Program-made: the position numbers and the translations under genes
The notes under the pieces: model-generated
Seen by the model: only the letters and a program-made list of their open reading frames with translations
What the model was told of the DNA's origin: nothing
Databases searched by the model: none
Origin: Cyclobacteriaceae bacterium
GTDB taxonomy: Bacteria > Bacteroidota > Bacteroidia > Cytophagales > Cyclobacteriaceae
NCBI GenBank assembly: GCA_020832375.1
Contig: JAFIEW010000007.1
Coordinates: forward strand, 1 to 64,000
Direction of reading: 5' to 3'
Length of the DNA stretch: 64,000 nt
Part shown: piece after piece, positions 1-64,000 of the stretch
Numbering within the stretch: position 1 is the first letter of the stretch
Layout of the letters: the number at the start of each line of letters is the position of its first letter

Positions 1-233
1 AATCTCTATCTTTCAATTTCATATTTGCCAAAAAGAAATGTGCGACCACCTTCGGTGTCGGCAACAGTTTGTAGGTTTTTCTGCTATAAACGTATGATCC
101 CATCGGGTTCAGAAATCCTAAATAGATCCTTAAAGCTTTTTAGCCATGCCTTGACTATAGCATTACCACCGGGTCACTATTGATTTACCACGGCATGATC
201 TCTGCATGATCGCCACCAATCTCACCTCTAAAT

Positions 234-261
234 CCTAGTCCCTCGTCCCTAGTCTTTAGTC
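234..261. repeat. Four tandem copies of a 7-bp unit
   Basis: Four consecutive heptamers, cctagtc, cctcgtc, cctagtc and tttagtc, lie just downstream of the photolyase-related gene. They form a short tandemly repeated array. The rest of positions 1-295 shows no convincing gene; a doubled gcatgat motif occurs near 193-212. Function unknown. Confidence 0.6.
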
Positions 262-295
262 ACCTATCCTCAACCCTGCTGCAAACATTGGATCA

Positions 296-1831
296 TCATA
301 ACTCATCTCTCTTATCTAAATAGGCCTCTGCTTGCTTGAATATTTTTTCTTTCTCATCGGGCTTCATGCGGTCGAGGGTATTGTACATCATAGCTACGCG
401 AGCGTTTTTTTTGAGCTTATCTCGATGTGTCTCGAAGAAGTACCAGTATAAACTATTGAAAGGACAGGCTTTGTCACCATACTTTTTAGCCTTGTCGTAA
501 TGACAAGATGTACAATAGTTGCTCATTTTGTGAATGTAATTGGCGGAAGAAATATAAGGCTTGGTAGCTAATAGTCCTCCATCAGCCCACTGACTCATGC
601 CTCGGGTATTGGTAATTTCTACCCATTCGATCGCATCGATATAAATACCCAAATACCACTCGTCCACCTCATCGGGATGGGTATGCATTAAGAGTGCAAA
701 ATTACCGGTGATCATGAGCCGCTGTATGTGGTGAGCATAAGCATCGGATAGCGACTGACTGATCGCATGCTTGAGGCAGTTCATTTTGGTTTCACCTGTC
801 CAGTACATGGCAGGTAGTTTTCGTTCGTGCTTGAAGAAGTTTTCTTCGCTGTATTGAGGCATTTTAGCCCAATACACACCACGCATATATTCTCTCCATC
901 CAAGAATCTGCCGGATGAAGCCTTCAACTGCTGATAGTTCAAGGGCATCATCACTTTCTTTCCATTTTTTTTCGGCCGCTTGGATCACTTCGAGCGGGTG
1001 TAGCATTTTAGTATTGAGGGCAAAAGATATTCGAGAGTGATAGATAAACTTATGCTCGGTATCCATAGCATCTTGGTACTTACCGTAGTTTTCGAAAAGC
1101 TCATCTAGGAAGTACTCTAGTACATTAAGTGCTTTTCTTCTGCTTACGGGCCATATAAAACGCGATGCGGCAACGCTGCCAATAGAGCTTATGCCCATCT
1201 TGTTAATTTCCCCTTCTATATCGGTGAGGTTGGTAAAGTTCAGGTTAGCATCTTTTACCTCATGCCCTTTGGGTAGTTTCTTTCTGTTTTCATGGTCGTA
1301 GTTCCATTTTTCACCTTCAGGTTGAGTGCCATTCATAAGAACATCGAACTTTTTTCTCATGTCTCGGTAAAAGGACTCCATCAGATAGGTCTTTTTACCC
1401 TTAAAAAACTTTTCAAGGTCTCCTCTGTCAGTAAGAAAATGCTCGCTACTACAGCATTCGCTGGGGATGCTGAGACGCTTTGTAAGCGCTTTCAGCTCTT
1501 CGTCGAGGCGATACTCGTCTGGCTCTTGATAATAAAAATGATCAAAATCGCCTTCTTCAATGGCTTTTTGGATGTTTTTCTCGAAGGAATGAGCATTTGA
1601 AGTGTCGCTGAGCTGATAGTAAATGACTTTAAAGCCTTTATTTTCCAAATGGTCATGATAGCTACGCATGGCTGCAAAGAAACCGATTAGCTTCTGAATG
1701 TGATGCTTTACGTAGGTGGCTTCAGGCTTGATTTCCATCATAATGAATATATTGGAATCAGCTGGCTCGTCGAGCCATGAATGATGATAATTGAGTTGAT
1801 CTCCTAAAACTAAGCGTAGCGATTTGGACAT
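296..1831 (-). CDS. Cryptochrome/photolyase family protein, FeS bacterial type (deoxyribodipyrimidine photolyase-related)
   Basis: 511 aa, the usual length of the FeS-containing bacterial cryptochrome/photolyase group whose characterised members (PhrB of Agrobacterium, CryB of Rhodobacter) bind FAD, a lumazine antenna and a 4Fe-4S cluster; PhrB repairs (6-4) photoproducts. The N-terminal Rossmann part opens with a LVLGDQL motif. Four cysteines sit at residues 352, 440, 443 and 456, a CxxC-x12-C cluster plus one distal Cys, with the same spacing as the cluster ligands of PhrB. The helical C-terminal half with the TNTRGMSQWADGG segment fits the FAD-binding region. It stands alone on the minus strand, and a second photolyase-family gene lies 7 kb away. 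Repair rather than signalling is inferred from the family. ATG start. Confidence 0.93.
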   Translation of the reverse strand: MSKSLRLVLGDQLNYHHSWLDEPADSNIFIMMEIKPEATYVKHHIQKLIGFFAAMRSYHDHLENKGFKVIYYQLSDTSNAHSFEKNIQKAIEEGDFDHFYYQEPDEYRLDEELKALTKRLSIPSECCSSEHFLTDRGDLEKFFKGKKTYLMESFYRDMRKKFDVLMNGTQPEGEKWNYDHENRKKLPKGHEVKDANLNFTNLTDIEGEINKMGISSIGSVAASRFIWPVSRRKALNVLEYFLDELFENYGKYQDAMDTEHKFIYHSRISFALNTKMLHPLEVIQAAEKKWKESDDALELSAVEGFIRQILGWREYMRGVYWAKMPQYSEENFFKHERKLPAMYWTGETKMNCLKHAISQSLSDAYAHHIQRLMITGNFALLMHTHPDEVDEWYLGIYIDAIEWVEITNTRGMSQWADGGLLATKPYISSANYIHKMSNYCTSCHYDKAKKYGDKACPFNSLYWYFFETHRDKLKKNARVAMMYNTLDRMKPDEKEKIFKQAEAYLDKRDEL

Positions 1832-1916
1832 ATCGATTGAGTTTCAAAAATTAGCTTTCGAAATGAGTTCGTTTAGAGGGTGCAAGCAGCCTAATTTTTA
1901 TCAAGCGGGTTGATGT

Positions 1917-1938
1917 GCGTTCTCATCCCAACTAAAAT
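1917..1938 (-). repeat. Copy of a recurrent intergenic motif (TGGRATGAGRA)
   Basis: On the minus strand this reads TTTTAGTTGGGATGAGAACGC. A near-identical 21-mer occurs at 31033-31053 (plus) and another at 60235-60255 (minus). Shorter copies of the core lie near 19011, 48251, 56920 and 61584. All seven are between genes. Role unknown. Confidence 0.5.
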
Positions 1939-1994
1939 AAAAAATACCCTATCTGAATGACATAGGATATGAACTTAAAGTTGAAGGAATGGTT

Positions 1995-2027
1995 AAAAAA
2001 AATCCCCACAAAATAATTGAGGGGATC
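1995..2027 (-). terminator. Rho-independent terminator after the porW-PBP1A pair
   Basis: Read on the minus strand, a stem GATCCCC/GGGGATT with a 13-nt loop is followed by a run of T. It lies 28 bp beyond the PBP1A stop codon. Confidence 0.75.
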
Positions 2028-2054
2028 TTAAAAAGGTCTTGTGTAAGAGGGGGG

Positions 2055-4382
2055 TTACATGATTTCGTCTCGCCTGATGTCTCTGCGCTCCTCTCTTAGA
2101 GAGTCGAGGTTTAGCATTTCATCATCTTGGTCATATAAAAAGTCCAGTCCTTTTACTTTATCGCAGTCTATTTCTACGCTTAGTCTTCTATTGGGCTTTT
2201 TGAAGGGGCCTTTTTCGTATCCTAAGGCCTCATCTTTATATACTTTTAACATGAATTGCTCCCAAATTGGCATTGCCGTACGTGCACCTTGGCCGAGCGC
2301 CATGTTTCTAAAGCGGATGGATCGGTTATCGCCACCTACCCAAACTCCAGCGACCAGATCTTTGGTGACTCCAACAAACCAACCGTCAGAGTAATTGGAA
2401 GTGGTACCTGTCTTAGCACCTATTTCATTGTCCATGCGCAGTTCAGGACTTAAGCCAAGGGCGGTTCCGCCTCTTTCCTCTGTGGCGCCTTTGAGCATGT
2501 GAAGCATCAAGTAGGCAGTTTCTTCATTGAGTGCTTCGATGGTATTAGGGACAAACTCTTGTAAAACAACCCCATTTTTGTCTTCTATTCTAGTAATGAA
2601 GAAGGGTTCTGTCCAAGTACCTTCGTTTACAAAAGTGCTATACGCTCCTGTAAGTTCATAGATAGACACATCACTTGAGCCCAAGCTCAATGCAGGCACC
2701 GCCTCAAGTGGACTTTTGATACCGAGCCTCTGAGCCATGTTGACTACAGCTTGTGGTGATACCTTTTGCATAAGGAATGCAGTCACACTGTTGACCGATC
2801 GTGCCATTGCTTGTCTGATGGTGAGCATCTCTTCACTGAATTGACCACTAGCATTTTTTGGTGTCCAGGTTGGTGGATCACCCACTACCTGAAAGGTTAC
2901 GGGAACATCTCTTACCTCATAGCAAGGTGAGTAACCGCTTTCGATGGCAGTAGCGTAAACGATAGGCTTAAAGGTAGAACCAGGCTGACGCTTACCTTGC
3001 TTCACATGGTCATATTTGAAGTACTTATGGTTGATACCACCTACCCATGCTTTAATGTGTCCATTGTTAGGATCCATTGCCATGAATCCAGTATGCAAAA
3101 AGCGCTTATAATAGCGAATACTATCCATAGGACTAATTAGGCTATCGACTTCACCGTCCCAACTAAATAATCTCATTTTCTTGGGGGTGTTCATCAATAT
3201 GTCGATTGAGTCGTGGCCTTGGCCATACTTGTCGCGGTATCGGCGATAGTGCTCAGAGGATTTAGACACGGACTCTATGAATCCCTTCAGTTCAGCACCA
3301 TCAGCGTCGATCCATGGGTTTCTGCCTTTCCAGTGATCATCGAATATTTTTTGCAATTTCGCCATGTGTGCAGCTACTGCATCTTCGGCGTATTGCTGCA
3401 TTCTGCTGTCGATGGTGGTGTATATTTTAAGTCCATCTTCGAAAAGGTCGTACCCATTTTCACGCGTCCAGCTAATCAGGAATGATCGGATGACAGAGCG
3501 AAAATAGGTGGCTAGTCCTTGATTATGGTTTTCAACTTTAAACTGAACCACCATCTCTTCATTGGCAATAGAGTCTTGTACTTGTGGAGAGATGAAGCCG
3601 TACTTACTCATCTGAGCAAGCACCGTATTTCTTCTATAGGTAGAGTTTTCAGGATTTGAAACAGGGCTATACCTAGTAGGTGCCTTCAACAATCCTACTA
3701 GTGTTGCAGCCTCCTGAAGATTGAGGTCTGAAGGTTCCTTATTGAAGAAGGTTTGAGCGGCCACCTTTATTCCAAAGCTGTTTGATCCAAAGTCAACCGT
3801 GTTGAGGTACATGGTTATGATTTCTCGCTTGGTATAGTTGGTTTCTAAGTAGATTGCTACGAGCCATTCCTTGACTTTTACGATCACCATACCAAGTCCA
3901 GGCACTCCTGAAAGGTGGCCTTTACTAGTAGATCTTGTTTTAAATAGGTTTTTTGCAAGCTGTTGGGTAATGGTAGATCCACCGCCTTTAGAGTCTTGGC
4001 GGAGAAGCAAGGTGAAGACACCTACCCTCATTAAACCACGAAGATCAAGGCCGCTATGTCGCTCGAAGCGGTAATCTTCAGTAGCGATTAGTGCATTGAT
4101 CACATTAGGTGATATTTCATCATAATCCACGAGTGAGCGGTTTTCGCGAAAATATTTACCTAAAGACTGGCCATCGATGGAGTATAGTTCGCTCGAAACA
4201 TCGCTCTTCGGGTTTTCTAAAGACTTGATGCTAGGAAGATCACCATATAAGTTGAGGAAGTTGATTTTTACTGAATAAAAAAACAGGGGCAAACCGATCA
4301 AGAGGGCGAAAAAAAGCACCCAAAGTATTTTAATCACTTTGGACATTATGCCAATGATTCGGGATGATTTAGTTGCTTGCAT
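2055..4382 (-). CDS. Penicillin-binding protein 1A, bifunctional transglycosylase/transpeptidase
   Basis: 775 aa class A PBP that polymerises lipid II glycan strands and cross-links peptides on the outer face of the inner membrane. One N-terminal membrane helix lies at about residues 14-36. The GT51 domain carries the catalytic Glu102 in the ATEDYRFERHSG motif and the GGSTITQQLAKN motif near 134-145. The transpeptidase has S469-T-F-K472, S529-V-N and K657-T-G-T, so all three active-site motifs are present. The called ATG overlaps the end of the upstream porW gene by 14 nt; an alternative ATG at 4346 removes the overlap and keeps the membrane helix. It is probably co-transcribed with porW and ends at the terminator at 1995-2027. 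Confidence 0.96.
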   Translation of the reverse strand: MQATKSSRIIGIMSKVIKILWVLFFALLIGLPLFFYSVKINFLNLYGDLPSIKSLENPKSDVSSELYSIDGQSLGKYFRENRSLVDYDEISPNVINALIATEDYRFERHSGLDLRGLMRVGVFTLLLRQDSKGGGSTITQQLAKNLFKTRSTSKGHLSGVPGLGMVIVKVKEWLVAIYLETNYTKREIITMYLNTVDFGSNSFGIKVAAQTFFNKEPSDLNLQEAATLVGLLKAPTRYSPVSNPENSTYRRNTVLAQMSKYGFISPQVQDSIANEEMVVQFKVENHNQGLATYFRSVIRSFLISWTRENGYDLFEDGLKIYTTIDSRMQQYAEDAVAAHMAKLQKIFDDHWKGRNPWIDADGAELKGFIESVSKSSEHYRRYRDKYGQGHDSIDILMNTPKKMRLFSWDGEVDSLISPMDSIRYYKRFLHTGFMAMDPNNGHIKAWVGGINHKYFKYDHVKQGKRQPGSTFKPIVYATAIESGYSPCYEVRDVPVTFQVVGDPPTWTPKNASGQFSEEMLTIRQAMARSVNSVTAFLMQKVSPQAVVNMAQRLGIKSPLEAVPALSLGSSDVSIYELTGAYSTFVNEGTWTEPFFITRIEDKNGVVLQEFVPNTIEALNEETAYLMLHMLKGATEERGGTALGLSPELRMDNEIGAKTGTTSNYSDGWFVGVTKDLVAGVWVGGDNRSIRFRNMALGQGARTAMPIWEQFMLKVYKDEALGYEKGPFKKPNRRLSVEIDCDKVKGLDFLYDQDDEMLNLDSLREERRDIRRDEIM

Positions 4383-6972
4383 ATTTATCTATATAATGCT
4401 TATTAAAAAACTTGGTGTATGGCGGTATCAGTTTGCTTCTGTAAAAGATTTGCCAATTATCATTTGAAATCACAAAACTATAAAAATTTTCTCGCTTATA
4501 GTTGTTTAATGGTGAGCTTTCTGAGTTGAGTAACCTATGATAGGCAATGGCTTCTTCCTTTGTGGCAAAATCATCTATGATTACAACTGTATACTGTTCG
4601 TCAAAAGTAAGCCTACCCGATTTAAGTCGCTTTTTTTGATATGCTTGTGCATTGAAGTCGTCGATATCACTTACCAGGTTTCGGTAGCTTTTATCTTCGG
4701 TTTTGTATAGTAAGACTGCATAGTGCTTCTGATCCAAATACTCGACAAACTGAATATTACTTTTCTTTTTCTCTTCTAATGATTCAATGCCTGACCGTAA
4801 AAGTTTTGCATAAGAAAGCACATCGCTTTCAGGATATTCTTTTTCAAACTCTTGAAGAGCAAATTGATAATTAAACCTACTTTCCATATGTCCTACTAGC
4901 ATAATTTCTAGTAAGCGTAGATTATCCGAATAGTCATTTTCAGGATACTCTCGTTGTATCCTTTTTACCTCCTTCATGGCAGCTTCGAAATCTTCTGCTT
5001 TATAATACCGATAAGCAATCGCATATTCTTTTTTTACTTCTGCGGTGATTTTGTCAGTCTCTTCTTCATAGTTTGGATTGTCAATTAATTTAGCGAATAG
5101 GCTGTTGGGAAACTCAGACTTGACTAGTTTTTCATAAAAAGCGGCCATTTCGGCATTTCCTTGTCTGCGATAGATGATGTAAAGCAAATAAGCCGCCTCG
5201 TTGCGGTGTTCACTTTTGGGGTATTCTGAAATAACTTTTTCAAATGAGCTAATAGCATTTTCTGGTTCAAAGAGGTTAAAATGGTAGATATTACCCAGTC
5301 GGTGTGTTGCGTCCTCCACTTCTTTTTTGAGTTGAGCAACTTCTGACTCTGAGCTTGGTACTGTGGCAATTAGATCTTCAAGTCGCTGAGCTACACGTTC
5401 CTCTTTAGTGAGTACGATCTCTTCTTGCATCATTTCTTCCACTTTTGATTCATCTACGTCCTTACCTTTTGCTGATTTTCTCGCTAACCTCCAATTATCC
5501 TCATTAGCACGGTTTCCCCAGGTAGCTTTAAAGTCTGTCATTCCTCTTCCTGAGGCTGATGGGTTGTAGAAATACCATCGACCACCATCCGCCCCACCTA
5601 AGGCATTGAAGTTGATATCCGCCCCTCCTGTCATCGATCCGCTTCTGCTCGCTTGCCTTCGTTGCATTTTGGCTTGCTCCTGCTCTGTCGCAATTTCAAG
5701 AGATATCTGTTCGTCGGCGGTAGCATAGAGAAATTCAGTCAATTGGGTGCTATCCATTGCTGACAGGCGCAGCAAACTATCATTTTTTGCAACGATCTTA
5801 AGCTTTTGTACGAATTCGGCCAAAATCTCCTGTCTCGCTTTTACAAAGGCGTAGTTTTCTTCTTCTTTATCGTAAACCGTGATAGTGCTATCGTAGTATA
5901 ATTGTGCGTTTTCAAATTCCCGCAAAGAGTCATAGTAAATTTCACCTACGCGCAGATAGGCATAAGATTTTAATCGAGTGTTTTTTGTGCTTTTTTGTGC
6001 GGATAATTTATAGTATTTCAGGGCGTCTTTTAAATCCCCATGTTTTTCTTCGACTTGCGCTTTTTCGTAATACACCTTATCAACATATTCTTTATTTTTT
6101 TCATCTTTTAGCATTTTGTCAAGGAAAGTACGGATACGATCTAAGTCCTTTTTGCTTGCAATAGGAGACACCTTAGCCATGTTGACCTTGGCATTAAAGG
6201 CTAATTCATAATCTTTGGCTACTCGTTTGGCTTTTTTATAGTGTTTTAGTGCCTCCTTCTCATATCCTAATTCTTCGAAAGCCTGTCCTAAGATGTAAAA
6301 ATAGCGCTCTTTACCTTCCATACGCCGCATATAGGGTGCCGCTAAATAAAGGTTTCTGACCATTTCTCGCATTTCATCACGTTGTTGATGTAGATGAGCT
6401 TTGGTCATTAACCAATTGCGGGTGTTTTTACGATTCAGATCTTCTCTTTTCAAATAGTCTGACACCGCAATCGCATTTTGAAATTCATCATAGTCGATGA
6501 ATGTGCGCATTAACCAAATTAACGCTTCATGTCTCACGTCATCGTCATCGCTGTTTACATTGACATATTTAAATGTTTCTATGGCATTAGCATAGTCAGC
6601 CCAATAATATCTAGCCCTTCCTACCAAAATATATGAATCATCTTCCCAATCACTTCCTGGATGTCTTTGTATCGCGATAGAGGCCTTCTTAATGGCATCA
6701 TCCAGTTCTTCTTCTATGTTTTTTGCACGCACAGTATCTATTGGAGGATAAACATTGAGCACCTTAAAATAATTAGGCTCATCCATTTCTCTGAGCCTAA
6801 TGTCTATTTGCTTGAGGTGTTCATTGGCAATCCAGTAAGCATTATAGTGAGCGGTAGTATTATGATATGCTTTGCTAAAGATGTTTTTACGCTCTGGGGC
6901 ACAACTTAATAACACTAGCAAAACGAAAGTGGATAAAAAAAATAAAATAAAGTATGGCCTGAGCACGTTCAA
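4369..6972 (-). CDS. porW: PorW/SprE-like TPR lipoprotein of the type IX secretion system
   Basis: 867 aa. A signal peptide ends in a lipobox LLSC with Cys24 as the probable lipidated residue. A short conserved stretch (FSKAYHNTTAHYNAYW) and many tetratricopeptide-like helical repeats follow. The C-terminal 120 residues (starting near HYAVLLYK) resemble the C-terminal domain typical of PorW/SprE. In Flavobacterium johnsoniae and Porphyromonas gingivalis this periplasmic lipoprotein is needed for type IX secretion and, in gliders, for motility. No ATG is available: upstream of TTG at 6972 the frame runs to a stop with no ATG, and GTG at 6966 is the other choice. It sits ahead of PBP1A and diverges from the M23 gene. 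No other T9SS gene is in the window. Symbol assigned by family resemblance. Confidence 0.85.
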   Translation of the reverse strand: MNVLRPYFILFFLSTFVLLVLLSCAPERKNIFSKAYHNTTAHYNAYWIANEHLKQIDIRLREMDEPNYFKVLNVYPPIDTVRAKNIEEELDDAIKKASIAIQRHPGSDWEDDSYILVGRARYYWADYANAIETFKYVNVNSDDDDVRHEALIWLMRTFIDYDEFQNAIAVSDYLKREDLNRKNTRNWLMTKAHLHQQRDEMREMVRNLYLAAPYMRRMEGKERYFYILGQAFEELGYEKEALKHYKKAKRVAKDYELAFNAKVNMAKVSPIASKKDLDRIRTFLDKMLKDEKNKEYVDKVYYEKAQVEEKHGDLKDALKYYKLSAQKSTKNTRLKSYAYLRVGEIYYDSLREFENAQLYYDSTITVYDKEEENYAFVKARQEILAEFVQKLKIVAKNDSLLRLSAMDSTQLTEFLYATADEQISLEIATEQEQAKMQRRQASRSGSMTGGADINFNALGGADGGRWYFYNPSASGRGMTDFKATWGNRANEDNWRLARKSAKGKDVDESKVEEMMQEEIVLTKEERVAQRLEDLIATVPSSESEVAQLKKEVEDATHRLGNIYHFNLFEPENAISSFEKVISEYPKSEHRNEAAYLLYIIYRRQGNAEMAAFYEKLVKSEFPNSLFAKLIDNPNYEEETDKITAEVKKEYAIAYRYYKAEDFEAAMKEVKRIQREYPENDYSDNLRLLEIMLVGHMESRFNYQFALQEFEKEYPESDVLSYAKLLRSGIESLEEKKKSNIQFVEYLDQKHYAVLLYKTEDKSYRNLVSDIDDFNAQAYQKKRLKSGRLTFDEQYTVVIIDDFATKEEAIAYHRLLNSESSPLNNYKRENFYSFVISNDNWQIFYRSKLIPPYTKFFNKHYIDKYASN

Positions 6973-7012
6973 TTTTTTTATAGAATTCAGCTTAAAAGTT
7001 ATCGCAAAATAC

Positions 7013-7020
7013 TAAATTTG
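7013..7020 (+). promoter_or_regulatory. Candidate -7 element for the M23-bactofilin-atpZ group
   Basis: TAAATTTG matches the Bacteroidota -7 consensus TAnnTTTG exactly, about 60 nt ahead of the TTG start at 7079. No clear TTTG was seen at the expected -33 position, so this is a moderate call. Confidence 0.4.
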
Positions 7021-7078
7021 GGTTAATTTGCTTATTAATAATTCATAAGATTCAAAATCGCCAAATCATACTGTTCAT

Positions 7079-7978
7079 TTGAGAAATAGAAAAACGCTTA
7101 CAAATTGGCTTAACAGTAGATATGTACTAGTAGTTCGTGATGAAGAAAGCTTCGCCGAAAAAACTACATATAACTTTACATACGCTAAAGTAATACTTAT
7201 TATTGTTGGGGTTTTTATTCTATTTTTTGCTTTAAGCATGTATGCCACTCATACTTTTTTGGCGCAGTGGTTTAATCCGCGACAAGCAGAGCTAGAATCT
7301 AATCGTAAACTCATAGCTCTTACCATGGCTATAGATTCTTTAGAAAATGAAGTAAATAGAAAAACTCAGTTCATTGACAATTTTCAAAGCATTTTAAGGG
7401 GTGATAGAGAAGTTTATTATGATATAACTTCTCAAAGGGATCAAGATACATCGGTAGAAGGAAGAATAAACGACCTTAATAGGGAGACAGAATTCATGAA
7501 TACTCGAGTTGCAGATTCGGTATTCAGGCAAAACTTCGAGCAGAGTGGATTTGAACTTAACAATCTTAATTCCCGTAGGAATGTAGACTTTGGGTCAGAA
7601 AATTTACAGGATCTGTATTTGTTTTCGCCAATATCGGGCATCGTCTCCTCGCCTTTTAACTTGAAAATCGATCATTATGGCGTTGATATCGTTGCTAAAG
7701 ATAATGAGCCAGTAAAAAGCATTGCTGAAGGCACTGTTTTGTTTGCTGCGTGGACGATAAAAGACGGCTATGTAATTGCCGTACAACACCGAGCCAATTT
7801 AGTTTCGGTGTATAAACATAATTCTGCTTTACTTAAAAGCCAAGGTGATTATGTAAGTGCGGGTGAAGTAATTAGTATCATTGGTAACTCGGGTGAAATG
7901 ACAACTGGCCAGCATCTTCATTTTGAAATTTGGTACAATGGTAAAGCAATTAATCCAGAAGAATTTATAACTTTTTAA
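7079..7978 (+). CDS. M23 family metallopeptidase (LytM-type, membrane anchored)
   Basis: 299 aa. A cytoplasmic N-terminus with the family-typical RYVLVVRDEESFAEK stretch is followed by one membrane helix (about 35-58), a coiled coil (about 65-105) and a C-terminal LytM domain. The zinc ligands are intact: HYGVD (HxxxD) and the HLHFEIW (HxH) motif, so it should be an active peptidoglycan endopeptidase rather than a degenerate regulator; the substrate bond is not deducible. The only usable start after the upstream in-frame stop at 7046 is TTG at 7079, which gives the N-terminus normal for these proteins. The bactofilin gene follows after 12 nt, implying one operon for cell-wall shaping. Confidence 0.92.
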   Translation: MRNRKTLTNWLNSRYVLVVRDEESFAEKTTYNFTYAKVILIIVGVFILFFALSMYATHTFLAQWFNPRQAELESNRKLIALTMAIDSLENEVNRKTQFIDNFQSILRGDREVYYDITSQRDQDTSVEGRINDLNRETEFMNTRVADSVFRQNFEQSGFELNNLNSRRNVDFGSENLQDLYLFSPISGIVSSPFNLKIDHYGVDIVAKDNEPVKSIAEGTVLFAAWTIKDGYVIAVQHRANLVSVYKHNSALLKSQGDYVSAGEVISIIGNSGEMTTGQHLHFEIWYNGKAINPEEFITF

Positions 7979-7990
7979 TTATCCCATATC

Positions 7991-8440
7991 ATGTTCAATA
8001 AGCAAGAAAAAAAAGTGGAAGAGGAATTAAGCAACTCCAGCAACATTATAGGTAAGGGAACCTATTTTGAAGGTAATATCGAAACCTTTGGTAACTTAAG
8101 GGTAGAAGGTAAAGTATTTGGTGATATTAAAAGTAAGTCTAAAGTTGTACTTGGACAATCATCGCAGGTAGAAGGCAACATTCATGCTCAAAACGCAGAG
8201 ATATCTGGTGAGTTAAAGGGCACTATCCAAACCACTGAACTTCTAGTTTTAAAGCCTTCAGCAAAAATTTACGGTGATATCGTTACTCAAAAACTCATCA
8301 TAGAGTCAGGCGCTAGCTTCGATGGAACTTGTAAAATGGGCGAGACGGTGAAAGAAATAAAATTAAACAATCAATCTAAAGTTCTAGGATCAGACAAAGG
8401 TGCAGGATCACAAAAGCAAAAAGAATTTAAAGCAGTTTAA
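7991..8440 (+). CDS. Bactofilin (polymer-forming cytoskeletal protein)
   Basis: 149 aa. The central region (about 20-120) is the DUF583/bactofilin right-handed beta-helix, seen as runs of short glycine- and hydrophobic-rich turns (YFEGNIETFGNLRVEGKVFG and following). The N- and C-terminal tails are charged. Bactofilins form nucleotide-free filaments under the membrane and often recruit M23 endopeptidases, which fits the M23 gene placed 12 nt upstream. The last 41 nt overlap the start of the atpZ-like gene in another frame. Confidence 0.94.
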   Translation: MFNKQEKKVEEELSNSSNIIGKGTYFEGNIETFGNLRVEGKVFGDIKSKSKVVLGQSSQVEGNIHAQNAEISGELKGTIQTTELLVLKPSAKIYGDIVTQKLIIESGASFDGTCKMGETVKEIKLNNQSKVLGSDKGAGSQKQKEFKAV

Positions 8441-8642
8441 CGACTACGCAAAATATAGCGGCATAGCATTTAGCTTTGCCGCTATATTATCTTTGTCAGC
8501 ATGGCTTGGTATTACGCTTGACGAAAAAATCACTAGCATCGAGTTTCCAATATTATCTGTATTGTTACCTCTAACTTCCATTGTCGGAGCCATGATCAGT
8601 CTGATCATTCGACTCACTAATGAAGGTAAAAATGAAAAGTAA
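8400..8642 (+). CDS. AtpZ/AtpI family membrane protein
   Basis: 80 aa with two predicted membrane helices (about 19-38 and 48-70), the layout of AtpZ/AtpI proteins that associate with F1Fo ATP synthase, probably in c-ring assembly or magnesium handling. The start is GTG at 8400, inside the bactofilin reading frame; the next in-frame Met falls in the second helix, so the 41-nt overlap is probably real. In many Bacteroidota this gene leads the atp operon; here no atpB follows and the next gene is on the opposite strand. Confidence 0.8.
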   Translation: MQDHKSKKNLKQFNDYAKYSGIAFSFAAILSLSAWLGITLDEKITSIEFPILSVLLPLTSIVGAMISLIIRLTNEGKNEK

Positions 8643-8729
8643 TTTTAGTGCTGTGTAGGGGGAAATAGACTTCAGTTAAATAGTTTTTTTAATTACACTT
8701 CTACTTTTTTCAAAGCTCTTCCGAGTTAG

Positions 8730-10142
8730 TTAAATCCATTTTTTAAAGTTTACCAATGCATTCGGATAGTCAACGCCTAAAGTTATAGGAATTTGTCCAT
8801 TAGTTCTTACCCCAGGACAGTGGACGGCTTTACCGTCAATCTCAGACAATTCTTCTAACCACAGCCTTACATAGTCACCATTAGGGTCATATCGATCAGC
8901 TTGAGAAATTATATTGAAATATCGATTTTCTCGAGGGTCATTACCTACACCCGCTACATAATTCCAATTACCCCAATTACTTGCAACATCGTAATCTACT
9001 AAGCAGTGTTCAAACCATGCAGCTCCCCAGGTCCAATCAATTTTTAAGTCTTTCACTAAAAAGCTAGCTACATTTTGCCGACCTCTATTACTCATAAAGC
9101 CAGTTAGCTTCAGCTCTCTCATATTTGCATCTATGAAAGGAACCCCTGTTTCTCCATCTTTCCACTTGTCAAAGTATTTTTGGTGTTTACTTAGCTTCAT
9201 GGGGTCGTTTTTTATGCCTCCAATTCGGAATATTTTAGCGCCATATCGTTTTGCTACGAAAGTAAAGTAATCCCTCCATATCAATTCAAAAATTAACCAG
9301 TAGGTAGAACTATTCTTAACGCGTTCTTTTTCATACTTTTTAACCTCCTCATACACTGTGCGTGGCGATAAAGCTCCTACAGCCAACCATGCGGATAGTT
9401 TGCTACTGTAGTCGGCACCGATCAAACCGTTTCTCGTGTTTTTATAATCTTTCAAAAGGTTCTTGTCCCAGAGGTATTCGTGTAGGCGTGCTTTTCCGGC
9501 CCGCTCACCACCAATAAAACGAATTGCTGTGCGCGGATCTTGTTCTCTTTTTTCATAACCTAAATCACTTATTGTAGGCAATGCATTCGCTTCTAGCTCT
9601 TTAGGCACGCTAATGTGATTTGGGCTAGGGTAGGTAGGTCTTATCTCAACCAGCTTTTCTGTCTCCTTTCGGAATTGGGTGAATATGTCTGGTAATCGAT
9701 TGATAGGCCAAGGTATATCCTCTTCATGGTAAAGGGTCTTTTGCCAGACCTCTTCGTAGGCAATGCTGTTTTTCAAGAGCGCTTTTTCAACTGCTGCACT
9801 TTCTTTTTGCTCTTCAGTTCCTACTTCTTTAGAGACATATACCATTTGTGCATCATACTTCTGTGCAAACTCTAATATAATTTTTTCTGGCTGTCCTTGA
9901 TGTATAAATAGATTACCGCCGATATCTGATAGGCTTTGTTTTAAGTCCGATAATGATTCTAACAAAAACTGGACTCTCAATGAGCCTGTTTTTTTAAACC
10001 CTAGGTCATGACTTCTAAAATGTTCATTATTAAATATATAGATAGGGATGATTTCATCATGATGCTTTATGGCACGATATAAAGTTTCGTTATCTTCTAC
10101 TCTTAGATCATTCCTAAACCAAACGATTGCTCTCTTTTTCAT
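8730..10142 (-). CDS. cryD: DASH-type cryptochrome/deoxyribodipyrimidine photolyase
   Basis: 470 aa flavoprotein of the photolyase superfamily; DASH members repair cyclobutane dimers mainly in single-stranded DNA. The photolyase alpha/beta domain begins with WFRNDLRVEDNETLY. The C-terminal FAD domain contains IRFIGGERAG, KLSAWLAVGALSPR, the ELIWRDYF motif and the NRGRQNVASFL and DYDVASNWGNW segments typical of DASH proteins. ATG start. It stands alone, convergent with atpZ and followed upstream by a 425-bp spacer with a perfect palindrome at 10239-10254. The DASH assignment rests on motif resemblance; a class I CPD photolyase is less likely. Confidence 0.92.
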   Translation of the reverse strand: MKKRAIVWFRNDLRVEDNETLYRAIKHHDEIIPIYIFNNEHFRSHDLGFKKTGSLRVQFLLESLSDLKQSLSDIGGNLFIHQGQPEKIILEFAQKYDAQMVYVSKEVGTEEQKESAAVEKALLKNSIAYEEVWQKTLYHEEDIPWPINRLPDIFTQFRKETEKLVEIRPTYPSPNHISVPKELEANALPTISDLGYEKREQDPRTAIRFIGGERAGKARLHEYLWDKNLLKDYKNTRNGLIGADYSSKLSAWLAVGALSPRTVYEEVKKYEKERVKNSSTYWLIFELIWRDYFTFVAKRYGAKIFRIGGIKNDPMKLSKHQKYFDKWKDGETGVPFIDANMRELKLTGFMSNRGRQNVASFLVKDLKIDWTWGAAWFEHCLVDYDVASNWGNWNYVAGVGNDPRENRYFNIISQADRYDPNGDYVRLWLEELSEIDGKAVHCPGVRTNGQIPITLGVDYPNALVNFKKWI

Positions 10143-10567
10143 TTCTGTACCTATTAAAAATTTATTGCCTTTAAGATCACCAAATATTCATTTAGCTCAC
10201 CGCCATTACTTTTAGAATGGATTAGAATTTATTACAATGAAAAGTATACTTTTCGTATTTGTGTATCACTAACGAAGGATAAACCTGTGGCTTCTTTCCA
10301 ACATAATTTTTTACTTCTTCATTTTGATACATAAAAAGTTTTCGGTGTAATCCATTTTCACCTTATTATTAGAAGCTATAAACGAGGTTCTTTGTTTGGA
10401 ATGAAGCTTTTATTCAAATAAAATAGTAGGTTTTACTCATCATTATTCCTGGCTTACATTTATAGTGATCAATCAAAATATCCAACGGTTCTATGATTAC
10501 CCGTTTATCGTTTGTGAGGATAATTTTGCCGAGATGTAGTAGAAAGCTTTGATCAAACGTCAAAAAA
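10143..10567. other. 425-bp intergenic region, no gene seen
   Basis: AT-rich spacer between the DASH cryptochrome (starting here, minus strand) and the end of the MscS gene. Apart from the palindrome at 10239-10254 I see no coding frame, terminator or repeat. Confidence 0.5.
10239..10254. promoter_or_regulatory. 16-bp perfect palindrome upstream of cryD
   Basis: GAAAAGTATACTTTTC is fully self-complementary and lies about 97 bp upstream of the cryptochrome ATG. It has the size and symmetry of a dimeric repressor site. No regulator gene is adjacent, so operator function is inferred only. Confidence 0.35.
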
Positions 10568-11635
10568 CTACTGTGAAGGGATTTTTGTGTCTGCGAAGCG
10601 AAGGGTCGGGAAGCTTTTTGGGTGATGGGTTCTTACGTACGCTATGAGCTTTTCTCTAACGATACACCTCAAATCAAAGGCTTCAGGCGCAGAGCCTGCG
10701 CTCATTAAAATTCTGATTTCTTGCGTCTTTTCAGTTGCATTCGTTACTTGTACTGCGGCTACCTTTCCGTCCCACCATGGCTCTTTTTTAATGATGTCTA
10801 GGTAATAAGTTCTAAGCTCGCTTACCGGAAGAGAAAAGTCAACATAAATAAATACAGATCCTAAAAGGTCTGCAGATTTTCTGGTCCAGTTTTGAAAGGG
10901 TTTGTCCACAAAATAGGTAATGGGTAAAACCAGTCTTCTCAAATCCCAGACTTGCACTACGACATAGGTTAAATTAATTTCTTCAATTTTACCCCATTCT
11001 CCTTCAACAATCACCACATCATCTATTCTAATGGGCTGAGTAAAGGCTATTTGAAAGCCCGCCAATAGATTAGCAATACTCTTTTGAGCGGCAAATCCTA
11101 CCACCAAGCTCAACACTCCCGCTGAGGAAATGATAGTATTACCTATTCTATGTCCTTCCTCGAATTGCATCATGATGAGCGAAAAGGCAATAATGACCAC
11201 GATGATCACTAAAAGGCGCTTCAAAAACTGTATCTGTGTGACTACCTTGCGTTGTTTGAGATTTTCAGTAAAATCAATGTTGTAGTAGTGGTACAAATTG
11301 CCTTGTATGATATTTAGCAAGCCAATAGTAAGCCAAGTAAGGTTTAAAATGAGTACAATACGAAAAAGCAGCCCAGCTCTGTCAATTAGCTCATAGCGAT
11401 AAAGCTGTAAGAAATATTGCTCAAGCAGTAAGAAGACTAAAAAGGAAAATACATAAAGCGATTTATTGATATGGCGCTTTGTGAGCGTGTAGCTTCTTTT
11501 ATCAGCACTTTTGTCACCTAGATATAGCGCCCACCAAAAAAGCCTCAATACGAGATACACGATTAATGCACCAAATATTAATAAGAAGATACCCTCGTAG
11601 CTGGAAGGAATGAAATATAAAAGATCATTCATCAT
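10568..11635 (-). CDS. Mechanosensitive ion channel, MscS family
   Basis: 355 aa. Predicted membrane helices occur near residues 13-35, 55-75, 88-108 and 138-160, then a pore helix rich in Ala/Gly (SAGVLSLVVGFAAQKSIANLLAG) and the cytoplasmic beta domain with DDVVIVEGEWGKIEEINLTYVV. It releases osmolytes on hypo-osmotic shock. The start overlaps the nth stop as ATGA, so the two are translationally coupled in a sigma-factor/nth/mscS run on the minus strand. A second MscS-type gene is at 27010-27915. Confidence 0.94.
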   Translation of the reverse strand: MMNDLLYFIPSSYEGIFLLIFGALIVYLVLRLFWWALYLGDKSADKRSYTLTKRHINKSLYVFSFLVFLLLEQYFLQLYRYELIDRAGLLFRIVLILNLTWLTIGLLNIIQGNLYHYYNIDFTENLKQRKVVTQIQFLKRLLVIIVVIIAFSLIMMQFEEGHRIGNTIISSAGVLSLVVGFAAQKSIANLLAGFQIAFTQPIRIDDVVIVEGEWGKIEEINLTYVVVQVWDLRRLVLPITYFVDKPFQNWTRKSADLLGSVFIYVDFSLPVSELRTYYLDIIKKEPWWDGKVAAVQVTNATEKTQEIRILMSAGSAPEAFDLRCIVREKLIAYVRTHHPKSFPTLRFADTKIPSQ

Positions 11636-12297
11636 AGCGACTTATTTTCCTTTTTTCTCTGCTCCTTTTCAAAGGTTCTACAAATGTGAGATATTTTACA
11701 CTCCTCACATTTCGGGCTCCTAGCGGTGCATACGTACCTCCCATGAAGAATAAGCCAATGATGTGCGATATGTACATATTCGGATGGTATATGACGCATC
11801 AATTGCTTTTCTACCTCCAGCGGAGTTTTAGCGGTTAGTGTGGCAAGCCCGAGTCTTCTCGACACACGAAAAACGTGTGTATCTACAGCCATAGCGGGCT
11901 GATGATAAATCACAGAGGCGATTACGTTGGCTGTTTTTCTACCAACTCCGGGCATTTTTTGAAGATCAGTTACCGATTCAGGTACTTCACTCCCAAAGTC
12001 TTCTACTAGCATTTTAGCCATGCCGAGTAGATGCTTGGTTTTATTGTTTGGAAAGGATACACTTTTAATATAGGGGAATACCTCGTCAAAGTGTGATGCC
12101 GCTAATAGCTCAGGGGTGGGGAAGCGATCAAATAGGGCTGGTGTGACCATATTAATCCTCTTGTCGGTACACTGCGCACTTAAGATAACAGCCACAAGCA
12201 GTTCATATGGGTTGCTATAATGCAACTCTGTCTCTGCTTGTGGCTGTTCTTGCTTGAAGTGATTTATAAAAGCTTCGTATCGCTCTTTTTTCTTCAT
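11632..12297 (-). CDS. nth: Endonuclease III (DNA glycosylase/AP lyase)
   Basis: 221 aa. Base-excision repair enzyme that removes oxidised pyrimidines and nicks abasic sites. The helix-hairpin-helix LQKMPGVGRKTANVIA carries the catalytic Lys, the AVDTHVFRVSRR segment the catalytic Asp, and the C-terminus has the C-x6-C-x2-C-x5-C cluster for 4Fe-4S. It lies 1 bp from the small gene downstream of the ECF sigma factor and overlaps mscS by 4 nt. Confidence 0.97.
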   Translation of the reverse strand: MKKKERYEAFINHFKQEQPQAETELHYSNPYELLVAVILSAQCTDKRINMVTPALFDRFPTPELLAASHFDEVFPYIKSVSFPNNKTKHLLGMAKMLVEDFGSEVPESVTDLQKMPGVGRKTANVIASVIYHQPAMAVDTHVFRVSRRLGLATLTAKTPLEVEKQLMRHIPSEYVHIAHHWLILHGRYVCTARSPKCEECKISHICRTFEKEQRKKENKSL

Positions 12298-12298
12298 G

Positions 12299-12532
12299 CT
12301 AATGGTTCTGTCGATTGAGCTCTAATGCACTATCAATAATTTGATTTACTACAACTTTAGAGGGCGACAACCTAATGTTTTTAATTTCTTCGATGAGATC
12401 TTCAAATTCTTTGAGTTCCTTAGATAGACTTTTATTGATTAAAAGTTCATGCTCAAATTGTGCTGTATCCGAAGAATTAAGCTCACCATTTAAATATTTG
12501 ATGAGTATATCATGGGTAAAACTTATTATCAT
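12299..12532 (-). CDS. Small acidic protein overlapping an ECF sigma gene; possible anti-sigma-like partner
   Basis: 77 aa with no signal peptide or membrane segment. The first half (ILIKYLNGELNSSDTAQFEHEL) looks like the N-terminal helical module of anti-sigma proteins (a Leu-rich helix, a short acidic linker, then a second helix), but it has no HxxxCxxC zinc motif and no C-terminal membrane anchor. Its start lies 23 nt inside the 3' end of the sigma gene, so production of the two is coupled. An anti-sigma or sigma-modulating role is inference from position and the weak N-terminal resemblance. Confidence 0.6.
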   Translation of the reverse strand: MIISFTHDILIKYLNGELNSSDTAQFEHELLINKSLSKELKEFEDLIEEIKNIRLSPSKVVVNQIIDSALELNRQNH

Positions 12533-13106
12533 AGACTTCGCTGTTTTTTTCCATTTTTTTGCGAAGATTAATAAGTGCGTATCTCATTCTGCCTAAGGCA
12601 GTATTGATACTTACATTTGTAGCGTCGGCAATTTCTTGAAAGCTCATATCTAAAAAATGCCTCATGATCAAAACTTGCTTTTGAGCTTTAGGTAAATCTT
12701 TGATATACTGCTTTAGCTTTACCTTGATCTCTTTTTTGATATGATCATCTTCCATAGACGGATCTACAAAGTTAAGCTTATCCATAAGGTTTACCCCATC
12801 ATCCATTACTATGGTCGGATATCGCTTGCCTTTACGAAAATGATCGATCGCTAAATTATGAGCAATACGCAGAATCCAGGGTAAAAATTTACCTTCTTCA
12901 TTGTATCGACCCTCTTTGATCGTTTTTACCGCTTTAATAAATGTATCTTGCAATAAATCTTCTGCAACATATTTTTCTTTTACGATCAAATAAATGGTCG
13001 TAAAAATTCGGTCTTTGTGTCTTTCTACAAGGACTCTGAAGGCCTCATCATCTCCATTTTGATAGAGTTTTACGAGACGGCTGTCATTCAAATCTAAATT
13101 AGACAT
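12510..13106 (-). CDS. ECF-type RNA polymerase sigma factor
   Basis: 198 aa. Region 2 (about 20-95) includes the EDLLQDTFIKA motif and the -10-reading segment FLPWILRIAHNLAIDHFRKGKR. Region 4 (about 135-185) has LPKAQKQVLIMRHFLDMSFQEIA and a helix-turn-helix. No region 1.1 or 3 is visible, so it is extracytoplasmic-function type. It heads a minus-strand run with a small partner, nth and mscS. A 531-bp spacer lies upstream; the target regulon is unknown. Confidence 0.95.
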   Translation of the reverse strand: MSNLDLNDSRLVKLYQNGDDEAFRVLVERHKDRIFTTIYLIVKEKYVAEDLLQDTFIKAVKTIKEGRYNEEGKFLPWILRIAHNLAIDHFRKGKRYPTIVMDDGVNLMDKLNFVDPSMEDDHIKKEIKVKLKQYIKDLPKAQKQVLIMRHFLDMSFQEIADATNVSINTALGRMRYALINLRKKMEKNSEVYDNKFYP

Positions 13107-13637
13107 TGAGTATGTACGCTTAGTTAACGTAGATGTCTATATCATATTGCTATTTTAGGTGGCTAAGTTTGATTTAAGTAACGCAATATAGAATCTTTTC
13201 TGATATTCTAAAAAAAGACTACGAAAAAATAAAGCTAAAATCGAGCCGAAATCAAATTTTTTTGACTGGTTTTCGTTTGGAAGTCAAAATTACATCATGT
13301 AAATCCTTTATTTCTCTTCTTAATGCCACTCTTTTAAGCGCTTCACTTTATCCTTAATTCGCCATAGTGTAGATCATACCTTCCTTATTTTGAAAGTGAA
13401 TAATTGTAAATAGAAATCCATTATTTGATTTTTACAAATAGATGGTCAAGCATAAGAAAAATTATTAACTCCTTTTAGCCTCAATTAAGCAATGCTTCAT
13501 AAAGCATTCTTTCTTATTTACTCAAGGATATCCTTAACTGCTCATTCCTCGCAAAATAATTTGCAGCCTTTTCTTTGAAGTAATTGTCCTTTGGGCGGTA
13601 AACTCAGATGCTTTCCTCATTTCTCGCAAAAAGAGAA
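13107..13637. other. 531-bp intergenic region, no gene seen
   Basis: Between the sigma gene start and the tatC stop. A CAAAATTA block at 13285-13292 is an exact minus-strand -7 match but lies about 180 nt before the sigma start and has no -33 partner. No coding frame, terminator or clear repeat was found. Confidence 0.45.
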
Positions 13638-14480
13638 TTAACTATTTTCGTCAAGAATTCTTTTTAGCTCTTTGGCTTTCTTTTTCACTACCATCTTTGA
13701 AATTACGATGCTAAACCGATAAAGTAGAAATAGCGGCAGTGATATCAGCAGTTGACTCACCAAGTCGGGAGGAGTAAGAATTGCAGATAGTAAGAGGATT
13801 CCAACAAAGGCATGTCTCCAGTAGGTTTTGAGCGTTTCGGGGCCAACAAAACCTGCCCTCGTGAGGAAGAATACTACCACAGGTAGCTGGAACATAATGG
13901 CACAAGAAAGCACCAACATGGTGATGGTTGACACATAAGAAATAATGTCAAACTCGTTGCTTATGCTTGGGTCTAGCTGATAGTTAGAAAGGAAATTGAT
14001 CGATAAGGGGGATATGATGTAATATCCGAAAAGCACACCAAATGCAAAAAGCACACTCACAAAAAACACTGCTCCTCTAGAGAGGCTCCTTTCTGTAGCG
14101 TTGAGCCCAGGGCTAATGAATCGCCAAACCTCCCAAAAGATATACGGGAAAGCGATGATGATACCAATCACTACTGAGGAAGTAATGTGCATGGTAAACT
14201 GCCCTGTCATCTGTCTACTTTGTATGATGAAAGGGAGCTCTTCAATGCATAGCAAGCCAGCAGTATTGAGCAGCTCGCCAAGTTTACATAGCATTCTGTA
14301 AGTCCAAAAATCCAGTCTTGAAGGGCCCAAAATTAGCTCTCCAAAAAAGAAAGATTTACCCGCAAAAGCAACCACTGCAAACACCACAATGGCAATGAGA
14401 GAACGGACTAGGTGCCATCTTAGCTCTTCTAGATGATCAAGAAAGCCTAGCTCTTTCTCCTCTTGTTCTTCCTCCTGCAC
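13638..14480 (-). CDS. tatC: Twin-arginine translocase subunit TatC
   Basis: 280 aa. Core receptor of the Tat pathway, exporting folded proteins across the inner membrane. The N-terminal GFLDHLEELRWHLVRS motif is the family signature, and six hydrophobic segments follow, with the periplasmic loop after helix 1 enlarged as in other Bacteroidota. The frame has no ATG; GTG at 14478-14480 is the only start that keeps the full conserved N-terminus. No tatA/B-like gene is nearby. It lies downstream of glyA on the same strand, separated by a hairpin. Confidence 0.96.
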   Translation of the reverse strand: MQEEEQEEKELGFLDHLEELRWHLVRSLIAIVVFAVVAFAGKSFFFGELILGPSRLDFWTYRMLCKLGELLNTAGLLCIEELPFIIQSRQMTGQFTMHITSSVVIGIIIAFPYIFWEVWRFISPGLNATERSLSRGAVFFVSVLFAFGVLFGYYIISPLSINFLSNYQLDPSISNEFDIISYVSTITMLVLSCAIMFQLPVVVFFLTRAGFVGPETLKTYWRHAFVGILLLSAILTPPDLVSQLLISLPLFLLYRFSIVISKMVVKKKAKELKRILDENS

Positions 14481-14553
14481 TTTTAGATTATTATAAATGG
14501 ATTAAAAAATTTTTAAAGATTACCTTACGATTAATTGGTAACTCTGCACTTTT

Positions 14554-14602
14554 GAAGAAGGCCACCAGTTTTGACAATAAGTTTATAAACTGGTGGTTCT
14601 TC
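14554..14602. repeat. Long inverted repeat between glyA and tatC
   Basis: CCACCAGTTT at 14562-14571 pairs with AAACTGGTGG at 14587-14596, extended after a small bulge by GAAGAA/TTCTTC. No T-run follows on the minus strand, so this is not a standard terminator; it may attenuate read-through from glyA into tatC or stabilise the glyA 3' end. Confidence 0.6.
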
Positions 14603-14613
14603 ATGATTTTTTA

Positions 14614-15888
14614 CTATTTATGAAATAATGGGAAGGCCGTCATTTTTTCATTGACCGCCTTTTTAATTTCAGCGAGCTTGCTTTCATTTTCAAAATTGCG
14701 CAACGCATCGTCGATAAAGTCTACAAGTTCTAACATATCTGATTCAGCTAGTCCTCTAGTAGTCACAGCAGCCGTTCCTATTCTCATACCACTAGTTACA
14801 AATGGAGATCGTTCATCAAAGGGTACCATGTTTTTATTGATGGTTATATCTGCTTTGCCCAATGACTCTTCGGCATTTTTACCCGTCAAGTTTTTGTTGG
14901 AAAGGTCAATTAGCATTGAGTGGTTGTCAGTACCACCTGATATGATTTGATAGCCTTTGCCAACAAATGCTTCAGCCATAGCATGGGCATTTTTCTTTAC
15001 TTGCATGATATAGTGCATGTAGTCATCGCTCATTGCCTCGCCATAGGCTACTGCTTTTGCTGCGATGATATGCTCAAGTGGGCCGCCTTGGGTACCAGGA
15101 AAAACACCACTGTCAAGAAGTGAGCTCATCATACGCAAACTTCCTTTAGGCGTCTTCTTGCCTAGTGGGTTTTCGAAGTCTTTGCGCATCATGATCATAC
15201 CACCTCTGGGGCCTCTGAGGGTTTTGTGCGTAGTCGTAGTTACTACATGACAATATTCTAGTGGGTCATTGAGCAAGCCTCTGGCGATCAATCCTGATGG
15301 ATGAGAAATATCAGCCAACAAGAAAGCCCCTACCTCATCAGCAATAGCTCTAAGTCTTTCATAATCCCAATCTCTCGAATAGGCCGAAGCACCGCAGATC
15401 AACATTTTAGGCTTTTCAGCTTTTGCTTTTGCCTCTACCTTATCCCAATCGATAAGCCCAGTTTCTTTTTCTACCCCATAAAAGGATGGTTGGTACAGTT
15501 TACCAGAAAAATTAACAGGAGATCCGTGGGTTAAATGGCCTCCATGTGAAAGATCGAAGCCTAATATCTTATCTCCAGGCTCAAGAAGCGCAAGCATTAC
15601 TGCCGCATTGGCTTGAGCACCTGAGTGAGGTTGTACGTTTACCCATTCTGCACCAAAAAGCTCCATGGCACGATTACGTGCTAGGTCTTCGATCTCGTCT
15701 ACCACCTCACAACCACCATAGTAGCGCTTACCTGGTAGTCCTTCAGCATATTTGTTGGTGAGTACGGAGCCAGCCGCAGCCATCACCTGAGCGGATGCAA
15801 AGTTCTCAGAAGCAATGAGTTCTACTCCTTTGAGCTGACGCTCTTTTTCTAAATCAATTAAGTCGAAGATTTGCTTGTCTTGGTACAT
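14614..15888 (-). CDS. glyA: Serine hydroxymethyltransferase
   Basis: 424 aa PLP enzyme interconverting serine plus tetrahydrofolate with glycine plus 5,10-methylene-THF; the main one-carbon source for purine and thymidylate synthesis. ELIASENF and the pyridoxal-Lys motif [14 protein letters not shown] (Lys222) are intact, and length is normal. A strong Bacteroidota promoter lies 15-53 nt upstream. The monocistronic message may extend into tatC through the hairpin region. Confidence 0.98.
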
Positions 15889-15909
15889 ATCGAGAGTTTA
15901 AATTTTACA

Positions 15910-15941
15910 CAAAATTAACCGAATACTTCCTATTTAACAAA
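15910..15941 (-). promoter_or_regulatory. glyA promoter (Bacteroidota type)
   Basis: On the minus strand, TTTG (15941-15938), a 20-bp spacer and TAATTTTG (15917-15910) match both the -33 and -7 consensus elements exactly. The expected start of transcription is near 15903, giving a leader of about 15 nt before the glyA ATG. Confidence 0.75.
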
Positions 15942-16555
15942 GAAGTTTTGCTTCTGTTATTCAAGTGGTGAAATACTGCAAGGCATTGGCATTTGCCTGT
16001 GAGGTTTTTCTGTTTTTGAGAGGTGTGGAGGCCGTATTTAGCTTCTAATAGATTTGAGTCTAATGTTTTTATTTTGTTCGTAAAATTTTTTGTAGCTAAA
16101 TCCATTAATTATATGCTTATCCGCTTGTTTGCATCTTAAATTTCAAAGGAAGCACTATGTTTTAAAAGCGCTGAAGGCGCTATATAGCAAAACACAGGGT
16201 GAAGCCCTGTGAGAAATAGAGAGCATGAGTTAGCCCAGAAAGGACGGTACAAATTAACAAGTTGTTTCTTTTCAATGCGTATATCTATATCTACTGATGT
16301 AGTTATGCGGATAAGCATAATTATTTATGCTGAGAGAAGAAGTTATTCTACCTAGCATTGGTGAAAATAATTTTTAGGCCTAAACAATTTGGGCCCTTTT
16401 ATCTATCATTCAAATAAAATTTGATATTCCTTTATTTACTTGCATTTTTATAAATACCAACAGCAATGGCCCATGTTTCACCATTTTAAATAGGTAAAGC
16501 TATCTTTCATAGCATTACTTTTGGTGTAAGGCTATTTTAGGATAAGGCAATGGTC
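15942..16555. other. Long spacer between glyA and nrdA
   Basis: More than 600 bp without a convincing gene; two short minus-strand frames (to 66 codons) have no family resemblance. It contains the REP-like element described separately (16112-16320); the remainder is AT-rich and featureless. Confidence 0.5.
16112..16320. repeat. REP-like hairpin element bounded by 13-bp inverted repeats
   Basis: The outer arms are TATGCTTATCCGC (16112-16124) and its reverse complement (16308-16320). Inside are two perfect hairpins that share the loop TGAAG: AGCGC/GCGCT at 16167-16181 and CACAGGG/CCCTGTG at 16193-16211. A degenerate third one follows near 16235 (agccc-agaaa-ggac). The layout resembles repetitive extragenic palindromes common in Bacteroidota genomes, which are thought to be moved by RAYT transposases. 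No transposase gene is in the window. Confidence 0.65.
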
Positions 16556-16591
16556 AAAAAAAAACCTGTGATAGTACTCACAGGTTTTTTT
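16556..16591 (-). terminator. Terminator of the nrdB-nrdA unit
   Basis: ACCTGTGA (16564-16571) pairs with TCACAGGT (16578-16585) around a 6-nt loop, flanked by an A-run and T-run. It begins 7 bp past the nrdA stop. Confidence 0.88.
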
Positions 16592-16597
16592 AAGGTT

Positions 16598-18964
16598 TTA
16601 GCTACCACAAGAAATGCAATCATCAGGGTTGTCTAGTGAACAAGCCATATCTTGTTGCTTTTGCTGTTCTTCTGTCAATCGTGGTTGCTGTGATTTTTGT
16701 TTATCTACAGTAAATTTGATTGCATCAGATGCCGCTTTTGTTCTGAGGTAGTACATACCCGTTTTCAAGCCCTTTTTCCAGGCATAAAAATGCATAGAAG
16801 TCAGCTTACCGAAGTTTACGTTGGTCATGTGAACATTCAAGCTTTGGCTTTGGTCTATATAGGCACCTCTATCTGCTGCCATTTCGATGATGGCTTTTTG
16901 AGGGATTTCCCATACTGTGCGGTAGATATCCTTAAGGTTTTGAGGTATCTCAGGAATTGCTTGTACTGATCCATTTGCTGCAATCAGTCGGTTCTTCATA
17001 TCGTCATCCCACAAGCCCAATTCAATCAGGTCTTTCAATAGGTGTTTATTGACTACTACAAATTCACCTGATAGTGTTCTTCTTGTATAGATATTGGAAG
17101 TATATGGCTCAAAACACTCATTATTTCCAAGAATCTGAGAAGTGGAGGCTGTCGGCATCGGTGCTACTAAGAGAGAGTTTCTCACACCATGTTGCTTCAC
17201 TTCTGCTTTTAGCTCATTCCAATTCCACCTTCCACTGCTTGGTGTTACACCCCACATATCGAACTGGAACTTACCTTCAGACATAGGTGAACCTTCGTAA
17301 GTTTGATATGGACCTTCCTTGATAGCAAGATCTTTTGATGCAGTCACGGCAGCGAAATAGATAGTTTCAAAGATATCTCTATTCAAACCTCTTGCATCTT
17401 CGCTGTCGAATGGCATGCGTAGCTTCATAAATACATCTGCGAGCCCTTGAACACCCAATCCTATGGGGCGGTGCCTCATATTGCTATTACGAGCTTCAGG
17501 TACTGGGTAGTAATTGACATCAATTACTTTATTAAGGTTGATGGTCGCCGTATAAGTGATATCATAAAGTGCTTGATGATCAAATACACCTTTGTCATTG
17601 ATGAATTTAGGTAGTGCAAGCGACGCTAAATTACATACTGCTACCTCATCAGGAGCTGTGTATTCTACTATTTCAGTACATAGGTTAGAAGATTTGATCG
17701 TACCTAGGTTTTTCTGATTAGACTTCTCGTTACAAGCATCTTTATAAAGCATATAAGGAGTACCTGTTTCTATTTGAGATTCAAGGACTTCAAACCATAA
17801 ATCTTGAGCTTTAATTCTTTTTCTTTCTCTGCCTTCATTCTCGTATTTGGTGTAAAGCCTTCTAAACTCTTCGCCATATACTTCAGCTAATCCTGGTGCT
17901 TCATGAGGACAGAAAAGAGACCACTCTTCATTGTTTTCTACACGTTCCATGAATAAATCATTTACCCATAGCGCATAAAAGAGGTCTCTAGCTCTTAATT
18001 CTTCCTTACCATGATTTTTCTTCAGCTCTAAAAACTGGAAGATATCAGCATGCCACGGCTCTAAATAAATAGCAAAGCTTCCTTTTCTTTTTCCACCACC
18101 TTGATCTACATATCGTGCAGTCATATCGAAGTTTCTAAGCATTGGCACAATACCATTAGATACCCCATTAGTACCTTTGATGTAAGAACCAGTAGCTCTC
18201 ACATTATGGATGCTTAGTCCAATACCACCTGCAGATTGAGATATCTTAGCACATTGCTTCAATGTATCATAAATACCATCGATGCTATCTTCTTTCATAG
18301 TAAGAAGGAAGCAAGATGATAATTGTGGTTTTGGAGTACCTGCATTAAAGAGTGTTGGTGTAGCATGGGTAAACCACTTCTCACTCATCAAGTTGTAAGT
18401 TTTGATAGCCGAGTCGATATCGTCGTGGTGAATACCTACCGCAACTCTCATCAACATATGCTGTGGTCGCTCTACGATCTGAGCATCTAACTTCATTAAG
18501 TAAGAGCGCTCTAGGGTTTTGAAGCCAAAGAAGTCATAATTAAAGTCTCTGCTGTAGTCGACCGCCTCATCTAGTCTTGCAGCATGTTTTTTGATGATTC
18601 CATATACTTCAGCCGAGATCAATGAAGCATTTTCATCTGTCTTTGGGTTGATGTAGGTGTATAGTCGTTTCATCGTATTAGAAAACGACTGGCTAGTCAC
18701 TTTGTGTAAATTAGAAACAGCAATTCTAGCGGCTAAAAGAGCATAGTCAGGATGTTTTGTAGACATTGATGCGGAGGTTTCCGCTGCCAAATTATCAAGT
18801 TCTACTGTAGTTACACCATCATATAGACCATCGATCACTTTTTTCGCTATATCTACTGGCGAGATGTAACGGGTGTCTAAGCCATCGCACATATTTTCAA
18901 TGCGGGCGGTGATTTTGTCGAATTTGACGGATTCCCTTCTACCGTCTCTTTTAACTACATACAT
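16598..18964 (-). CDS. nrdA: Ribonucleoside-diphosphate reductase, alpha subunit (class I)
   Basis: 788 aa. Reduces ribonucleoside diphosphates to deoxyribonucleotides. The N-terminal ATP-cone (about 1-90, starting [18 protein letters not shown]) is the allosteric activity site. The catalytic barrel carries [31 protein letters not shown] with the active-site Cys, and the C-terminal CISCGS tail that relays electrons from thioredoxin or glutaredoxin. The sequence resembles the eukaryote-like NrdA branch. It lies 57 bp behind nrdB and ends at a clear terminator. Confidence 0.97.
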
Positions 18965-19008
18965 GAGGCAAAAATTTATTATTTGAAGCTATTATTATCT
19001 GTTTTTTT

Positions 19009-19020
19009 GTGGGATGAGGA
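19009..19020 (+). repeat. Core copy of the recurrent GGRATGAGRA motif
   Basis: GTGGGATGAGGA lies between nrdA and nrdB, directly beside the nrdB stop codon. Same core as the copies at 48249-48260 and 61583-61593. Confidence 0.4.
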
Positions 19021-19021
19021 T

Positions 19022-20011
19022 CTAAAAATCTTCGTCCATGCTGAATCGAGGGCTGTTGTCCTCTTCTGTCTTCATTACACCTGCTTTTTGATACTCTGCT
19101 ACTCTTTTTTCAAAGAAGTTTGTTTTTCCTTGGAGAGAAATCATTTCCATGAAGTCAAATGGGTTGCTAGAGTTATAAATTTTAGGGCAGTTTAGTTCTA
19201 CCAAAAGTCTGTCAGCTACAAACTCAATGTATTGTGACATGAGGTCTGCATTCATACCAATAAGATTTACTGGAAGTGAATCACAAACAAATTCTTGTTC
19301 GATTTCTACTGCATCTCTTATGATTTCAGTAATTCGCTCAGTGCTCAATTTATTATTGAGGTGATTGTTGAAGAGGTGACATGCAAAGTCACAGTGTAAA
19401 CCCTCATCTCTAGAAATTAATTCATTAGAGAAAGTCAAACCAGGCATTAAGCCTCTTTTTTTCAACCAGAAAATAGAGCAAAAAGACCCTGAGAAAAAGA
19501 TGCCTTCTACTGCCGCAAATGCAATAAGACGCTCAGCAAAAGATCCGTTTTCGATCCATTTAAGAGCCCAATCAGCCTTCTTAGTTACACAATCCATCGT
19601 TTCAATGGCATTGAATAACTCGTCTTTTTTCTTTGGGTCTTTAATGTAGGTATCTATGAGCAATGAATAAGTCTCAGAATGGATATTTTCCATGGCAATC
19701 TGAAACCCATAGAAGAATTTGGCCTCTGTGTAAGTCACATCATTCACAAAGTTTTCTGCAAGATTCTCATTGACGATACCGTCAGAAGCTGCAAAAAATG
19801 CTAGAACGTGAGACACAAAGTGTTTTTCATTATCGGTAAGGTTGGCCCAATCTTTTAAGTCTTGGCTAAGATCTATTTCTTCGGCTGTCCAAAAGCTGGC
19901 CTCTTGTTTTTTGTAGAATTCCCATATGTCGTGATGCTTGATGGGAAACAGAACAAATCGCGTATTATCCTTATCATCTAGTAGGGGCTCATGCAACTTT
20001 ACTTCGCTCAT
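19022..20011 (-). CDS. nrdB: Ribonucleoside-diphosphate reductase, beta subunit (class I)
   Basis: 329 aa ferritin-like radical-generating subunit. Iron ligands are visible in [27 protein letters not shown] (with the tyrosine that would carry the radical two residues after the Glu) and [15 protein letters not shown]. The C-terminal tail ends in DEDF, the type of segment that docks on the alpha subunit. It is the first gene of the nrdB-nrdA unit, with a 650-bp spacer upstream. Confidence 0.97.
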
Positions 20012-20661
20012 AAATTCTGATTTTTTAAAATTCGTTTAACAATAACTTTCTTTATACAGTACAAAAGCACGACCACTTTTGTTCAAGAAAAGAACATGTA
20101 TGATATAGATATCAAAATCACAAAAATTATGACTATTTCGCTTGTTTTTGTGACGAAGATATCAGTTGATTATTTGTTTGAAATAGGTTAGCAAGATAGG
20201 AAATCGAAGGCAAAAAACTTAATTAATTCTTACACTTTTTGTCGACATATTTGAAAAGTTATATTTTCTTAAAAATAAGCTTTGTCTGGTGAAATTAACT
20301 CATAAAAATCTATATATAAGTGTTTTATAAAACTGTTGATCAATAATATTTGTAACCTCCATTAAGATTTTAACCCTTTTGACACATTAGGTGTTGCTCT
20401 TAAATTTTCTTGAATAAGTCTAATTTTATTATTGGCTTTCAGTTGTTCTTTTGTAGAAGGTAAGACATTGTAAGCAATGCAAAAAGTGCTTGTATGGTTT
20501 ATTCAAAAAAAGCCATTATTTTTATTGTTTTAAGAATAAGTTTTTAATCAGCTCTTTTTCCAAAAAAAAAACGGGCAAATACACTAAACAAGGATTCATT
20601 TTTGCTAGTCTTAAAGTATAATAATAGTTTTAAGATATAAGTTTTACGAATTGCGACACAC
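20012..20661. other. 650-bp intergenic region upstream of nrdB and a divergent gene
   Basis: Very AT-rich and without a coding frame. It must hold both divergent promoters. Visible symmetry: CAAAAG/CTTTTG at 20062-20067 and 20076-20081, and GTTC/GAAC at 20081-20095. A CTATATATAAGTGT stretch near 20310 looks like half an NrdR box, but the other half is missing. Confidence 0.4.
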
Positions 20662-21078
20662 ATGAGATCATCTTATAGATATTACTTTTTATTAATTATA
20701 TTCATCACTGTATTGGGTTTACCGGCATTTTCACAAAATGTGTATGATGATGGTGGAAAACAAATTGGCCGTTTTCAGTCAGGAAGAGTCTTTGATGCCG
20801 GGGGCCGGTTGTTGGGGTACTTGGAAGGAAGTATCGTATTTGATGGAAGAGGAAACAAACTAGGGACTTATGAAAATGGCAATGTTTATGACCGTAGCGG
20901 GCGTTTAAGAGGTAGAATCAGCGGTAATAGTGCCTTTGATGGCAATGGAAAGCTCATAGGACAGATGAGGGGTATAGATATAGTAGATGCAAAAGGGAGA
21001 AAGATTGCTTCCCACGATGGCTTGAAAACAGAAGAGGCTGCTTTGTTTTTCTATTTTTATCTATCAATTTTGCGATGA
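20662..21078 (+). CDS. Secreted protein built of 16-residue repeats (5-fold beta-flower type)
   Basis: 138 aa. A signal peptide (about 1-24, ending AFSQ) is followed by six consecutive units with an exact 16-residue period, each close to V[FY]D..G..[IL]G....G, from about residue 27 to 120. This is the pattern of the beta-flower fold annotated in secreted Bacteroidota proteins. No catalytic motif is visible; role unknown. The last 22 nt overlap the 3' end of the convergent histidine kinase gene. Confidence 0.75.
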   Translation: MRSSYRYYFLLIIFITVLGLPAFSQNVYDDGGKQIGRFQSGRVFDAGGRLLGYLEGSIVFDGRGNKLGTYENGNVYDRSGRLRGRISGNSAFDGNGKLIGQMRGIDIVDAKGRKIASHDGLKTEEAALFFYFYLSILR

Positions 21079-22286
21079 GGAAAATAAATATTCACCTCCA
21101 TACCTGTCCCTTTCTTGCTCTTAAAATCAATTTCTCCCTTCATCTTCCTTACAAATTCATGTACTACAGATAGACCCAAACCACTTCCTATTTCGCCATT
21201 GGTACCTTTTTGACTATTGACTTTTTTACCTAATTTTAAATGCTCATTGATATCGATGTCTGTGCCTACACCTGTATCGATAATGGTTATTTTTGTGTGT
21301 TCTTTTTCATCTACAACCCAGAGCCTAATTTGTCCATCTTCAGTAAATTTCAAAGCATTGTACAATAAGTTACGGATGATGAATCGGAAAAAATCTTTAT
21401 TGCCATAAGCTGTAAAAGCGGAAATTTTAAGATCTAAATCAATGTTTTTTCTTTTTAATTGGGATTTCATAAAGTTGACCTCTTTATGAATGAGCGTATA
21501 GAGATTAAGTCGCTCAAATTTTATTTCCTCGCTGGGTTTTGCATTTGAAGCCCAGTCTACCAAATTGTCAAGAAGCGCAAGTGCATTACGGCTTCCTTTG
21601 CTCATTTCATCGACGATACTATACCACTCTGCCGATGCATTTTGTCGCATGAGCTCTGTAAGCTGTACGATGCTACTGAGTGGGCTCCGCAAATCATGAG
21701 AAATGATCGACAGCATTTTTTCTTTTGTTTGTAAAGTTTCATGAAGCTCGGCATTGATTTTTTCGGCCTGAGAAAAATGCTGCTGTAACTCAATATTCAT
21801 CAGCTTCACTTCCATATTTTGCATCACTTGCTTTGCTAGCGTCCTCAAAGCAAACTGTTGAGCTTCATTAATCTTTTTTGGTTTGGTGTCGATTACGCAT
21901 AATGTACCCAAATTAAAGCCATTTTTACTTTTCAATGGAAAGCCTGCATAAAACCTGATATATGGCGGTCCTGTTACTAATGGGTTATCAATAAAGCGCT
22001 CATCTTCAAGAGCGTCTTCCACGATCATAAGGGTATCTGTCAAAATAGCATGGCTACAAAAAGCAATGCGCTTATCGGTTTCTTTTACATCTAGACCTAC
22101 TCTACTTTTAAACCATTGTCTACAATTGTCTATTATGCTAATTAAGGCAATGGGTACGTCACAAATTTGTGCTGCTAGTTGTACTATGTCATCGTAAATC
22201 TCTTCCTCTGGTGTATCCAAAATCAGATAATTCTTCAGTTCGTCTAGTCTAGCTTGTTCGTTGTGTGGTTCCTTTGCTTCTACCAT
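21057..22286 (-). CDS. GAF-domain sensor histidine kinase
   Basis: 409 aa, no membrane segment, so cytoplasmic. A GAF domain (about 25-160, with the FCSHAIL and GTLCVID motifs of redox- or light-type GAF sensors) is followed by a coiled coil, a HisKA domain with His197 in SIISHDLRSPLSS, and an HATPase with NLLYNALKFT (N box), DTGVGT (G1) and GSGLGLSVV (G2). It is an orphan kinase: no response regulator is adjacent. The ligand of the GAF domain cannot be told from the sequence. Confidence 0.94.
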   Translation of the reverse strand: MVEAKEPHNEQARLDELKNYLILDTPEEEIYDDIVQLAAQICDVPIALISIIDNCRQWFKSRVGLDVKETDKRIAFCSHAILTDTLMIVEDALEDERFIDNPLVTGPPYIRFYAGFPLKSKNGFNLGTLCVIDTKPKKINEAQQFALRTLAKQVMQNMEVKLMNIELQQHFSQAEKINAELHETLQTKEKMLSIISHDLRSPLSSIVQLTELMRQNASAEWYSIVDEMSKGSRNALALLDNLVDWASNAKPSEEIKFERLNLYTLIHKEVNFMKSQLKRKNIDLDLKISAFTAYGNKDFFRFIIRNLLYNALKFTEDGQIRLWVVDEKEHTKITIIDTGVGTDIDINEHLKLGKKVNSQKGTNGEIGSGLGLSVVHEFVRKMKGEIDFKSKKGTGMEVNIYFPHRKIDR

Positions 22287-22485
22287 AAAAATTTATCTTT
22301 GAATTTTTTATTCCTAACTTTGGATGACAAATATTTTTGAAAAAGTAAGTATTTGAAAATGCGTGAGCCATGAAATGTTTAAATACCAATACAATATTAA
22401 TATTACGTTCTTATCTTTCATTTCGTTTTGACATCATCAACTATTGAATTTATACAACAAAACTTAAAATCAAATACAACCACCA

Positions 22486-22914
22486 ATGAAAAAAGTAGTA
22501 ATCGCAGGAGATCACGCTGGCTATCAATTGAAAGAGAAAGTGAAGCAACAATTTTCACAACAATATGAGTTTCAAGATATGGGTCCTCATAGCGAGGATT
22601 CTGTAGATTACCCAGATTTCGCTCACGCGCTAGCTGAAGAGCTCGCCAAAGACAAGGAGGCAATGGGTATTTTGATTTGCGGTAGCGGCAATGGTGTAGC
22701 GATCACCGCCAATAAGCATGAGCATATCAGAGCCGCTTTGTGTTGGAATGAGGAGCTAGCCGCACTCGCGAGGCAACACAATAACGCCAATGTAATTTGC
22801 CTACCAGCACGATTCGTGAGCGAAGTATCCGCATTGGCTATTACTGATGCTTTTTTTAAGGCGTCCTTCGAAGGTGGAAGACACGAAAAAAGAGTCAATA
22901 AAATCAGTTGCTAA
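22486..22914 (+). CDS. rpiB: Ribose 5-phosphate isomerase B
   Basis: 142 aa. Interconverts ribose 5-phosphate and ribulose 5-phosphate in the pentose phosphate pathway. AGDHAGYQLKE holds the phosphate-binding residues, CGSGNGVAITANK the catalytic Cys region, and the HNNANVICLPARF segment is conserved. First gene of a probable three-gene unit; the next frame opens 12 nt after the stop. Confidence 0.96.
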   Translation: MKKVVIAGDHAGYQLKEKVKQQFSQQYEFQDMGPHSEDSVDYPDFAHALAEELAKDKEAMGILICGSGNGVAITANKHEHIRAALCWNEELAALARQHNNANVICLPARFVSEVSALAITDAFFKASFEGGRHEKRVNKISC

Positions 22915-22926
22915 ATAGATGGTTTG

Positions 22927-23442
22927 ATGACGGCTTGTGTCCTCATTCCAAGCAAAAAATTAAAACCTGATATTGAATTAGCTTTGGATAATCAACGATT
23001 TGTATTAAAAAAGTCAAAAGCTTTGGACCTGCTTTTGGCTTTTTGCCTACTTTTAATGGTGGTTTTCGTGCCTGTGCTTTTATACTATTTTGTAAAAGAT
23101 TGGCAGGTGAGTTTATTGCTTTTGGCTGTAGTGCAGCTTGCTTTGGCTGCTGGTATCTACTATTTCTGGCGTTACTCCTTTGTAGAGTTGCGCGAAGATA
23201 GGCTGTTTTTTCAAATGGGTTTTATGGAGGGGGTAGTAGGATATGGTGCTATTTTGTCGGCTCATTATATCAAAGAGCTTGCTGATGTCGATGAGGGAGT
23301 GGAAAAGGTCAGTTGGTCGAAAGAGGGGGTGTTGATTCGTACCGATGAAAAGGTGAGTGTGCTACTCGGGGTAAATGATCATCAAGAGTTGCTGCTAGCG
23401 CTGAAAGAGCGTAATCCAAAAATTGAACTGGCCGATGATTAA
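22927..23442 (+). CDS. Membrane protein with two helices and a PH-like C-terminal region
   Basis: 171 aa from ATG 22927 (a TTG directly before it also opens the frame). Two adjacent membrane helices lie near 35-58 and 62-82, followed by a soluble beta-rich part (YSFVELREDRLFFQMGFMEG and on) that resembles bacterial PH-like domains. It lies between rpiB and an SLC13 transporter and overlaps the latter by 8 nt. Function unknown; an accessory role to the transporter is inference. A copy of the recurrent GGAATGAGGA motif lies at its very 5' end, so the true start could be somewhat downstream. Confidence 0.65.
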   Translation: MTACVLIPSKKLKPDIELALDNQRFVLKKSKALDLLLAFCLLLMVVFVPVLLYYFVKDWQVSLLLLAVVQLALAAGIYYFWRYSFVELREDRLFFQMGFMEGVVGYGAILSAHYIKELADVDEGVEKVSWSKEGVLIRTDEKVSVLLGVNDHQELLLALKERNPKIELADD

Positions 23443-24835
23443 AAGCAAGAAGTCACTGCTTGCTTTGTTACTCGCCATAATAAGCTATTTTGGTCTGAGG
23501 TATTTAGGTGTTGCCTTTGAGCTCTCGGCTGTATTGGCCATGGCGATACTGATGCTCACACTGTGGATATCAGAGAGTCTACCTATAGCTATTTCAGCCC
23601 TTATTCCCCTTTTATTTCTCCCTGTAGTAGGTATATTTTCATTTAAAGAGGTAAGTGCTTCTTATTCGCACCCAATTATTTTTCTTTTTTTAGGTGGAAT
23701 GTTGATGGCATTGGCCATTGAAAGGCATCAACTGCATCGGAGGCTTGCATTATATATTTTGATAAAGAGTGGGAGTCATTTAGGTAAAATGTTGGCTGGT
23801 TTTATGCTTGCCACTGCTCTTCTCAGTATGTGGATCAGCAATACAGCCACTGCCGCAATGATGCTTCCTTTGGCTATGTCGGTGCAGCGAACTGTCGGTC
23901 AGCAAGTGACAACTGAGCAATTGAAGAAAATATCGCCTGTATTTTTCTTGGCTATTGCTTATGCGGCCAATATTGGTGGTACAGCTACTTTAATAGGTAC
24001 GCCACCGAATTTGGTGTTTGCTGGCTTGCTTTCTGAACTTCGCGGTGTAGAAATTAGCTTTGCTACTTATTTGCTTTATGGCATCCCCATGGCTAGCATC
24101 ATGTTGATCATCTGCTACGCCTTATTGCACTATCGCTTTATACGGGGCATTGAGATAGCCCACTTTAAGCTGGACCCTTTAAAAAAAGAGTTGGATGGAA
24201 TGGGTAAGGTGGCTTCAGCTGAGAAGCGGGTTATTGCGCTTATTGGTATCACGGTGCTTGCATGGTCTTTTCGAGTACCTTTACAATCGGCAGGGTATTT
24301 AGAGTTTTTGTCGGATAGTTGGATCGCAATGGGGGGTGGTATGCTGATGTTCGCTATCCCCGCCGATGCCAATCGGGCATTGCTAGAGTGGAAAGATACG
24401 CGCAATTTGGCATGGGGTATATTGATACTTTTTGGTGGAGGTCTTGCATTGGCGGGAGCATTTGAAAAAGTTGGAGCTCTCACCATGATCAGTCAATCGG
24501 TAGAAGCTTCAGTTTCTAATGTCTATCTTTTGGCGGCACTGCTCATCATCATTATGCTATTTGCAACAGAGTTGATGAGCAATGTAGCGCTTACAGCCGT
24601 ATTAGTACCTGTGGTAATAAAACTAAGTGAGCTTTATGGGGTAGAGGTAGTATCTATTACTCTTCCTGTAGTATTGGCAGCATCTTATGCCTTCATGCTT
24701 CCCATCAGTACACCACCCAATGCCATCGTCTTCAGTAGTGGCATGCTTAAAATGTCACAAATGATAAAGAGTGGTTGGGTACTTAATCTTTGCGCTATTA
24801 TTCTTCTTTGGCTTTTAGCTGTTATTTTACTCTAG
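23435..24835 (+). CDS. SLC13/DASS family sodium-coupled anion transporter
   Basis: 466 aa with about 11-12 membrane segments. Family motifs: SLPIAISALIPL, the first substrate motif MWISNTATAAMMLPLA, GGTATLIGTPPNLVF, and PISTPPNAIVF near the end. The second SNT-type motif reads MSNVAL, so Thr is replaced by Val, which may affect specificity. Likely substrates are dicarboxylates, sulfate or phosphate with sodium; the choice cannot be made here. ATG 23435 overlaps the preceding gene by 8 nt. Confidence 0.92.
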   Translation: MIKSKKSLLALLLAIISYFGLRYLGVAFELSAVLAMAILMLTLWISESLPIAISALIPLLFLPVVGIFSFKEVSASYSHPIIFLFLGGMLMALAIERHQLHRRLALYILIKSGSHLGKMLAGFMLATALLSMWISNTATAAMMLPLAMSVQRTVGQQVTTEQLKKISPVFFLAIAYAANIGGTATLIGTPPNLVFAGLLSELRGVEISFATYLLYGIPMASIMLIICYALLHYRFIRGIEIAHFKLDPLKKELDGMGKVASAEKRVIALIGITVLAWSFRVPLQSAGYLEFLSDSWIAMGGGMLMFAIPADANRALLEWKDTRNLAWGILILFGGGLALAGAFEKVGALTMISQSVEASVSNVYLLAALLIIIMLFATELMSNVALTAVLVPVVIKLSELYGVEVVSITLPVVLAASYAFMLPISTPPNAIVFSSGMLKMSQMIKSGWVLNLCAIILLWLLAVILL

Positions 24836-24856
24836 CGTCTACTACATTGAGTTCGC

Positions 24857-24881
24857 ATAATTGAGAGCAATTGCCTCAATT
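24857..24881. terminator. Weak hairpin between convergent genes
   Basis: TAATTGAG (24857-24864) pairs with CTCAATTA (24874-24881) between the SLC13 transporter and the convergent STAS-like gene, whose stop it overlaps. No strong T-run, so only a possible terminator. Confidence 0.35.
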
Positions 24882-25316
24882 ACTTTGAATCAGCTCACGA
24901 AATTCATTCACACCCTTTTCAAGCTCTTCCTCGGAGTCATACTGTATTAAAACAAAGTTTGACTTTAATGATTCTGCAAATCGCCTGACATTATTAGCCG
25001 AAACTTTTGAAAAGACTTCGGTAGGATTAAGTAATTGAGCATGGTAAAGCGTTTTTCCTTCCAAAAGATTTAATAGGGTAGGAAAAAGTGTATCAGAAAC
25101 CCATTTTTGAGAGGCCACGGTGAGTAATCCCATCTTTCGAGTATCCGCTATCAATATTTGAGTTGGGTTTTCTCTGTACAAATTGATAATTGCCTCATTG
25201 AGTTTTAGAAATGATTCATGATTGGGTGCCTTTTTAAAATACTCTAAAACAGTAGTCTTTTCATCTCTTTGATAGACGGTTCCGTATTCGTTTTTAAAAA
25301 ATTCTTGTTTTTTCAT
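24876..25316 (-). CDS. STAS-like small protein, copy 1 of a tandem pair
   Basis: 146 aa, soluble, no signal peptide. Alternating strands and helices with NEAIINLYRENPTQILIADTRKMG and a conserved QKWVSDTLFPTLL suggest the SpoIIAA/STAS-like fold found in many small Bacteroidota proteins. It is closely similar over its full length to the neighbour at 25451-25882. No phosphorylatable Ser is identifiable with confidence. Function unknown; the fold call is a resemblance, not a proof. Confidence 0.7.
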   Translation of the reverse strand: MKKQEFFKNEYGTVYQRDEKTTVLEYFKKAPNHESFLKLNEAIINLYRENPTQILIADTRKMGLLTVASQKWVSDTLFPTLLNLLEGKTLYHAQLLNPTEVFSKVSANNVRRFAESLKSNFVLIQYDSEEELEKGVNEFRELIQSN

Positions 25317-25450
25317 GGAGTTTTTAAGTGTTATCGATAGATGATACGAATAAGGTACACCCGAGTTGATATCCTTTTACTCAATTTATACAAGGTGAAT
25401 TATGAGACTCTCTATAATTTAAATGTGGTTAGAAGGTGTTGCGACTGATT

Positions 25451-25882
25451 TTAAATGAGTTTACGAAATTCAGTGATACCTTTTTCTAGTTCTTTTTCCG
25501 AATCATATTGTATCATCACAAAGTTTGATTTTAGTGATTCTTCAAATCGCTTCACATTATTTGCCGAGACTTTCGACATGATTTCATTAGGGTTTAAAAG
25601 CTGAGCATGATAAAGCGTTTTTCCGCTTAAAATATTGATCAAAGTGGGAAGTAATGTGTTAGAAATCCATTTCTGCGATGCTACTTTTAAAATCCCCATG
25701 TCCCTAATATCTGCAATCAGTATCTGAGTAGGGCGCTCGCGGTATGCATCGATAATGGCCTCATTTACAGTTAGAAACATTTCATGACTCGGCACTTTTT
25801 GAAAGTATTTCAAAACAGTGATGTCTCCCTCTCTTTGAAATACAGTCGCATATTCATTTTTGAAAAACTCTTGTCTATCCAT
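25451..25882 (-). CDS. STAS-like small protein, copy 2 of a tandem pair
   Basis: 143 aa from ATG 25882 (MDRQEFFKNEYATVFQ), chosen because it lines up with the paralogue start MKKQEFFKNEYGTVYQ; an upstream in-frame ATG at 25912 would add ten residues absent from the copy. The pair are about two-thirds identical by eye, including KTLYHAQLLNP, KVSANNV and SLKSNFV. They are the product of a local duplication, separated by 134 bp. No neighbour points to a partner kinase or sigma system. Confidence 0.7.
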   Translation of the reverse strand: MDRQEFFKNEYATVFQREGDITVLKYFQKVPSHEMFLTVNEAIIDAYRERPTQILIADIRDMGILKVASQKWISNTLLPTLINILSGKTLYHAQLLNPNEIMSKVSANNVKRFEESLKSNFVMIQYDSEKELEKGITEFRKLI

Positions 25883-26070
25883 AGCTTGATATTGTTGAGG
25901 TAATCTTTTCATTTTAGAACATAGTTTAGCAAAATCAAATTATTTTAATATTTATTCTCTCTTGAATGCAATATTATTTGATTAAATCAACGAGTTTGCT
26001 TCAATCAAACCAATTCAGTAGGCCTGCCTACTGATAGTATCTTCCCCTCGGCACTCATTTTAAATATTCC

Positions 26071-26090
26071 AATGTAAATATTTACATTTG
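26071..26090 (+). promoter_or_regulatory. Promoter -7 element overlapped by an 18-bp palindrome
   Basis: TACATTTG at 26083-26090 matches the Bacteroidota -7 consensus. AATGTAAAT/ATTTACATT at 26071-26088 is a perfect 18-bp palindrome covering most of it. This is the expected geometry of a repressor operator. The downstream gene starts at 26118. Confidence 0.55.
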
Positions 26091-26117
26091 CAGCATTCTT
26101 GAATATTATCTATCGGC

Positions 26118-26576
26118 ATGCAATTATACTTATTCATTTTTCAGCTTTTGTTCAATACCCTTTTGGTGGGTATCTTTTTTTATATTCAGTTGATTGCCTA
26201 CCCGATATTTAAGTCTGTTCCTCAGGTTGGACTCAAGCAATATGCCGCCGACTACCGCTCCAAAATTGCTAGGATTAGCATTCCCCTCATGCTGCCTGAG
26301 TTTGTTGCTGCCGTACTAATCCTTTTTGAAGATAATACTGCGCATCAGGATTTTGTATTTTTTCTTCTTTTTGCCTCATTGGTGATTTTGTGGCTGCATA
26401 GTTTTTTCGGTATTTATCCTGTCTATAAGCGTTTTGGTAAAGGCTTTGATGAAGACCTCGCTTTGATCAATCAGCTACTCTGGATGAATGCTCTTAGGCT
26501 GTTGGGCTGGTTAGTTAAGCTTGCTTTTATGATTTATTTCGGGATGAAGTGGTTTTTTAGCATCGCACCACTGTAA
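26118..26576 (+). CDS. Small integral membrane protein, four helices
   Basis: 152 aa with hydrophobic segments near 4-26, 52-70, 80-97 and 125-147. The central YPIFKSVPQVGLKQYAADYRSKI loop and the late R-LGWLVKLAFM helix recall DUF1772-like four-helix proteins, but I cannot name a family with confidence. It has its own promoter with an overlapping palindrome, so expression is probably switched. Confidence 0.65.
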   Translation: MQLYLFIFQLLFNTLLVGIFFYIQLIAYPIFKSVPQVGLKQYAADYRSKIARISIPLMLPEFVAAVLILFEDNTAHQDFVFFLLFASLVILWLHSFFGIYPVYKRFGKGFDEDLALINQLLWMNALRLLGWLVKLAFMIYFGMKWFFSIAPL

Positions 26577-27009
26577 AGGCAGCAATAATTAGCTGAAGCA
26601 TGCTTAATGGTAACTAGAGGGCAGATAGCTATCGATGGCTTATTTTGCAGCATTGATGCCATTGGAGAAAAAGGCAGGTGTAAATTTCTTTAAAGCTTGA
26701 GCATTATCGAATCTATAAAAGAGGTAGATAGGCATTGCTGAAAAAGTCGCAAGTACAACAGTTTATAGGCTGCAAAGCGAGGATGTATTGATATAGCACG
26801 AGCTGAAGCCAACAAAGAAGATGTTGGGCTTTGGGCTAAGCTACCATATGTCGATCTCGGTTATTTTGGAGCAAGCATTTTCACTATTTTACTTGAAAAC
26901 CATGCAATTAGATAAATAAAGTATAGACTTTATGATTCATCAACAATTTATCCGTTTTTATTCATACCCTAGATAGACGACTTCAAAGGCTTGGCCATTA
27001 CCATAGAGC
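26577..27009. other. 433-bp intergenic region with a dispersed repeat
   Basis: Convergent spacer without a gene. Its distal part (26828-26964) is repeat copy A described separately. The rest has no recognisable feature. Confidence 0.5.
26828..26964 (+). repeat. Dispersed intergenic repeat, copy A
   Basis: About 137 bp that align end to end with 45474-45612 in the same orientation. Shared blocks include GCTTTGGGCTAAGCTAC, GTCGATCT, AGCATTTTCACTATT, AGATAAATAAA and ATAGACTT. Roughly three quarters of positions agree by eye. There is no open frame in either copy. Confidence 0.75.
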
Positions 27010-27915
27010 TTACTTATTATCTGTAAGCTCAAGCACAGGATCATAGCTCAAGAAAAACTGATTGACAGCAGACTTCCACGTCTTTTCGAAATTCAAATGT
27101 TCGGCAGATCTCAGTTCTGCTTGGGCCCTTACAATGCTAAACTCTTTGTTGATTTTTGTGATTTTTAATTTCTGCGATTCAGTTAAAATGTTATCAGACC
27201 CATTGATTTCGAGTTGCTGGTAGTCTTTTACCCACAAATCCCAATTTTTAAGTCGCTTGTTTTCAATTTCAGCTTCCACGATCATTTTAGGAATTCTTTT
27301 ACGGCTGAAATTAGTAATTTCATTGTTGAAAACGGTATTGTTGGGTATATAAACAGACTCTTCATCATCATTGATGAGCTGAACGTGTAGTAAGGTGATA
27401 TCTTCTACATACCCTTTGTGAGGCCCGAGTTTTACGTAATCATTGAGCGAAAATTGATTGCTAAACATCATGATCATCCCATTAATCACGTTGGAAATAT
27501 AATCTTTCGAAAGAATAGCCACAGCCGCCGCCACAATGCTTATAGTGGTGAAAAATGTACGGGCTTGAATGCCAAAGATCATTAATACTGAAAAAAAGAA
27601 AACCACAAAACCTGCTACCGATGCAATTCTATTGATTCCTAATATGAAATTATTTTTGATGCCATACTCTAAATGTTCCTTTTTAAGATATACAGCAACC
27701 ACGGAAAGTCTGGCGAAGGCAATCACGAGGTGGAAGGTAATATAAGTGAAGATAGCTTGATATAGATTGGCAGGAATACCGATTTGATCCTGTAAGTTAG
27801 GTCGATAGTAGGAAGCGATGAGTAAGCCAGAATATAGCGCTACCTTTAGTGCAAATAGCATTCGCTTACGGTACTCACGCTGATAAACTATTTGTCTGAT
27901 ATTAGTCAAGCCCAT
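27010..27915 (-). CDS. Mechanosensitive ion channel, MscS family (short form)
   Basis: 301 aa. Three to four predicted membrane helices (about 20-38, 52-70, 88-112, 118-140) with the pore region ISIVAAAVAILSKDYISNVINGMIMMF and the beta domain FSLNDYVKLGPHKGYVEDITLLHVQL. The C-terminal domain is shorter and more divergent than in E. coli MscS. It differs from the 355-aa paralogue at 10568-11635, so the cell has at least two channels with probably different thresholds. Confidence 0.9.
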   Translation of the reverse strand: MGLTNIRQIVYQREYRKRMLFALKVALYSGLLIASYYRPNLQDQIGIPANLYQAIFTYITFHLVIAFARLSVVAVYLKKEHLEYGIKNNFILGINRIASVAGFVVFFFSVLMIFGIQARTFFTTISIVAAAVAILSKDYISNVINGMIMMFSNQFSLNDYVKLGPHKGYVEDITLLHVQLINDDEESVYIPNNTVFNNEITNFSRKRIPKMIVEAEIENKRLKNWDLWVKDYQQLEINGSDNILTESQKLKITKINKEFSIVRAQAELRSAEHLNFEKTWKSAVNQFFLSYDPVLELTDNK

Positions 27916-28224
27916 TGATTGCTATCTATTTTTTCGTCAGTATTATTTTACATTTAACCAATAACTCACCATTCTACGAGATAAATGAATCTTTTTTTAG
28001 AAAAGTTTGATTTCTAACTCTCAAGCCTAAGCGAACTAGTGGTAATCCATGTAAATCTAAATTCATTTTCCTAGATGTACAATATTTAATTTGAAGGTCG
28101 TATCAGTTGTTTTATCACTTTATGATAAATGTGGCTTTCTTTTTTGCACGAAAACAAGCACTAGATTTTACGCTTTAATCATTCCTACCTATTTTTATAG
28201 CCTAGCTGAAAATTTTAAACTACT
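27916..28224. other. 309-bp divergent intergenic region
   Basis: AT-rich spacer between the mscS-like gene and mgsA. It should hold both promoters, but no element matches the consensus well enough to call. Confidence 0.4.
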
Positions 28225-28665
28225 ATGGAGGTAAAAAAGAAAATAGCTTTGGTAGCACATGACAACATGAAGAAGGAGATGATTTCATGGTGTAGGCGTA
28301 ATCAAGAGGAACTAAAGGGACATCGTCTATTTGGCACAGGTACTACAGGAAGGCTTGTATCAGAGGCTTTAGGTCAGGAGGTGGTACGCTTTATCAGCGG
28401 GCCGCTAGGAGGTGATCAACAGATCGGAGCGGCCATTGCCACAGGAGAAATAGACTTTCTGATTTTCTTCTGGGACCCTCTCGAAGCTCAGCCCCATGAT
28501 CCTGATATCAAAGCGCTGCTAAGACTCGCAGCTGTATGGAACATTCCCGTAGCTTGTAATGTAGCCACAGCCGACTTTGTTATCTCATCCCCACTGATGC
28601 AAAAGAATTATGCTAGAAAACTACCCGACCATCAGTCACACAATGAAAGAAAAATTGAATTGTAG
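28225..28665 (+). CDS. mgsA: Methylglyoxal synthase
   Basis: 146 aa. Converts dihydroxyacetone phosphate to methylglyoxal plus phosphate, a bypass that relieves sugar-phosphate stress. Active-site residues align with those of the E. coli enzyme at a constant offset: His12, Asp64 (in GPLGGDQQIG), His91 and Asp94 (in QPHDPD). Monocistronic with spacers on both sides. Confidence 0.96.
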   Translation: MEVKKKIALVAHDNMKKEMISWCRRNQEELKGHRLFGTGTTGRLVSEALGQEVVRFISGPLGGDQQIGAAIATGEIDFLIFFWDPLEAQPHDPDIKALLRLAAVWNIPVACNVATADFVISSPLMQKNYARKLPDHQSHNERKIEL

Positions 28666-28878
28666 TACGGTTTAATTCTTTTTCAACCAATTGATAACGT
28701 GGATTAAAGAGCTATTTCATGAGGACTATATTATTGATGGAGAATCGAAGTTTTGGCACTTGTATATTCATAGAATAGAAGTATTAAGCTTTCAAAATAC
28801 TTCATAAAAACAGACATACTTTAGCTTAAGTGATTAAAAAGCTTGTATTTTTACCTTTTATCGAACAAATAAGAAAAT

Positions 28879-29838
28879 ATGTTTTATCTACAGCGCCCCC
28901 AAGCAAATCCAGCTTATCACCCATGGTTCTCGTTGTTTACGCTTACGGCAGTGGTTATTTCTGGACTACTTATAGGTCAACTCTTAGGCTTGGGCATGAT
29001 CTACTCTCTATTTGGTTTGAGCCTTGAAGAACTGACCTCGCTCTCCACCAATCCGCAAGAAGTAGACAATGGTCGCTTGGCAATGTTTTTACTTCAGGGT
29101 GTGGTGGCTTTATTTGCTTTTTTGGTCGCCCCCATGCTGTATATGCAATGGAAAATGAAGTTGCGCCCATCCGTAGTATTCAGTCGTGGGAGTGTAAGCT
29201 TACTGGGTATGGTCCTAGTGATTACAGCTACTTTGACCATGATATTTGCCAATGCCGGTTTTGTAGAGTGGAATCAAAATTTAGAATTCCCAGCTTTCTT
29301 AGAGCGATTCGCCGAGTGGGCACGCCAAAAAGAGGATAGCTTAGGTGAATTGACAGTATATTTAACGAGTTTCGCCTCTTTTGAAGAATATTTGTTAGGG
29401 CTTGTCGTGATTGCTGTTATTCCTGCCATTGGTGAGGAGTTTCTGTTTCGCGGTGTAGTGCAAGAAAAATTATTAGCGGCAACTCAAAACCCACATACCG
29501 CTGTTTGGGGAGCGGCAATTATATTTTCCGCTATACACATGCAATTTTTTGGTTTTGTACCTCGCATGCTTTTGGGCGCCGCATTTGGCTATTTATACCT
29601 TTATAGCGGTAATCTATGGTACCCTATCATAGCGCATTTTCTTAACAATGGCATTACTGTTACCGTTTTATACCTCCATAGACAAGGGTTCATCGATATG
29701 GATATCGAAAATGGTACTGAAAGTCCAGGTATTTATATTACTTTAATCCTTACTTTGGCAAGTATTGCGTTAATTTATGGCTTCTATCGTCATAAAAAAG
29801 AAACTCATAGTCATACCAAACTATCGCAGGAAAGCTAG
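28879..29838 (+). CDS. CPBP family intramembrane glutamic protease (CAAX-protease type)
   Basis: 319 aa with about eight membrane segments. The catalytic motifs are Glu186-Glu187 with Arg191 (GEEFLFRGVVQ), His220 in FSAIHMQF, and HFLNNG with His253 and Asn257. Family members are ABI/CPBP-type proteases; in bacteria some process bacteriocins or regulate membranes, but the substrate here is unknown. A hydrophilic loop (about 130-160) lies before the catalytic helices. Confidence 0.93.
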   Translation: MFYLQRPQANPAYHPWFSLFTLTAVVISGLLIGQLLGLGMIYSLFGLSLEELTSLSTNPQEVDNGRLAMFLLQGVVALFAFLVAPMLYMQWKMKLRPSVVFSRGSVSLLGMVLVITATLTMIFANAGFVEWNQNLEFPAFLERFAEWARQKEDSLGELTVYLTSFASFEEYLLGLVVIAVIPAIGEEFLFRGVVQEKLLAATQNPHTAVWGAAIIFSAIHMQFFGFVPRMLLGAAFGYLYLYSGNLWYPIIAHFLNNGITVTVLYLHRQGFIDMDIENGTESPGIYITLILTLASIALIYGFYRHKKETHSHTKLSQES

Positions 29839-29918
29839 GATGTGTTAAGGTACTTCTTCCTTAATATCTCCATCAACTAGTTGAAGAAATATTTATCGTT
29901 TGCTACAAACAACAACCA

Positions 29919-30131
29919 ATGAAAGACTGGAAAATTGTATTTAAAAGCCATGATGTGCATCCTGCCGTCATTATAAAAGGACTACTTGAAGATCAGGGAC
30001 TGCAAGCGGTATTATTATCAAAGAAAGACAGCTCATTGTTTTTCCCGACAGGAATGCACGAAGTCTACGTACCAGAACAACAAGAAGAACAAGCGAACTT
30101 AATAATCAAGGATGGTGAGGAAAATCAGTAG
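29919..30131 (+). CDS. DUF2007-type small protein
   Basis: 70 aa. The beta-alpha-beta layout with KSHDVHPAVIIKGLLEDQG and an EVYVPEQQ segment is that of the DUF2007 (signal-transducing, GlnB-like ferredoxin fold) family. Its 3' end overlaps cdsA by 20 nt, so the two are translationally linked. Role unknown. Confidence 0.8.
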   Translation: MKDWKIVFKSHDVHPAVIIKGLLEDQGLQAVLLSKKDSSLFFPTGMHEVYVPEQQEEQANLIIKDGEENQ

Positions 30132-30948
30132 CTACAGCAATCTTACTCAACGGGTCATTGCAGCAATCATAGGAGCTGCAGTATTAATCACATGCATTGC
30201 TTATGGACCCTACTCATATTTTATTATTTTTTTGGTTTTATGCATCCTCGCCCAGTTAGAGTTTTATAAACTCACAGGTTTAGATGGAATGGTCCCCCTT
30301 AAAAGTTATGGCACTTTCCTAGGGGCGCTCATGTTTACCCTCGTTTTTTTGATAGAAATGGGACACATCAAGTGGGATTACCTCTTCATATTGTTTCCTT
30401 TCTTTGCAGGAATATTTTTAATAAAACTATATAAGAAGCAAGACAAAAAGCCTTTTACCAATATTGGAATCACCTTTTTAGGTCTCATCTATGTAGCCTT
30501 GCCTCTCTGCCTTCTTACTGTTTCGGCTTTTCACAAAGGGAGCTACACTTATGAGCTTGTACTAGGGCTTTTACTTATTTTGTGGGCTAGTGATACAGGT
30601 GCATATTTTGCTGGTACAAAATTCGGCAAGACAAAATTATTTGAGCGAGTGAGCCCTAAAAAATCTTGGGAGGGCAGCATTGGTGGGCTAATTTTAGCTC
30701 TTGCCATGTCGATGGGTATATACTATTTCACTGAGCTTTTTACCGCTTACCACTGGGGCTTTATAGCTCTCTTAGTGGTTATCGCAGGTACTTATGGTGA
30801 CTTAGTCGAGAGCTTGTTTAAGCGGTCAATCGCCATTAAAGACAGTGGCTCATTCATTCCAGGCCATGGCGGCTTTTTAGATCGTTTCGACGGTCTTTTA
30901 CTAGCTACCCCTTTCATAGTCGTTTTTTTAAGATTATTTCCCCTCTAA
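30112..30948 (+). CDS. cdsA: Phosphatidate cytidylyltransferase
   Basis: 278 aa integral membrane enzyme that makes CDP-diacylglycerol from phosphatidic acid and CTP, the precursor of all phospholipids. About seven membrane segments are visible, with SPKKSWEGSIGG and the complete family signature SLFKRSIAIKDSG ... HGGFLDRFD near the C-terminus. The start lies 20 nt inside the DUF2007 gene. Confidence 0.96.
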   Translation: MVRKISSYSNLTQRVIAAIIGAAVLITCIAYGPYSYFIIFLVLCILAQLEFYKLTGLDGMVPLKSYGTFLGALMFTLVFLIEMGHIKWDYLFILFPFFAGIFLIKLYKKQDKKPFTNIGITFLGLIYVALPLCLLTVSAFHKGSYTYELVLGLLLILWASDTGAYFAGTKFGKTKLFERVSPKKSWEGSIGGLILALAMSMGIYYFTELFTAYHWGFIALLVVIAGTYGDLVESLFKRSIAIKDSGSFIPGHGGFLDRFDGLLLATPFIVVFLRLFPL

Positions 30949-31276
30949 AATACTTTCAAAGAAATCTGCAAAAGGAAGGCTTCAAATTTGCCCTACTACC
31001 AATGAATCTTCTATTTTTGTAAATTGATTTTGTTTTAGGTGGAATGAGAACGCTGATCTAACTTTCTTACTCATTTTAATGCGCTAGTTTTCAACAAACT
31101 AGCTGTTTTCAATGGATTAGATTGATGTTTAAAAGCATAAGTTTTTATTGCCTCATTATAGTAGGAAGCCGTAGATTGCTTGCAGCTGTTGACATTCTAA
31201 CTCTTAAAGCGCTATTGATAAGTAATTAATGTAGGAAATTTAGGGTCCATTGGATCAACAAATGAATATTTAGCAA
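30949..31276. other. 328-bp intergenic region
   Basis: Between cdsA and pheT. It contains one copy of the recurrent motif (31033-31053) and otherwise no gene, terminator or consensus promoter that I can call. Confidence 0.4.
31033..31053 (+). repeat. Copy of the recurrent intergenic motif (TGGRATGAGRA)
   Basis: TTTTAGGTGGAATGAGAACGC differs from the minus-strand copy at 1917-1938 at two positions, and also resembles the copy at 60235-60255. Confidence 0.5.
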
Positions 31277-33691
31277 ATGAAAGTATCATATAATCAGCTC
31301 AGCAAGCTGGTAGATTTATCGGGCATATCAATAGATGATATCTCAGCCAAGCTGACAGCTTCTGGTCTTGAAGTGGAAGGCGTGGAAGCTTATGAGTCAG
31401 TAAAAGGCGGCTTAGAAGGTGTTTTAATTGGAGAGGTCGTTAGTTGCGAGCCTCATCCCAATGCAGATAAATTAAAGATCACTCAAGTAGACCTAGGTAG
31501 AGAGGAGCATTCTCAGATTGTATGTGGTGCGCCCAATGTAGCTGTGGGCCAAAAGGTACTAGTGGCAGATGTTGGATCAACCCTATATCCACAAGACGGC
31601 GAGCCTTTCAAAATTAAAAAAGCAAAAATTAGAGGAGAACATTCTCTTGGGATGATTTGCGCTGAGGATGAACTAGGCTTGGGAGTGAGTCATGATGGCA
31701 TTATGGTATTGTCTACCGATTTACCTAATGGCACGCCAGCATCTCAACATATAGCAATCAACAATGATCAAATCATCGAAATTGGACTGACGCCCAATAG
31801 GATCGATGCGGCCTCTCATTTAGGGGTGGCACGCGAGCTTGCATTGCTTTTTGATCGTAAACTTACCCTGCCAAAGCCACCCGCTATTAAAGAAGGGGAT
31901 GGTGATTGCCACATAGAAGTGCACAACAGAGCCGCAGCTCCTCGCTACGCTGGAGTACTTCTGAAAAACATAAAGATAGCACCATCGCCGAAATGGTTGC
32001 AAGACGTACTTTTAGCATTAGGACAGAAGCCCGTAAATAATGCTGTCGACATCACTAATTTTGTACTGCATGAATTGGGGCAGCCGCTTCACGCATTTGA
32101 TTGGCAAATGGTGAAGGGTGAAAAAATAGTGGTGCGAACCGCCAAAGAGGGTGAAAAAATAGTAACCCTTGATGAAAAAGATAGGACTTTGCGCGTAACA
32201 GATTTAGTAATCTGCGATGAGGATAAGCCACTTTGCATCGCGGGTGTACTAGGTGGGATTAATTCTGGGGTAACAGATCTTACGAAGACTATCTTTTTAG
32301 AAAGTGCTTATTTCTCACCTGACTTTGTAAGGCAAACCGCTCAGCACCATCAAATTAAAACTGACGCTTCCTTTAGATTCGAGCGAGGTACTGACCCTAA
32401 TATACCGATTTATGCATTAGCCATGGCGGTAGAAATGATGATTGATCTTTGTGGTGCCGAAGTAGCTTCTCATGTAGCTGACGAGTACCCTGAACCGATA
32501 GAAGACTTTGAGGTAAAGGTACGATACGAACGTATTAATTTGCTGTGTGGTGTAGATATAGCAAAAGAAGAGGTAAAGCGCATATTGAAAGGACTTGAAA
32601 TTGAGATCGATGCAGAAACTGACGTTGATTTCATTGCAAAAGTGCCTGCCTATCGCGTTGATGTGAATCGTGAGGTTGACATTATTGAAGAGGTTTTGCG
32701 CATTTATGGCTACGACCAAGTGCCACTTTCTGAGAATCTTGGCACGAGCTACTTGGCCAATTTTGCTAAGGTAGATAAGCATCAATTGCGTTATGCGCTT
32801 TCGCAACAACTTTCTGCTCATGGCTTTTTTGAGATCACTACCAATTCACTTACCAAGCCTTTGTTGTCATCGGCGGTAGGCAATATCAATGAAGGCGAAG
32901 ATGTAATTATCTTAAACCGCCTAAGTGAAGATCTCGCGGTGATGAGGCAGTCACTGATTGGTAGTGGTCTGGAAGTTGTTACGCATAATATCAAACGGAG
33001 GCAAGAAAACTTAAAGCTCTATGAGTTTGGTAAGACTTACCACCATAAGCAAGGCGCCTATGAGGAGCATGAGGTTTTAGCATTATTTTTGACGGGAGAA
33101 AATAGACCTGAGAATTGGAAAAATAAAGGCGAGCTTTCAAAGTTTCATGATATTTACTTATATGTTAGTAAAATTTTAGATAAATTTAAGCTGTCGAATT
33201 TTGATCAAGAGATCGTGCACGACGATTTGTGGGATTATGGTATGCTTTTAAAGGATCAAAAGGGGCGATTAATAGCGCAATTGGGTAAGCTTAATCCTAC
33301 TTTAGCGAAAAAGTTTGACTGTAAAAAAGAAGTTTTTGCATCTGAAATTTATTGGGAAGTACTACTAGATAGTAGGTCTGAGGGCTTTGTATATGAGGAA
33401 ATTTCTAAGTTTCCTGAAGTAAAGCGTGATTTGTCTTTAGTATTAGATAAAGGTGTTAGTTATGATCAAATAAAAAGCTTGACTCAAGAAGTTGAAAAGC
33501 GACTGATCAAAAAGATTAATGTATTTGACGTATACGAGGGAGATAATATAGAAGAAGGCAAAAAAGCTTATGCTCTAAGTTATATATTGCAAGATAGGTC
33601 TAAAACACTTACTGATAAAGTTATAGATAAGACCATGAACCAATTGATGAAGGCCTATGAGGAAAAACTAGGCGCCTACATCCGTAAATAA
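31277..33691 (+). CDS. pheT: Phenylalanyl-tRNA synthetase, beta subunit
   Basis: 804 aa, normal for bacterial PheT. Domains in order: tRNA-binding OB fold (about 40-150, LKITQVDLG and QIVCGAPNVA), B3/B4 editing domain (about 210-390), B5 DNA-binding-like domain (about 400-475), the catalytic-like core, and the C-terminal anticodon-binding FDX-ACB domain (about 710-804, beginning ISKFPEVKRDLSLV). It pairs with PheS, encoded elsewhere, to charge tRNA-Phe. It leads a plus-strand run with a coiled-coil gene, zapA and rny. Confidence 0.98.
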   Translation: MKVSYNQLSKLVDLSGISIDDISAKLTASGLEVEGVEAYESVKGGLEGVLIGEVVSCEPHPNADKLKITQVDLGREEHSQIVCGAPNVAVGQKVLVADVGSTLYPQDGEPFKIKKAKIRGEHSLGMICAEDELGLGVSHDGIMVLSTDLPNGTPASQHIAINNDQIIEIGLTPNRIDAASHLGVARELALLFDRKLTLPKPPAIKEGDGDCHIEVHNRAAAPRYAGVLLKNIKIAPSPKWLQDVLLALGQKPVNNAVDITNFVLHELGQPLHAFDWQMVKGEKIVVRTAKEGEKIVTLDEKDRTLRVTDLVICDEDKPLCIAGVLGGINSGVTDLTKTIFLESAYFSPDFVRQTAQHHQIKTDASFRFERGTDPNIPIYALAMAVEMMIDLCGAEVASHVADEYPEPIEDFEVKVRYERINLLCGVDIAKEEVKRILKGLEIEIDAETDVDFIAKVPAYRVDVNREVDIIEEVLRIYGYDQVPLSENLGTSYLANFAKVDKHQLRYALSQQLSAHGFFEITTNSLTKPLLSSAVGNINEGEDVIILNRLSEDLAVMRQSLIGSGLEVVTHNIKRRQENLKLYEFGKTYHHKQGAYEEHEVLALFLTGENRPENWKNKGELSKFHDIYLYVSKILDKFKLSNFDQEIVHDDLWDYGMLLKDQKGRLIAQLGKLNPTLAKKFDCKKEVFASEIYWEVLLDSRSEGFVYEEISKFPEVKRDLSLVLDKGVSYDQIKSLTQEVEKRLIKKINVFDVYEGDNIEEGKKAYALSYILQDRSKTLTDKVIDKTMNQLMKAYEEKLGAYIRK

Positions 33692-33722
33692 TAGATAAAC
33701 CAAAAGAATAACGAATTAACTA

Positions 33723-34034
33723 ATGTCAAAAGAGGAGCTAAAACTTGAAATTTCTGCACTTACTCGTAAGCTAGAATTCTTATTGAGTAATTATGAAGAC
33801 TCGCAGAGAGAAGTAAAGCGGCTTACTTCTGAGAATAAGGAGTTGAAATCACTTTTGACAGACAAAGAAAAGGTAATTAATCAATATAAAGAGAAAGTAC
33901 ATATTCATGAGATATCGGGTCGTTTATCAGGAATAGATAGAACGGACGATACTCAGAGTGAGGAGTTGAAATCGCAGATAGACGATTATATTAAAGAGTT
34001 AGATAAATGTATTGCTCAGTTGAGCGGACAATAA
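33723..34034 (+). CDS. Small coiled-coil protein upstream of zapA
   Basis: 103 aa. Almost all of it is predicted coiled coil (heptads from about 4 to 60 and 75 to 100), with no membrane segment. It lies 31 bp after pheT and 16 bp before zapA. By position and type it could be a functional counterpart of ZapB, which bridges ZapA to the chromosome terminus; this is inference, since coiled coils give no usable homology. Confidence 0.7.
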   Translation: MSKEELKLEISALTRKLEFLLSNYEDSQREVKRLTSENKELKSLLTDKEKVINQYKEKVHIHEISGRLSGIDRTDDTQSEELKSQIDDYIKELDKCIAQLSGQ

Positions 34035-34050
34035 AAGGTGTTTTTGTTGA

Positions 34051-34329
34051 ATGTCAGAACTATCCATTAAGCTAAAAATTGCGGATCGTGAATATCCACT
34101 TAGAGTTTCATCAGAAGATGAGGAGGCTATACGTGAGGCCGCGAAAAAGCTCAATAAACGGATAAAAGTTTATAAGGAGAAGTATGGTATTTCTGACTAT
34201 CAAGACCTTATGGCTATGGTAGCGTTTGACTGCCTTGTAGAGGATGAGAAAAAAGCCAAAGATACTTCAGACGATCACATGCTTGAGCAAGTCAAAGGCT
34301 TAAACAAAATGATATCTAAGGTACTTTGA
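34051..34329 (+). CDS. zapA: Cell division protein ZapA
   Basis: 92 aa. The N-terminal beta-hairpin domain (IKLKIADREYPLRVSSEDEEAIREAAKKLN) followed by a helix is the ZapA family pattern. ZapA bundles FtsZ filaments in the Z-ring. It follows the coiled-coil gene by 16 bp, and a structured spacer separates it from rny. Confidence 0.9.
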   Translation: MSELSIKLKIADREYPLRVSSEDEEAIREAAKKLNKRIKVYKEKYGISDYQDLMAMVAFDCLVEDEKKAKDTSDDHMLEQVKGLNKMISKVL

Positions 34330-34359
34330 TTCAGTCTCATTACTAATTTTTATAATATA

Positions 34360-34465
34360 TTCCCTTACTACTGTTTTCATCCCTCGCAAAAAAATTCCTT
34401 TAAAGGAATAGGACTGCAGGGGCATGGGGTCCTTCAAAAATCAGCCCGTAGTTTTTGAACCTAAT
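34360..34465 (+). ncRNA. Structured RNA candidate between zapA and rny (possible 6S-like RNA or rny leader)
   Basis: Three consecutive hairpins: ATTCC/GGAAT at 34394-34409, GGAC/GTCC at 34411-34432, and an 8-bp stem TTCAAAAA/TTTTTGAA at 34433-34459. A TAATTTTT box near 34342-34349 could serve as a -7 element. In several bacterial groups 6S RNA lies beside zapA, which makes that the leading guess; I could not match a defined 6S consensus, and a leader or attenuator of rny is equally possible. Boundaries are approximate. Confidence 0.4.
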
Positions 34466-34478
34466 AATTTTTAAAGTC

Positions 34479-36044
34479 ATGAGTGAAATAATCATATTTA
34501 TTTCAGCTCTGGTTTTGGGTGGTGCAATTGGCTTTTTTGTGGGTAGATCTTTGTTGAAAAAGATTTACACCCAAATGGAAGAAGAAGCAAAAGAGAAAGC
34601 ACGACTTCTAATCAAGGAGGCTGAAATAACTTCTGAGAGCATCAAAAAAGAAAGAATCGTAGAGGCGAAAGAAAAATACTTAAAACTCAAGTCAGAGTTT
34701 GAAGAGGAAAGTAATCGCAAGCGCAACATTCTCCAAACCAATGAGAACAAGCTGAAGCAGCGTGAACAAAACCTTTCGCGCCAAATGGAGCAAGTGAAGC
34801 GTAAGGAGGCTGAGCTTGACAGTGAAAAAGAAAACGTTAAAGCGCAGCTCGATATACTAAGCCGGAAAAAGGAGGAGCTTGAAAAAATCAAACAGCAAAA
34901 GGTGGCTGTTCTTGAAAAAGTAAGTAATCTTACCGCTGAAGAAGCACAGGAGCAGCTCATGGAAACCTTAAGAGCTGAAGCTCAAAGTAAAGCTAGTTCG
35001 CACATAAAGGAAATCGTAGAAGAAGCTAAGCTTACTGCCACTAAGCAAGCTAAAAAAGTAGTTATCGAAACACTTCAGCGTACCGCTACTGAGCATGCGA
35101 TCGAAAACTGCGTGTCTATCTTCAACCTTGAGTCCGACGATATCAAAGGAAAGATTATTGGTAGAGAAGGACGTAATATCCGAGCTTTAGAAGCACTTAC
35201 GGGAGTAGAAATTATCGTAGATGATACCCCTGAGGCTATTATCATTAGTGGTTTTGATCCAGTAAGGAGAGAAATTGCTCGATTGAGTTTGCATCGATTG
35301 GTAGTAGATGGTAGAATTCATCCTGCTCGTATAGAGGAGGTAGTAGCCAAAACACAAAAAAATATTGAAGAAGAGATCCTAGATTTAGGTGAAAAAACGG
35401 TAATAGACTTAGGAATCCATGGTTTGCATCCTGAATTGATACGCCTAGTAGGTAGGATGCGTTATCGCTCATCGTATGGTCAAAACCTCTTGCAACATTC
35501 GCGCGAAGTAGCTAAGCTATGCGCTACTATGGCAGCAGAACTCGGCCTCAATGTAAAGCTGGCAAAGAGAGCTGGTTTGTTACATGATATTGGTAAGGTA
35601 TGGCATGAAGAGCCAGAACTGCCTCATGCAGTTTTGGGTATGGAGCTAGCGCAGAAGTATAAGGAGCACCCAGATGTTTGCAACGCCATCGGAGCTCACC
35701 ACGATGAGGTGGAGATGACAACACTTATTTCACCCATTGTTCAGGTATGCGATGCTATTTCTGGTTCTAGACCAGGAGCTCGCAGAGAAGTGATGGAATC
35801 CTATCTGAAGCGACTGAAGGATTTAGAAAATCTTGCTTTAAGCTTCGACGGGGTGAACAAATGCTATGCAATACAAGCTGGACGTGAGTTGAGAGTAATG
35901 GTAGATGCGGAAAATGTAGACGATCAGCGATCAGACATGCTTTCTTATGAAATTTCTCAGAAAATTGAAAAAGAAATGCAGTACCCTGGTCAAATCAAAG
36001 TAACGGTCATTAGAGAGATGAGGTCTGTCAGTTTTGCAAAATAA
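34479..36044 (+). CDS. rny: Ribonuclease Y
   Basis: 521 aa from ATG 34479; an upstream in-frame TTG at 34455 lies inside the hairpin and would give an atypical N-terminus. Membrane-anchored endonuclease that starts mRNA decay. Order: one N-terminal membrane helix (about 3-22), a long coiled coil (about 25-190), a KH domain with [19 protein letters not shown], and an HD domain whose metal site is seen in LLQHSREVA and AGLLHDIGK. Length and domain order are typical. Terminates at 36126-36155. Confidence 0.97.
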
Positions 36045-36125
36045 GCCTTATTGATTGGGTCTTAAAAAGTTCAAACGGCCTATTTAATGGGTTGTTAAGA
36101 TGATATAATAAATTTGGTATATAGT

Positions 36126-36155
36126 AAAAAAGGCGACAATATTGTCGCCTTTTTT
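36126..36155 (+). terminator. Terminator after rny
   Basis: A perfect 30-bp palindrome, AAAAAAGGCGACAAT and its complement, ending in a T-run 81 bp past the rny stop. Confidence 0.9.
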
Positions 36156-36188
36156 GTATTTTAGATTTTTATTATAAATCATCTTACT

Positions 36189-36905
36189 ATGAAGTATTGT
36201 TTTACTATCGTTTTAAGTTTTTGCTCTGTTTTGGTGATTGGGCAAAACATTGATCCAAGAGAGTGTGTGGTTCGTTATCAAGACGAGTTCGATTCTAGTA
36301 TAGGCTATGTAGAAACAACTAATTTCCGCTTAGCTGAAAACGGCTTTCCTGACTATATAGAAGCTAGAAATTTCACCACACTAAGTGTAAAAGCAAGGAG
36401 ATATTCTTCGGGGGAGGAGTCGATGGTGTTTGAAATCCGTAACCGTGACTTATCAAGGATATTAAAAAGTAAAGGACATTTGGCCGAAATTCAACTAGAC
36501 AAATTACCTAATAGAGCTTATGAAATTGATACGACTGAGTTGGTAATTGCCTTGTTTGAAGGTGGTGCCACCATTCACCTGCAGCCACTGCGCAAAAGTA
36601 TCGCCACGAGAACAACAGATATCAGTCCTCAATTATTTGGTGATTTTATTCATATTAGTGCTATCCATGAATTAAGTTTTCAGACTACTTATGAGGAGGA
36701 GTTTTTTAACGAGCTAGAGAAAAATCCTTTGGTAGGTTTTAGGGTACAAGTTTACAACCGAGCTACAGAATCTGACTATAATTGGAATATATATTCTGAT
36801 GCTAGGCAGCGCACCTCTAAAAGTCGCAGGAACAGGAAGTTGACACAGTCTAGAGAAGACCAACTCAATTTTCTTTATTGTAATCAAATAATTCCGAGAA
36901 AATGA
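36189..36905 (+). CDS. Secreted protein of unknown function
   Basis: 238 aa with an N-terminal signal peptide (about 1-18, ending VIGQ). The mature part is mixed alpha/beta with no recognised domain; two Cys residues, one near the start of the mature part and one near the C-terminus, could form a disulfide. The C-terminus is basic (SKSRRNRK). It lies alone between the rny terminator and a convergent NadR-like gene, so no context helps. Confidence 0.7.
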   Translation: MKYCFTIVLSFCSVLVIGQNIDPRECVVRYQDEFDSSIGYVETTNFRLAENGFPDYIEARNFTTLSVKARRYSSGEESMVFEIRNRDLSRILKSKGHLAEIQLDKLPNRAYEIDTTELVIALFEGGATIHLQPLRKSIATRTTDISPQLFGDFIHISAIHELSFQTTYEEEFFNELEKNPLVGFRVQVYNRATESDYNWNIYSDARQRTSKSRRNRKLTQSREDQLNFLYCNQIIPRK

Positions 36906-37014
36906 TCTTGGCGATACCTTTATTACCACGAGCTTTATTGATTTAAAATACGGATATGACCTTCATGGTTCTAAATTTAAACCAAAAGGAAGTCCAATTT
37001 TTTTAGTGTTAATC

Positions 37015-37053
37015 AAAATAGCCATCTTTTCTGAGGTTGATGGTGGCTGTTTT
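37015..37053. terminator. Hairpin between convergent genes
   Basis: AGCCA pairs with TGGCT with flanking A- and T-runs on both sides, between the secreted-protein gene and the convergent NadR-like gene. Likely bidirectional. Confidence 0.6.
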
Positions 37054-37079
37054 GTATTTATGTGTTGTGAGTACCATAT

Positions 37080-37619
37080 TTAATTCAAATTTTTTCTAGT
37101 ATATTCGATCGCCTTATTGACTCTTTTGTCACCCTTTCCTTCTATTATTTCAAATTTCATTCCCTCCGAGTTTAAAAACTGGAGATATCGATCATAGAGC
37201 CGATCCCTATCCATAGGGTTTTCTCTTTGAGGATGATATTCCCATGGTAAGTCTGGCTTACAAAGTAATAAAGCGTCATATCGCTGCTGTTTGTATAACT
37301 CAATTATTTTTGGATTACACTGACCATATTTTTCAAGCGACCAAATGATGATTACCAAAAGGTTAGTGTCAGATATTACCACTCTTTCCCCCGAGTTATA
37401 TGTTTTTTTCTCAATATCAAATTGTTGTGTGGCAATTTTTAGCAGATCACTTTCTTGATAGGGCGCTTTCAGTAACTCGAGGTATTTGACGGCCACTTCA
37501 GGAACAATGACCGCATCAAGCACTTTCGCTAGAGAATAGCATAAGGTAGTTTTACCTGATGACTCAGGGCCTATGATACCGATTTTGTAAGGGTTGGCGA
37601 TAAGGTGAGTTGAATTCAT
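37080..37619 (-). CDS. NadR-like P-loop kinase (ribosylnicotinamide kinase-like)
   Basis: 179 aa. Walker A GPESSGKTTLCYSL, a Walker B-like VVISDTNLL, and a lid segment PWEYHPQRENPMDRDRLYDRY match the C-terminal ribosylnicotinamide-kinase domain of NadR (AAA_28). The nicotinamide-mononucleotide adenylyltransferase and DNA-binding domains of full NadR are absent, so it would phosphorylate nicotinamide riboside, or possibly another small nucleoside. No pnuC transporter is next to it. Monocistronic. Confidence 0.85.
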   Translation of the reverse strand: MNSTHLIANPYKIGIIGPESSGKTTLCYSLAKVLDAVIVPEVAVKYLELLKAPYQESDLLKIATQQFDIEKKTYNSGERVVISDTNLLVIIIWSLEKYGQCNPKIIELYKQQRYDALLLCKPDLPWEYHPQRENPMDRDRLYDRYLQFLNSEGMKFEIIEGKGDKRVNKAIEYTRKNLN

Positions 37620-37771
37620 GGGTTAAAAAAACTATATTTTATATTGGTTTAGTTTTATGTATTGGCTATAAAATCTCAAGTGGTTGATAAATAACCTTTT
37701 ATATTATAGTGAAGCAGATCATAACCAACCAAAAGATGCTTCAATTTATGGTTCTTTCAAAAGATAAATAG

Positions 37772-37779
37772 TACATTTG
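37772..37779 (+). promoter_or_regulatory. Candidate -7 element of uppS
   Basis: TACATTTG matches TAnnTTTG exactly, about 80 nt before the uppS ATG. The -33 position shows only a partial match (TTTATG near 37745-37750). Confidence 0.5.
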
Positions 37780-37857
37780 CAGGGTTTCTTATGAATACGA
37801 AAGTGTGCATTTAAGGATGGGATTAAGAAATCGGCAAGTAACGCATATCAGAACAGC

Positions 37858-38619
37858 ATGAGTGAAAAGGAAGTGACGCAACAATTGGCGACTCTTGATA
37901 AGGACAATTTACCAAAGCATATTGCCGTTATTATGGATGGCAATGGTCGATGGGCTAAAAGACGTGGAAACGCTAGAGTTTTTGGACATCGGAATGCTAT
38001 AAAGGCTGTAAGAGATACTACAGAGGGCTGTGCGGAGCTGGGGGTTCAATACCTTACGCTTTATGCTTTTTCAACAGAAAACTGGGCAAGACCTAAGCGT
38101 GAAGTAGATGCGCTGATGGAACTGCTTGTTGCCACGATAAAAAGTGAAATCGGCACATTGCAAAAAAATAATGTGAAGCTGCTTGCCATAGGTGATACGG
38201 ATAATTTACCAGAACGTTGTGGTAAGCAATTAAAACAAGCGATAGCTGATACATCTCACAATACGGGTTTATGCTTAGTGTTGGCATTAAACTATAGTGG
38301 CAGGTGGGAAATAATGGAGGCTATGAAAAAGTTTCATGAGGCAGCAGCCGCTCAAGCGATTGATCCAAATAACCTTTCAGTTGATGATCTGCAGCAGTTT
38401 TTAAATAATTCTGAAATTCCAGATCCTGAATTGCTTATTCGTACAAGTGGCGAAATGAGGATTTCTAATTTTCTTCTTTGGCAATTGGCTTATACGGAGC
38501 TTTATTTCACTGAAGTGCTATGGCCTGATTTTAGAAAAACGGATTTATATGATGCAATAGCGGTGTATCAAAAAAGGGAACGTCGATTTGGAAAAACAAG
38601 TGAACAATTATCAAACTAG
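37858..38619 (+). CDS. uppS: Undecaprenyl pyrophosphate synthase (cis-isoprenyl transferase)
   Basis: 253 aa. Builds the C55 lipid carrier for peptidoglycan and other envelope polymers. Catalytic Asp27 in IMDGNGRWAKRRG, the GHR phosphate site, FSTENWARP, and the RTSGEMRISNFLLWQLAYTE segment are all intact. It starts the uppS-bamA-ompH-ompH group typical of Bacteroidota, separated from bamA by 136 bp. Confidence 0.97.
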   Translation: MSEKEVTQQLATLDKDNLPKHIAVIMDGNGRWAKRRGNARVFGHRNAIKAVRDTTEGCAELGVQYLTLYAFSTENWARPKREVDALMELLVATIKSEIGTLQKNNVKLLAIGDTDNLPERCGKQLKQAIADTSHNTGLCLVLALNYSGRWEIMEAMKKFHEAAAAQAIDPNNLSVDDLQQFLNNSEIPDPELLIRTSGEMRISNFLLWQLAYTELYFTEVLWPDFRKTDLYDAIAVYQKRERRFGKTSEQLSN

Positions 38620-38755
38620 TTACTTTCGCCAGTTAAGATGCATCTTAATGAATATCAAAGGCTAAGTTTGATACTTGAAGTGATATTAGAAATTCATTTA
38701 AGTGGGTAAAGACTACCGCTGTGGGTAATGCTTTTACACGCTGATAGTAAAGAAT

Positions 38756-41467
38756 ATGAAAAAAAAACAACTACTTTTTGCTCTTATTATAGGATTATTG
38801 ATTCTTCCAGACCTTGGTTTTTCACAAATCAGATACGGCAGAGCGCTTGCGCCTAAAGAAAAAAAGGAACCTATCAATTTAGATTATTCAGACCCCAAAC
38901 GATATGAAATCGCCGAGATTACTGTGGATGGTGCTGAGTTTCTGGATACAAACGCTCTTATTTCTTTAAGTGGGTTGAAAGTAGGAGATAGAATTCTCAT
39001 ACCTGGTGATGATATTAGTACTGCCATCAAAAAACTGTGGGGCCAAGGGATTATTGGAGAGATCGGTATTGTGATCACTGATATACAAGACGATAAGGTT
39101 TGGCTAGAAATTCAACTGAAAGAACGTCCACGTCTTTCTAGATTTAGAATTGAAGGAGTCAATAAAACCCAACAATCAGAGCTTGGTGATAAAATAAAAT
39201 TAATGCGAGGTAGAATTTTGACTGAATCTGTAGAGAAAAATACAGAGATGGTGATTAAAAACTACTTCAAAGAAAAAGGTTATTTGAATACAGAGGTACG
39301 AATGGAAAAGTCTGTCGATTCAGCAGTTTCCAATAGCGTACGAATGGTAATCCATGTAGATAAAAATAAAAAGGTAAGAATTAATAGAGTTAATTTTGAA
39401 GGTAATGAAGCCTTTGATGCCATGAGGCTTAAAGGGAAGCTCAAAGAAACTAAAGAGAGACCAAGGTTTACCCTTTTTAAAGATTGGTTTAATCGTCTGA
39501 TAAGAATAACTCCATCCAGCCTTTCATATTCTTCAATGAATAAAGAAGAAGCTGATTGGACTGATATCAAGATGTATTTTCACGAGCATGTAAAGCTCAA
39601 CTTCTTCAGCTCTTCCAAATATCAGTATGATGAGTTTCAAGATGATAAAAGAAAGCTCATTGATTTCTATAATAGTAAAGGATATCGAGATGCTGAGGTT
39701 ATTTCAGATACAATGTATTATGTCGCTCCAAACCGCATCAACGTAGATATTAAAGTTGATGAAGGAATTAAGTACTACTTCAAGGAAATCTTATGGTCTG
39801 GTAATTTTATATATGAAGACAGTATACTATCTCGCGTACTAGGTATAAAAGCTGGTGATGTCTATGACATGGAAACGGTCAATAAACGCCTCAACTTTAA
39901 CCCTCAAGGGGCGGATGTAAGTGCCATATATATGGACGATGGATACCTTTTCTTTAATGTAGAACCAGTAGAGGTGGCAATTGACAGTAACTTAATTACC
40001 ACGGAAATGAGGATTTTTGAAGGGCCTCAGGCTACTATCAATAAGATTATCATCAAAGGAAATGATCGTACCAATGACCATGTAGTAATGAGAGAAATTC
40101 GAACGCTGCCTGGTCAGAAATTTAGTCGATCAGACTTAATTCGTACCCAACGAGAGCTTTCTCAGCTAGGGTATTTTGATCCGGAACAGATCGATATGAA
40201 TCCAATACCAAACATGGCTAAAGAGACTGTTGATATTGAATATGGACTAGTAGAACGACCAAGTGATCAGATAGAGCTTTCTGGTGGTTGGGGTGGATTT
40301 TTTGGTTTTGTTGGTACAGTCGGTGTTGTTTTCAATAATTTTTCAGTCAAAAACATTCCAAACTTGAAGAACTGGCGGCCTCTTCCAGTTGGTGATGGAC
40401 AACAGCTCGCCTTACGAGTACAAGCCAATGGTAGAAGATTCCAAAACTACAGCTTTACTTTCAGTGAGCCTTGGCTGGGAGGTAAAAAGCCGAATAACTT
40501 TACCGTGAACCTTACTCGATCGGTGCAGCGAAATATTGAGTTTGGTACAGATATACAGAGAGGATCATTTACAGCAACAGGGGCAACAATCGGCTTAGGT
40601 CGAAGAGTCACTTGGCCTGATGATTTCTTTGTAGTTAGGAATTCTGTGGGCTTTATGCAATATAATGTCGACAGATTCGGTATTATACCTGGATTTAGCG
40701 ACGGAGTAGCCAATAGCATCACTTTCAATACTACGATTGCAAGAAATAGTATTGACCAGCAGATGTATCCTCGTAGAGGTTCAAATGTTAGTCTGGAGAT
40801 CAGCGCAACACCACCTTACTCTTTATTAGGATTAGAAAGGCCCGATTCAGGTCCTGAACAGTACAGATGGCTAGAATTCCATAAGTGGATGTTTGATGCT
40901 TCACATTATATTCAAATATATGGGGATCTGGTATTGAGTGCCAGGGCTCATGGTGGATTCATCGGTAGGTATAACTCTAATGCGCCTATCACTCCGATTG
41001 ATAGATTTCTTTTAGGAGGTGATGGTATGATGATCAACAACTTTATGATTGGTACTGAAATGATTGGCCTGAGAGGATATGACAATAACTCTATCGGTAC
41101 CATTAGGCAAGATGGTGGAAGCGGTCAGCAAGGCGGAGGATTCTTAGGTGGCGGTACGGGTAATATACCTGTAGAACCTGGAATTATTTTCAATAAGTTT
41201 GTCGCTGAGCTTCGATATCCAGTTTCATTAAATCCACAAGCTACAATTTTCGTTTTAGGATTTGCAGAAGCGGGCAACAACTGGGCTAATCGATTTGATT
41301 ATAATCCATTTGACATCAAGCGATCAGCAGGTGTTGGAGCAAGAATATTTATGCCAGCATTCGGATTACTAGGAATTGACTGGGGGTACGGATTTGATAA
41401 TATGCCTGGCCAAACTACACCAAGTGGATCACAATTCCACTTCATGATTGGGCAGCAAATTAGATAA
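38756..41467 (+). CDS. bamA: Outer membrane protein assembly factor BamA
   Basis: 903 aa. Folds and inserts beta-barrel proteins into the outer membrane. A signal peptide (about 1-23, ending GFSQ) is followed by five POTRA-type repeats (about 45-490; segments such as RRVNFEGNEAF-like INRVNFEGN and INKIIIKGNDRTNDHV) and a 16-strand barrel to the C-terminus, including the RGYDNNS region of the last strands. The neighbours uppS and two skp-like genes confirm it. Confidence 0.95.
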   Translation: MKKKQLLFALIIGLLILPDLGFSQIRYGRALAPKEKKEPINLDYSDPKRYEIAEITVDGAEFLDTNALISLSGLKVGDRILIPGDDISTAIKKLWGQGIIGEIGIVITDIQDDKVWLEIQLKERPRLSRFRIEGVNKTQQSELGDKIKLMRGRILTESVEKNTEMVIKNYFKEKGYLNTEVRMEKSVDSAVSNSVRMVIHVDKNKKVRINRVNFEGNEAFDAMRLKGKLKETKERPRFTLFKDWFNRLIRITPSSLSYSSMNKEEADWTDIKMYFHEHVKLNFFSSSKYQYDEFQDDKRKLIDFYNSKGYRDAEVISDTMYYVAPNRINVDIKVDEGIKYYFKEILWSGNFIYEDSILSRVLGIKAGDVYDMETVNKRLNFNPQGADVSAIYMDDGYLFFNVEPVEVAIDSNLITTEMRIFEGPQATINKIIIKGNDRTNDHVVMREIRTLPGQKFSRSDLIRTQRELSQLGYFDPEQIDMNPIPNMAKETVDIEYGLVERPSDQIELSGGWGGFFGFVGTVGVVFNNFSVKNIPNLKNWRPLPVGDGQQLALRVQANGRRFQNYSFTFSEPWLGGKKPNNFTVNLTRSVQRNIEFGTDIQRGSFTATGATIGLGRRVTWPDDFFVVRNSVGFMQYNVDRFGIIPGFSDGVANSITFNTTIARNSIDQQMYPRRGSNVSLEISATPPYSLLGLERPDSGPEQYRWLEFHKWMFDASHYIQIYGDLVLSARAHGGFIGRYNSNAPITPIDRFLLGGDGMMINNFMIGTEMIGLRGYDNNSIGTIRQDGGSGQQGGGFLGGGTGNIPVEPGIIFNKFVAELRYPVSLNPQATIFVLGFAEAGNNWANRFDYNPFDIKRSAGVGARIFMPAFGLLGIDWGYGFDNMPGQTTPSGSQFHFMIGQQIR

Positions 41468-41471
41468 TTCT

Positions 41472-42005
41472 ATGAAGACAGTATTTTTAATTTTATATTT
41501 GACTTTTGGTAGTATTTTTGCTGCCTATGCGCAAAAGTTCGGATATATTGACTCCGAATTCATACTTCGCAAAATGCCTGAGTATAAAGAAGCTCAAAAA
41601 GAGATTTCTAAGCTTAGTGCCTCTTGGCGGGATGAGATTAAAAATATGCGTAAAGATATCGAAGCTGCATATAGCGAGTATAAAGCTGAAGAGCCCCTTC
41701 TTACTGAAGACATGAAGAGAGAGCGAATTGCTGCTATTCGAGCCAAAGAGAAAGAAGTAGAAGATTATAATCAGAAAGTGTTCGGTTATGATGGTTTGTT
41801 TTTTTTGAAGAAGCAAGAATTGCTGAAGCCTGTTCAGGATGAAGTTTTTGATGCGGTAGAGAAGATGTCAAAAGAACAGCGATTAGCCATCGTTTTCGAC
41901 AAATCAGGTGATATGGTCATGATATACACTGATCCTGTGCACGATTATACCGAGTTTGTACTCGAAATATTAGAATTGGTAGAAAAACAAGACGAATTAA
42001 AATAG
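41472..42005 (+). CDS. OmpH/Skp family periplasmic chaperone, copy 1
   Basis: 177 aa from ATG 41472; an upstream TTG at 41448 overlaps bamA and would put eight residues before the signal peptide. Signal peptide about 1-20 (ending AYAQ), a short FGYIDSEFILRKMPEY strand-helix and then a long coiled coil, the jellyfish-type Skp fold. It escorts unfolded outer-membrane proteins to BamA. Next to a paralogue. Confidence 0.92.
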   Translation: MKTVFLILYLTFGSIFAAYAQKFGYIDSEFILRKMPEYKEAQKEISKLSASWRDEIKNMRKDIEAAYSEYKAEEPLLTEDMKRERIAAIRAKEKEVEDYNQKVFGYDGLFFLKKQELLKPVQDEVFDAVEKMSKEQRLAIVFDKSGDMVMIYTDPVHDYTEFVLEILELVEKQDELK

Positions 42006-42038
42006 AGAATTTATTAACTAATTAAACCCTATATTCAA

Positions 42039-42566
42039 ATGAAGATCAAATCCACTTTTGCACTTTTAATCTGCCTATTGGTGGTTGGTTTCAATCTCAA
42101 TGCGCAACAAATTAAAATTGGGTATACTAATGTAGATTATATTTTATCACTAATGCCTGAATCTGAAGAAATTGATGCAGAGCTTAAAGCGCATGAAAGA
42201 CAGTTGAGACGTCAATTTGAAGCTAAATTGAAGGAAGCTGAAGAGAAATATGAAAAATTTCAGCGTGAGGCAGCTACTATGACTGATATGATGAGAGCAG
42301 AAAAGCAAGAAGAGCTTCAAGCGATGCAGCAGCAACTACAGCGTTTCCAAGGTGATGCTGAGCAGTCATTGCAAAAAAAGCAAGTTGAGTTACTACAGCC
42401 CGTTTACGACAAAATCCAAAGCGCTATCGAAGTGGTAGCAAAAAGAGAGAACTATACCCAAGTTTTTAGTTCTGATATTCAGGGCGTGCCAGTACTTCTC
42501 TATGCTGCTGATGAAGAAAACATTTCTGACATCGTTTTGAAAGAATTAGGTGTAGACGCCAGATAG
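42039..42566 (+). CDS. OmpH/Skp family periplasmic chaperone, copy 2
   Basis: 175 aa. Signal peptide about 1-22 (ending LNAQ), then IGYTNVDYILSLMPESEEI and a Gln/Glu-rich coiled coil (about 50-135). Paralogue of the gene at 41472 with 33 bp between; the tandem pair is usual for Bacteroidota. Ends at the terminator at 42622-42656. Confidence 0.93.
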   Translation: MKIKSTFALLICLLVVGFNLNAQQIKIGYTNVDYILSLMPESEEIDAELKAHERQLRRQFEAKLKEAEEKYEKFQREAATMTDMMRAEKQEELQAMQQQLQRFQGDAEQSLQKKQVELLQPVYDKIQSAIEVVAKRENYTQVFSSDIQGVPVLLYAADEENISDIVLKELGVDAR

Positions 42567-42621
42567 TCTTTCAACCTTTAGTGCACTTGTGGTGTACCAT
42601 AGTACTTGCTAAAATAGCATG

Positions 42622-42656
42622 AAAAAAAGCATTCTTCACAAGAGGAATGCTTTTTT
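42622..42656 (+). terminator. Terminator after the ompH pair
   Basis: AAAAAAAGCATTC pairs with GAATGCTTTTTT around a 9-10-nt loop. It ends the uppS-bamA-ompH-ompH run. Confidence 0.85.
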
Positions 42657-42755
42657 GTTATTTCAATTTTAAAGAATTGATAAGTTTTTTAGGCGGTTGC
42701 CCATTCTTTCTGAAAAGGCTTATTTTTACATTAAATTTACCTTAAACCATTTATT

Positions 42756-44387
42756 ATGCATCGATTTAGATCTTTGTTATTCTTATTATTGATTTTGAGT
42801 ACGGCTGTTGTTCAAGCTCAAGAGCGACCTAAGCTAGTTGTAGGTATCGTCGTTGATCAAATGCGTGCCGATTATCTATATAAATTTGATCCTTTTCTTG
42901 GTGAAGACGGATTTAAAAGACTAGTAAGAGAAGGCTTTGAAGTGAAAAACTTTCATTACGACTATATTCCGACTTATACAGGCCCAGGGCATGCGAGTAT
43001 TTTTACAGGTACGGGCCCCTATCGCAATGGAGTAGTCGCAAATAATTGGTACGACAGAGCTTTAGGGCGAGATGTTTATTGCGCTGAAGATACGGATGTA
43101 AGCGGAGTCGGAGGAAGCGGGAGAGCTGGAAAAATGAGCCCAAAAAACAATAAAGCGCCTACCATTGGAGATGAAATGAGGCTTCATTCCAACTTTCGAT
43201 CAAAAAGTATAGGGGTAAGCATAAAGGATAGAGGGGCTATTATGCCAGCCGGTCATAGCGGTAATGCTTATTGGTTTGATAAAGCCAACGGTAACTTTAT
43301 TACTTCTACCTACTATATGGAAACGCTACCAGATTGGGTGGCAAAGTTTAATGAGGACCGTCTTGTGCATCAACTTTTGGCATCAACATGGGAAACGGTT
43401 TTTCCTATAGAGGAGTATGAAGCATTAATAGGTCCTGACAATTCTCCCTACGAACACATATATGGAGGAAGAGAGAAACCTACTTTTCCTTATGACCTAG
43501 AGAAACTCAAGGAGGATAATAATCCTTACGATATGATCACCACTACACCTTTTGGTAATACTTTGGTGACTCAAATGGGAATAGCAGCACTAAAAAATGA
43601 AAAGTTAGGACAGGATGAGCATACTGATTTACTATCTATTAGCTATTCATCACCTGATATTATTGGTCATATATTCGGTACTACCTCAGTCGAGTTACTT
43701 GATAATTATGTAAGGCTAGATCGTGAGATTGCAGACCTTCTAAAGGCGCTAGATGAAGAAGTAGGGGAAGGGAATTATACCGTATTTCTCACCGCTGATC
43801 ATGCAGCGGCTTACGTACCTCAATATTTATTGGATAACAACATCCCTGCAGGATATTTTGACTTTTCCAAACAAGGACCTCAACTTAGTGAAAAACTGAA
43901 TAAAAAATATGGCGAAGGTGATTGGGTAACTAAGCTTAAAAATGAGCAAATCTACCTGAACCGCGAGCTAATTGAAGAAAAAGGTGTTGACCTAGGTCAA
44001 ATGCAACGCGATATTGCCAATTGGGCAATGGAAATGGACGGCATTGCAAGGGCCTATGCCGCAGTCGATATTCATAATCACGCTGAAAATGGTGATAATG
44101 AAATTTCCTTACTTAAGCGTGGTTTATACCCTAAGCGTTCTGGAGATGTACTGGTGATTTATGATCCTAATTGGATGTATCAACTCAGTATAGCCACCAC
44201 ACATGGATCGGGATATAAGTACGATACTCACGTGCCTATGTATTGGATGGGAGCTGGCATTCCTAAGGGAAAGAAAACTTATCAGTATTACAGCATTCCT
44301 GATATTGCACCCACAATTTCATTCTTGCTCAATGCTCCTATTCCGTCTGCTGCTAGCGGTAAGCCTATTTTACAACTATTTGAATAA
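42756..44387 (+). CDS. pafA: PafA-type alkaline phosphatase (alkaline phosphatase superfamily)
   Basis: 543 aa with a signal peptide (about 1-22). Periplasmic phosphomonoesterase with two zinc sites. The nucleophile is Thr75 in PTYTGPGHASIFTG, with Asn96/97 next to the metal site and Lys157 and Arg159 in SIKDRGAIMPAGHS, all in the pattern known for Elizabethkingia PafA. SPDIIGH and TADHAAAY carry zinc ligands. Alone between two terminators; phosphate control is possible but not seen. Confidence 0.93.
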   Translation: MHRFRSLLFLLLILSTAVVQAQERPKLVVGIVVDQMRADYLYKFDPFLGEDGFKRLVREGFEVKNFHYDYIPTYTGPGHASIFTGTGPYRNGVVANNWYDRALGRDVYCAEDTDVSGVGGSGRAGKMSPKNNKAPTIGDEMRLHSNFRSKSIGVSIKDRGAIMPAGHSGNAYWFDKANGNFITSTYYMETLPDWVAKFNEDRLVHQLLASTWETVFPIEEYEALIGPDNSPYEHIYGGREKPTFPYDLEKLKEDNNPYDMITTTPFGNTLVTQMGIAALKNEKLGQDEHTDLLSISYSSPDIIGHIFGTTSVELLDNYVRLDREIADLLKALDEEVGEGNYTVFLTADHAAAYVPQYLLDNNIPAGYFDFSKQGPQLSEKLNKKYGEGDWVTKLKNEQIYLNRELIEEKGVDLGQMQRDIANWAMEMDGIARAYAAVDIHNHAENGDNEISLLKRGLYPKRSGDVLVIYDPNWMYQLSIATTHGSGYKYDTHVPMYWMGAGIPKGKKTYQYYSIPDIAPTISFLLNAPIPSAASGKPILQLFE

Positions 44388-44423
44388 GGTTTAGCCTGGA
44401 ATGAATATAGTAGAAAGATCAAA

Positions 44424-44453
44424 AAAAGACCGCCCTACATAGGACGGTCTTTT
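44424..44453. terminator. Bidirectional terminator between pafA and wrbA
   Basis: AAAAGACCGCCC pairs with GGACGGTCTTTT with one mismatch around a 6-nt loop, with A- and T-runs on both sides. It serves the convergent pafA and wrbA genes. Confidence 0.8.
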
Positions 44454-44511
44454 CATATATTCATTTGAGGCAAACTTTTTCATTCATTCTTTAAAATGAA
44501 TTGAAGACTTT

Positions 44512-45117
44512 TTAATTCTTCGATACTAGCTTTTTGGTAATTTCTACCACTCTCTTTGCTTGAAACTTAGCACCATTGATAGCAGTTTCGTCTGGGTTAA
44601 GCTCACCGTTTTGGCTGGTGAAAGATACTCCATATGGGTTTCCAGTTGCAAATTGAATTGGGTCAGCATATCCAGGTGTTACTAATATTGCTCCCCAATG
44701 AATGAAGGTGTTGTACATAGACTGTAATGTACCCTCATGACCACCATGATGAGTTGCTGCAGTTACGAATCCACTAGCTACCTTATTGACTAATTTACCT
44801 GCACCCCAGAGAGGTCCAGTAGTATCAAAAAACGCTTGAACTTGGGAAGATACGTTTCCATATCTTGTTGGAGAACCAAAAATAAATGCATCGGCCCACT
44901 CAAGGTCATCAAGGGTCACTGTTTCAATATTTTTCGTTGCTTCCAAGTGATTTTTCCACTTTTCTACAGAGCTCACTACCGATTCAGGTGCGGTCTCTGC
45001 AATTCTTCTAAACCTTACTTCTGCTCCTTCTGCGATTGCACCTGATTCAATTGCTTTTGCTAATTCGTAGGTGGTTTCGGTCATGCTATAATAAGCTACT
45101 AATACTTTTACTGACAT
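44512..45117 (-). CDS. wrbA: NAD(P)H:quinone oxidoreductase, WrbA type
   Basis: 201 aa flavodoxin-fold FMN enzyme that reduces quinones by two electrons, limiting redox cycling. VLVAYYSMTETTYELAKAI is the FMN phosphate loop; GSPTRYGNVSSQVQAFFD and TAATHHGGHEGTLQSM complete the WrbA pattern. Monocistronic. The upstream region carries two copies of an 18-bp operator-like sequence, so it is probably induced by quinone or electrophile stress. Confidence 0.94.
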   Translation of the reverse strand: MSVKVLVAYYSMTETTYELAKAIESGAIAEGAEVRFRRIAETAPESVVSSVEKWKNHLEATKNIETVTLDDLEWADAFIFGSPTRYGNVSSQVQAFFDTTGPLWGAGKLVNKVASGFVTAATHHGGHEGTLQSMYNTFIHWGAILVTPGYADPIQFATGNPYGVSFTSQNGELNPDETAINGAKFQAKRVVEITKKLVSKN

Positions 45118-45134
45118 TTCTTTTTTAATTTAGG

Positions 45135-45195
45135 TGTTTAAACATCGATTAATGCTTTAACGAAAGAGCTTTATTAATGTTTGAACATCGATTAA
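45135..45195 (-). promoter_or_regulatory. Paired operator-like repeats upstream of wrbA
   Basis: TGTTTAAACATCGATTAA at 45135-45152 and TGTTTGAACATCGATTAA at 45178-45195 differ at one base and are 43 bp apart, four helical turns. Each contains a TGTTTrAACA dyad and an ATCGAT dyad. The nearer copy is 17 bp before the wrbA ATG. The bound regulator is unknown. Confidence 0.65.
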
Positions 45196-45473
45196 AAAAA
45201 TTGTCTTTTTTCAGCGGTGTCCGAATATTTTCTTGATTTAAAGAAATATTCCTTTCCAATTTTTTGGGTAATCTTTAAACTGTGTGGTTAGATCTAGTAA
45301 AGATGTGCTTTACATAGGGCTTGCCTAAAAAGGCTCAAATACTGCAGATTCGAGTCGGCACAAGCTTCGCTTGTCTTATTTGATGGAAAAAATGATATAT
45401 TTTATGAGGCTTATTTTAAGCGTTTAATCTTTTTTCAAATAAATACCACTTACGATTTAGGAATCACAATAAT

Positions 45474-45612
45474 GCTTTGGGCTAAGCTACAAAAGGTCGA
45501 TCTAAGACATTTTCGTTGCTAGCATTTTCACTATTCTTGATTAAAAACGGTGCACTCAGATAAATAAATTATAGACTTCATGATTTATCAGCGATTTAGC
45601 TATTTTTAAGCA
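45474..45612 (+). repeat. Dispersed intergenic repeat, copy B
   Basis: Aligns with copy A (26828-26964) over about 139 bp in the same orientation; see there for shared blocks. Confidence 0.75.
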
Positions 45613-46080
45613 CGCCTTAAATAAGGGCTTATATAGGCTCAACTTTAAAATACCATATGATGAATCAAGCTGCTTTAAAAATTGATAGCCAGTTTCTTGA
45701 GGTTATCAATAATTTTAGCTGTTTCAGAGCGTCATAAATTGTTAAACCTCTACTCAACTCTCTGCACCGTCGCTTTTTTCTATACAGCATATACCGCATA
45801 GAATACCTCTGTGCCTCTTTAATTTGAACAGCTTGCACTTCTTTCCTTTTATTCATACTCCATGTATTTATAGCACATCAAAAATATTCATAACTAAATT
45901 GAAAGTTCTATTTTTTTTAGCTTCATCATATCAATTTTTATTGAGCAAGCTCTACTTGAGTCATTACAGTTAAAAGGTAATCAAAGTAAATTGGTTAAAC
46001 AGGGTTCACCTTCAACCTTATATCCATATTGGGGCATATGGCATCAGAATGAAAAAGGAAAATTGATCAACAGCTCATAT

Positions 46081-46114
46081 AAAAATAGCCAAGGTTTTAG
46101 CCTTAGCTATTTTT
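46081..46114 (-). terminator. Terminator after the 88-aa gene
   Basis: AAAAATAGCCAAGG pairs with CCTTAGCTATTTTT with one mismatch, ending in a T-run on the minus strand 5 bp past the stop codon at 46120. Confidence 0.75.
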
Positions 46115-46119
46115 AAAAA

Positions 46120-46386
46120 TTATAAATGCTTTTCTACAGCTTTATTCAAATCGTCTAACAGTTTTTTTGAAACTGTGCGAGGCTTTTTCACTTTATAATC
46201 TGAAAGTGTTTCAAAGGCCATTTTTCCAATTTCGTAAAGCCCCTCAGGATTACCATCATTACGGTAACTTCCGAGTACCCATTCAAGCTTAGCCCTTACA
46301 TCCTCAAGCTGGTCATCTTTTAGCTTTTCGAGCTTTGTTAGTGCCTCCTCACAGGCTACTTCTATTTTCAATTTTTCATTTTCCAT
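46120..46386 (-). CDS. Small helical protein of unknown function
   Basis: 88 aa, charged, predicted all helical, no signal peptide. Its own terminator and the clean ATG favour a real gene. The segment ALTKLEKLKDDQLEDVRAKLEWVLGSYRNDGNP and the basic C-terminus (KVKKPRTVSKKLLDDLN) recall no family I can name. No neighbour suggests a role. Confidence 0.65.
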   Translation of the reverse strand: MENEKLKIEVACEEALTKLEKLKDDQLEDVRAKLEWVLGSYRNDGNPEGLYEIGKMAFETLSDYKVKKPRTVSKKLLDDLNKAVEKHL

Positions 46387-46713
46387 GGTGCAAACGATTT
46401 AAAAGATTCTAATGTCAATTTAATGTTTTTCAGTACAATGCCTTGATTAAAAGCTATTTAAAGTAAGGTAATAAGCGATTATGAAACAATTATATTGCTA
46501 CTTTTTTCTCTTTCTGTAAAAAAATGACTCGCTTTTATGGTGCTATTATTCAATCAATTTCAAGAAGCTAGCAGCTTTTAGTTAGGTCAATATGCTTATT
46601 ATAATTCGCATATCAGCATACAGACAGAAGTTCCAATATCAAAGCTTAACCTCTTTCATAGGCATTCGTAAATTATTTATATATTTTTTAATTAGAAATT
46701 AATCATCATCAAC
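46387..46713. other. 327-bp divergent intergenic region
   Basis: AT-rich; contains the promoters of the 88-aa gene and the GH3-family gene, but nothing matches the consensus well. No repeats or hairpins noted. Confidence 0.35.
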
Positions 46714-48234
46714 ATGAGCATAATAGGCGAAATATTAAAACGGGCGGTCGAGATTAGTGACACTATTTTTAAAAATCCTCATCCACCTACGGCACAGCTT
46801 GAAGCCTTAAAGCAGTTACTAGCATCGGCTAAAGACACTGAATTTGGAAAAAAATATGACTTTTCTTCTCTATTAGAGCTAGAAGACCCGCGAGAGGAGT
46901 ATGCTCAAAGAGTACCTTACTTTAACTATGAGGACATGAAGTCTGAGTGGTGGCATCGTACAATCGCAGGAGAAGAGGATGTCACTTGGCCGGGAAAAGT
47001 GGCATATTTTGCGGTTAGCAGTGGTACTACCTCAGCTAGAAAGCGTATTCCTGTTACTGATGAAATGATTAAATCCATTCAACGAGGAGGTAGACAACAA
47101 ATTAAGGCAATGGCGGATTTTGACCTTCCGGCAGACTTTTTTACGAAGGAGGTGCTTATGTTCGGCAGTAGTACCGAGCTTAAGGAAGTAGATGGTCGAA
47201 AAGAAGGTGAAATTAGTGGTATTAGTGCGTCTCAAATACCTTTTTGGTTTGAAGGTTTTTATCGTCCAGGCAAAGAAATTTCTTCTATTACCGATTGGGA
47301 TGAACGTGTAGACGCGCTTTGTAGGGAAGCCAAAAATTGGGATATCGGAGCAATAAGTGGCATTCCATCATGGATAGAGGTCATGCTTAAACGAGTGATT
47401 GAATACTATCAAGTAGATACCATCCATGATATTTGGCCTAATTTGCAAGTATACACTTCTGGAGGTGTTGCTTTTGAACCCTATAAAAAGGGCTTTGATC
47501 GCATCACATCCCAACCCCTAACTGTAATTGATACTTATTTAGCATCTGAGGGATACATTGCTACTCAGCTAAGAAAGGACACTGATGCTATGGCTTTGAT
47601 AACTGACAATGGTATCTACTTCGAGTTTATTCCTTTCATTCCAGAAAATGTAGATGAGGATGGCAATGTAAAACAACATGTAAAACCGATCAAAATAGAA
47701 GATGTAGCATTAGATAAAGACTATGTATTGGTAATTAGTACTGTTTCTGGTGCCTGGAGATATATGATAGGCGATACAATTGCATTCACCGACAAAGAAA
47801 GAGCTGAAATCAAAATTACGGGTAGAACCAAGCATTTCCTTAATGTTGTCGGTTCTCACTTATCAGTCATACAAATGAACCGTGCCGTTTCCACTATAGA
47901 GGACAAGTCTGGATGCGACATAAAAGAGTTTACAGTGGCAGCAGTAGAGGTAGACGGTGAGTATATTCATCGATGGTACCTCGGTATTGACGGTGAATTA
48001 TGTTTATCAACTGCCGATGCTGCGAGTTGGATTGACGAATACTTAAAAGAGCATAATAAAAATTATAATGTAGCTCGCGGTAAAGCATTAAAAGGGGTGG
48101 AGGTTATGCAGCTCCCAGTGGATACTTTTCAAAAGTGGACTGCAGAAACCAAGCAAAAAGGGGGTCAAGTGAAAGTACCTCGAGTCATGAATACAAAAGA
48201 TGTGGAGGAGTGGGAGGCCTTCATCAGCCAATAA
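46714..48234 (+). CDS. GH3 auxin-responsive promoter family acyl-adenylating ligase
   Basis: 506 aa. The GH3 family belongs to the ANL (adenylate-forming) superfamily; plant members join amino acids to jasmonate, auxin or benzoates through an acyl-adenylate. The ATP motif FAVSSGTTSARKRIPVT, the mid motif TYLASEGYIA and the late ITGRTKHFLNVVGSHLSV hinge are all in place, and length is only slightly below the plant range. Bacterial members are common in Bacteroidota, but their substrates are not established. No amino-acid ligase partner, transporter or regulator is adjacent. Confidence 0.9.
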   Translation: MSIIGEILKRAVEISDTIFKNPHPPTAQLEALKQLLASAKDTEFGKKYDFSSLLELEDPREEYAQRVPYFNYEDMKSEWWHRTIAGEEDVTWPGKVAYFAVSSGTTSARKRIPVTDEMIKSIQRGGRQQIKAMADFDLPADFFTKEVLMFGSSTELKEVDGRKEGEISGISASQIPFWFEGFYRPGKEISSITDWDERVDALCREAKNWDIGAISGIPSWIEVMLKRVIEYYQVDTIHDIWPNLQVYTSGGVAFEPYKKGFDRITSQPLTVIDTYLASEGYIATQLRKDTDAMALITDNGIYFEFIPFIPENVDEDGNVKQHVKPIKIEDVALDKDYVLVISTVSGAWRYMIGDTIAFTDKERAEIKITGRTKHFLNVVGSHLSVIQMNRAVSTIEDKSGCDIKEFTVAAVEVDGEYIHRWYLGIDGELCLSTADAASWIDEYLKEHNKNYNVARGKALKGVEVMQLPVDTFQKWTAETKQKGGQVKVPRVMNTKDVEEWEAFISQ

Positions 48235-48248
48235 AATCAATTATTTAT

Positions 48249-48260
48249 GTGGGATGAGGG
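48249..48260 (+). repeat. Core copy of the recurrent GGRATGAGRA motif
   Basis: GTGGGATGAGGG between the convergent GH3-family and zincin genes. Confidence 0.4.
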
Positions 48261-48289
48261 TAATCATTAGCCTTTTACAATCCATAAAC

Positions 48290-48877
48290 TTAGTCGTCGT
48301 GGGATGATCGATTTTCCATCAGCGCCATAATTTCTTCCGGAGGTACGTAGAGTCTATTGATTTTATCTAAATATTTTTGAGGCATACCCGCTTGATTAAG
48401 GATAAAATCTTTTGTTTTCAATATATACTCGCCTAATCCATGATCTACCGCATACGAGTCAGCGACTCTTTCAGCACTCATGATAAAACTGGGGGAAGTC
48501 AAATATAAAATACCAAAAGCAATGAGAGTAAAATTATTTTTGGTCAGATAATCACTGATGTGACCTAGCTCATGACCGATCCACCCTACAAGCACATCTT
48601 CTGGAAGATCCTCAATAGGGGTTTTTTCTCCTTTCAACTCAAAATATTTACTTATTTTGATGATGTATGAGCGGTTTTTTCTTGATCTCCACATGCTTGT
48701 AAACTTAGGCTGCGCTTGCATGACGGATTTTTTGATATCTTCATTGAATTTGAATTCAATTTTTGTCTCTTTTAAATCCGGATAAAATGAAAGAGCTTTC
48801 AAGGTCGCCTGTTCAATGGAATGCGGGATTTCTTTTTTATTTCTATATGAGTCTAAGTTTTTTCCTGAATTTTCCAT
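48290..48877 (-). CDS. Putative zinc metallopeptidase (HExxH zincin, M48-like)
   Basis: 195 aa from ATG 48877; the longer frame begins with a TTG inside the terminator of the upstream gene. GWIGHELGHISDY has the HExxH metal motif, and the third ligand is likely in SAERVADSYAVDHGLG, a Glu-x3-Asp pattern like M48 peptidases. One hydrophobic segment lies between them (about 134-155), so it may be membrane-attached. It lacks the longer N- and C-terminal parts of HtpX. It follows the beta-helix lipoprotein on the same strand but behind that gene's terminator. Confidence 0.75.
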   Translation of the reverse strand: MENSGKNLDSYRNKKEIPHSIEQATLKALSFYPDLKETKIEFKFNEDIKKSVMQAQPKFTSMWRSRKNRSYIIKISKYFELKGEKTPIEDLPEDVLVGWIGHELGHISDYLTKNNFTLIAFGILYLTSPSFIMSAERVADSYAVDHGLGEYILKTKDFILNQAGMPQKYLDKINRLYVPPEEIMALMENRSSHDD

Positions 48878-48932
48878 ATTATTATTATTTACGAAAAATT
48901 GCTTAAACCGATACCTATCCTCTAGTTTAAGC

Positions 48933-48965
48933 AAAAAAAGAGCTCTTTTAAAAGAGCTCTTTTTA
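48933..48965 (-). terminator. Terminator after the beta-helix lipoprotein gene
   Basis: AAAAAAAGAGCTCTTTT pairs with AAAAGAGCTCTTTTT, a nearly perfect palindrome with flanking A/T runs, 26 bp past the stop codon. Confidence 0.85.
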
Positions 48966-48990
48966 AAATGAACGTGTGAAAAATGGATGG

Positions 48991-51021
48991 TTATTGGTAA
49001 TCCTCTATATCACCACTTGCGTTGTTTTCAAAAGTATTTACTGTAGCAAAATCGCTATTGACTGTAGCGCCTTCCCTGATTGCTATCCCCCAGCCTCTAC
49101 TATTCCTAAAGGTACAATCGGTAAATGTGGTGTTGGCCTCAGGCATCAAACCGACTAATGTTTGTCTTGATAAGAAGTTACTAGTCAGTATGATGTTTGT
49201 GTTTCCACCGTACTCAAAGATCGTGTGTTCAAAATTATTTCGAGCGTCTGACGATGCTATCCTAATGCCTCTCCAAAACTGACCTGCATCTAGATTTGCC
49301 GTTGTAAAGGTTACGGGACTTCCCGACGTACCCGTTGAGTTGACAAAACCTTCAATTATGTTGATTAGTACATTTTCTTCTAAAGATATAATTGTGCCTG
49401 CTTCGATATTTACCTCTGCTCTGATCTCAATGTCAGTGGCCAATCGATAAGATGCGCCTTCACTTAATTTCGTCCAATTGCCATTATTGGATATGTTTTC
49501 ATGCTCTACCCTTACTCCATTGAAGCCGTTATCGGTATAAGTTGTAGTCTCATCAATTTTATCATAATTGCTTGCAGATATAGTTACTGCAAAATTGGCG
49601 TTGTTTTCAAATGTATTATTTTCAAAATCTATCAAACTTCCATCTTGACCTACAGTAAGTCCAATGCCGTTTCCATTTCTGATGGTAGAATTCGTGATAC
49701 TTGCTCTTCCATTTCGTGTAATTCCCACATTGGTATCTCTTCTTCTTGCGTTGCTACCAAAAAGGTCCATACCTGAGTTGCCTGCATATTCTATGATCGT
49801 ATGATCAATTTTATTATTGGCATTAGTACTATTTATTCTTAGTCCTTGCCAATATTGACCACCCGCTATATTATTTGAGGTCATTAGTACCTTTTCGTCC
49901 TGCGTACCTTCACTTGAAAGGTATCCGTCATCAACATTTAGAACAAAGTTTTCTTTAAATCGAAGAACTACACCAGCGCTTAGGAATAAATTAGATTGGA
50001 TAGAAAAGTTGTTGGTGCGATCAAATAAGTACCCTGGTTCGTTGGTGCCATTGAGCTTATTTAGCCGTGTATCTCCGCTTGATTCTAGTCGATCACCAAG
50101 GATAATTACTGCATTTGGGACGTTTTCAAAATTGGATTCACTATCTATTTTGGCCACATTGCTCAGACTTCCGATTACACCAAATTGCTCACAATCGATG
50201 AAAGTATTCTGCTCCAATGTTACGAATTCTGCGTTTCCAACAGCCGCAATTCCTCCAAGCATGTTTTCGAAAGTGCTAAACTTTACGCCAAATCGGCCAT
50301 TTTGCTGAGCTTCTATTACATCACCGTTTTTGAAAATACAATGTTCAAAAGTATTTCTTGCGTCAGAGCTAAGAATGATAAAGCTCCCCATTTTACTGCC
50401 ACTAGTTTCATCATTGATGTTAAAAGTGATGGGATTATTTGATTGACCAATTGCTCTAATAAGACCATCAGTCGTAACTGTGATGGTTGCGTCCTCAACA
50501 TGGTGTACAATCACACCAGGGTCGATGGTGAGCTCAGCACTCAGTGAGACGTTTCTAGTGATTAGGTAGTCTGGCTGGCCGGCTGGGGTTTGAGGAGTCC
50601 ATCGGGTATTGCTTGTTATGTTGTTTTCTATCCTCACCAAGCCTCCTCCTACAGCTTGTATGGTTACTTCCCTACTGTCTGATATGCCGTCTACATCTAC
50701 CGTAAGAGAGATAACATAGTTTCCCTCTACGTCAGGGATGAAACTAGCTATAGCGGAGCTACTTGATTGTAGGGTGGTATTTGAATTATCGGGACGACTT
50801 AAAAATTCCCATCTATAGTTGATTGGATTAGGACTGTTTGTTTGGCTATTCGTCCCGTCAAGAATAGCTTCCTGATTTACCTCTACCACGCTTGGGCTGT
50901 TAATCACAGCGCTGACCATAAACTGTGGACTGTCGTCATCCTCAGCACAGGAGGAAAAAACCATCGTCATCGCCAAAGCGATCGATACGATCACCATTAA
51001 GTTGAAATAGTTGTTCTTCAT
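48991..51021 (-). CDS. Surface lipoprotein with PKD-like domain and beta-helix repeats
   Basis: 676 aa. A lipobox (FSSC, Cys25) marks a lipoprotein. A PKD/Ig-like domain (about 35-125) is followed by three homologous blocks of about 150-190 residues, starting near 140, 320 and 520. Each block has a PGV/AGT-type strand segment, an xGxIxAxGT-like turn, an SSDARN(T/N)FEH-type rung, and Asn-rich turns, the pattern of a right-handed parallel beta-helix. Such proteins often bind or cleave polysaccharides, but no catalytic residue set is recognisable. Probably faces the cell surface or periplasm. Confidence 0.8.
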   Translation of the reverse strand: MKNNYFNLMVIVSIALAMTMVFSSCAEDDDSPQFMVSAVINSPSVVEVNQEAILDGTNSQTNSPNPINYRWEFLSRPDNSNTTLQSSSSAIASFIPDVEGNYVISLTVDVDGISDSREVTIQAVGGGLVRIENNITSNTRWTPQTPAGQPDYLITRNVSLSAELTIDPGVIVHHVEDATITVTTDGLIRAIGQSNNPITFNINDETSGSKMGSFIILSSDARNTFEHCIFKNGDVIEAQQNGRFGVKFSTFENMLGGIAAVGNAEFVTLEQNTFIDCEQFGVIGSLSNVAKIDSESNFENVPNAVIILGDRLESSGDTRLNKLNGTNEPGYLFDRTNNFSIQSNLFLSAGVVLRFKENFVLNVDDGYLSSEGTQDEKVLMTSNNIAGGQYWQGLRINSTNANNKIDHTIIEYAGNSGMDLFGSNARRRDTNVGITRNGRASITNSTIRNGNGIGLTVGQDGSLIDFENNTFENNANFAVTISASNYDKIDETTTYTDNGFNGVRVEHENISNNGNWTKLSEGASYRLATDIEIRAEVNIEAGTIISLEENVLINIIEGFVNSTGTSGSPVTFTTANLDAGQFWRGIRIASSDARNNFEHTIFEYGGNTNIILTSNFLSRQTLVGLMPEANTTFTDCTFRNSRGWGIAIREGATVNSDFATVNTFENNASGDIEDYQ

Positions 51022-51252
51022 TTCTGTTAGTAGTTAAATTGAAACACCTTTAGTTACAACTTAATAGGATAGCTAACAGAATAGGTAAATGGTAAATTCT
51101 AATTGAGAGGTTCATTTCAAACAATGAAAACAAAGATTTACAATATTTTCATTGAGTGGAATTATTTTATCCATTGTTCAGGAGGGTAGAAACCGAAATT
51201 TTACCGCGTACTGCTTATTTTATGCATCAAAACAAAAATTCATACAAAGGAT

Positions 51253-51288
51253 AAAAAAAAGCAAGTTCGATAAAACTTGCTTTTTTTT
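51253..51288 (-). terminator. Terminator after the small lipoprotein gene
   Basis: AAAAAAAAGCAAGTT pairs with AAACTTGCTTTTTTTT around a short loop, 17 bp past the stop codon at 51306. Confidence 0.88.
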
Positions 51289-51305
51289 GAGAGGGTGTTA
51301 CGGTT

Positions 51306-51857
51306 CTATCTATTGATTGATTCCGCTAAGTTAAAATCAGCTTGAAAGACTCTATTTCCATCAATCCATAAGGAATAGCTGAATATGTCTTGTTCCGAAA
51401 TGGCAAGTCTCCATTCTCTTGCTCTTCCATCTTCAATCATGCCGGTAGTTTCTTCATCGGCCGGGAATTTTTGAATCAACGCATTCCCCTCACTATCAGA
51501 GAAACCGCCATAATTGCTAATTTCGTCAGGTTCTCCATCTTCACCCAAATGCTGATGTTTAAATTTCAATTTTCCCCCTTCTCTGCTAAGGAACCATGTT
51601 CTAGATTTATCGGTATCTCCGACAATCATTGGCATACTGATCATGTCTTCGCTGCACTCTTGAATAATAAGGGTTAGTTGATCAGGCCCTAATGGTTTTT
51701 TATCGTCTTCCTCGGGAAAGGTGGTTTTACCAATATAAGTACCCCCACAATAAGTGCTTAGTTTTTCAAAAAAAACTTCGTCTTGGCTTGAAGAATCGCA
51801 TGACATAAAAAAAACTGAAAAAAGGAGTGCCGGTAGGGCAAATTTGAGCAATCTCAT
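51306..51857 (-). CDS. Small lipoprotein of unknown function
   Basis: 183 aa from ATG 51857, which starts a proper lipoprotein signal peptide with lipobox FMSC (Cys20); the longer frame opens upstream inside the rhomboid gene and hides the signal. The mature part is acidic with a few Cys (CGG, QECSED) and beta-rich segments. No family recognised. It follows the rhomboid gene by 22 bp, so it may share its transcript. Confidence 0.72.
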   Translation of the reverse strand: MRLLKFALPALLFSVFFMSCDSSSQDEVFFEKLSTYCGGTYIGKTTFPEEDDKKPLGPDQLTLIIQECSEDMISMPMIVGDTDKSRTWFLSREGGKLKFKHQHLGEDGEPDEISNYGGFSDSEGNALIQKFPADEETTGMIEDGRAREWRLAISEQDIFSYSLWIDGNRVFQADFNLAESINR

Positions 51858-51879
51858 AATAAATGATTTAGATGAAAAT

Positions 51880-52788
51880 TTAATCTTTGCTAGCGTTGAA
51901 GAGCTTATCCTTTTCATCTTTAGAAAGGCTTTCGTAACCAGACTCTGAGATTTTATCAAGGATAGCATCTATCTCATTTTGCGCTACATTAGATTTTGGT
52001 TTACTATCATTTGTACGAGAACTTGTAGTTTTTGATTTGGTGCGATAACTAACCTTCACGTCATTTGACTTTACGAAGAAGCTTTTGAAAAAGGTGAGCG
52101 TAGACTGAACAAAAGCACCAATGTCATTTCCCTTTTTCAACTGTGAGATATAAAACCAGCCGATTGCAGCTCCTCCTAAGTGGGCAAGCTCACCTCCTGC
52201 ATTGGCTCCCGTGATACCAGCAAAAGATAAAAACACATAGACTATAGCGATCCATTTGATCTTTACCGGTCCTAAAAGGATAAGGTTAAGGCGATAATCG
52301 GGCATAAATACGGCAGACCCCACCACTACTGCGTATACACCCCCTGAGGCTCCGAGCATCTTGGAGCTTGCTACTCTATCGGCATAGAAGGGAAGTAGGT
52401 TGTAGAAAAGTAAATATGCGAGTCCTCCAATAATACCCCCAAGTATAAATAGGTTCACAAGCTTTTTGCTACCTAAAAATTCGACTATTAACCGTCCAAA
52501 CCAATAAAGGAAAAGCATATTGAAGAGGATATGAAAGAAGCCTTCGTGCGTAAAGAAGTAAGTGATTAAAGTCCATGGCTTAAAGATGAACATTTCTAGG
52601 TTAGACGGAAGCATGATGTTGTGCATGATGCTAGTATATAGTCCTTGTACCCCAGATAGCGTGAAAACCACCTTTAAAATAATTAAAAAGAAAAACACCG
52701 CCACATTGATGCTGATCAATTGCATAAGGCCGTTGTCGGACTTACGGAAAACGTCCTTAAATTCTTCGAAAGCTCCTCTATTATTCAT
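51880..52788 (-). CDS. Rhomboid family intramembrane serine protease with C-terminal tail
   Basis: 302 aa. Six membrane helices (about 22-205) with the catalytic Ser148 in GASGGVYAVVVG and His203 in ELAHLGGAAIGW. A hydrophilic tail (about 225-302) ends in EIDAILDKISESGYESLSKDEKDKLF, a short conserved helix pair seen at the C-terminus of many Bacteroidota rhomboids. Cleaves substrates within the membrane; the target is unknown. A second rhomboid gene lies 245 bp upstream. Confidence 0.93.
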   Translation of the reverse strand: MNNRGAFEEFKDVFRKSDNGLMQLISINVAVFFFLIILKVVFTLSGVQGLYTSIMHNIMLPSNLEMFIFKPWTLITYFFTHEGFFHILFNMLFLYWFGRLIVEFLGSKKLVNLFILGGIIGGLAYLLFYNLLPFYADRVASSKMLGASGGVYAVVVGSAVFMPDYRLNLILLGPVKIKWIAIVYVFLSFAGITGANAGGELAHLGGAAIGWFYISQLKKGNDIGAFVQSTLTFFKSFFVKSNDVKVSYRTKSKTTSSRTNDSKPKSNVAQNEIDAILDKISESGYESLSKDEKDKLFNASKD

Positions 52789-53033
52789 TTTATGATATCT
52801 TATTTGCTAGCCTTAACTTAGCTTAATTTTTATACAACGCAATAAAGACCAAATTGATTAAGGACATGTTCAATCTTTGGGATTAAAATGAATTTAACTA
52901 GTATCATATTATGCTCCTTATCATTTTAAATGTACTCTTTGAATATCGCGTTTTATAAGGTGTATTTAGTTTTGGTGATAAAATCAGGGTTTTAAATCAA
53001 TAAGCAACCAACTTATCGGCTTTTTAAGAAACG

Positions 53034-53828
53034 CTATTGCCGTCGATTAAAATCTTGCTTTTGAAAATATTTAACAAAGAAATAAGCGAAAACCATTCCA
53101 CCCAAGTGAGCAAAATGTGCCACATTATCACCTTCTTGTGCTTGTATACCTGCGTAGAGCGAATATAGACCATAGATGGCCACAAAATATTTTGCCTTTA
53201 TGGGTACTGGCAAAAACAACAGGAATAACTCCACATTAGGGTACAGCATGGCAAAGGCCATTAGTATTGCAAAGATTGCACCCGATGCTCCTACCATAGG
53301 AATGTTGATTTTAGCACGATATAGATCTTCTACTACTTGCTTACTTTGTCTTTTGAGTTGCTCATTATCAGGGTTTTCTTTGTAGGCATCAATAAAATCA
53401 TATAGGCGATTGTATCTTTCGCGATGGTGCTTGATGATGATATCATCGAAAAGTTGAGGGTCGGGGCTGTTCACATAAGCCACCTTATCTTTTCTCATGC
53501 TTTCGTATTCGATCGCATTTACCCCTGTATAGAGTAAGCTCGCACCAAAGGCACATGCTAAATAGAAAATTAAAAACCGCTTCGGTCCCCATGTGCGTTC
53601 GAGTTGTGGTCCGAAAATAAAGAGACCTAGCATATTGCCAAAAAGGTGGCCTAAGCTGGCGTGCACAAACATATGCGTAAGCAACTGATAGGGTTGAAAG
53701 CTCTCAGCAAAAATATATCTTAATCCCAACCATTGAACTAAAGGAAGTCCTACAATAGCTTGCAGTGCAAAAACCGCAACATTGATAATGAGTAAGTTTT
53801 TAACTACTGGTGTAAGTTGCTGAAACAT
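53034..53828 (-). CDS. Rhomboid family intramembrane serine protease with a soluble insert
   Basis: 264 aa. Catalytic Ser182 in VGASGAIFAILM and His241 in VAHFAHLGGMVFAY. Unlike the neighbour it has a hydrophilic insert of about 70 residues (about 105-175, charged and helical) ahead of the catalytic Ser, and no C-terminal tail. The HASLGHLFGNM motif of the second helix is present. The two genes are diverged paralogues rather than a recent duplication. Confidence 0.93.
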   Translation of the reverse strand: MFQQLTPVVKNLLIINVAVFALQAIVGLPLVQWLGLRYIFAESFQPYQLLTHMFVHASLGHLFGNMLGLFIFGPQLERTWGPKRFLIFYLACAFGASLLYTGVNAIEYESMRKDKVAYVNSPDPQLFDDIIIKHHRERYNRLYDFIDAYKENPDNEQLKRQSKQVVEDLYRAKINIPMVGASGAIFAILMAFAMLYPNVELFLLFLPVPIKAKYFVAIYGLYSLYAGIQAQEGDNVAHFAHLGGMVFAYFFVKYFQKQDFNRRQ

Positions 53829-54499
53829 ATATCGATATCGTCTAAGTTCTTATGTTTTATTTTGCGATCTCACCGCAATTTGTTTACAATCATTCATTGT
53901 GCAAATAGACGGCTGATCACCATTGCTATATCCTAGTAAAGTTTAACTGAAAGCATTAGTATTTCCTGATCCTTCCGAAAGATAATACCACTTCATTTCA
54001 ATTAATGTTTATCATTGACTGGAAGGTTTTTAACACTAAACGCTTTTAACGGCTCTTATGAGTTTTGAAGACATCATGCTTTTTAATACCCTAGCTTAGG
54101 GTAACATCATCTCATCTTTGATGATGACGCAAAAATAGTTAATTTTTTTGCATAGATGATATATCGCTCCAAAGTTATGATTCCGAATACGCTATGGCCT
54201 TTTTTCTGTTTTTGGGTATAGTCTATTTTTTAAAAATACTAGCTTCAACCCGGATTATGCGTCAGGGTTCGTTATGAGAGCTAAAAACACCAGAAAATCA
54301 AGTATTTAACGACTAAGGCATGGCACCACTATGGTGAAGACGTTAAATGCAGCGAAGCGTTTGATTTTGAAGTATTTTTAGCTCGGAATAGAAATTCTAA
54401 TGCATATTCTAGCTTTAAGTATGCACTACCTTATGAAGTAGCTTAAAGATCTATTTTTCTCTTACTACGGGCTTTGAATTTGTGCGATCTACTCGAGCA
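53829..54499. other. 671-bp intergenic region with palindromic element
   Basis: No gene. Between the rhomboid start and the mutL stop. The distal half carries the long imperfect palindrome (54251-54411); a near-palindrome TACCCTAGCTTAGGGTA lies at about 54086. Confidence 0.5.
54251..54411. repeat. Long imperfect palindrome, MITE- or REP-like
   Basis: The 23-nt arms 54279-54301 and 54361-54383 match at 19 of 23 positions when one is reversed and complemented. Inside, ATTTAACG (54303-54310) pairs with CGTTAAAT (54341-54348) and a CACC/GGTG stem sits at the centre. Outside, GATTATGC and GCATATTC-type blocks extend the symmetry to about 160 nt. No open frame. It could fold as a long stem as RNA or as single-stranded DNA. 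Confidence 0.6.
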
Positions 54500-56404
54500 C
54501 TATCCAAAAAGCTCCGTGATTTTGTCTGTGGCTAATACTTTGAAAGTAGGCTTGCCTTGCGGACTAAAGTTGGGGTTTTTGCATGCAAAAAGCTGATCTA
54601 CTATGGCCTGCATCTCTTCGCCATTCATTTTTTTCTGAAACTTTGCCGTAGATCTTATGGCAATCGCCTGTGCTATTTTCTCGATCATGGGCACGTCCAA
54701 ATCGCCGCTGCTGTATTTGTACTGCTCTATAAGTCCCTCAAAGGTTTCTCTCTCATTGGCATTTTCTAGTTCTGGCGGCACCCCGCTGAGCACGAGCTCA
54801 TTGGAATTTAATATTTCAAATCGAAAACCCATGGCATTGAGCTCGGGTGTCATTTCAGTAATTAGCTCAGCATCGGCAGGGTTAGTAGTGATGCTCTCAG
54901 GAAATAGCAACTGCTGACAACTACCTTTGCCTGACTCCATCTTTTTGAGGTATTTTTCAAATAGTATTCTTTGCTGGGCGTACTTGCAATGCACCAGCAT
55001 CAATCCCGATTTGAGGGGGGTAGCTATGAAGCCACTTTCTAGCTGTATAAAGTTTTTCTTTTCCGCCTGATCGCCAATTTCTACGCCGCTATTGATCGAG
55101 CTGCCAAAGGTGCGCACTTGAGGCTCGGATTGCTCTGAGCGGTCTTCTGTGGGCTGGCTACTATCCTCATCCCACGCAAAACCTTTAGAAAAAGAGCGCA
55201 GAGAAGCCTCTTGGGTGTCGCTAGGGCTAGGCTTTTTGCCAAAGCCTTCGAAAAGTTCTTGCCAATTTTCAGTACTTGATCGAAAGTTGGTGTCAGCATT
55301 GAAGCTGCTCGCTCTGGTGACGGTTTTGGGTTCGTCACGCTCATTTTCTTCTAGAAAGCGCTCAAAGTTGACTGTGGGCGCGCTGCCGTGCTCAAAGTCG
55401 AGTGATGGCATAATGTTGTGCTGGCCAAGTGCCTGCTTAATGGCAGCTAGCATGATGCTATAAATGACCTTTTCGTCATCAAATTTGATTTCTGTTTTGG
55501 TGGGATGTACATTGATATCGATGTGCTTGGGGTCTATCGTGAGGTATAGCACATAAAAGGGATGATGACCTTCGGCGATAAGTCCGCTGTAAGCTTTTAG
55601 GATGGCGTGGTGCAAATATGGGCTTTTGATGAATCGCTGATTGACAAAGAGATACTGCTCTCCCCTTGTTTTTTTTGCTGATTCAGGACGACCGATGTAG
55701 CCAGTTACGGTAAAATAGTCCGTCTCCTCCTTGCAGCTGATCAGCTGCTCGCGATAATTTTTCCCAAATAAATCGACAATGCGCTTACTCAACTTACCTG
55801 ATGTGAGCTTGTAATTATTGACCTCGTTATGGTATAGATGAAACTCAATGTCGGGATGTGCCAATGCCACGCGCTGAAACTCTTCGCTGATATGGCGCAT
55901 CTCTACAGCATGCGATTTGAGAAAGTTGCGGCGTGCGGGCACATTAAAAAAAAGGTTTTTTACCTTAATGGTCGTACCCTGCAAGCTAGCGATGGGCTCC
56001 GCGCTTTTAAATTGCGATCCTTCTACGATTAGCTGCAGACCTAGCTCTTGATCAGATGCTTTAGTGGTCATTTCTACTTGAGCAACCGCCGCAATAGAGG
56101 CCAGCGCCTCTCCTCGAAATCCTTTGGTGAGAATGTTGAATAAGTCTTCTGTACGTGAAATTTTAGAAGTAGCATGCCTTTCGAAGCTCATGCGGGCATC
56201 GTTGGGCGACATTCCTTTTCCATTGTCAGTCACCTGAATGAGGGTTTTCCCCGCTTCTTTTACGATAAGACTGATCTCCGTTGCGCCAGCATCTACAGAG
56301 TTTTCAAGCAACTCTTTTACTACCGAGGCGGGGCGCTGTACTACCTCACCGGCAGCAATTTGATTGGCAAGTGAGTCGGGTAGTAGCTTGATTATGTCTG
56401 ACAT
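54500..56404 (-). CDS. mutL: DNA mismatch repair protein MutL
   Basis: 634 aa. The N-terminal GHKL ATPase (about 1-330) has IAAGEVVQRPASVVKELLENSVDAG, DNGKGM and FRGEALASIAAVA, all intact. A low-conservation linker (about 340-450) leads to the dimerisation domain. The endonuclease motif DQHAxxE(x)4E of MutL alpha-type proteins is replaced by VHCKYAQQRILFEKY, and the CPHGRP zinc motif by FSPQGKPTF, so nicking activity is not expected. The 117-aa gene starts upstream on the same strand and ends 15 bp before mutL. Confidence 0.96.
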   Translation of the reverse strand: MSDIIKLLPDSLANQIAAGEVVQRPASVVKELLENSVDAGATEISLIVKEAGKTLIQVTDNGKGMSPNDARMSFERHATSKISRTEDLFNILTKGFRGEALASIAAVAQVEMTTKASDQELGLQLIVEGSQFKSAEPIASLQGTTIKVKNLFFNVPARRNFLKSHAVEMRHISEEFQRVALAHPDIEFHLYHNEVNNYKLTSGKLSKRIVDLFGKNYREQLISCKEETDYFTVTGYIGRPESAKKTRGEQYLFVNQRFIKSPYLHHAILKAYSGLIAEGHHPFYVLYLTIDPKHIDINVHPTKTEIKFDDEKVIYSIMLAAIKQALGQHNIMPSLDFEHGSAPTVNFERFLEENERDEPKTVTRASSFNADTNFRSSTENWQELFEGFGKKPSPSDTQEASLRSFSKGFAWDEDSSQPTEDRSEQSEPQVRTFGSSINSGVEIGDQAEKKNFIQLESGFIATPLKSGLMLVHCKYAQQRILFEKYLKKMESGKGSCQQLLFPESITTNPADAELITEMTPELNAMGFRFEILNSNELVLSGVPPELENANERETFEGLIEQYKYSSGDLDVPMIEKIAQAIAIRSTAKFQKKMNGEEMQAIVDQLFACKNPNFSPQGKPTFKVLATDKITELFG

Positions 56405-56419
56405 AGAGTGCTTGAATGA

Positions 56420-56773
56420 TTATTCTTTATTAAAAATTTTTGGAGCTCTGTATCTGAACCAAATGTATAGGGGCAAAAATAATAACGGGAGCCAAAAGTT
56501 ATCGAGATACACATAGCTCAAAAAACTACCCAATAAAATTAAGAAAATAATGAGTACCCCACCTGAGCTCGATGAGCTTCGGCTGCGTCGGTTGCCGTAG
56601 GTTTCGCTAATTCTCGTTTTGAAGTATTCGCCTTTATCCTGACCCGCTACCTTGAGCTTGGCTAATCGCTTTTTGTTTTCAATTTCTTCTTTAATGGGGT
56701 CATAGTGTCGAGGCTGAAACTTAAACTTTTGATGTTGAGGCAAGCGGATAATTGAAGGAAATTTCATGATCAT
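56420..56773 (-). CDS. Small membrane protein of unknown function
   Basis: 117 aa. The N-terminal half is basic and soluble, with a Ser-rich stretch (RRSRSSSSSGG) before two adjacent hydrophobic segments (about 74-90 and 93-110), so a small double-spanning membrane protein. A Lys-rich RLPQHQKFKFQPRHYDPIKEE stretch recurs in Bacteroidota proteins next to mutL, from memory only. Likely co-transcribed with mutL, 15 bp away. Confidence 0.68.
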   Translation of the reverse strand: MIMKFPSIIRLPQHQKFKFQPRHYDPIKEEIENKKRLAKLKVAGQDKGEYFKTRISETYGNRRSRSSSSSGGVLIIFLILLGSFLSYVYLDNFWLPLLFLPLYIWFRYRAPKIFNKE

Positions 56774-57133
56774 TTAGATTTGTATGTTGTAGAGGTTGAA
56801 AGCCAGTTTCTTTCTACCTCTGTCTACCGCTGTACAAACGGTAATATTTGGACAGCTAGTGGAATGAGCCGATCTATTTATTTCTTAAGATTATGGCTAC
56901 CACTAGTTGAGATATTATTCTCATTCCAAATAAACCGAATATCAACTATTTTGAATTTAGCAAGCAAATCAAAGCGAGTAGTGCGCAAATTTACATATAT
57001 TTGAATAACAATCAGTCAAATGATAAAACATCGAAAATATAATCGCTTGCCGCCAAAATAAGGTAGCAAAATGGCTTAAATACCGTAATTATTGGTGATC
57101 TTTCTTCATTCAAAGTTAATTTAAAACATCAAG
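56774..57133. other. 360-bp divergent intergenic region
   Basis: Contains one copy of the recurrent motif (TTCTCATTCCAAATAAA at 56918-56934, minus strand). No gene; the 74-codon frame starting at 56780 looks spurious. No consensus promoter called. Confidence 0.4.
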
Positions 57134-60091
57134 ATGAACAAAAAAGTTTTTGGACTCACACTTACTATTATTTTGCTTTCGCACTCACTTTGGGCCAATG
57201 ATCTTTTTAGTACGCAGAATCCCGAAAAGAGAGATCAGTGGGTTGATTCTGTTTTTCAATCTTTGAATCAAGAACAGCGGATCGGTCAGCTTTTTATGAT
57301 TGCAGCTTACTCTAATAAAAATGAAAGCCACTATGCGGAAATAGAGCGACTCATCCGCAATCACCATATTGGAGGGCTGATTTTTATGCAAGGTGGGCCA
57401 GTAAGGCAGGCGCAATTAACCAATCGGTATCAGGCGGCATCCAGAGTGCCTTTATTACTTTCCATCGATGGCGAGTGGGGGCTGAGCATGCGCCTTGATA
57501 GCACTACCATTTTCCCTAAGCAAATTACGCTAGGTGCCATTCAGGACAACAGCTACATCTACTCCATGGGTAAGGAAATAGCTCGTCAGGCTAAGCGCGT
57601 TGGTCTGCACGTCAATTTTGCTCCGGTAGTTGATATCAACACCAATCCGCGCAATCCTGTGATCGGCTACCGTGCGTTTGGTGAAGACAAAAATTTAGTA
57701 GCTGAAAAAGGCATTGCCTATATGCGAGGGATGCAGGATCATGGTATCATTGCCAACGCCAAGCACTTTCCTGGACATGGTGATACTGATACAGACTCTC
57801 ATCTCACCTTACCTGTGATCAGGCATAGCAAAGAGCGCTTTGAGCAAGAGGAGCTTTACCCTTTTCGTAGGCTGATGGATGAGGGGTTGATGAGCATGAT
57901 GGTGGCGCATATTCACATTCCGGCATACGACAATACCCCCAACCGCGCTACTACACTCTCACCAGCTGTCGTTGACGGCTTACTGAAAAGGCAAATGGGC
58001 TTTGAAGGTCTGGTATTTACCGATGCACTTAATATGCAAGGGGTTGCTAAATTTTATGAGCCTGGAGATGTGGACGTGAGAGCCTTACTGGCTGGAAATG
58101 ATGTGCTACTTTTCAGCGGCAATGTGCCATTGGGCGTACAAAAAATTAAAGCTGCCATCGCTTCCGGACAGATCAGTCAAGAAGAGGTAGACCGCAGGGT
58201 AAAGAAAATTTTAAGAGCGAAATATTGGGTAGGGCTCAATGAATACGAGGCTGTTAACACGACCAATTTGGTTGAAGACCTCAACCACCCTAAGGCAGAG
58301 TCCATCCGCAGGCAACTCTATGAAAAGGCGGCGACCGTAGTGAGAAACGATCAGCGACTTCTGCCAATTCGTGTGGTTGATACGGCCTCCTTTGCTTCTT
58401 TGAGTGTAAATAGTACAGGGAAAACATCCTTTCAGAAAACACTAGAAAAGTATGCTAACTTTCAGCATTTTAATACTGATGGTCAGCACATTAGTGATGC
58501 TAAAGCTAGTGAGCTTCTCTATAAGCTATCTACTTTTGACTACGTAGTGGTGAGTTTTCACAAGATGAACCATTCACTTTCTAAATCTTATGGATTGAGT
58601 GCATCGGTGCTGAATATGCTGAATGAACTCAATAAGAAAACCCATGTAATTGTCAATGTGGGAGGAAACCCATACTCTTTGAAGTTTCTTACCGCATTTG
58701 ATCATTTGTTGGTTACCTACGAGGATGCCGATGTAGCGCAAGAGGTGGCTGCACAAGTGATCTTTGGTGCACTATCAGCAAGTGGTCGACTTCCTGTAAC
58801 AGCCTCAGAAACCTACCCGGCAGGTGCAGGCGTCAATACTTTCTCGCTAAAGCGCTTAAACTTTGCAGTGCCGGAAGGGGTAGGGATGAGTAGCCAGGTT
58901 TTGGCTAAGATTGATAAGATTATGCACCAAGCCATGGAAGATTCTGCTACCCCAGGCGGACAAATACTAATCGCAAAAAAAGGATCGGTAGTCTACAATG
59001 AATCATTTGGCTACCATACCTATGAAAAAAATGTAGCCGTAGATGCTAATACTATCTATGACCTTGCCTCTATAACCAAAGTGGCTGCGAGTATGCAAGC
59101 GATTATGTTTTTGCAAGAGCGTAATCTTATAGACTTGGACAAAACAGTAGGTGATTATCTGGAAGAAACCAAAGGAAGTAATAAAGAGCATTTGTTGCTT
59201 AAAGATATTCTTTTGCATGAGGCTGGCCTTACTCCATTCATTCCCTTTTGGAAGCGAACCTTAAGCGATGGCGGTTATGACCCTTTATTGATCAATATCT
59301 ACCCTGAGTACAATTTTCCTCGTCAAGTGAGTTTAGGTTTGTTTTCGCATGAGGCGGTGGATGATAGCATTTGGCAGTGGACGATTGATTCAGACCTAAT
59401 AAAAAAAAACAGAAAGGGTAAGTACCCCTACAAATATTCGGATGTAGGCTATTACATCATGAAAAAAATTGTTGAAAGAGTGGTTAGTCAGCCGATGGAA
59501 GAGTTTTTAGAGCACCTTTTTTATGAGCCGATGGGTTTATACACTTTAGGTTATCAGCCGCTATGTAAATTTCCGATCGACCGTATTGCGCCTACGGCTT
59601 TAGACGTTAACTTTCGCAACGAATTGATTTGCGGCACAGTTCATGATGAAGGCGCTGCTCTTTTGGGCGGTGTAGCGGGTCATGCGGGTTTGTTTTCAAA
59701 TGCTTTCCATTTGGCGGCATTGATGCAAATGAATTTGCAAGGAGGTACTTATGGGGGGGCTAGGTTTCTTTTTCCTAATACCATTCAGTATTTTACGGCT
59801 AAGCAAACCAAAGAAAACCGAAGAGGTTTTGGCTGGGACAAACCGCTTACCGATGGTGATAATGGACCAACTTCAAGATATGCTTCCGCTGCGGCTTATG
59901 GACATACGGGCTTTACCGGAACGGCGGTTTGGGTAGACCCTGTCTTTGATTTGATCTTTGTTTTTTTATCTAATAGAGTGCACCCAAGTGCCGACAATAG
60001 AAAACTAATCTCTCACAATATCCGCACCCGCATACAGGATGTAATCTATGAATCTATCTTTGAGTTCGAAAGGGAGTATGTGATCAACTAA
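57134..60091 (+). CDS. Glycoside hydrolase family 3 (NagZ-type) fused to a beta-lactamase-like serine hydrolase
   Basis: 985 aa with a signal peptide (about 1-21). The GH3 domain (about 30-560) has the NagZ-type KHFPGHGDTDTDSH loop and Asp297 in VFTDALNMQG as the probable nucleophile; it would remove N-acetylglucosamine from muropeptides. The C-terminal domain (about 590-985) has S646-I-T-K649, a Tyr-Ser-Asp motif in YKYSDVGYY and a HTGFTG motif, a class C beta-lactamase/esterase fold. The fusion is widespread in Bacteroidota and fits periplasmic cell-wall recycling. The role of the second domain (peptidase or esterase) is unproven. Confidence 0.93.
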   Translation: MNKKVFGLTLTIILLSHSLWANDLFSTQNPEKRDQWVDSVFQSLNQEQRIGQLFMIAAYSNKNESHYAEIERLIRNHHIGGLIFMQGGPVRQAQLTNRYQAASRVPLLLSIDGEWGLSMRLDSTTIFPKQITLGAIQDNSYIYSMGKEIARQAKRVGLHVNFAPVVDINTNPRNPVIGYRAFGEDKNLVAEKGIAYMRGMQDHGIIANAKHFPGHGDTDTDSHLTLPVIRHSKERFEQEELYPFRRLMDEGLMSMMVAHIHIPAYDNTPNRATTLSPAVVDGLLKRQMGFEGLVFTDALNMQGVAKFYEPGDVDVRALLAGNDVLLFSGNVPLGVQKIKAAIASGQISQEEVDRRVKKILRAKYWVGLNEYEAVNTTNLVEDLNHPKAESIRRQLYEKAATVVRNDQRLLPIRVVDTASFASLSVNSTGKTSFQKTLEKYANFQHFNTDGQHISDAKASELLYKLSTFDYVVVSFHKMNHSLSKSYGLSASVLNMLNELNKKTHVIVNVGGNPYSLKFLTAFDHLLVTYEDADVAQEVAAQVIFGALSASGRLPVTASETYPAGAGVNTFSLKRLNFAVPEGVGMSSQVLAKIDKIMHQAMEDSATPGGQILIAKKGSVVYNESFGYHTYEKNVAVDANTIYDLASITKVAASMQAIMFLQERNLIDLDKTVGDYLEETKGSNKEHLLLKDILLHEAGLTPFIPFWKRTLSDGGYDPLLINIYPEYNFPRQVSLGLFSHEAVDDSIWQWTIDSDLIKKNRKGKYPYKYSDVGYYIMKKIVERVVSQPMEEFLEHLFYEPMGLYTLGYQPLCKFPIDRIAPTALDVNFRNELICGTVHDEGAALLGGVAGHAGLFSNAFHLAALMQMNLQGGTYGGARFLFPNTIQYFTAKQTKENRRGFGWDKPLTDGDNGPTSRYASAAAYGHTGFTGTAVWVDPVFDLIFVFLSNRVHPSADNRKLISHNIRTRIQDVIYESIFEFEREYVIN

Positions 60092-60234
60092 TTCTATGAA
60101 TGTCAACGCGCATAAGGGTAGGCGTTCTAGAAAATGAGTTGCTTTTTTTTGTAATAATTCAGAATGTACATTCACTAAGAAAATGGAAGCATGAGAAAGT
60201 TGTACAGCTTATCGTTTTTAGATTGACTATTGAA

Positions 60235-60255
60235 GCGTTCTCATTCCAATAAAAT
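60235..60255 (-). repeat. Copy of the recurrent intergenic motif (TGGRATGAGRA)
   Basis: On the minus strand ATTTTATTGGAATGAGAACGC; it lies between the NagZ fusion and the permease gene. Confidence 0.5.
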
Positions 60256-60279
60256 CAAACAATTACTTATTGTAGCGCC

Positions 60280-61530
60280 ATGTTTTTGTATTTACGCTTA
60301 GTTATGGAGAGTTTGCGCTTTGCCTTTCAGGCTTTGAGGTCTAATCTACTTCGAACCTTACTCTCTTTGTTAGGAGTGACCGTCGGTATTTTTGCCATCA
60401 TAGCGGTATTTACTGTGGTGGACTCTTTGGAGCGTAACATACGAGAGAGCATGTCTTTTTTGGGTGATAAGGTAATAAGGGTTGAAAAATGGCCGTGGGT
60501 TTTTGAAGGAAACTACCCTTGGTGGAAATTTTTTGGTCGTCCGCAAGCGGTTTATGATGAGTATCGCTTTCTTAAAAACAATATTACCTATGCTGATGCA
60601 ATAGCCATTTTTGTGGAAAGAGGAAGCGTTACTTTAAAGCAAGGCTCAAATACCATACAAGGAGTAAGCCTAACGGGAGGTTCTCAAGGGTATGCAGATG
60701 TATTTGACACGCCAATTGCTGAGGGAAGGTATTTCAGCATGCAGGAGGGCGACCTGGGAGCTAATGTGGTCATATTAGGTCATGATGTAGCCAACTCACT
60801 ATTCCCCAATGGGAATGCTGTCGGGGGTAATATAAAAATTAAAGGATTGACCTACAATGTTATCGGTGTACTAGAAAAACAAGGAGAGAACATCATCGAC
60901 ACGCCAAGCAATGACAATAAGGCGATCACTACATATGGCGGCTTTTTGAAGCTCTTTGCCTCGGGGAGTACCTTTGGTATAGGCTCTACGATTGCAGTTA
61001 AAGGTAGGGATGATGACGTAGGGCTGAGCATGCTAGAAAATGAGTTGCAAGGGCTCATGCGGTCTAAAAGAGGTTTAAAGCCAAAGCAAGAAGACAATTT
61101 TGCACTCAATCGTACGGAAGCTTTTGCTGATATTATTTCTTCGACCTTTGCGGTTATCGGTCTTGCAGGATGGGTGATCGGAGGATTTTCAATTTTGGTG
61201 GGCGGCTTTGGTATTGCCAACATTATGTTTGTGTCGGTGAAAGAGCGTACCAACTTGATCGGTATTCAGAAGTCTTTAGGGGCTAAAAACTACTTTATCT
61301 TGTATCAGTTTCTTTTTGAGGCGGTATTTTTGAGTGTGATTGGTGGCTTATTAGGGCTATTGGTGGTATGGTTGCTTACTTTCATCGAATTGGGTGCGCT
61401 AGACTTAGTGCTTAGCTTCAAAAATGTAATGATCGGGCTAAGTGTTTCCGCGATAGTGGGAATTGCTTCGGGCATCATTCCTGCAGTAATGGCTTCGAGG
61501 CTCGACCCTGTAGAGGCAATCAGAAGTTAA
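60280..61530 (+). CDS. ABC transporter permease, MacB/FtsX type
   Basis: 416 aa. One N-terminal membrane helix (about 22-45), a large periplasmic MacB-PCD domain (about 45-285) and three C-terminal membrane helices in the FtsX domain (about 290-416, GGFGIANIMFVSVKERTNLIGIQKSLGAK). The family exports lipoproteins, peptides or drugs or works as a mechanotransmitter. No ATPase gene lies beside it, so its partner is encoded elsewhere. Confidence 0.92.
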   Translation: MFLYLRLVMESLRFAFQALRSNLLRTLLSLLGVTVGIFAIIAVFTVVDSLERNIRESMSFLGDKVIRVEKWPWVFEGNYPWWKFFGRPQAVYDEYRFLKNNITYADAIAIFVERGSVTLKQGSNTIQGVSLTGGSQGYADVFDTPIAEGRYFSMQEGDLGANVVILGHDVANSLFPNGNAVGGNIKIKGLTYNVIGVLEKQGENIIDTPSNDNKAITTYGGFLKLFASGSTFGIGSTIAVKGRDDDVGLSMLENELQGLMRSKRGLKPKQEDNFALNRTEAFADIISSTFAVIGLAGWVIGGFSILVGGFGIANIMFVSVKERTNLIGIQKSLGAKNYFILYQFLFEAVFLSVIGGLLGLLVVWLLTFIELGALDLVLSFKNVMIGLSVSAIVGIASGIIPAVMASRLDPVEAIRS

Positions 61531-61582
61531 CAGCATTGAATGGACGATTTATATTTTCAAATTTTTAAAATTGGTTTTTAAG

Positions 61583-61593
61583 GTGGGATGAGG
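61583..61593 (+). repeat. Core copy of the recurrent GGRATGAGRA motif
   Basis: TGGGATGAGGA between the convergent permease and purM genes. Confidence 0.4.
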
Positions 61594-61653
61594 ATTTTAT
61601 AGGGGTCTTGCCTTATTAAGACCATATCCATATTCAGCTTCCAATAATAAGCA

Positions 61654-61690
61654 CAAAAAAAGCTTCAGGTTTTATGTCTGAAGCTTTTTT
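61654..61690. terminator. Terminator between the permease and purM genes
   Basis: AAAAAAAGCTTCAG pairs with CTGAAGCTTTTTT around a 9-nt loop; A- and T-runs on both sides make it work for both convergent genes. Confidence 0.85.
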
Positions 61691-61695
61691 GTTAG

Positions 61696-62865
61696 TTACT
61701 TTTTGTAGGAAAAGGTACCGTGTTCACCTTTAATGGTGACTTTAGGCTTATCTGAAGCTTTTACCTCACCAATAATTTTGGCATTTACATCAAAGGCTTT
61801 CGAAATTTCAATGATTGCCTCTGCCGTTTGCTGATCGGTATAAATTTCCATACGGTGTCCCATATTGAATACCTTATACATTTCTTCCCATGGGGTATTA
61901 GATTCTTCTTGAATCATTCTGAATAAAGGGGGCGTTGGGAAAAGGTCGTCTTTTACGATTTCAAATTCATCGATGAAGTGAAGCACTTTAGTTTGGCCAC
62001 CACCACTACAATGAATCATGCCATGTACTCTGTCTCTATACTCTTCTAACATTTTTACTATAATAGGCGCATAGGTACGAGTAGGAGAAAGTACCATTTT
62101 ACCCACATCTGTTGAGATGCCTTTTATTTTATCGGTGAGCTTATAGCTTCCGTTGTAAAGGAGGTCTTTCGGTATATTTTGGTCGTAGCTTTCAGGGTAT
62201 TTTGCCATATAGCTTTTGTGGAAGATGTCATGGCGAGCGCTTGTAAGGCCGTTGCTACCCATTCCTGCATTATAGTCGGTTTCGTAGCTGGCTATACCTG
62301 ATGAGCTTAAACCCACGATCACATCGCCGGCTATAATGTTAGCATTGTCGATCACTTCTTTGCGTGGCATACGACAAGCTACAGTTGAGTCTACAATCAC
62401 TGTGCGCACCAAGTCACCCACGTCGGCAGTTTCACCCCCACATCCCTCTACATTCATTCCGTAGAAATTGAGCAATTCAATTACTTCTTCTGTACCTTCA
62501 ATGATCGCTTTGATTACTTCCCCTGGGATAAGGTTTTTATTTCTGCCAATGGTGGAGGATACAATGATATTTTGGGTGGCACCTACGCATAGGAGGTCGT
62601 CAATATTCATGATGAGCGCATCTTGTGCAATACCTTTCCATACGCTGAGGTCGCCTGTTTCTTTCCAGTAGATGTAGGCTAAAGACGATTTTGTGCCTGC
62701 ACCGTCGGCGTGCATAATACTACAGTAGTCATGGTCGTCTCCGAACTTGTCTGAGATAATTTTACAAAATGCTTTCGGAAACAATCCTTTGTCTACTGAT
62801 GCGATGGCGGCATGCACATCCTCTTTCCCTGCTGAAACACCCCTTTGCTGATATCTACTATCCAT
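61696..62865 (-). CDS. purM: Phosphoribosylformylglycinamidine cyclo-ligase (AIR synthase)
   Basis: 389 aa from ATG 62865. The upstream in-frame GTG at 62895 falls inside the promoter, so it is rejected. Fifth step of purine synthesis: makes AIR from FGAM with ATP. The N-terminus SRYQQRGVSAGKEDVH is typical for Bacteroidota PurM, with ADGAGTKSSLAY, NIDDLLCVGA and the later ISTDVGKMVLSP and SGGGQTKVL motifs. Longer than the E. coli enzyme (345 aa) by about 45 residues, which is normal for this phylum. Confidence 0.94.
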   Translation of the reverse strand: MDSRYQQRGVSAGKEDVHAAIASVDKGLFPKAFCKIISDKFGDDHDYCSIMHADGAGTKSSLAYIYWKETGDLSVWKGIAQDALIMNIDDLLCVGATQNIIVSSTIGRNKNLIPGEVIKAIIEGTEEVIELLNFYGMNVEGCGGETADVGDLVRTVIVDSTVACRMPRKEVIDNANIIAGDVIVGLSSSGIASYETDYNAGMGSNGLTSARHDIFHKSYMAKYPESYDQNIPKDLLYNGSYKLTDKIKGISTDVGKMVLSPTRTYAPIIVKMLEEYRDRVHGMIHCSGGGQTKVLHFIDEFEIVKDDLFPTPPLFRMIQEESNTPWEEMYKVFNMGHRMEIYTDQQTAEAIIEISKAFDVNAKIIGEVKASDKPKVTIKGEHGTFSYKK

Positions 62866-62894
62866 GAAATTGGTTTGATTGGTGAAATATCTCA

Positions 62895-62926
62895 CAAAGT
62901 TAAGCTTATGAGGCCAACTTTACCAA
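62895..62926 (-). promoter_or_regulatory. purM promoter (Bacteroidota type)
   Basis: On the minus strand TTGG (62926-62923), a 20-bp spacer and TAACTTTG (62902-62895), an exact -7 and near-consensus -33. Transcription should start near 62888, about 23 nt before the ATG. Confidence 0.65.
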
Positions 62927-63086
62927 TATAATATAAATTTGAGCGAAGCACGTGGAGGTATTTTCGTATTCGAACTTCCTAAACGCTTAAAGTTTTAGGT
63001 TTATACGTATGGGTATATATAAATCGTTCGCTAGAAGGGTCAATATAGTTATCTATAGCTGGTTTTAAAAAACAGGATACTCAGCC

Positions 63087-64000
63087 TTAATTATCCCACT
63101 GAATTCTTTCTTCAAGACTTTTCTGTTGGAGCTCTTCTTGTCTTATGGCGTTTTCATCAAGCAATTCGATCACTTTAAACTCTGTTCTTCTATTGATCTG
63201 ATGCTCCTCTTCGGTTTGAGCGTTTTCTATGATATGTTTAGACTCTCCATATCCTTTTGCTACGAGCCTACTGTTTTTTACACCTCTGCTCACGATATAT
63301 CTTACAGCAGACTCCGCTCGACGCTGAGATAAATTCATGTTGTAGTTATCATCACCACGACTATCGGTATGTGAGCTTAGCTCAATTCTGATGGTGGGGT
63401 TGTCATCAAGTAGTAAAACTAATTTATCAAGCTCTATAGCGGCATCTTCCCGAATATCTGCCTTGTCAAAGTCATAGTATATATTTTCTAAGACGAAGCT
63501 TTTCTCTAGCTCAAGCTTATCTAGGGTCAGCTCGGTTTTAAAGTCAATGATGGTAGTATCTTGCTCAAGCTCATCTTGAGGGATTGATTTGCCAATAGTG
63601 GAGAATTCTTTTCTAGTAGTAAAGTATCCATCTTTTTCACCCACTAAAATATAATTTCTGCCTCCCTCTACTTCAAACCTAAAGTTACCTTGCTTTGCTG
63701 TACGCGTTTCAGCTATTTGTTTTCCACCGGCATCCAAAAGTCTAACCCTTGTGTCGGGTAGAATTTCTTTGGTTTTTAAGCTGTCATAAATTACCTCTTG
63801 ACCTTCTGTAGGAGTATTGGTTATTCCCGTAAGGAAGTATTTCACCACCTTAAGCGCTGGGGAATTGTCTTTGAAGTAGTAGATATCATCACTACCCATT
63901 CCATTATCTCTGTTGGAGGACATAAACCCTTGGTTCGGGGAAAGGTAGACAATGGAAAAGTCATCTTTCACTGAGTTAATTGGAGTGCCTAAATTTTCAA
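63087..64000 (-). CDS. OmpA family protein, 5' part cut off by the window edge
   Basis: Partial. The frame stays open to the window end, reading in from an upstream part that carries NLGTPINS, a WD40/PD40-like repeat edge typical of Bacteroidota OmpA proteins. The visible part holds the last beta-propeller strands, a small beta-sandwich or carboxypeptidase-regulatory-like domain (about 60-130 from the edge) and the C-terminal OmpA domain (about 160-270), with YYDFDKADIREDA and SSHTDSRGDDNYNMNLSQRRA binding peptidoglycan. Related proteins include PorE of the type IX system, but that link is not provable from the fragment. Confidence 0.9.
   Translation of the reverse strand, partial: ENLGTPINSVKDDFSIVYLSPNQGFMSSNRDNGMGSDDIYYFKDNSPALKVVKYFLTGITNTPTEGQEVIYDSLKTKEILPDTRVRLLDAGGKQIAETRTAKQGNFRFEVEGGRNYILVGEKDGYFTTRKEFSTIGKSIPQDELEQDTTIIDFKTELTLDKLELEKSFVLENIYYDFDKADIREDAAIELDKLVLLLDDNPTIRIELSSHTDSRGDDNYNMNLSQRRAESAVRYIVSRGVKNSRLVAKGYGESKHIIENAQTEEEHQINRRTEFKVIELLDENAIRQEELQQKSLEERIQWDN

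Follow-up and report, generated by a model that had tools for sequence, protein, structure and literature searches.

Homologues of the GH3 acyl acid amido synthetases number more than 7500 in bacteria, almost 90% of them in Bacteroidota (PMC12493201, in excerpt), so that carrying a bacterial GH3 gene is in itself ordinary. In the PMC literature, we found one bacterial member with a characterised substrate, namely OlsH, a lyso-ornithine lipid synthetase of the planctomycete Singulisphaera acidiphila that couples fatty acids to ornithine, producing N-acyl ornithine from C14-C18 fatty acids with ATP and Mg2+ (PMC12493201, in excerpt). As far as the excerpts of that report go, its authors consider ornithine an unlikely substrate for the Bacteroidota homologues, because homologues of OlsB and OlsF make ornithine lipids there, and they state that Olivibacter genomes encode GH3 homologues (PMC12493201). 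A Bacteroidota strain assigned to Olivibacter was described as producing N-acyl tyrosines and one N-acyl phenylalanine (PMC8433624, in excerpt).

With bacterial GH3s counted in thousands and one substrate found in print, that of OlsH, a conserved partner gene makes function a two-gene question. Here we describe such a partner, hereafter referred to as PAR, next to a GH3 gene of a Cyclobacteriaceae bacterium. Within its large family the GH3 gene is unremarkable; the GH3-PAR pair is the part worth follow-up.

A full-length GH3 gene and its paralogues

The preliminary description of the window (the 64,000-nucleotide stretch of DNA analysed here) proposed a GH3-family gene with complete family motifs and near-full length, and on these three points it proved accurate. 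The gene is an exact open reading frame (Table 1), and its product exceeds the curated Pfam cut-off of 23.6 bits for each of the three GH3 domains: N-terminal (E = 2.4e-29, 103 bits), GH3_M (E = 2.5e-14, 53.5 bits) and GH3_C (E = 2e-10, 41.8 bits). Its 506 residues are close to the length of its relatives, most genome matches being open frames of roughly 500-550 aa. All three nucleotide motifs are present, as is the C-terminal-domain lysine K487, which we take to correspond to the A10-type lysine that is catalytic in ANL enzymes; K110, E279, D354 and K487 are each invariant across the 47 aligned rows. Compared with JAR1, motif 1 lacks one residue, as it does in several close relatives.

Table 1. 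Features of the GH3-PAR locus, in positions of the window.
Feature	Position	Strand	Basis
Acyl acid amido synthetase of the GH3 family (clade A), 506 aa	46714..48234	+	ATG-to-stop ORF; Pfam domains; fold; tree
Nucleotide motif 1, S102SGTTSARK110, P-loop-like	47017..47043	+	G104, T105, K110 invariant in 47/47 rows; aligns with JAR1 SSGTSQGRPK
Nucleotide motif 2, Y275LASE279	47536..47550	+	Y275, S278, E279 invariant in 47/47 rows; aligns with JAR1 YGSSE
Nucleotide motif 3, G346AWRYMIGD354	47749..47775	+	G346, W348, Y350, G353, D354 invariant in 47/47 rows; aligns with JAR1 GLYRYRLGD
K487 of GGQVK segment, C-terminal-domain lysine	48172..48174	+	Invariant in 47/47 rows; aligns with GQFK/NQYK of plant GH3s
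Intergenic gap, stop codon to stop codon, 55 bases	48235..48289		Scan for intrinsic terminator patterns negative
PAR, predicted zinc peptidase of the gluzincin type, 214 aa if started at TTG	48290..48934	-	ORF, alignment, model
PAR segment E155-D159, with E155 as predicted third zinc ligand	48458..48472	-	E155 and D159 in 78/78 rows
PAR HELGH, predicted zinc-binding/catalytic motif	48560..48574	-	H121, E122, L123, G124, H125 in 78/78 rows

The AlphaFold2 model of the window GH3 has a mean pLDDT of 86.9, with residues 104-107 and 482-485 below 50. In a Foldseek search, plant GH3 structures ranked first (best E = 2.7e-24; top TM-score 0.74, for GH3.15), and plant GH3s were also the best solved-structure relatives by sequence profile; PaaK-type CoA ligases share the fold at a worse E-value (2.6e-17). 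The plant enzymes JAR1/GH3.11, GH3.5, GH3.6, GH3.12 and GH3.15 have the three nucleotide motifs in common with the window GH3, whereas identity over the structure alignments is 15-19%. Taken together, these data place it beyond reasonable doubt that the gene encodes a full-length GH3 enzyme with intact nucleotide motifs and C-terminal lysine.

The acyl-pocket residues of JAR1 (F113, L117, L124, F125 and W336, as listed in PMC12493201, in excerpt) lie opposite V114, M118, G125, G126 and Y281 of the window GH3 in a weak profile alignment. These substitutions would suit a longer acid, at an alignment identity too low for reliance.

OlsH and the window GH3 are alike in being bacterial enzymes of similar length (the OlsH model has 524 positions) with the GH3 family motifs. 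The NCBIfam model of OlsH (NF052613) is indeed the only model of that collection to match the window protein, over residues 19-494 with E = 5e-83. Its score is 279.3 bits against an equivalog cut-off of 620, so that the window GH3 is probably OlsH-like in kind and is ruled out as an OlsH orthologue. A substrate already known in orthologues, which the preliminary description had named as grounds against its reading, is therefore not supplied by OlsH. The same description had called the bacterial substrates unknown; this no longer holds for the family, the coupling of fatty acid and ornithine by OlsH having been published in 2025, and it stands for the window enzyme.

The source genome (4.1 Mb, with a reported completeness of 99.99%) carries four GH3 genes. 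The three others (C6, C87 and C132) belong to the same family, are similar in length and are 31-46% identical to the window GH3; with the OlsH model, the four score 423, 372, 347 and 279 bits, the window copy being the lowest. In a tree of 106 rows, from which four duplicates (L004, L005, L006 and L024) and one sequence that was too short (L028) were omitted, 85 rows form clade A with the window GH3, 11 form clade B with C6 (including L016, whose placement is unsure) and 10 form clade C/D with C87 and C132. The criterion chosen gives 35 positions that set the clade A consensus apart from the paralogue clades; at some of them the window sequence departs from its own clade consensus. Near the hinge, S381 is found in 76 of the 85 clade A rows (with Q or H at 382), whereas the paralogue clades mostly have E there (with H or E at 382).

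The paralogues have neighbours of their own. A LysE-type gene lies directly 3' of GH3 in 9/11 clade B tree rows, the exceptions being L016 and L027, and also 3' of the GH3 gene of L028, which consists of two ORFs (the loci are L003/L024, which is C6 itself, L010-L015, L017, L025 and L028); this neighbour suggests that an amino acid or a conjugate is exported. At L036:8332-9896 (G016), a GH3 that resembles clade B by eye is seemingly split over two open reading frames and is followed by a LysE-type gene; it may be a broken gene or a sequencing error. In five of nine C87-type loci, seen with flanks of about 1.5 kb, lptB, the LPS-export ATPase gene (TIGR04406 in L001), lies directly upstream of GH3 (L001, which is C87, and L018, L019, L020 and L021), an arrangement that may link a widespread GH3 clade to the outer membrane. 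The window GH3 gene has neither a LysE-type nor an lptB neighbour.

A gene for a predicted zinc hydrolase adjoins the GH3 gene

In the preliminary description, the GH3 gene lay alone and its context gave no clue. Related loci overturn this view: PAR, which adjoins the 3' side of the window gene, is next to GH3 in 61/80 named loci of the closest clade relatives, the next commonest neighbour family reaching 12/80, and a solitary GH3 gene is thereby ruled out. The two genes stand tail-to-tail, an arrangement that is not an operon, in 56 of the 61 adjacent pairs; in these 56 the coding regions lie a median of 3 bases apart, overlap (negative gap) in 24 and are separated by no more than 87 bases in 50. 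The other five pairs are co-directional with PAR upstream, adjoining GH3 in Flavivirga and separated from it by a single gene in four Aquimarina. Among the 19 loci that lack an adjacent PAR, 18 genomes were searched; 14 carry PAR elsewhere, and four (three MAGs and Cesiribacter sp. SM1) have GH3 with no PAR found.

Over 62 loci, the protein identities of GH3 and PAR are correlated (r = 0.88, with no control for the species tree), and the median PAR identity across pair loci is 48%. Mapped on the GH3 tree, the PAR-adjacency label changes 8 times, compared with a mean of 32.8 in shuffles; the 65 rows carrying this label were assigned by hand and comprise the 61 named loci, the window, L007, L008 and L026, whose neighbour is 37% identical. 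Both Desertivirga genes have their nearest relatives in Larkinella/Spirosoma/Dyadobacter, a sequence pattern that suggests acquisition by joint transfer. The pair occurs in Cytophagales-, Flavobacteriaceae- and Sphingobacteriaceae-type Bacteroidota, and no report of a GH3-peptidase pair was found in the PMC literature.

The more likely start of PAR, judged from the alignment, is the ATG at 48877, giving 195 aa. HELGH followed downstream by a glutamate and an aspartate is the ligand pattern of gluzincins, and PAR and its relatives share it throughout (Table 1; the 78 rows count the window's copy twice, as the window and as L117). In Pfam, the window PAR matches nothing significantly (best E = 0.027), and in NCBIfam nothing at E = 1; the family thus exposed is a predicted peptidase family. 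The profile of the PAR family matched no PDB sequence at E = 10. Pfam matches of five PAR copies were chance-like, with E = 0.012 or more, and among 60 PAR rows compared with NCBIfam, seven weakly match the BPSL0761 family (best E = 1.8e-4) and two weakly match the epipeptide HExxH protease model (best E = 0.016).

The AlphaFold2 model of the 195-aa PAR has a pLDDT of 93.3. Foldseek matches were weak (best E = 0.44, to ZMPSTE24); in VIA-align, rows 1-9 are all gluzincins at Z 6.6-8.3, near the level at which the tool warns that matches can be common, and include Ste24p (Z 8.3), abylysin (8.2), BepA (8.0), selecase (7.8), ZMPSTE24 and jannalysin. Lower rows, at about Z 5-6.5 (BlaR1, SprT-type, aminopeptidase, ACE, ACE2 and anthrax lethal factor), share the general fold and carry no information on PAR function. 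The M48-like gluzincins and minigluzincins (Ste24p, BepA, abylysin and selecase) resemble PAR in HELGH, in the downstream E and D and in the modelled fold (Z 7.5-8.3), whereas Ste24p is much longer than the 195-aa model and the window PAR has no significant sequence match in Pfam, NCBIfam or PDB. On the strength of motif and model, PAR is a predicted gluzincin zinc hydrolase.

By a crude 11-residue hydropathy cut-off, the N-terminus of PAR is signal-peptide-like in 30/78 rows, the window copy not among them; at least one row (L085) was scored on the wrong stretch, and the signal-like L100 and L102 fall just under the cut-off. PAR thus looks to be exported in some lineages and cytosolic in that of the window, and GH3 and PAR need not share a compartment.

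Several of the pair loci hold further genes. The four Aquimarina loci (L058:3071-10285, L059:3055-10274, L074:3056-10274 and L096:1730-9004) carry on one strand PAR, a gene of 407-413 aa, GH3 and a protein of 1235-1238 aa; in the one of each that was tested, the middle gene is HD-PycTM, Pycsar-effector-like, and the last has a calcineurin-like phosphoesterase domain. A sodium:solute symporter gene lies close to GH3 in L031:3856-8564 (G001) and in Belliella (L040, L042, L043, L044 and L047); the assignment to PF00474 was tested in G001, where sugar kinase- and xylose isomerase-like genes were also recognised by eye.

A defence system was rejected, PADLOC giving 0 families for GH3 or PAR at E = 0.01; only the Aquimarina gene between PAR and GH3 matches its PycTM and effector models. 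A phage gene was likewise rejected, with 0 PHROGs matches for GH3 and two weak ones of unassigned function for PAR (E about 2e-4); the best match of the PAR fold in BFVD has E = 3e-3. Rfam gave 0 matches in 42000-52000, sigma-70-like and terminator patterns were no more frequent than in shuffles, and the Bacteroidota promoter pattern TTTG-N-TAnnTTTG occurs four times in the window (2.7 expected) and not at the GH3 gene. The approximately 1.6 kb before GH3 (45118-46713) are gene-poor, with a single ORF of at least 80 aa (46120-46386, minus strand, 88 aa) that has no Pfam or NCBIfam match; this interval has no Rfam match.

Co-occurrence of the two genes across genomes

In a class sample of 395 genomes, a close GH3 (at least 600 bits) and a close PAR (E at most 1e-45) were found in the same 13 genomes (Fisher 1e-24, uncorrected for kinship), with thresholds set after gaps had been seen in the lists. 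The two matches lie within 0.4 kb of each other in 11 of the 13 genomes, 20 kb apart on one contig in another and on different contigs in the last. Relaxing the cut-offs brings in 17 further genomes whose GH3 (44-50% identical, 519-547 bits) is unaccompanied by a PAR at E of 1e-30 or less, and two whose PAR (E = 1e-38 to 1e-39) is unaccompanied by a GH3 of that kind.

An order sample of 194 genomes, for which the GH3 threshold of at least 540 bits was also chosen after seeing gaps, contains a close GH3 in 18 and a close PAR in 16, with both in 15, GH3 only in three (each 50-51% identical) and PAR only in one. Within the window's family, four genomes of this sample have both genes, 12 have neither and 0 have one only (Fisher 5e-4); one genus of the family includes two genomes with both and one with neither. 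The two samples overlap, G000, G117, G131, G041 and G071 being positive in both, and their genomes are related by descent, hence not independent. Another 31 genomes of the order sample carry a distant PAR relative (about 25-36% identical; E = 6e-21 to 6e-10), and a GH3 match within about 1.5 kb of it was seen in 0 of the 14 loci examined (L133-L146).

The changed orientation of the pair, its presence in trans and its joint presence or absence within a genus argue for a functional tie between GH3 and PAR. The GH3 family of the first gene, its intact motifs, the linkage of the two genes and their co-occurrence are matters of observation.

Possible functions of the GH3-PAR pair

We tentatively favour a conserved two-gene module, to which we assign slightly less than an even chance. 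In an ATP-dependent step, GH3 would adenylate a carboxylic acid, for which a fatty acid or a small hydrophobic acid is the likeliest choice, and would pass the acyl moiety on to an amino acid at its amine, yielding an N-acyl amino acid; PAR would cleave or process this conjugate, or its peptide precursor, and the pair would thereby set the level of the conjugate. ATP-dependent amide formation with an amino acid is the putative activity of the window GH3 by analogy with its family, and the acid and amine substrates, the catalytic activity of PAR and a metabolite shared by the two proteins are what we infer. The acyl tyrosines and phenylalanine of Olivibacter, together with the GH3 homologues in its genomes, make aromatic or other amino acids reasonable first candidates (PMC8433624 and PMC12493201, both in excerpt).

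The strongest of the rival explanations, in our view unlikely and still a serious contender, makes PAR a peptidase of proteins or peptides, whose task would be to provide or tailor the amine acceptor, be it a free amino acid or a short peptide, or to mature GH3, leaving the acyl conjugate untouched. The nearest solved folds are indeed protein peptidases and minigluzincins (Ste24p, abylysin, BepA and selecase). The solved proteins that PAR matches in fold are mostly peptidases, and we know of none among them that acts as an amidase on N-acyl amino acids, which counts against the favoured module. Against the rival, the sequence names no peptide substrate, and wherever PAR is signal-peptide-like it would be separated from a cytosolic GH3.

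It is less probable that the window GH3 activates its acid for some other acceptor, such as CoA, a sugar amine, a polyamine or a protein lysine. The fold shared with PaaK-type CoA ligases would allow for this, as would the clade-specific positions, including the serine that replaces E near the hinge, but plant GH3s are the better structural match and, to our knowledge, every characterised GH3 forms amides with amino acids.

Two further explanations appear improbable to us, and about equally so. The first is that the window GH3 performs the OlsH function, lyso-ornithine-lipid synthesis, under another sequence. In its favour, OlsH is the sole characterised bacterial GH3 found in the literature and the source of the sole matching NCBIfam model; against it stand the lowest score among the four GH3s of the genome, far under the cut-off, the judgement of the OlsH authors on ornithine in Bacteroidota (PMC12493201, in excerpt), and a neighbour that is a predicted gluzincin and not the OlsI alpha/beta-hydrolase. 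In planctomycetes OlsH shares an operon with OlsI (PMC12493201); among the ten window proteins scanned around GH3, no alpha/beta-hydrolase match was found. A single weak match to the OlsB-type acetyltransferase (PF13444) in the source genome, at 24.4 bits compared with a cut-off of 22.4, allows no interpretation.

The second is that GH3 and PAR have been carried along together on an ancient genomic block, transferred from time to time, and are functionally unlinked. Adjacency that is largely inherited, with few label changes on the tree, and the Desertivirga relatives that suggest joint transfer both fit such a history, but no other neighbour family is retained to a comparable extent, and the pair persists despite the divergence of PAR, stays close when reoriented and is co-present when apart.

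That the window GH3, like plant GH3s, conjugates an acid resembling a plant hormone (indole-3-acetic acid, for example) is very improbable: GH3 family membership and one leaf-linked strain name among the 80 named relatives (Dyadobacter sp. Leaf189) point towards it, but the residues opposite the JAR1 acyl pocket are, in that weak alignment, not conserved.

Returning to the favoured module, its comparison with known systems can be taken one step further. Plant GH3s operate alongside amidohydrolases, which release what the synthetase has conjugated, and OlsH has OlsI or OlsG as neighbours where the window GH3 has a predicted gluzincin gene. Clade A GH3 and PAR might form a dedicated make-then-cleave, or make-then-mature, module for an N-acyl amino acid or acyl-peptide in Bacteroidota, a proposal that we consider possible and somewhat less than probable; it would mirror the plant pairing of GH3 and amidohydrolase with an unrelated hydrolase, and would constitute a second bacterial GH3 system beside OlsH-OlsI.
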